This document shows positions 1 to 20,418 of a stretch of 20,418 bases of DNA, piece by piece. A program made the translations under genes and the position numbers. How positions within the stretch are numbered: the first letter of the stretch is position 1; the number at the start of each line of letters is the position of its first letter. Below the pieces are notes generated by a model. The model searched no databases. It was not told the DNA's origin and was given only the letters and a program-made list of their open reading frames with translations. Origin of the DNA: a virus; IMG/VR virus record IMGVR_UViG_3300029448_000567, positions 1-20,418 of that record; one strand, 5' to 3'.

Positions 1-123
1 GGTACACCCGGTACACCCCGAGCACGAGCTCTTGCACTAGCTATAACTAACCGCGATCCTTAGGCGTTCCATCACATACGTGATGATAGTAGTCAGAGCA
101 CCCTATGATAGTAGTTAATTAGA
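1..123. other. Non-coding left edge with short direct repeats
   Basis: No credible gene lies here. The first 18 bases are two exact tandem copies of GGTACACCC. A 6-bp inverted repeat, CATCAC at 70-75 and GTGATG at 80-85 around a four-base loop, is followed by an exact 11-bp direct repeat, ATGATAGTAGT, at 83-93 and 105-115. The copies start 22 bp apart, about two helical turns, so a protein bound at both would face the same side of the DNA. The stretch lies downstream of the two leftward genes and their hairpin. What lies to the left is outside the window, so its role (operator, convergent-gene spacer) cannot be decided. Confidence 0.5.
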
Positions 124-147
124 CTAAGGGAGCCGAAGCCCCCCTAG
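124..147 (-). terminator. UUCG-capped hairpin ending the leftward operon
   Basis: Read on the minus strand this is a 10-bp hairpin with a UUCG tetraloop. Two positions are G-U wobbles in the minus-strand RNA but A-C mismatches in a plus-strand RNA, so it is better paired in leftward transcripts. It begins 8 bases past the stop codon of the leftward gene ending at 156. The downstream tract is only modestly U-rich (CUUAGUCUAAUU), so it could be an intrinsic terminator or a hairpin protecting a 3' end. Confidence 0.6.
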
Positions 148-155
148 CCGGTAGA

Positions 156-440
156 CTACAGTGTCTGTTTCTTTACAAACTCTGTAATCGAATCGTATCG
201 CTGTACGAATTCTGCCCAAGTTTTCTCAAACTCTTCATCCGATAGTTCGGTGTTAGATTGCCTGAGATTTTCTTTAGCCCTATCGAGATCTTGGATAGGT
301 GCTGCAGCTTGTGCTTCTTCAAAGCCTTTCGTATAAGATTGGCTTACAGCAGACGCGAGCTTGCCGATAGCTTTTGCTCCATCGGTAGCTACGGAAAGAG
401 AGCCGTTGCCGACTCCCTTTAGGATTGCATAAATATTCAT
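156..440 (-). CDS. Small leftward phage protein of unknown function (94 aa)
   Basis: I do not recognise this 94-residue protein. The N-terminal third is rich in Gly, Ala and Ser (ILKGVGNGSLSVATDGAKAI) and looks helical and mildly hydrophobic. The rest is charged and helix-forming, with acidic and aromatic residues (SDEEFEKTWAEFVQRYDSI). There is no Cys, signal peptide or clear membrane span. The start is supported by a minus-strand GGAGA (plus-strand 445-449) four bases upstream of the ATG. Its ATG overlaps the stop of the upstream gene in an ATGA junction (437-440), which indicates translational coupling. It is the last gene of a two-gene leftward operon, followed by a hairpin at 124-147. 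The strong ribosome binding site and coupling make it a real gene; its function is unknown. Confidence 0.7.
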   Translation of the reverse strand: MNIYAILKGVGNGSLSVATDGAKAIGKLASAVSQSYTKGFEEAQAAAPIQDLDRAKENLRQSNTELSDEEFEKTWAEFVQRYDSITEFVKKQTL

Positions 441-748
441 GCTGTCTCCGCAGGTGTTTCCACAGGTGCCTGAGGCTGTGGGGGGTTAGAAGGTACTACT
501 TCAGGCATAGTAGCAATTTCAGAAGGATAGAAAGTAAGCTCTGGTTTATCGAAGAACTTAACTACGAACGCGCCATTCGTTTTAAGATAGGCATATTCTG
601 TGAGTTGGTTCATTGGTAGAGTTACCTTTGATCTAGGATCGTTCGCATCGTGGCGAGGGTTGATTCTAGTGCAGGACATTCTAAGGTGCCCGGTTGGTGT
701 GAAGCTTAATGACTTCATAGCTTTCGCTAGTATGTTTAGTTTAAACAT
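437..748 (-). CDS. Small leftward phage protein with Pro-rich tail, unknown function (103 aa)
   Basis: I do not recognise this 103-residue protein. A basic N-terminal half (with CTRINPRHD) precedes a compact stretch around LTEYAYLKTNGAFVVKFF that looks like beta structure. The last 25 or so residues are Pro/Ala/Glu-rich (NPPQPQAPVETPAETA) and probably disordered. The start at 748 has a minus-strand GGAGA (plus 755-759) six bases upstream of the ATG; a second in-frame Met at residue 11 lacks this support. The gene shares four bases with the downstream leftward gene, so the two should be co-translated. A candidate sigma70-type promoter lies at 795-822. The pair reads away from the virion genes and could be an early or middle function, but nothing in the sequence says which. 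Confidence 0.68.
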   Translation of the reverse strand: MFKLNILAKAMKSLSFTPTGHLRMSCTRINPRHDANDPRSKVTLPMNQLTEYAYLKTNGAFVVKFFDKPELTFYPSEIATMPEVVPSNPPQPQAPVETPAETA

Positions 749-794
749 GATGTTTCTCCATATTAGAGTTAATGATAGAAAGCCAATCTCTCTA

Positions 795-822
795 TCTATA
801 ATTGTTATGTCTTATGAGACAA
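795..822 (-). promoter_or_regulatory. Candidate sigma70-like promoter for the leftward genes
   Basis: On the minus strand TTGTCT (plus 817-822) is followed after 16 bases by TATAGA (plus 795-800). Each hexamer matches the consensus at four of six positions. Transcription would start near 788 and give a leader of about 40 bases with a GGAGA ribosome binding site. The match is only fair; position and spacing are the main support. Confidence 0.35.
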
Positions 823-872
823 CTTGTTGGCTCATGGATCTAGTACATAGGTCGATGCCTAGGTAAAACTGG

Positions 873-913
873 ACAAGGTTCCAAAGGTCGAAAATTAGAA
901 ACAAGGTTCCAAA
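873..913. repeat. 13-bp direct repeat ACAAGGTTCCAAA
   Basis: ACAAGGTTCCAAA occurs exactly at 873-885 and 901-913, 28 bp start to start, in the divergent control region. Both copies are followed by a GT (AAAGGTCG and AAATGTAG), so similarity may extend slightly. Likely roles are repressor or activator sites, or phage-specific promoter elements; the sequence alone does not decide. Confidence 0.6.
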
Positions 914-976
914 TGTAGAATCGGGGAGAGGGGGTAGCGGATAGTGATAGTAAGGTCACTGCGTGAGCGATTTAGC

Positions 977-1014
977 AAAAAATTTCCACAAAAAAATTTT
1001 CAGAAAAAAAATTT
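977..1014. promoter_or_regulatory. Three graded A/T tracts upstream of the HNH gene
   Basis: A6T3 (977-985), A7T4 (990-1000) and A8T3 (1004-1014) follow each other with A-T junctions 14 and 15 bases apart, and TTATAG (1013-1018) overlaps the last. This could be an A-tract activating element (UP-element-like) with a -10 box, giving a very short leader before the ATG at 1035. No good -35 hexamer is visible at the usual spacing. Confidence 0.35.
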
Positions 1015-1034
1015 ATAGGCTAAAGTAGCATTGC

Positions 1035-1517
1035 ATGAGCACCAAGAAGTGTGTGGGTTGCAAAAAAGATTTCCCAAAAATTGATTTTGAAGGGTCAAAT
1101 GCCAATGGCAAATTCTCTAGGAAATTTTGTAAAAATTGTTTACAGAGCCAAAGAAATAAAAACAAAAGTAAATCCCCAGAAGCCTACCTACGTCATCTAT
1201 ATAGTCACCTAAAACATTCCCGCCATGCTGGTACAGAAGATCTAGTTTGGGAGATAGAGGTTGAAGATTTGTTATCTATATGGGAAGCACAAAACGGCAG
1301 GTGTGCACTGACAGGTTTGCTCATGACATACCACAAAGACGGTAACGGTAAAAAAGATTTGAATGCCTCTATCGATAGAATAGATCCAGAAATTTGGTAC
1401 ATACCTAGCAATATCCAACTAGTTTGCAGTAGAGTAAATATATTGAAACATAATTTATCTGAGGACTTATTGTATTGGTGGGCTAAAAATATAGTAGAAT
1501 TCAAAGAGAATGACTGA
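1035..1517 (+). CDS. HNH endonuclease with N-terminal zinc ribbon
   Basis: This 160-residue protein is a probable HNH-type DNA endonuclease of the kind common beside phage packaging genes. Residues 6-9 (CVGC) and 32-35 (CKNC) form a four-Cys zinc ribbon. A helical, basic linker follows, then the nuclease core: a Cys in GRCALTG, the SIDRIDP segment and the IPSNIQLVC...N segment, which matches the beta-beta-alpha layout of phage HNH proteins. The classic central His is not obvious, so the exact catalytic set needs alignment. The start at 1035 includes the zinc ribbon but has no clear Shine-Dalgarno sequence. The 3' end overlaps terS by 8 bases, so they are probably co-translated. HNH proteins encoded next to terminases are known in some phages to assist terminase cleavage at cos ends; a homing-type endonuclease is the alternative. 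Confidence 0.75.
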   Translation: MSTKKCVGCKKDFPKIDFEGSNANGKFSRKFCKNCLQSQRNKNKSKSPEAYLRHLYSHLKHSRHAGTEDLVWEIEVEDLLSIWEAQNGRCALTGLLMTYHKDGNGKKDLNASIDRIDPEIWYIPSNIQLVCSRVNILKHNLSEDLLYWWAKNIVEFKEND

Positions 1518-2025
1518 TAAAAAAGAAAATTTCGAACAAGAAAGGGCCGAGCTACAGTCACACTACCCATATCTTGATATACCTTTGAACGAGCTAAGCA
1601 CTCAAGAAGAAAGGTTATTGTTGTTTCATCTACGCGGTATGTCCAAAGCTGCTGCGGGAAGGGCCGCCGGTTACCAGAACACTGAGCATGTTTATAAGAT
1701 ATTTAAAAAACCTGCTATACAAAAGGCCCTGGCCCATCTACGTAGGGAATTCAGAGAAGAGATAAAGTTCGATAAACAGGCGGCTACAAGCATGTACCTG
1801 GAAGCGCACCGTAAGTCGGCGACCGCAACTGAAGAAAAAAATATCACTGATTCTTTATGTAAGCTCCACGGTCTATTTGCCCCGGAGCATGCAACTCAGA
1901 TCAATATCAATCTAGACCGTACTGTAGAACAACTTGAAAAACTACCAGACGCGGAGTTACTCAAGATAGCGGGTACGGACAATCAATACTTATTACCAAA
2001 ACGAGATGGAAATAAACAAGATTGA
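1510..2025 (+). CDS. Terminase small subunit
   Basis: This 171-residue protein is the likely DNA-recognition subunit of the packaging terminase. Its N-terminal half has a helix-turn-helix-like stretch from about residue 36 to 66 (LRGMSKAAAGRAAGYQNTEH), in which short residues allow the turn, followed by a basic helix (IQKALAHLRREFREEI) of the kind seen in small terminases. The middle (TATEEKNITDSLCKLHGLFA) is typical of this family, and the C-terminal part would serve oligomerisation and contact with TerL. The call rests on this pattern and on the position directly before terL, with a 20-base overlap. The start ATG at 1510 overlaps the HNH stop, and its Shine-Dalgarno sequence is weak (AAAGAG), which suggests coupled translation. 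Confidence 0.8.
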   Translation: MTDKKENFEQERAELQSHYPYLDIPLNELSTQEERLLLFHLRGMSKAAAGRAAGYQNTEHVYKIFKKPAIQKALAHLRREFREEIKFDKQAATSMYLEAHRKSATATEEKNITDSLCKLHGLFAPEHATQININLDRTVEQLEKLPDAELLKIAGTDNQYLLPKRDGNKQD

Positions 2026-3652
2026 ATGCCTAACGTGTAAAGCGTTGCATCCAGATACACTGTACCCAAGCGATGATGGTATCTGTGTGTACTGTAAAGC
2101 GGACGAAGCTGAGCGAATCGAAGAGCCTCAAATAGAAGTTGCAGAAGAAACAGCACCAGAAGAAACTGAACAAGAAAAAGCGCAGCGTGAACTTGCATTA
2201 CGAGCCCTGGCCCGTAAACACTTGTTACCGTTCGTAGAACGTTTCAACCCAGACTACATGGCAGGTTGGGTACACAAGGATATTTGTTTACGGTTAGAAA
2301 AGTTTAGTGAAGATGTAGAGAATAAAAAGTCACCTAGGCTTATGTTGTTCATGCCACCACGACACGGTAAATCTACTTTGGCATCGGTTGCGTTTCCAGC
2401 TTGGCATATGGGCAGAAACCCTGAACATGAATTTATTAGTTGTTCGTACTCTGGATCGTTGGCCATGAACTTTAGTCGTAAGGTTCGTCATCAGTTAAGA
2501 GAACCTAATTTTAAAAATGTTTTCTCGGGTGTATCGCTCGACCCTAGTTCGCAGTCCGTAGAATCATGGAACACGACCAAGGGCGGTGGTTATGTAGCCG
2601 CGGGTGTTGGTGGTGGTATTACCGGTAAAGGTGCGCACGTGCTCGTCATCGATGACCCTGTTAAGAACAGAGAAGATGCAGAGTCAGAGTACAATCGGGA
2701 TGCCGTCTGGGATTGGTACACATCAACTGCTTACACAAGGCTGGCCCCAGGGGGCGGTGTACTCGTAATTTTAACGCGATGGCACGATGACGATTTAGCA
2801 GGTAGATTACTACAAGCGGCAGCAGGCGGTGCGGATCAGTGGGAAGTCGTTAAATATCCAGCGCTCGCTGAACAAGATGAGATTTTTCGAGACAAAGGCG
2901 AAGCGCTTCACCCAGAGAGGTATAGTCAAGAAGCGTTAACCCAGATTCAAAAAGCAGTGGGGCCGAGAGACTGGTCGGCTCTGTATCAACAGAACCCTGT
3001 ATCAGATGAAGGTGAATATTTTAATCGAGAAATGGTTCGTTACTACGATGATATGGACGTTGATTTTGATCGGTTACGTTATTACTGTGCCTGGGATCTG
3101 GCGATTGGGCAGCGCGAACGTAATGACTATTCGGTCGGTATTGTAGTCGGTGTTGATGAGTATGATAATTTATTTGTTGTTGATTGTGTCCGAGGCAAGT
3201 ATGATGGTTTTGAATTGGTGGAAAGAATATTAGATTTGTACCAAGAGTGGCAACCCCATGTGGTCGGAATAGAGAAAGGTCACATAGAAATGGCGCTCGG
3301 TCCGTTCCTCCAAAAGCGGGTACGCGAACGCGGACTCAACGAAGCTTACTTCAAAGATTTAAAAGTGGGTCGAAGGGATAAAGAAGCGAGAGCTCGTGCG
3401 ATACAAGGACGGATGCAACAAGGCATGGTATACTTTCCGAAAGATCCAGTTTGGGTCGGTCCTCTAATCGCAGAACTTTTGCGTTTTCCGAACGGAGCTC
3501 ACGATGACCAAGTAGATGCGTTAGCATGGATCGGGTTGATGATGACAGAGTTTGCTACTTATGTAGAGAAAATTGAGCATGTACCTTCGTGGCGAGATAA
3601 ATTAAAATATCTAGTCAAAGGAGACAAACATAAAAGTGCTATGAGTTCTTAA
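2006..3652 (+). CDS. terL: Terminase large subunit with N-terminal zinc ribbon
   Basis: This 548-residue protein is the packaging ATPase and nuclease that translocates DNA into the procapsid through the portal. Walker A is PPRHGKST at residues 117-124 and Walker B is VLVIDD at 212-217, the last D followed by DP. The C-terminal RNase H-like nuclease has a first acidic residue in WDLAIG (D364), a second in GIEKG (E423) and the terminal cluster HDDQVDALAW (D500, D501, D504). An unusual addition is a four-Cys zinc ribbon at the very start (C8, C11, C27, C30), followed by a Glu-rich linker before the ATPase. The ATG at 2006 lies 20 bases inside terS and is the start that keeps the zinc ribbon. The stop overlaps the portal ATG by one base (TAATG). 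Arg codons are mostly CGN, unlike the genes further right. Confidence 0.96.
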   Translation: MEINKIECLTCKALHPDTLYPSDDGICVYCKADEAERIEEPQIEVAEETAPEETEQEKAQRELALRALARKHLLPFVERFNPDYMAGWVHKDICLRLEKFSEDVENKKSPRLMLFMPPRHGKSTLASVAFPAWHMGRNPEHEFISCSYSGSLAMNFSRKVRHQLREPNFKNVFSGVSLDPSSQSVESWNTTKGGGYVAAGVGGGITGKGAHVLVIDDPVKNREDAESEYNRDAVWDWYTSTAYTRLAPGGGVLVILTRWHDDDLAGRLLQAAAGGADQWEVVKYPALAEQDEIFRDKGEALHPERYSQEALTQIQKAVGPRDWSALYQQNPVSDEGEYFNREMVRYYDDMDVDFDRLRYYCAWDLAIGQRERNDYSVGIVVGVDEYDNLFVVDCVRGKYDGFELVERILDLYQEWQPHVVGIEKGHIEMALGPFLQKRVRERGLNEAYFKDLKVGRRDKEARARAIQGRMQQGMVYFPKDPVWVGPLIAELLRFPNGAHDDQVDALAWIGLMMTEFATYVEKIEHVPSWRDKLKYLVKGDKHKSAMSS

Positions 3653-5763
3653 TGTATCATAAAAAGAAAAAGAAATTATCAAAAGAAGAAGAGCATCTAA
3701 TAGCTCAGAATCAGTTTGAACGATATGAGCGTGCCCGTGATAACGGACATACAGAATACATCGACACCGCTAAAAAGTGCGATGCTTTTTACAGGGGTAA
3801 CCAATGGGATCCATCCGATGTGGCAGTTCTCGATGACGAAGGTCGTCCTGCATTAACCATCAACACCATACTTCCTACCGTTAACACTGTTCTTGGGGAA
3901 CAAAGCAATAGAAGAGCTGACATAAGTTTTAAACCTAGAGGTAACGGTAACCAAGCTATAGCAGATGTGCTTACTAAATTGTACTTACAGATATCTGATA
4001 ATAACAAACTACATTGGCTCGAATCACAAGTTTTCGCAGATGGTCTCATTCAAGATAGAGGGTACTTTGATGTCCGTATCGATTTTGATGACCACATTCA
4101 AGGCGAGGTGAGGATAACTACAAAGGACCCACTAGATATCCTCATCGACCCTGATGCAAAAGAATACGATCCGAAAACTTGGAACGAGATATTCGAAACC
4201 AAATGGATGAGCATAGATCAAATAGAAGAGCAGTATGGACAAGAAAAAGCAGATCAACTTAGAACTTCTGCAGAGTACGGCGCTAGCATGGGACAAGATT
4301 CGGTTGAGTATGAAGAAACAAGGTATGGAGATACCTATACCGGAATAGAGTATAACCAATCTGCTACAACTAACCCAGAAGAAAACAGAACACTACGATC
4401 AGTTAGGGTTATTGAACGACAATATTACCAACTCAAAGATTGTATGTTTTACGTAGATAGAGTAACAGGCGACATGCGAACTGTGCCTACTACTTGGGGC
4501 AAACGTAAGAGAGAAAAGTTTGCTGATGATTATGGCTTAGATATTTTAGAAAAGGCTGTACGTAAAGTTCGCTGGACAGTGACTGCAGACTCAGTTGTCT
4601 TACATGACGATTGGTCCCCATATGATTGTTTCACTATAGTTCCTTACTTTCCATATTGGCGAAGAGGTAGACCTTTTGGAATGGTTAGAAATTTAATCTC
4701 ACCTCAAGAACAATTAAATAAAATAAGCTCACAAGAATTACATATCGTAAACACTACAGCTAACAGCGGTTGGATTGTAGAAACCGGGTCATTAAATGGT
4801 ATGACCGCTGACGATTTAGAAGAACACGGTGCGGAAACTGGTTTGGTATTAGAATATAATCGTGGGTCTTCCCCTCCTGCGAAAATACCACCGAATCAGA
4901 TTCCCACCGGCTTAGATAGAATCAGTCAAAAAGCTGCTGCTAACATCAAACAAATTAGTGGTATTAGTGATGCTATGTTGGGTACAGATTCACCAGAGGT
5001 ATCAGGTATTGCTATACAAGCAAAACAAAACCGTGGTGTCTTGATGATACAAGTGCCATTAGATAACTTACAAAAAACCAGACAATACTTAGCAGAACAC
5101 GTCTTACGTTTAGTACAACAGTACTACACTGAAGAAAGAGTTGTGCAGATTACTGATGAGTCAGATCCGTTCAAACAAAGTCAGCCCATGGTAGTTAACA
5201 GACCAACTCCAGAGGGACAGATAATTAATGATTTAACATTAGGTGAGTATGATGTGGTAGTAGCTAGTATACCTACTCGAGACAACTTTGATGAAGTACA
5301 ATTTGCCGAAGCGATACAACTTAGACAAGTTGGTGTACCGATTCCAGATGATTTAATTGTAGAATATTCGCACATGGCTAAGAAAGCTGAAATAGCTCAG
5401 AGAATCCGTATCATGCAAGGTATGGAACCACCATCAGAAGAAGAAGCACAACTTGCTGCTTTCCAAGCGCAAGCTCAAGTACAAAAAATTCAGCTAGAAC
5501 TTGCTAAGATGCAAGCTGAAGTAGAGAACTTACAATCTCAATCACAATTAAATGCGGCTAAAGCGCAGGAATCTGCAGCAGATCCGCAACTTAAGATTGC
5601 TGAGATACAAAGTAAAATGCAGATGAAGCAACAAGAACTTGCCTTACGTCAGGAGTTATCATCATTAACTAATGACATGAGGAAAGGACAGAGTGAAACC
5701 CAAGCAGCATCTAAAATTGCTGTTGAAGCTATGAAACCAAGAGGAGGTACTGACCGTGGCTAA
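3652..5763 (+). CDS. Portal protein, P22 type
   Basis: This 703-residue protein is the probable portal, the dodecameric ring at one capsid vertex through which DNA enters and leaves. The length and motifs fit the P22-type portal family: an N-terminal helical part with AFYRGNQWD and GRPALTINTILPTVNTVLGEQ, the wing and stem region, and an SSQELHIVNTTANSGWIV segment. The DAMLGTDSPEVSGIAIQAKQ segment is very characteristic of these portals. From about residue 590 the chain is Gln/Glu/Ala-rich and coiled-coil-forming (QAQVQKIQLELAKMQAEVEN), like the helical barrel that extends into the head in P22. Translation probably restarts at the TAATG junction with terL, since no strong Shine-Dalgarno is seen. 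The 3' end overlaps the scaffold gene by 8 bases. Confidence 0.93.
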   Translation: MYHKKKKKLSKEEEHLIAQNQFERYERARDNGHTEYIDTAKKCDAFYRGNQWDPSDVAVLDDEGRPALTINTILPTVNTVLGEQSNRRADISFKPRGNGNQAIADVLTKLYLQISDNNKLHWLESQVFADGLIQDRGYFDVRIDFDDHIQGEVRITTKDPLDILIDPDAKEYDPKTWNEIFETKWMSIDQIEEQYGQEKADQLRTSAEYGASMGQDSVEYEETRYGDTYTGIEYNQSATTNPEENRTLRSVRVIERQYYQLKDCMFYVDRVTGDMRTVPTTWGKRKREKFADDYGLDILEKAVRKVRWTVTADSVVLHDDWSPYDCFTIVPYFPYWRRGRPFGMVRNLISPQEQLNKISSQELHIVNTTANSGWIVETGSLNGMTADDLEEHGAETGLVLEYNRGSSPPAKIPPNQIPTGLDRISQKAAANIKQISGISDAMLGTDSPEVSGIAIQAKQNRGVLMIQVPLDNLQKTRQYLAEHVLRLVQQYYTEERVVQITDESDPFKQSQPMVVNRPTPEGQIINDLTLGEYDVVVASIPTRDNFDEVQFAEAIQLRQVGVPIPDDLIVEYSHMAKKAEIAQRIRIMQGMEPPSEEEAQLAAFQAQAQVQKIQLELAKMQAEVENLQSQSQLNAAKAQESAADPQLKIAEIQSKMQMKQQELALRQELSSLTNDMRKGQSETQAASKIAVEAMKPRGGTDRG
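5741..5747 (+). promoter_or_regulatory. Strong ribosome binding site fixing a GTG start
   Basis: GAGGAGG sits eight bases upstream of the GTG at 5756, inside the end of the portal gene. It is the best Shine-Dalgarno match in this part of the operon and decides the scaffold start. Confidence 0.75.
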
Positions 5764-6844
5764 AAAAGATAATACAACTGAAACTGAAGACCTAGTATTC
5801 GATGGAATGCCAGGAGCAGATGCAAAAACTGAAGAGGACGTAGCGCCTTTTCAAGTTGATATGAACTTTGAAGAAGAAAAAGAAGAAGAGGAGACTCAAG
5901 ATGAACAAACCGAAGAGGAAGCTAGCACTGAGGAAGCAACAGAAGAAGTTGCTGAGACAGAAGAGGAAGAAGTTGCAGTTGAAGAACCAGAAGCTACAAC
6001 AGAAGAAGAGCCTACGGAAGAATTACCAGCAGATGATGAACAACCTGTGGAATCAGTGGAGGAAGATGAGGTAGAACCTGCTCCAGAAGCTGCTGAAGTA
6101 GAAGAAACTGTAGAAGAAGAGCCGAAAGCACCAATGGTTCCTAAGTCTAGGCTTGACGAAGTTCTTGCAAAGAACAAAGAAATGCAGAAAAAGCTTCAAG
6201 ATATAGAAAAACAAGAAACTTCAGAAGAAAACAAACTTCCAGAGTTTGATTTTGTTGGCAAAGAGAAGGAATACCAAGAGTTAGTGCTCGATGGTGAGGT
6301 TGAAAAAGCAGCTATTCTTAGAAATGAAATAAGAACAGCTGAAAGAGACCAACTTATGTCTGAAATGCAAAGCAAAATGGGTCAAACCGTTCAACAAGAT
6401 AGAGAACAACATGAGCTACAACAAAAAGCTAGCGAAATAATGGAAGTTTTTCCTATATTTGATGAAAAAAGTAAGTCTTTTGATGAAAAATTAACGCAAG
6501 AAGTTATGGAACTACGTGATGCTTTTATATATCAAGGGTATGGTGCCGCTGATTCTCTAGCAAAAGCTACTGAAGTTACTTTGTTGTCTAAAAAACCAGA
6601 ATTGTTACAAGTTTCAGATGAGCCAGAGGCTGATCCTGCACCTACGTTAACAAAAGCGGTGCAAGAAAAGAAACAAAAGGCTAATGTAAAGAAAAAAGTA
6701 GAAGCTTCTCAAGCACAACCTCCTGCTATGAAGGGTGATGGTGCTAAAGAAAGCAAAGTCGTTAACATAAACACGCTATCTGATGATGAGTTTGGTGCAC
6801 TACCAGAAGAAACTTTAAGAAGATTACGTGGTGACTTTGATTAA
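5756..6844 (+). CDS. Probable scaffolding protein, highly acidic
   Basis: This 362-residue protein lies between the portal and the capsid gene, the usual place for a scaffold that shapes the procapsid and then leaves. Residues about 26-122 are dominated by Glu, with Thr, Ala, Val and Pro, and are surely disordered. From about residue 131 the chain turns to charged coiled-coil helices (LDEVLAKNKEMQKKLQDIEK), then an EYQELVLDGEVEKAAILRNE segment typical of these phage proteins, then a Lys-rich, Pro-containing linker. The tail ends in NTLSDDEFGALPEETLRRLRGD, probably the capsid-binding helix. The GTG start follows a GAGGAGG site. The call rests on position, acidity and helicity, since scaffolds share little sequence. 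A structured non-coding leader follows before the capsid gene. Confidence 0.8.
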   Translation: MAKKDNTTETEDLVFDGMPGADAKTEEDVAPFQVDMNFEEEKEEEETQDEQTEEEASTEEATEEVAETEEEEVAVEEPEATTEEEPTEELPADDEQPVESVEEDEVEPAPEAAEVEETVEEEPKAPMVPKSRLDEVLAKNKEMQKKLQDIEKQETSEENKLPEFDFVGKEKEYQELVLDGEVEKAAILRNEIRTAERDQLMSEMQSKMGQTVQQDREQHELQQKASEIMEVFPIFDEKSKSFDEKLTQEVMELRDAFIYQGYGAADSLAKATEVTLLSKKPELLQVSDEPEADPAPTLTKAVQEKKQKANVKKKVEASQAQPPAMKGDGAKESKVVNINTLSDDEFGALPEETLRRLRGDFD

Positions 6845-6851
6845 AGAGTAG

Positions 6852-6857
6852 TATACT
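6852..6857 (+). promoter_or_regulatory. Possible -10 element for a capsid-specific transcript
   Basis: TATACT matches the sigma70 -10 consensus at five of six positions and lies just past the scaffold stop. Upstream GTGACT (6831-6836) is a four-of-six -35 match but at a short 15-base spacing. If active, transcription would start near 6864 and the RNA would begin just before the first leader hairpin. Evidence is weak. Confidence 0.28.
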
Positions 6858-6863
6858 AATAAG

Positions 6864-7056
6864 AATTCGTACGTTGGAACGAAATCCAACACTGGTCGTT
6901 CAGTATAAAAATCGTTTTTTCGTCTACAGTGACGTTAACTGTTCGAGGTCGTGCTCGTAAAACTAACGGTATCGTGCCCCAACGATAAAGGGTATACGGG
7001 ATATCGCCCCAAATAGCGATTGGTTATTTTTAATTTAATTTTATTTGGAGGGCCTA
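6864..7056 (+). ncRNA. Structured 5' leader of the capsid gene
   Basis: This non-coding stretch holds a run of short hairpins. H1 pairs GTTGGA 6873-6878 with TCCAAC 6885-6890. H2 pairs ACTG 6891-6894 with CAGT 6901-6904. H3 pairs CGTC 6921-6924 with GACG 6931-6934. H4 pairs CGAG 6944-6947 with CTCG 6954-6957 and can be enclosed by CGTTA 6933-6937 with TAACG 6964-6968. H5 pairs TATCGT 6970-6975 with ACGATA 6982-6987. H6 pairs ATCGC 7003-7007 with GCGAT 7016-7020. H1-H5 all have six-base loops. Bases 7009-7014 in the H6 loop (CCAAAT) are exactly complementary to ATTTGG at 7043-7048, which covers the start of the capsid ribosome binding site. The left boundary is assumed. I cannot match it to a named RNA family; a translational control element is inferred. 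Confidence 0.5.
7047..7052 (+). promoter_or_regulatory. Capsid gene ribosome binding site
   Basis: GGAGGG lies four bases before the ATG at 7057, behind an A/T-only spacer (7025-7046). It is a strong site, and its first two bases are complementary to the loop of the preceding hairpin. Confidence 0.8.
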
Positions 7057-8193
7057 ATGGCTAATACAAACTTTAGCGCGTTGACCAGCGAACAGCTTAC
7101 TATCTGGTCTCGTGATTTTTGGAGAGTTGCTAGAAACATGTCCTTCATTAACCAATTTGCGGGTAGTGGACCCAACGCCATGGTTCAAGTAATAAATGAA
7201 CTTACACAATCAGAAAAAGGAGCTAGAGCTGTTTTAACACTTTTAGCTGACATGACTGGTGATGGTATTGTTGGTGACAACACTCTCGAAGGTAATGAAG
7301 AAGCGTTGAGAGCATTCGACATCGTTGTACAACTAGATCAATTAAGATTTGCAAACAGACTATCTGGTAGGCTTGCTGATCAAAAATCTGTTGTCAACTT
7401 CCGTGAGCACTCAAGGGATGCACTTGCATACGCAATGGCAGACAGAATAGACCAAATCGCATTCTTAACCTTGGCTGGTATTTCTTATAACAGAAAGAAC
7501 AACAATATTGGTGGTTCTTCTGCTACAAGACCAGTTTTAGGTTCAGGTGCTAATCTATCTGATCTTGCGTTTAATGGTGATATAACTGCTCCTACTTCTA
7601 ACAGACACAGAAGAGTCGATGCAACTAATGGTTTAGTTGCTGGTGATACTTCTGCTTTAGTTGCTGCTGACACAATGACATACAAAACTATTGTTGAGTT
7701 AAAAGCTTATGCTAAAGATCAATACATTAGAGGTATGAGAGGCAATGGTAATGAAGAGATGTTCCATCTTTTTGTTACTCCACAAGTAATGGCTGATCTG
7801 AAACTAGATTCAGACTTCTTATCTAACGTAAGAAGCGCTGGTATCAGAGGACCAAACAACGAACTATTTGCTGGATCTTCTAGCTTAATGGTTGACGGTG
7901 TCATGGTTCACGAATTCAGACACGTACCAAACACTTCTCAAGGAACTTCTGGTTCTCAGAAAGGTGGATCTGGTAGTGACATTGACTTCGCTGCTTGCTT
8001 ATTCTGTGGAGCTCAAGCTCTTGCTATGGCAGATATCGGTTTACCAGAAATAGTTGAAGACACTTTCGACTATGGAAACCAAAATGGTATCTCTATCGGT
8101 AAGATCATGGGTGTTAAAAAGCCTAAGTACAATTCTGACATTTCTGGTCAGGATGAAGACTTTGGTGTAGTCAGAGTAGATTGCGCATTCTAA
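7057..8193 (+). CDS. Major capsid protein, N4-gp56 family
   Basis: This 378-residue protein is the main shell protein. It shows the hallmark order of the N4-gp56 family: an N-terminal TIWSRDFWRVARN helix, a QSEKGARAVLTLLADMTGDGIVGDNTLEGNEEAL stretch typical of the N arm and E loop, then QLRFANRLSGRLADQKSVVNFRE and the signature DRIDQIAFLTLAG starting at residue 129. The C-terminal half has MHE-type beta strands and ends in FGVVRVDCAF. The start is the ATG at 7057 because GGAGGG precedes it; an in-frame TTG four codons earlier lies within that site. The gene stands alone, with a structured leader in front and a strong terminator directly behind, which fits a need for more transcript than its neighbours. 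Confidence 0.95.
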   Translation: MANTNFSALTSEQLTIWSRDFWRVARNMSFINQFAGSGPNAMVQVINELTQSEKGARAVLTLLADMTGDGIVGDNTLEGNEEALRAFDIVVQLDQLRFANRLSGRLADQKSVVNFREHSRDALAYAMADRIDQIAFLTLAGISYNRKNNNIGGSSATRPVLGSGANLSDLAFNGDITAPTSNRHRRVDATNGLVAGDTSALVAADTMTYKTIVELKAYAKDQYIRGMRGNGNEEMFHLFVTPQVMADLKLDSDFLSNVRSAGIRGPNNELFAGSSSLMVDGVMVHEFRHVPNTSQGTSGSQKGGSGSDIDFAACLFCGAQALAMADIGLPEIVEDTFDYGNQNGISIGKIMGVKKPKYNSDISGQDEDFGVVRVDCAF

Positions 8194-8201
8194 TTAAGAT
8201 T

Positions 8202-8230
8202 GGGGTGGTCTTAGGGCCACCCCCTTCTTT
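8202..8230 (+). terminator. Intrinsic terminator behind the capsid gene
   Basis: GGGGTGGTC (8202-8210) pairs with GGCCACCCC (8215-8223) in a 9-bp stem with one G-U pair and a UUAG tetraloop. CTTCTTTT follows. It begins 8 bases past the capsid stop and ends before the next gene's ribosome binding site (AGGAG, 8236-8240), so part of the transcription should stop here and the rest read through. Confidence 0.85.
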
Positions 8231-8246
8231 TAAACAGGAGTTATAA

Positions 8247-8495
8247 ATGGCAGAGCAAGAAATAAAAAAAATGTTAGTAAAAGCTAGTGAAGATGTTTAC
8301 GTAGCTTTAACCACTGGTGATGCAGTTAGACTAGAAGCTGGAGAAACAAGAGAGTTTCCTGACTACATAGCGTATGCCTGCATACAAGCTGGGTGCACTG
8401 AAGTAAAAGAAGCACCTAAGAAAATGGAAGAACTTATCGAAGAAACTAAGGAGAAACCTAAAAAGACTACAAAAAGTAAAAAAGTAGAAGAGTGA
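8247..8495 (+). CDS. Small protein after the capsid gene, unknown function (82 aa)
   Basis: I do not recognise a named family in this 82-residue protein. The first 50 or so residues look like a small folded domain (EDVYVALTTGDAVRLEAGET, then FPDYIAYACIQAGCTEV). The last 30 are a Glu/Lys-rich tail with repeated EETKEKPKK-like charge and are probably extended. AGGAG at 8236-8240 precedes the ATG at a good distance. It is the first gene after the capsid terminator and ends three bases before the next start, so it belongs to the neck gene cluster. Its place suggests a capsid-associated or head-completion role, such as a decoration or stabilising protein, but this is inference from position only. 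Confidence 0.75.
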   Translation: MAEQEIKKMLVKASEDVYVALTTGDAVRLEAGETREFPDYIAYACIQAGCTEVKEAPKKMEELIEETKEKPKKTTKSKKVEE

Positions 8496-8498
8496 TAA

Positions 8499-9185
8499 AT
8501 GGCAGGGACATTACAAGGGCAACATATTCTTTCGAGAGTCCAGAACATCTTACAAGATAATACAAATGTACGATGGACAGAAGGCGAACTTTTAGATTAT
8601 TTGAATGATGGTCAAAGAGAAATTGTTAATCTTCGTCCTGATTCTACCGCTACTCATTCTAATGTTTCTTTATCCGCAGGAACTGAACAGTCTATCCCAA
8701 CTGACGGGTTACGTTTAATTAAAGTTGTAAGAAATATGTCTGGGACAGGTACCGATGCAACTGGTGCTAGAACTATAAGACTTGTTGATTTTGAAGCTAT
8801 AAATACTTTTGAACCTAGTTGGCATGATCCTACAGTAACAGGGGATGCAGCCCACGGTACACAGGTAAAACATTATATGTTTGATATAAGAGACCCACGT
8901 AAATTTTATGTTTACCCTGGAGTTTCTGGTAGTGCGTACGTAGAAGTGGTGTATTCTAAGAACCCAACTAATTTAACTGCGGGTACAGATTTAATTCAAG
9001 TAGATGATATTTTTGCAAATGCGTTAATTAATTTTGTTTTGTATAGAGCATTTTTAAAAGAATCAGAGTATGCTGCTAATTTAGCAACATCGGGATCGTA
9101 TTATCAGTTGTTCGCACAAAGTTTAGGAGTAGGGCAGCAAGCTGGAGATATTAATGAACCTAAAGCGGGGGTAGCTAGTGGCTAG
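8499..9185 (+). CDS. Neck/head-tail adaptor-like protein (DUF6682-like)
   Basis: This 228-residue protein looks like the phage adaptor family usually listed as DUF6682, found behind capsid genes of short-tailed phages. The tell-tale pieces are an N-terminal helix pair with LSRVQNILQDNTNVRWTEGE and LDYLNDGQREIVNL, a DGLRLIKVVRNM segment, HYMFDIRDPRKFYVYPGV, and a C-terminal helix with DDIFANALINFVLYRAFLK. It would sit under the portal and link the head to the tail or seal the neck. The start follows the upstream stop by three bases, with a modest AGAAGAG site. The end overlaps the next gene by 8 bases. The fold call is from remembered family patterns, not a search. Confidence 0.75.
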   Translation: MAGTLQGQHILSRVQNILQDNTNVRWTEGELLDYLNDGQREIVNLRPDSTATHSNVSLSAGTEQSIPTDGLRLIKVVRNMSGTGTDATGARTIRLVDFEAINTFEPSWHDPTVTGDAAHGTQVKHYMFDIRDPRKFYVYPGVSGSAYVEVVYSKNPTNLTAGTDLIQVDDIFANALINFVLYRAFLKESEYAANLATSGSYYQLFAQSLGVGQQAGDINEPKAGVASG

Positions 9186-9855
9186 TTTTGAATCGTTAGT
9201 AAAAGATGTATTACCGTATGTGCCGGGATGTCCTGATAGTTTAATTCAAACTAATATACGTTCGGCAGCTATTGAACTATGTGAAAAAAGTAAGGCGTTT
9301 ACATTTGATTTAGACCCAATAACTACTATATCTGGTGCATATGAATACGAGTTTGACCAGCCCAGCGGCACGGAGGTGCATCAAATTTTATGGGCAACTT
9401 ACGATGGACATGACTTAGATCCTATTAGTCCAAGAAGTTTAGAACTTAATTACCCCGATTGGAGGGATAAAACAGGTACTCCTACTGTGTATCTACAAAA
9501 AACTGTTAATACTTTTTGGCTAGTGCCTGTGCCCAATGACGGTAAAGAACTTTTAGTAAATGTTGCATTAAAACCCACTAGAACTACCAGCAGTATTGAT
9601 ACTGAATTTAGCAATACGTATAGAGACGGAATTATATATGGCACGATTTTTAGATTATTAAGAATACCGCAAAAAGGATGGACAGACCCCATAGCTTCAG
9701 CTGATTACTTTAATTTGTTCCAAGCTGAAATTGCTGATGCTGAGTTAAAAGGACGTGGTGGAGATACCGGAGTTAAAAGAACAGTAAAATATAAAAGCGC
9801 AGGGCTAAGCCCGAGAAAGAGGTACGGTCGTTATGGCAGGGAGCTTGACTATTAG
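9178..9855 (+). CDS. Neck/tail-junction structural protein
   Basis: This 225-residue protein resembles a common short-tailed-phage virion protein encoded next to the adaptor. It opens with FESLVKDVLPYVPGCPDSLI and an RSAAIELCEKSKAFTFDLDP helix. It continues with a beta-rich middle (YEYEFDQPSGTEVHQILWAT and TVNTFWLVPVPNDGKELLVN), and a late RDGIIYGTIFRLLRIP helix. The two proteins probably sit together at the neck: similar length and similar N-terminal helix plus beta layout suggest a shared fold. The GTG start at 9178 overlaps the previous stop by 8 bases, and the gene overlaps the next by 23 bases. The last 25 residues are basic (RTVKYKSAGLSPRKRYGR). Which exact neck position it holds is not clear. 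Confidence 0.65.
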   Translation: MASFESLVKDVLPYVPGCPDSLIQTNIRSAAIELCEKSKAFTFDLDPITTISGAYEYEFDQPSGTEVHQILWATYDGHDLDPISPRSLELNYPDWRDKTGTPTVYLQKTVNTFWLVPVPNDGKELLVNVALKPTRTTSSIDTEFSNTYRDGIIYGTIFRLLRIPQKGWTDPIASADYFNLFQAEIADAELKGRGGDTGVKRTVKYKSAGLSPRKRYGRYGRELDY

Positions 9856-10276
9856 AGGAGTGGTATTCGAACGTATTCCTTTAGAGGATATACGAGCTGC
9901 TTACACAAATATAGAATCAGATCTCTACGAAGTAACGAAGAGATCTCATGCGGACTGGATACCTGCGGATGTATATTCTGCTTTACGTAATGGTAGTGCG
10001 GACTTATATGTAGTGTATAAAGACGAAGAATATGCAGGCTTTTTAGTTACAACAACGTTGACTGACTTTGGAGGAGAAAAAACTTTATTTATTTGGGTAG
10101 GTTATAGCGTGCCTAAGTATAATATAATAAGTGAAGGGTTTGAGTTTGTAGAAAGACTTTCTGAGAACTTAAACATAGTTGGAATAGAATTTCATTCCAG
10201 CCGTCTTGGATGGATTAAGACGGGAACTAAGCATGGATATAAAGCTGTAACACAAGTATTTAGAAAAGAGTTATAA
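9833..10276 (+). CDS. GNAT-like protein in the virion operon
   Basis: This 147-residue protein has the layout of a GNAT (Gcn5-related acetyltransferase) fold: an N-terminal helix pair (DIRAAYTNIESDLYEVTKRS), beta strands (DLYVVYKDEEYAGFLVTTTL), a mid strand (KTLFIWVGYSV), and a C-terminal GWIKTGTKHGYKAVTQVFRK like the last motif of GNATs. The acetyl-CoA loop (R/Q-x-x-G-x-G/A) is not visible, so it may be a GNAT-derived structural protein rather than an enzyme. T7 gp13, encoded among virion genes, is a known related case. The ATG at 9833 has GAGG (9819-9822) ten bases upstream and overlaps the previous gene by 23 bases. Either catalysis on virion or host proteins, or a role in assembling the ejection proteins that follow, is possible. 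Confidence 0.6.
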   Translation: MAGSLTIRGVVFERIPLEDIRAAYTNIESDLYEVTKRSHADWIPADVYSALRNGSADLYVVYKDEEYAGFLVTTTLTDFGGEKTLFIWVGYSVPKYNIISEGFEFVERLSENLNIVGIEFHSSRLGWIKTGTKHGYKAVTQVFRKEL

Positions 10277-10278
10277 AC

Positions 10279-10920
10279 ATGTCTAGCGGACCTAAACAAA
10301 AAGATTATGAGCCTAGTGAAACTGAAAAAACTCAGGCTAGAATAGCTGCAGAAGAACAACGTTACTTTGAACAGACTTATCAACCTTTGTTTTTAAAACA
10401 AATGGAAGAGTCTCAAAAAAGAGATTTAACTCCTACTTTTACCGGTAGAGCTCAGGCAGATAGCATGCAAGCTCTTACTGGGCGAGGAGCAGATGTTGGT
10501 GCAGCTTTTAATATAGGTGATGCTGCTAATATAGCTAGTGGTGCTATATCTAATATTGCTAGTGGTAGAACAGCAGCTGAAAAAGCTGAAACTGGAGATA
10601 AGCTAAACGCACTAAGTCAAAGTTTAGGGTTAGGGGCGGCTGCTTCTAGTGGGTTAGCACAAGCAGGAAGACTTGCAGCTTCTGAAGGTTTAAGTAGAGC
10701 TAGGGCTAAACAACAAGTTAGACTAGCTAGAAATGATGCCATATTTAAAGGAGTAAAAGCTGCGGCTACTATGGGTATGGGTAACCTAGCCAGCGGCGGT
10801 AGTTTTTCTAGCGGTGTAAGTCAAATGCAAGACCCTGAAACAGGAAAACTTGGATCGGTACGTACAAACTTTTTTGGTACCCCTGACATGAGTACTTTTG
10901 AGCTTTATAAGAATAACTAG
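10279..10920 (+). CDS. Probable internal virion (ejection) protein, 213 aa
   Basis: No family is recognised with certainty. Residues about 1-55 are charged and helical (EEQRYFEQTYQPLFLKQMEE), which resembles the start of small ejection-type proteins of marine podovirus genomes. The rest is rich in Ala, Gly and Ser with many short helices (AANIASGAISNIASGRTAAE, LGLGAAASSGLAQAGRLAAS) and a GMGNLASGGSFSSG stretch, as in T7 gp14 and P22 gp7-like internal proteins that enter the host envelope. The start follows the GNAT gene by two bases with an AAAAGAG site. Its place directly before two more such proteins supports a shared ejection complex. The assignment is by composition and position only. Confidence 0.55.
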   Translation: MSSGPKQKDYEPSETEKTQARIAAEEQRYFEQTYQPLFLKQMEESQKRDLTPTFTGRAQADSMQALTGRGADVGAAFNIGDAANIASGAISNIASGRTAAEKAETGDKLNALSQSLGLGAAASSGLAQAGRLAASEGLSRARAKQQVRLARNDAIFKGVKAAATMGMGNLASGGSFSSGVSQMQDPETGKLGSVRTNFFGTPDMSTFELYKNN

Positions 10921-10922
10921 AT

Positions 10923-11477
10923 ATGACAACTTACATAGGAAATAATTTTGAACCCGGTCTAACAAGAATGCTTGGAGACCAAATAGATAGTTCAGATCCA
11001 GACGCTCTATTTGCAGATGTTACTCGAAGACAGAAGGAGTTTGTAATAGCAAATGTTAGACCTTTTGAACAAAAAATAATGGAGCAGTTGGATAGCACTG
11101 AGTTAGTAGATGCTGTACCACAAGACGTACAAGCACAAACAAACATAGCTGCAGGCATAGATCGAAGAAATAGAGAAAGGTTTGGAGCAAGGTCTAGAGG
11201 CGCAGTTACTAGAGAAAGAGAGAGAGCTGCACAAAGAGGTCAGAGTTTAAATTTAGCGGGCGGTTTAAATAACGCGAGGTTACAGCAAGATGAGCAAAAC
11301 AGAGCGTTGTTAAATCAGCTAGTCGATTTTGCTGGCGGTATTAACAAATCGAACTTAAGTAGTTTAGGGTCAGCAGCTCAATCAGCTACAGCAAGAACTA
11401 ATGCTTATACTGCTGCGAGAGCACAATCACAGGCACAAAGATTTGGGTTTTTAGGTTCACTTTTTAGTATGATTTAA
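10923..11477 (+). CDS. Possible internal virion protein, 184 aa
   Basis: No family is recognised. The N-terminal 50 residues are acidic and mixed (MTTYIGNNFEPGLTRMLGDQ). The middle is very Arg-rich and helical (RRNRERFGARSRGAVTRERE), and the rest is Ala/Gln/Asn-rich helix that ends in a short hydrophobic segment (FGFLGSLFSMI). An Arg-rich helix could contact packaged DNA, and the hydrophobic end could contact membrane. It starts two bases after the previous stop, and the next gene starts two bases after its own, with no clear Shine-Dalgarno, so translation is probably coupled. Position among candidate ejection proteins is the main clue. Confidence 0.5.
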   Translation: MTTYIGNNFEPGLTRMLGDQIDSSDPDALFADVTRRQKEFVIANVRPFEQKIMEQLDSTELVDAVPQDVQAQTNIAAGIDRRNRERFGARSRGAVTRERERAAQRGQSLNLAGGLNNARLQQDEQNRALLNQLVDFAGGINKSNLSSLGSAAQSATARTNAYTAARAQSQAQRFGFLGSLFSMI

Positions 11478-11479
11478 TT

Positions 11480-13651
11480 ATGGCTACATTTTTTGACGCA
11501 ATAAGACAGGGCGCAGTTAAGAGAATAGACGATGCAATTCGTGGAGCTGAGTACAATCGACTTTTAGATACAAATACTAGAGAACAAGCAGCATCACGAT
11601 TAGCATCTGGACAAGAAGAATTACGTGTCTTAGCCCAAGGAGCAGTTGAAAAAGCAGGATTGGATGGGGTTTCTGAAGATTTAAAAAACTTTGCAACTGG
11701 GAAAAATCCTTACTTTAATTCTAAAGTGCTACAGGAAGTTGACTCTCTAGCGGGCGATAGCTTTAACGCTACCGCCTTTTTAAATGATACTTTGTTTTCT
11801 CCTGCTGCAACTGGGAATAATCGTACCGCATTGGCAGGGTTTGGGTTAGATTTTGACAAACAAGAAGTTGCCTTAGACCTTATGTCAAGAACTCCTCAGG
11901 GAGTAGTACAAGCCCCCGTAACGCAAAACGGACAAAAATATGCAGAGGGCGGGCAACCCATAGGCTTAAAGATAGGCGAGCTTGATAGAATGTTAAATGC
12001 TTACCAAACTAATTTAACACCATCAGTGAGAGGTTTAACTGGAGGGTTTAGTTTGACTGATCCTAATGCTTCGGCTCCAGGTGCTGGTCCAACAAAACCT
12101 GCTCTGGTTAAAAAGCTAGAGGAAGATTCTGACTATCAGTTAACCAAAGAAGAAGAAGCTCAACTTTTAAAAGATCCGTATGTAAAAAAACTTTTTGAAG
12201 ATCAAAATATAAATTCAGTTGAGGATTTAGGTAAGCCTGGTACTTTTAACAATACAGGTCAGGCTTTAAACTTAAACAGACAAAACATAGAGGAGTCTTT
12301 ACGAGAGGGCGAAGGATTTCAATATGATTTTGAAGTTGATGGTAAAGACAGAACATTTACTTTCGATAACAAGAGAGGGAAACCTATCGGTAAAAATTTA
12401 GGAATTTTGTTAACGCCTTCTGACCCTTTAAGACAAAAAGGGTATAAAAGAATCTTTACTACTGAGAAAATAGCTGAAAAATTAGGAGTAAGCGTTGAGA
12501 AAGCAAAAGAGTTTGAGAAACTTTTGTATGATAAATCTGTTAGAAATTTATCTATAAACAGACCGTTTAAAGATGATCCTCAAGATTGGCTATTAGAAAA
12601 TGTTAGCCCAGAGTTATTAGAATCAAAATCTAAACTTTTTAAAAGAAGTTCTAGTAGCCCGATTGGTAGAGCTATCGCTACTAATGCTTTAGTTAAAGAA
12701 ATTGCCGGTGGGCCGGGTAAGGTCAATCTTAAATTCGGAACTCCTGAATTAACAAATGAAGAAAAAGAGGACATCAAAGCAGCCAAGAATAAAAACGTTA
12801 GCCAAGATACTGTTGCTAATATTATTAGAAAAGCAGTTGAAAAAGCAGGATCGGATGGGGTTGCTGATTTATCTTATTTACCACGTGAGGCTAGAACTAA
12901 TTTGTATTTCCAAACTCTAACAGGTATTAACCCTGAATTAAAAAACGATCCTAACTTTTGGAAAAGTATGAACTCATTACTTGGTACTGGGTACTTACCA
13001 GTGCAATTAGATTTATTTAAAGAGTCAGCAGCTAACAGAAGGGTGGCTACGCAAGCGGCTCAGAATGAAAGACAAGATTTACGTAATTTTACAACTAACA
13101 CTGCTTTTACACTAGCTAGAGACGAATCAGCTAAATATTCTATTATGGATGCGGGTAAGTTAGAAGATGAAATAATTAGAGATAACTTTCAAAACCAACT
13201 TAGCCTTTGGAATACTTTTCTAGACACAGATGCAGATACAGTAGCGCGAATAAAAGCAGCACAACCTATTACTGATAATTTTTTAACTGCTATAGTCAAT
13301 GGCCAAACTAAGAGAGGGTTTGAGGGCTTTCTGCAAAGTTTCTTTAAAGGAGAGGCAAGAACAGGACCTTTCGACTCCTCTAATGTAAAAGTTCTTATGA
13401 CTGTTAATACGCCAGAGGGTATCGTGCAACTAAGGGATGATGCCAAAAGTAGAAAAATAGCCCAAGCTTTACTAGATAACGTTAGAGGTTATTCAGTAGA
13501 AAGCATAGAAAGAGTAACCGCCGGTGGTAGCCAAAGAGGAGCAACTCTGACCGCAGGAGAATTAGCTGGTTTTGGGGACAAAGTTATTCCTTATTTACTA
13601 GGTAACGCTATGATTCAAGGTGAAAGAATTGCAAAAGCACAGAGTAGATAA
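11480..13651 (+). CDS. Large virion protein, probable ejection component, 723 aa
   Basis: No family is recognised with certainty. The protein is long and mostly soluble: no signal peptide or membrane span is seen. It has alpha-rich, charged stretches (EKIAEKLGVSVEKAKEFEKL), a Pro/Gly-poor middle, and a C-terminal part with DKVIPYLLGNAMIQGERI. A 36-bp near-exact DNA repeat (11641-11676 and 12832-12867, 34 of 36 identical, same frame) encodes AVEKAG(L/S)DGV(S/A) twice, about 400 residues apart. The stop TAA directly abuts the ATG of the giant gene, so they are almost surely co-translated. By size and place it could match the T7 gp15-like middle ejection protein, with the giant protein in the gp16-like place; this is an analogy of order, not of sequence. 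Confidence 0.6.
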   Translation: MATFFDAIRQGAVKRIDDAIRGAEYNRLLDTNTREQAASRLASGQEELRVLAQGAVEKAGLDGVSEDLKNFATGKNPYFNSKVLQEVDSLAGDSFNATAFLNDTLFSPAATGNNRTALAGFGLDFDKQEVALDLMSRTPQGVVQAPVTQNGQKYAEGGQPIGLKIGELDRMLNAYQTNLTPSVRGLTGGFSLTDPNASAPGAGPTKPALVKKLEEDSDYQLTKEEEAQLLKDPYVKKLFEDQNINSVEDLGKPGTFNNTGQALNLNRQNIEESLREGEGFQYDFEVDGKDRTFTFDNKRGKPIGKNLGILLTPSDPLRQKGYKRIFTTEKIAEKLGVSVEKAKEFEKLLYDKSVRNLSINRPFKDDPQDWLLENVSPELLESKSKLFKRSSSSPIGRAIATNALVKEIAGGPGKVNLKFGTPELTNEEKEDIKAAKNKNVSQDTVANIIRKAVEKAGSDGVADLSYLPREARTNLYFQTLTGINPELKNDPNFWKSMNSLLGTGYLPVQLDLFKESAANRRVATQAAQNERQDLRNFTTNTAFTLARDESAKYSIMDAGKLEDEIIRDNFQNQLSLWNTFLDTDADTVARIKAAQPITDNFLTAIVNGQTKRGFEGFLQSFFKGEARTGPFDSSNVKVLMTVNTPEGIVQLRDDAKSRKIAQALLDNVRGYSVESIERVTAGGSQRGATLTAGELAGFGDKVIPYLLGNAMIQGERIAKAQSR
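11641..12867 (+). repeat. 36-bp near-exact repeat pair inside one gene
   Basis: Bases 11641-11676 and 12832-12867 match at 34 of 36 positions. The differences are T/C and T/G. Both copies read in the same frame and encode AVEKAG(L/S)DGV. Similarity drops at once outside the block. Confidence 0.8.
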
Positions 13652-16600
13652 ATGGCTACAAATGAAATTTTATCTTCACTTTTCAAACAAGAGCAGGCAG
13701 AACGAGAAACTCGGTTAGCTACTGATCCCTCTCTTAGAGAAAAGCTTGACCCTACAGCACCTGCAATACAAACAAGTCCCGCATCTATTGGTGAAATATT
13801 CTCTGCTGGGTTTGATGTCGGAGTAGATCAGCTAGAGGGGGATGTTAATAGGGCGAAAGCAATAGGTAACTTACTTATTGGTAATGATGCGGCTGCAAAA
13901 AGAAATCTACAAAAAGCTCAATTTGATGATGAGGAAGCAGCTAGAGTATTAGAAGGGTTAGCTGGTTTTGATCAATTTTTAGAAGAGCCCACTTTTGACG
14001 GTTTTTCTGAGCAAGTAACTAAAAGTATAGGTCAATTTACTCCCCTTGCTTTAACTTCAGTCGCCTCTGGTTTTACTGGAGCTCTCGTAGGGTTGTTAGG
14101 TAGAGGGGCGTTTACCGCTAGCTCTAGAGCGGGAATGAAAGAGTTATTCTCAGGAGCACTAAAGAAAAAATCTTTACAGCAGACTTTGAGCCCAGAAGAG
14201 AAAGTTATTTTAGATGGGGCGTATGGTGTAAGCCGTTTTGCAAAAGGGGGCGCTATAGTAGGTGCTTTTGGGCAAGAGCAGTTGATAGGTTCGTCTCAAG
14301 CTTTGGCTGAGTTCCAAGACGCGGGCAGAGAAATTACTGCAGACGAAGCTGCAGCTGCTACAGCTTTAGGTGTACCTCAAGCTATTTTAGGTACGTTATC
14401 AGAGTCTTTATTTGCAAGTTCATTGTTAAAATTATCTTTTCGTAAATCTAGACTTGGTGCAGTTCAACAAAAACAAGCTACTGGAAGAAAGTTGAATGGG
14501 GATGAAGAACGTTTATTAGCTATCTCTGCAAAAAGACAACGTGGCGAATTCTTAACAAAAGCGGAAGATGACATTTATAGGGCCTCAATAAATCCGGGAC
14601 CTTACTTTGGTAATCTTATGAAAGATGTGGCAAATGCTACTGCTGCTTCTTCTGTGGCTGAGGGTGTAACGGAACTAGGGCAAGAAGAAATACTTATCCA
14701 ACAAAGAAAAAATTTAGATCCCGAGTACTCAGATCAAGAGGCTGCGTTACGTAGAGCAGAATCTGCTTTTGCTGGTTTCTTTGCTGGGGGTGCTAGGTCA
14801 GCTGTTGCTTCTCCTGTTTCTAGTGTATTTAATACAGCTAGGCAGCAGTTGCAAAACGTTAGAGAAAATCAGGTGTATGCTAATTTAAGAGAAGAACAAT
14901 ACGGGCCTATGTCTGGTATGCCTATACCTGAGACCGAAAAACAAGTAGATGTTCAGATAACTGCTCTAAAACAAGGTCAAAAGAACGCTATGTATATCCC
15001 AGAGGGGACAGAACTTTCTTCTGATATTAAAACTAAATTAAGAAACGCAGGAGTAACCGATGCAAACTCTATTACAGTTGAGGGTATTGGTACCTTTGTT
15101 ACAAACAATACTGATAAGTTCGCTATCTTAAGTAAGGCACAAGCCGAAAATAGATTATTAGATAATTCTTTCTTAGCTTCGTTTTTAGATTATTCAAATG
15201 TGGGTCGTCCTATGGATGATCTTGTAGTCATTGTTAAAGAACCGACTACGGGTGAAATAATTGAACAACAAACTACAGATCCAGACGGTGTAGCTCTAGC
15301 CGAAAGTAATTTTAGAGAGAGATATGGCCCGGATGTAATTATAGAAACAGTAATAAGTGAAGAAGCAGTAGCTGATAAAAAACAAAGCCAAGACGTTGAA
15401 GTTAGAGGCGAAGGTGGGTTTACTGTTGATTTAGATGACCCAGAAATACAACAAGCAATTGCAGAAGGAGACTTACCAAATTTTGCCCAAGAACTTGGTA
15501 TCGAAGAAGAGTTTGGTATGTCAACAGCTTTGGATGATGAGACTGGATTTGTGCAAGTTGAAAAAAATCTTCCAAAATCAGGTAAAAAGAAAGGTGAGAT
15601 TGATACGTATAACATTATTTCACCAGAGGACTTTGAGAATTATTCTGAAGAAGCAAAGACTAGAATTACTGAAAAAAGACAAAAAGTATTAGACGGCCTT
15701 ACGGCTAAAAGAGAAGTAATGGAAGGGTTTGGGGTAGAGGAAGCTTTTGTACCCCAAGCAACTAAAGATTTAATAAATACTTTAAATGAAGGGGCTTTAG
15801 ATAAGTATCTAACGTTAATTGACAGATCTCCCACAGCTGATTTGTCTTTTGTTTTAGGAGATGATAACAAAGTAAGAATAAGGTTTGTTGCTCAACCTGG
15901 AGCTACCCGTATTTCTGAAAAAACCGAATTTAATTTGGTACAAGAAGCTTTCCAAAAAGCGAGACAAGATGGTTATAGTGATAGAAATAAAACTGTTTCC
16001 ATACGTACAGAAAGCCCGGAGTTTGCTTGGTTTGCAAGGATACCAAACGCTGTTGCTAACCGTGATGCGCAAGAAGTTTATGTAGGTAGGAATACTTTTA
16101 ATTATTCAACAACAGATAAACCGTTAAACATGAACAGGTTGTTAAAAGCTGGAAGAGCCTTATGGGCAAGAGAAACAGACCCTGTGACTCGAAGACAATT
16201 TAGTTACCAACAGCAACTAGTACTAGGGCTTGGTACTATACTTCCTTTTTTAAAACAGAGTGGCGACAGATCCGATGCATCAGGTCAATTTCTTTCTGAT
16301 AGCAAGGGCCAACCAATTGAAATACTTCATGTAGATAAAACGACTGGAGAGATTAGCAATCTAGCAGAGTTAACTGATGCACAAGCACGTGCAATAAAAA
16401 TTTGGTATGACCCAGTACAGAAAAAATATTTAAGTCTAGGCGAACTAAACTTAATTGGTAGAGAAGATTTAGACGGTAGTTCTCTTAGCGTAGACGTTAA
16501 TTTTGCCGATAGGATTAAAAAAATAGCAGCTAAAATCGTAGGTGCAAATATTTCTGTGCAAGGTATTCAAGGCAGAGAAACTTTTACTAGTTTAAGAGGG

Positions 16601-19600
16601 GAAGGTATTGGTACAGCTGCAAAAAATTTAGCTAGGTTTGATCCCGGAACTGTTGATTTATTCAGAGTGTCAATTCCAAAAAATGGAACAGTTACAGTAA
16701 ATATAGCTGGGCGTGACATCGTTGTAAAAAATAATGACATTGTAGACACATCTATTAGAAATGAAGTGCAAGCATTACAAGGTCTGCCACGTTTTACTAA
16801 AGTTCCAGAAGGAGAGCCTATTGTAGCTAAGACCGGAAATGTTGTAAGTAGCATTAATTACAAAGAAGTTGCAGATTTTATAGACAATGATTTTGCCGAG
16901 CTTCTTGCTGATAGCCAAGTATTTAATAAAACACTTTTTAACAATGTGTTTGTGCCAAATTTTGTAGAAAGAAGTTTTGAAGGCGATTTTCTTAAAAACC
17001 CAGATTTTGGAGCTTTCGAGGGAGCGCCAGCATTAACTGACATAGACCGTGCTACGTTTATTGATGAGTTAGAAAGCTTTGCGGAAAGGCAGGGGGTAAT
17101 TTTAGATCCTAGAGCAGATAGAACTGACGAGGAAACCGCTGATGTAAATGTTCCTGGAGTTGGCTCTAATTTAGAAATAGAAGCTGGTATTTTAGAAGGG
17201 CTAAGAATAGAGGATGTACCGTTAACTTATATAAATGTAACCGACACTACAGAAAACATTCAACTGCAAAGAGACCTTACTCAAGATAGTTTGAATCAAC
17301 CTTCTCGTAGAGCCCCTAGAGAAACTTTTGCGGAGCGTAAAAAAAGAGCAGAAGGTAAGGTAAAAGAGATAGATGTAAAAGGCATAAGATTTTCTAAAGG
17401 TGTTGCGGCTATGTTTACCAGAGCAGAAGATAGCTCAGTGCCGTATGAACAAAGAAGATTTCAAGGAGTGGATACAACTCCTGCTGTACTGTCGGGGTAT
17501 AAAGCGGTGTTGGACATGTTAGGTTTAAAAAGAGACTCGATTGTTATTACATCTACGGATGATAGCTATAGCATGAACATCGAAGCTAAATTTACAACTC
17601 CAGATGGTAAGACAATCGAAGGTATAGGACAGGTAAACAACTTTATAAGAAAACAACAAGCGGAGTTAGAAAATAACACTGACCCTGAAAATTTGGCACA
17701 GATATTAAAGTTTGGTAACAAAGATATTGTTATTTTAAAAGATTTTGCCGCAGGGGAATTGACTAACGGTAACCCTAAAGAAGATGCTGTTTACAGAAGA
17801 TTTTTATCTTTAGGTCATGAGTTTGGACACTCTTACTTGTTTCAAGAATTAGATAACATACAAGGCAAACCTATATTTGATAGGCTGTATAAGGCTTATG
17901 AGAAAGCTATAGCAGGTGAAAACCCACCTCCATCCTATTTAGGTAAGTATGGTTTTGAAGAGTTTTTATCAGATCAATTTAGTTTAGCCTCTATTGAACG
18001 ATTAAATGATGTGAAACCTACTACCGTTGAAGCTGGGTTTTTCCACAAGCTTGTTAAAAAGTTAGAAACTTTCTTTAAATCGCTTACAGGATTTTTACAA
18101 CAACGTTACGGACAAGGGGTAACTCCAGAGTTTAATCAGTTTTTACAAACCACTGCTAATAGATTTAAAACAGCTCCTGCTAAAAACAACGCTATGGGGT
18201 ATTTAGGAGAGATTGAAATACGTAATGCAGTAGGAGAAATTAAAAATACTGTTAATAATTGGTTAGGTGGTAGAAAAACTATTAACAAGTTAAATAAATC
18301 TGTGAAAGATTCAATGTCAACAAAAGATACTACTACGTTGTTAGAGAAAGCTTATTGGCTATCTTCTTTTATATTTTTGCCTGCGCATAATCATTTGTTG
18401 GCTCAAAGAAAAAGAGTTTCAAGCACTAAAGAAAAAAATATTATTAAAAATTTAGCAGATCAAGCGTATATCTCATCTAAAGAAAGGGGTAGAGGGTACT
18501 TAAATAACCACCCTAATGCGCACTCTGAAAAAGTAAATGAACTACTTTCTATACCTGAGTTAGCTATAGAGGACCCTATGAATCCTACGCAAGCTGAAAT
18601 GAAAAGATTAAATGATGTGCTATTAGCAGCTGAGCCTAGTGTGGCTACTACTCAGTTAGGTCCAGAAGCAACAGCAGTTAGAAGTTTCTTACAAAACTTT
18701 TGGCTTACAGTCTTAAAAGAAAATGATGTAGGTTTTAGAGAAAACTTTTTCCCAAGGGCTTTAGATATCTTTGAGCTCATGGCTAACCCAACTAAACAAG
18801 CAGCGTTGGTTGATTTGTTAAATGAGTACAATCCTAAAAAAGCCAATGAGCGTAATTTTAGTTTTGAAAAAGTAGTCGCTGAATTAATTAAAGAAGAGAG
18901 TGATGCTACTCTTGATAACTTAGAAGGTCAGACAGAAGAAGCAGTTTCAGATGTAGCTGTTGGTTCAAATAGAGAACGTACCGAGTATTTTAAAAACATA
19001 CCTAACGAAAGACTTAGAGAAATTGGAGTGCTTAAAGCACCAGTTGAAAGTATGTTGGAATATATTAACTCAATGATTAAAAGAACTGAATACAACAAAG
19101 CTTTTAAGTACCCACTTGATGGTTTAAGTCCACAAGCTAGAGCAGTTTTACAAGAAAGGGATATTACTTTTACTAGAAAAGCAGCCAACCCAGAGGGATT
19201 TTTAGAAGGTTGGAAAGCAGTAGAAGCACAACTAGCAGAAATATCTGATCCTAAAGTTAGACAAGAAGCTAGGAATACTATGAGAGCTATGATTGGTAAA
19301 TCTGATACTACTATGAAGCCAGTGTTTAGAAACGTTAATAGTTTCTTTTTGACATTAAACGTAGTTACTTATTTAACTTTTGCGCCTTTGGCTTCTTTTC
19401 CAGATGCAGCTGGGCCAGTGTTGTTCTCAGGAGATTATAGAGCTGTAACACAAGATTTAGTGAAGGTAGTTAAAGAATACGCTAGCGGTAAACAAGGTAG
19501 AGATAGATTACGAAAACTTTCTTTAGATATTGGAGTGAATTCTGCTAGTGCTTTACACATGTTTTACGTCAACGCTGCAGAACAAAACTACGTAGGCCCT

Positions 19601-20362
19601 ACAGCTAGACGTATTCAAGACATATTTTTTAAAGTAACTGGTTTAGAAGGCTTCACTCGTTTTATGAGAATATATGCTGCAGGTATGGCGGAAGCTTTTA
19701 TGATTAGAGCTGCAGAAGGAGCTAAAGAAGGAGATACTATTTTAGCTAGACAGTTAGAATCTTTAGGTTTAACACCTCAAGAAGTAGAGGCTTGGCAAAA
19801 AGATGGGGGTGATTTCTCTAGGCACGCAAAGGTAAAAGAGGCACACGCTAAGTTTGTTGATGAGTCTTTAGTTAGACCGAATGCAGCAGAAAGACCTGCT
19901 TGGGCTTCTAGTCCTTACTTTGCTCTTATCTGGCAATTGAAGTCGTTCTTTTATGCTTACGGTAAAAATATTATGATGGGTCTCTACAGAACTTCCAAGT
20001 TACGTGGGCAAGAGGCAGGTCTAACTGCAGCCTCTGCTCCTTTATTTTTAGGTATGGTAACCTTGCTACCTTTGACTATGGTTGGGTTAGAACTTAGAGA
20101 ATTTATAAAATACTTAGCAGGAGGAGGAGACGCAGCTAAATTAAGAACTAATAATATGAATTGGGGCGAGTATAGTTTTGAAATATTAGATAGATCGGGA
20201 ACTTTAGGTCCTTTTGGATTATTAGTCCCAGCAATAGAAGCAGAGAGGTATGGAGATGAGTTTTGGATTTCTCCTTTAGGGCCTACTGCAGAAAGATTTG
20301 AAGATTTAATACAAGGAGAGTTAAAACTGAAAGATATAACTCCAGTGCTCTCTGCGTTATAA
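13652..20362 (+). CDS. Giant internal virion/ejection-type protein with metallopeptidase motif, 2236 aa
   Basis: This is by far the largest gene. Its place after three probable ejection proteins, its size and its hydrophobic ends fit a T7 gp16-like or polyvalent internal protein that is injected with the DNA. Residues about 128-152 are hydrophobic (PLALTSVASGFTGALVGLLG), as is a stretch near 228-262, followed by VTELGQEE and an Ala/Gly-rich AFAGFFAGGARSAVAS. A zinc-metallopeptidase signature is HEFGH at 1389-1393, with EEFLSDQ at 1436-1442 as probable third ligand. Later come FFLTLNVVTYLTFAPLASFP (about 1895) and a near-terminal hydrophobic segment (PLFLGMVTLLPLTMVGLEL, about 2129-2147). The WASSPYFALIWQLKSFFYAY segment resembles the end of other giant phage internal proteins. 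No transglycosylase or RNA polymerase motif is seen. The ATG abuts the previous TAA. Confidence 0.75.
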   Translation: MATNEILSSLFKQEQAERETRLATDPSLREKLDPTAPAIQTSPASIGEIFSAGFDVGVDQLEGDVNRAKAIGNLLIGNDAAAKRNLQKAQFDDEEAARVLEGLAGFDQFLEEPTFDGFSEQVTKSIGQFTPLALTSVASGFTGALVGLLGRGAFTASSRAGMKELFSGALKKKSLQQTLSPEEKVILDGAYGVSRFAKGGAIVGAFGQEQLIGSSQALAEFQDAGREITADEAAAATALGVPQAILGTLSESLFASSLLKLSFRKSRLGAVQQKQATGRKLNGDEERLLAISAKRQRGEFLTKAEDDIYRASINPGPYFGNLMKDVANATAASSVAEGVTELGQEEILIQQRKNLDPEYSDQEAALRRAESAFAGFFAGGARSAVASPVSSVFNTARQQLQNVRENQVYANLREEQYGPMSGMPIPETEKQVDVQITALKQGQKNAMYIPEGTELSSDIKTKLRNAGVTDANSITVEGIGTFVTNNTDKFAILSKAQAENRLLDNSFLASFLDYSNVGRPMDDLVVIVKEPTTGEIIEQQTTDPDGVALAESNFRERYGPDVIIETVISEEAVADKKQSQDVEVRGEGGFTVDLDDPEIQQAIAEGDLPNFAQELGIEEEFGMSTALDDETGFVQVEKNLPKSGKKKGEIDTYNIISPEDFENYSEEAKTRITEKRQKVLDGLTAKREVMEGFGVEEAFVPQATKDLINTLNEGALDKYLTLIDRSPTADLSFVLGDDNKVRIRFVAQPGATRISEKTEFNLVQEAFQKARQDGYSDRNKTVSIRTESPEFAWFARIPNAVANRDAQEVYVGRNTFNYSTTDKPLNMNRLLKAGRALWARETDPVTRRQFSYQQQLVLGLGTILPFLKQSGDRSDASGQFLSDSKGQPIEILHVDKTTGEISNLAELTDAQARAIKIWYDPVQKKYLSLGELNLIGREDLDGSSLSVDVNFADRIKKIAAKIVGANISVQGIQGRETFTSLRGEGIGTAAKNLARFDPGTVDLFRVSIPKNGTVTVNIAGRDIVVKNNDIVDTSIRNEVQALQGLPRFTKVPEGEPIVAKTGNVVSSINYKEVADFIDNDFAELLADSQVFNKTLFNNVFVPNFVERSFEGDFLKNPDFGAFEGAPALTDIDRATFIDELESFAERQGVILDPRADRTDEETADVNVPGVGSNLEIEAGILEGLRIEDVPLTYINVTDTTENIQLQRDLTQDSLNQPSRRAPRETFAERKKRAEGKVKEIDVKGIRFSKGVAAMFTRAEDSSVPYEQRRFQGVDTTPAVLSGYKAVLDMLGLKRDSIVITSTDDSYSMNIEAKFTTPDGKTIEGIGQVNNFIRKQQAELENNTDPENLAQILKFGNKDIVILKDFAAGELTNGNPKEDAVYRRFLSLGHEFGHSYLFQELDNIQGKPIFDRLYKAYEKAIAGENPPPSYLGKYGFEEFLSDQFSLASIERLNDVKPTTVEAGFFHKLVKKLETFFKSLTGFLQQRYGQGVTPEFNQFLQTTANRFKTAPAKNNAMGYLGEIEIRNAVGEIKNTVNNWLGGRKTINKLNKSVKDSMSTKDTTTLLEKAYWLSSFIFLPAHNHLLAQRKRVSSTKEKNIIKNLADQAYISSKERGRGYLNNHPNAHSEKVNELLSIPELAIEDPMNPTQAEMKRLNDVLLAAEPSVATTQLGPEATAVRSFLQNFWLTVLKENDVGFRENFFPRALDIFELMANPTKQAALVDLLNEYNPKKANERNFSFEKVVAELIKEESDATLDNLEGQTEEAVSDVAVGSNRERTEYFKNIPNERLREIGVLKAPVESMLEYINSMIKRTEYNKAFKYPLDGLSPQARAVLQERDITFTRKAANPEGFLEGWKAVEAQLAEISDPKVRQEARNTMRAMIGKSDTTMKPVFRNVNSFFLTLNVVTYLTFAPLASFPDAAGPVLFSGDYRAVTQDLVKVVKEYASGKQGRDRLRKLSLDIGVNSASALHMFYVNAAEQNYVGPTARRIQDIFFKVTGLEGFTRFMRIYAAGMAEAFMIRAAEGAKEGDTILARQLESLGLTPQEVEAWQKDGGDFSRHAKVKEAHAKFVDESLVRPNAAERPAWASSPYFALIWQLKSFFYAYGKNIMMGLYRTSKLRGQEAGLTAASAPLFLGMVTLLPLTMVGLELREFIKYLAGGGDAAKLRTNNMNWGEYSFEILDRSGTLGPFGLLVPAIEAERYGDEFWISPLGPTAERFEDLIQGELKLKDITPVLSAL

Positions 20363-20372
20363 TGAGGTAAAT

Positions 20373-20418
20373 ATGGCATATTCGAATACAATAAAACTAG
20401 TGGTTGGGGACACTTTAC
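20373..20418 (+). CDS. Start of next gene, possible tail/baseplate-type protein (partial)
   Basis: An ATG at 20373 follows GAGG (20364-20367) and begins a frame that is open to the edge, encoding MAYSNTIKLVVGDTL. It starts ten bases after the giant gene and is the next member of the same operon. The IKLVVGDTL opening resembles the N terminus of Ig-like phage tail or baseplate proteins, but 15 residues are too few for a firm call. Confidence 0.5.
   Translation, partial: MAYSNTIKLVVGDTL

Follow-up and report, generated by a model that had tools for sequence, protein, structure and literature searches.

A predicted gluzincin-type domain before the helical core of a giant ejection-type protein from an IMG/VR phage

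The last gene of a 20,418-nucleotide stretch of viral DNA (IMG/VR record IMGVR_UViG_3300029448_000567, hereafter the window) encodes a giant protein in which a first-pass annotation, made from the sequence alone, had noticed a zinc-metallopeptidase signature. What would a peptidase do inside a protein that appears to be ejected with the phage DNA? The giant gene is located after the portal, capsid and adaptor genes and is directly preceded by virion-module genes for proteins of 213, 184 and 723 aa (Table 1); in one relative (L002), tail-fibre-like genes come after it. Judging from gene order, the 723-aa protein, whose place is taken in relatives L001 and L002 by proteins of 680 and 700 aa, may occupy the place of a T7 gp15-like ejection protein. 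Elsewhere in the window, two adjacent genes (8499-9855) match the SU10 adaptor family (E 6.8e-35 and 3.7e-12) and form a tandem neck/adaptor pair. A 147-aa protein of the virion module (9833-10276), whose gene overlaps the upstream one, belongs to phrog_610 (unknown function); it looks like a GNAT acetyltransferase by eye and has no Pfam match.

Table 1. Predicted features of the giant gene and of the gene directly upstream, in window coordinates.
Feature	Position	Strand	Basis
723-aa protein directly upstream of the giant protein	11480..13651	+	No significant Pfam match
2236-aa giant internal-virion/ejection-type protein	13652..20362	+	ORF; C-terminal part matches PHROGs virion structural families
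N-terminal module, residues about 60-420	13829..14911	+	Gly/Ala-rich; hydrophobic stretch 131-149; family-wide conservation
Variable middle, residues about 421-1261	14912..17434	+	No Pfam match in the window protein
Zincin-like metallopeptidase domain, residues ~1262-1506	17435..18169	+	47-sequence alignment, AlphaFold2 model, structural neighbours
HEFGH: predicted zinc ligands H1389 and H1393, predicted catalytic E1390	17816..17830	+	H, E, G and H invariant in 47 sequences
EFLSD: predicted third zinc ligand E1437, with D1441 (ExxxD)	17960..17974	+	E and D invariant in 47 sequences
Linker between zincin and C-terminal core, residues 1507-1560	18170..18331	+	pLDDT mostly under 50; conservation dip 1501-1560
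All-helical C-terminal ejection-protein core, residues about 1561-2236	18332..20359	+	Homology and fold resemblance

Translation of the ORF places HEFGH at residues 1389-1393 and EEFLSDQ at residues 1436-1442 (ending at 17977), exactly where the first-pass annotation had read them. The protein contains 11 His and a single HExxH. Among its shuffled versions, 0.5% contain HExxH and 0.2% contain HExxH followed by ExxxD, but conservation of the motif in relatives, collected stepwise from IMG/VR contigs, is more telling than these shuffles. Seven residues are invariant in ten sequences with 20-55% identity to the window, namely the H, E, G and H of HExGH, one Ala, and the E and D of ExxxD. An alignment of 47 sequences (17-48% identity to the window protein within the zincin region) leaves H1389, E1390, G1392, H1393, E1437 and D1441 as the sole invariant columns of the domain. 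On this sequence evidence, the signature of the window protein is that of a gluzincin, HExGH...ExxxD. EEFLSDQ had been proposed as the source of the third ligand. The motif keeps this role, the predicted ligand being its second Glu, since E1437 (44 residues past H1393) is invariant and E1436 is replaced by Arg or Asp in some relatives (YREWFADQ in L014, DEWFADQ in phage phiA008).

Because one of the steps that gathered relatives used motif patterns, a check for motif bias was run. All 68 loci that match the pattern of the Glu motif and lack LGHEFGH carry HExGH; five further loci (L059, L062, L093, L099 and L100) carry HEALGH, which is of the HExxxH form. A motif-independent set was obtained by gathering loci through the C-terminal module alone, and both His lie at the expected place in 69 of its 72 ORFs long enough to be judged. 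As far as these sequences tell, the HExGH motif of the relatives is no search artefact. This set also rules out that all relatives keep the zinc site: the ligands are lost in three proteins, where the motif reads HEIGE (L141), HELGE (L144) or KELGN (L177), and a His replaces the ligand Glu in L177. These three proteins exceed 3000 aa, two of them carry NADAR domains, and their domains look like pseudo-zincins; catalysis would therefore be dispensable in some lineages. Relatives of the window zincin are common in aquatic phages, and two pattern scans of 84,980 bacterial and archaeal genomes found none.

Domain-sized sequence around the motif had suggested a full zincin-like domain. Such a domain, of ~200-250 aa, is supported by the 47-sequence alignment, by an AlphaFold2 model built from it and by structural neighbours led by zincins. 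The model (residues 1224-1513; pLDDT 81.6, pTM 0.76) displays the zincin order of helices and strands. HEFGH (model positions 166-170) falls within helix 154-180, in agreement with the helical context read from the sequence, and E214 and D218, which correspond to E1437 and D1441, are within helix 211-228. Most of the best rows of a VIA-align comparison with solved structures are zincins, with Z at most 4.9; M61 aminopeptidase, M9 collagenases, a SprT-type domain and M34 peptidases are among them, as are a Bacteroides putative metallopeptidase and toxin-type zincins. Foldseek against the PDB gave no E below 0.1 and a list led by CorA helices; the fold assignment therefore rests jointly on the model, the motif and the VIA-align ranking. 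In the comparison with predicted viral structures, an unnamed piece of 971 residues ranks first (E 3.4e-9), and a polyvalent-type protein appears further down. Pfam matches of the 47 members are weak but repeated for Peptidase_M78 (24 members) and M32 (16), and weak for M48, DUF2268 and ATLF (two each); five of the 47 touch the phrog_87 metallo-protease family. A profile search of the PDB gave weak matches at the HExxH helix only (IrrE with E 0.48, stromelysins, reprolysins), and single-sequence searches returned nothing useful from Pfam, from PDB sequences or, with the zincin alone, from cultured phages. Together, alignment and model support well the prediction of a catalytically equipped zincin inside the giant ejection-type protein.

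The label "giant ejection-type protein", also given at first pass, fits the rest of the chain. This identity is well supported by sequence and modelling because the C-terminal core shares homology with virion proteins of LUZ24-like and KPP25-like phages and bears a resemblance to internal virion and ejectosome proteins of T7 type. A 948-residue model (pLDDT 76.6) comprises the zincin, an unreliable stretch at 1507-1560 and the all-helical core (~700 aa). The core aligns with the phiM1 ejectosome protein 8vb2 (Z 6.7 over 270 residues) and with the E1004 core protein 9vvp (Z 5.1 over 248 residues), values of Z ~5-7 that, as the aligner itself warns, may reflect common arrangements of helices in a helical core. 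More weight is carried by the sequence homology to virion proteins and by the BFVD matches of the core to internal virion protein C/D and internal core protein (E about 1e-9 to 1e-5). Other BFVD relatives of the core are named "large polyvalent protein associated domain" proteins.

When 22 members are aligned over their full length, the N-terminal module (here about 60-540) is conserved and the middle (about 600-1260) varies; after these come the zincin, a dip at 1501-1560 and a strongly conserved end. The zincin core is among the better-conserved parts in the conservation profile. In 61 complete ORFs, 788-1081 aa (median 808) separate the first His of the motif from the C-terminus, whereas 836 to 2545 aa lie on its N-terminal side. 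As the C-terminal distance is near-constant and the N-terminal length variable, the zincin forms a fixed border before the core; residues 1507-1560 behind it are a candidate cleavage region. Compared with its counterpart in L001 (IMGVR_UViG_3300020440_000213, 4263-10421), the giant protein of the window shows 92-100% identity over most of residues 351-2050, in contrast to 22-60% over residues 1-150 and 54-64% over 1001-1100; this uneven identity suggests recombination within the giant gene.

Pfam recognised no second enzyme in the window protein. Upstream of the zincin, several longer relatives carry an AlkB-like 2OG-Fe(II) oxygenase at residues 1575-1730 (L028, 4544-12970), a 2OG oxygenase, DUF7831 and NADAR between 1253 and 1635 (L018, 3755-13249), NADAR with a YspA/SLOG-DprA-type domain (L144), or NADAR (L177), and SNase and helix-hairpin-helix domains were found in the scan of the 22 members. 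The AlkB-like, NADAR and SLOG cargo probably serves counter-defence or repair.

The following model can be proposed, to which we give a probability of about one half. The gluzincin-type domain (ligands H1389, H1393 and E1437, base E1390) of a polyvalent podoviral ejection protein would most likely cut the giant protein itself. The chain of this protein would run from an N-terminal module through variable cargo and the zincin to a helical ejection core of T7 type. The zincin would act in cis or between neighbouring copies, with cuts falling in its weakly conserved flanks, at about residues 1150-1260 or 1507-1560. During assembly or after ejection, the N-terminal/cargo part would then separate from the C-terminal core. 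The analysis shows the signature and its conservation, the predicted fold and the fixed location in front of the core, whereas zinc binding, activity, substrate and timing are what we infer for the window zincin. Self-processing is favoured by the fixed border position, the variable upstream cargo, the poorly ordered downstream linker and the example of P1 DdrB, which is processed before packaging and whose zincin is the proposed autoprotease (PMC5512222). Counting against it are the N4 virion RNA polymerase, which is packaged unprocessed (PMC5512222), the three of 72 relatives without ligands and the modest fold scores; moreover, no conserved cleavage site was recognised.

It seems rather unlikely that the zincin is an injected effector, which would cleave host proteins of the envelope, defence or transcription after ejection and would not be needed for processing of its own chain. 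Iyer et al. named such a role as an alternative (PMC5512222), and the location of the zincin within an ejection-core protein, beside AlkB-like, NADAR or SLOG cargo in relatives, is consistent with it. However, both the location and the occurrence of effector domains tend to vary, whereas this one retains both His in 69 of 72 relatives at a near-fixed distance from the core, and no data suggest a host substrate. Self-processing thus appears likelier than an attack on host proteins.

A mainly structural role, as a folding or packing unit whose peptidase activity is minor or lost, is considered unlikely. In N4, domain C1 contacts the polymerase; the zincin-bearing region of N4 is required for encapsidation though the protein stays whole (PMC5512222); the three relatives with HEIGE, HELGE or KELGN keep the domain, and the conservation of its core would suit such a unit. 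What this role fails to explain is that the six active-site residues are the sole invariants among 47 sequences as divergent as 17-48% identity.

Very improbable is a zincin that aids the crossing of the periplasm or cell wall in place of the T7 gp16 transglycosylase, or that cuts another virion protein in maturation: Pfam and PHROGs detected no transglycosylase in the giant protein or in the preceding 723-, 184- and 213-aa proteins, as the first-pass annotation had remarked of the former, nor was a lysozyme domain detected in the scanned proteins, and some BFVD relatives of the core are named transglycosylase or phage-lysozyme proteins, but the window ends with the giant gene, so that a wall hydrolase may be encoded elsewhere, and to our knowledge HExxH gluzincins of this kind are not peptidoglycan hydrolases.

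A wider, tentative reading is that the T7-type ejection proteins of aquatic podoviruses regularly include a zincin of a distinct and widespread clade. This zincin would be fixed between the core and swappable counter-defence or repair cargo (AlkB-like, NADAR, SLOG, SNase), would release this cargo in the host and would have become a pseudo-peptidase in a few large-cargo lineages. Should the zincin release injected cargo from the ejection channel, such phages would possess a self-cleaving delivery device, and the upstream regions of hundreds of environmental phage genes would constitute a catalogue of injected counter-defence enzymes.

The gene order of T7 is similar to that of the window. The likeness to T7-type ejectosome and core proteins (phiM1, E1004) concerns part of the helical core and is structural and modest; unlike T7 gp16, the window protein has no N-terminal lytic transglycosylase detectable with Pfam or PHROG. 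We know of no zincin in T7-type ejectosome or core proteins, and the open papers, which cover the field in part, nowhere described a metallopeptidase within internal virion proteins of T7 type. Homology of the C-terminal core extends to the giant protein of phiR18/KPP25 (hhalign E 4.7e-45) and to the gene 51 product of the LUZ24-like phage tf (hhalign E 6.2e-23). The tf protein differs in having 1021 aa and no HExxH, and the zincin is therefore not required by the core as such. This gene 51 product is a virion structural protein similar to LUZ24 gp50 by annotation only; seven proteins of tf have close homologues among the virion proteins of LUZ24, in whose particles mass spectrometry detected nine proteins (PMC3517423). 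The phiR18 protein (LC102729.1) carries HESMH at residue 1334, 774 aa from its C-terminus. Its zincin region gave no significant alignment with the window family and may be a zincin of another kind that occupies the equivalent position in front of the shared core.

The window protein is best read as a phage "polyvalent protein" with its own predicted metallopeptidase, a plan already known from earlier phage giants. The domain is less unusual than the first pass implied: no domain is commoner than the zincin in the polyvalent proteins of phages and plasmids, where zincins fall into 12 clades and where autoprocessing was proposed among several functions (Iyer et al. 2017, PMC5512222), and the zincin of the N4 polymerase is comparably placed (PMC12633501). 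Like the proteins of Iyer et al., the window protein is very large and multidomain, and its HExxH is followed by a Glu in the conserved helix that comes next. Some of their zincins have an HExxxH variant (PMC5512222), as do the HEALGH loci described here, and cargo enzymes share the single chain, here in relatives L018, L028, L144 and L177. On the other hand, AlkB, NADAR, SNase and SLOG are absent from the text of PMC5512222. No Pfam LPD or polyvalent-MPTase model matched the whole window protein (E up to 1) or its N-terminal 416 residues, zincin and C-terminal pieces (E up to 10), an absence that is compatible with the wider kind, these models being subfamily-specific.

N4 gp50, the virion RNA polymerase, is likewise a giant ejected protein with an N-terminal module, an enzymatic middle, an HExxH domain (C1) and a large, mostly helical C-terminal domain (C2) (PMC12633501). 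Unlike gp50, the window protein has no detectable polymerase: no T7-like single-subunit RNA polymerase before the zincin was matched by Pfam in residues 397-1246 or in the whole protein. The N4-type zincins compared mostly read HE[LM][IV]H-like...NEFMA[WY], as against HExGH...ExxxD in the window family. Between the two zincin profiles, local similarity is weak and confined to the HExxH helix (E 0.0043, probability 8%), and the C-terminal domains give no significant profile match to C2; kinship to N4 C1/C2 is thus unsupported by profiles beyond this helix.

A cultured counterpart is provided by Aeromonas phage phiA008, which has a complete genome and an Aeromonas host. Its pA_gene0066 product (2050 aa) has the same architecture and the same zincin, HELGH...DEWFADQ (hhalign E 6.3e-16), with only 20% identity in the zincin region. 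Unlike in the window protein, its N-terminus looks SNase-like (DGDTI...RLYGID), and an SNase match appeared in the scan of the 22 members. Together with the pseudo-zincins of L141, L144 and L177, phiA008 makes testable whether phage zincins act on their own chain, on the host or structurally, a question that dates from 2017 (PMC5512222).
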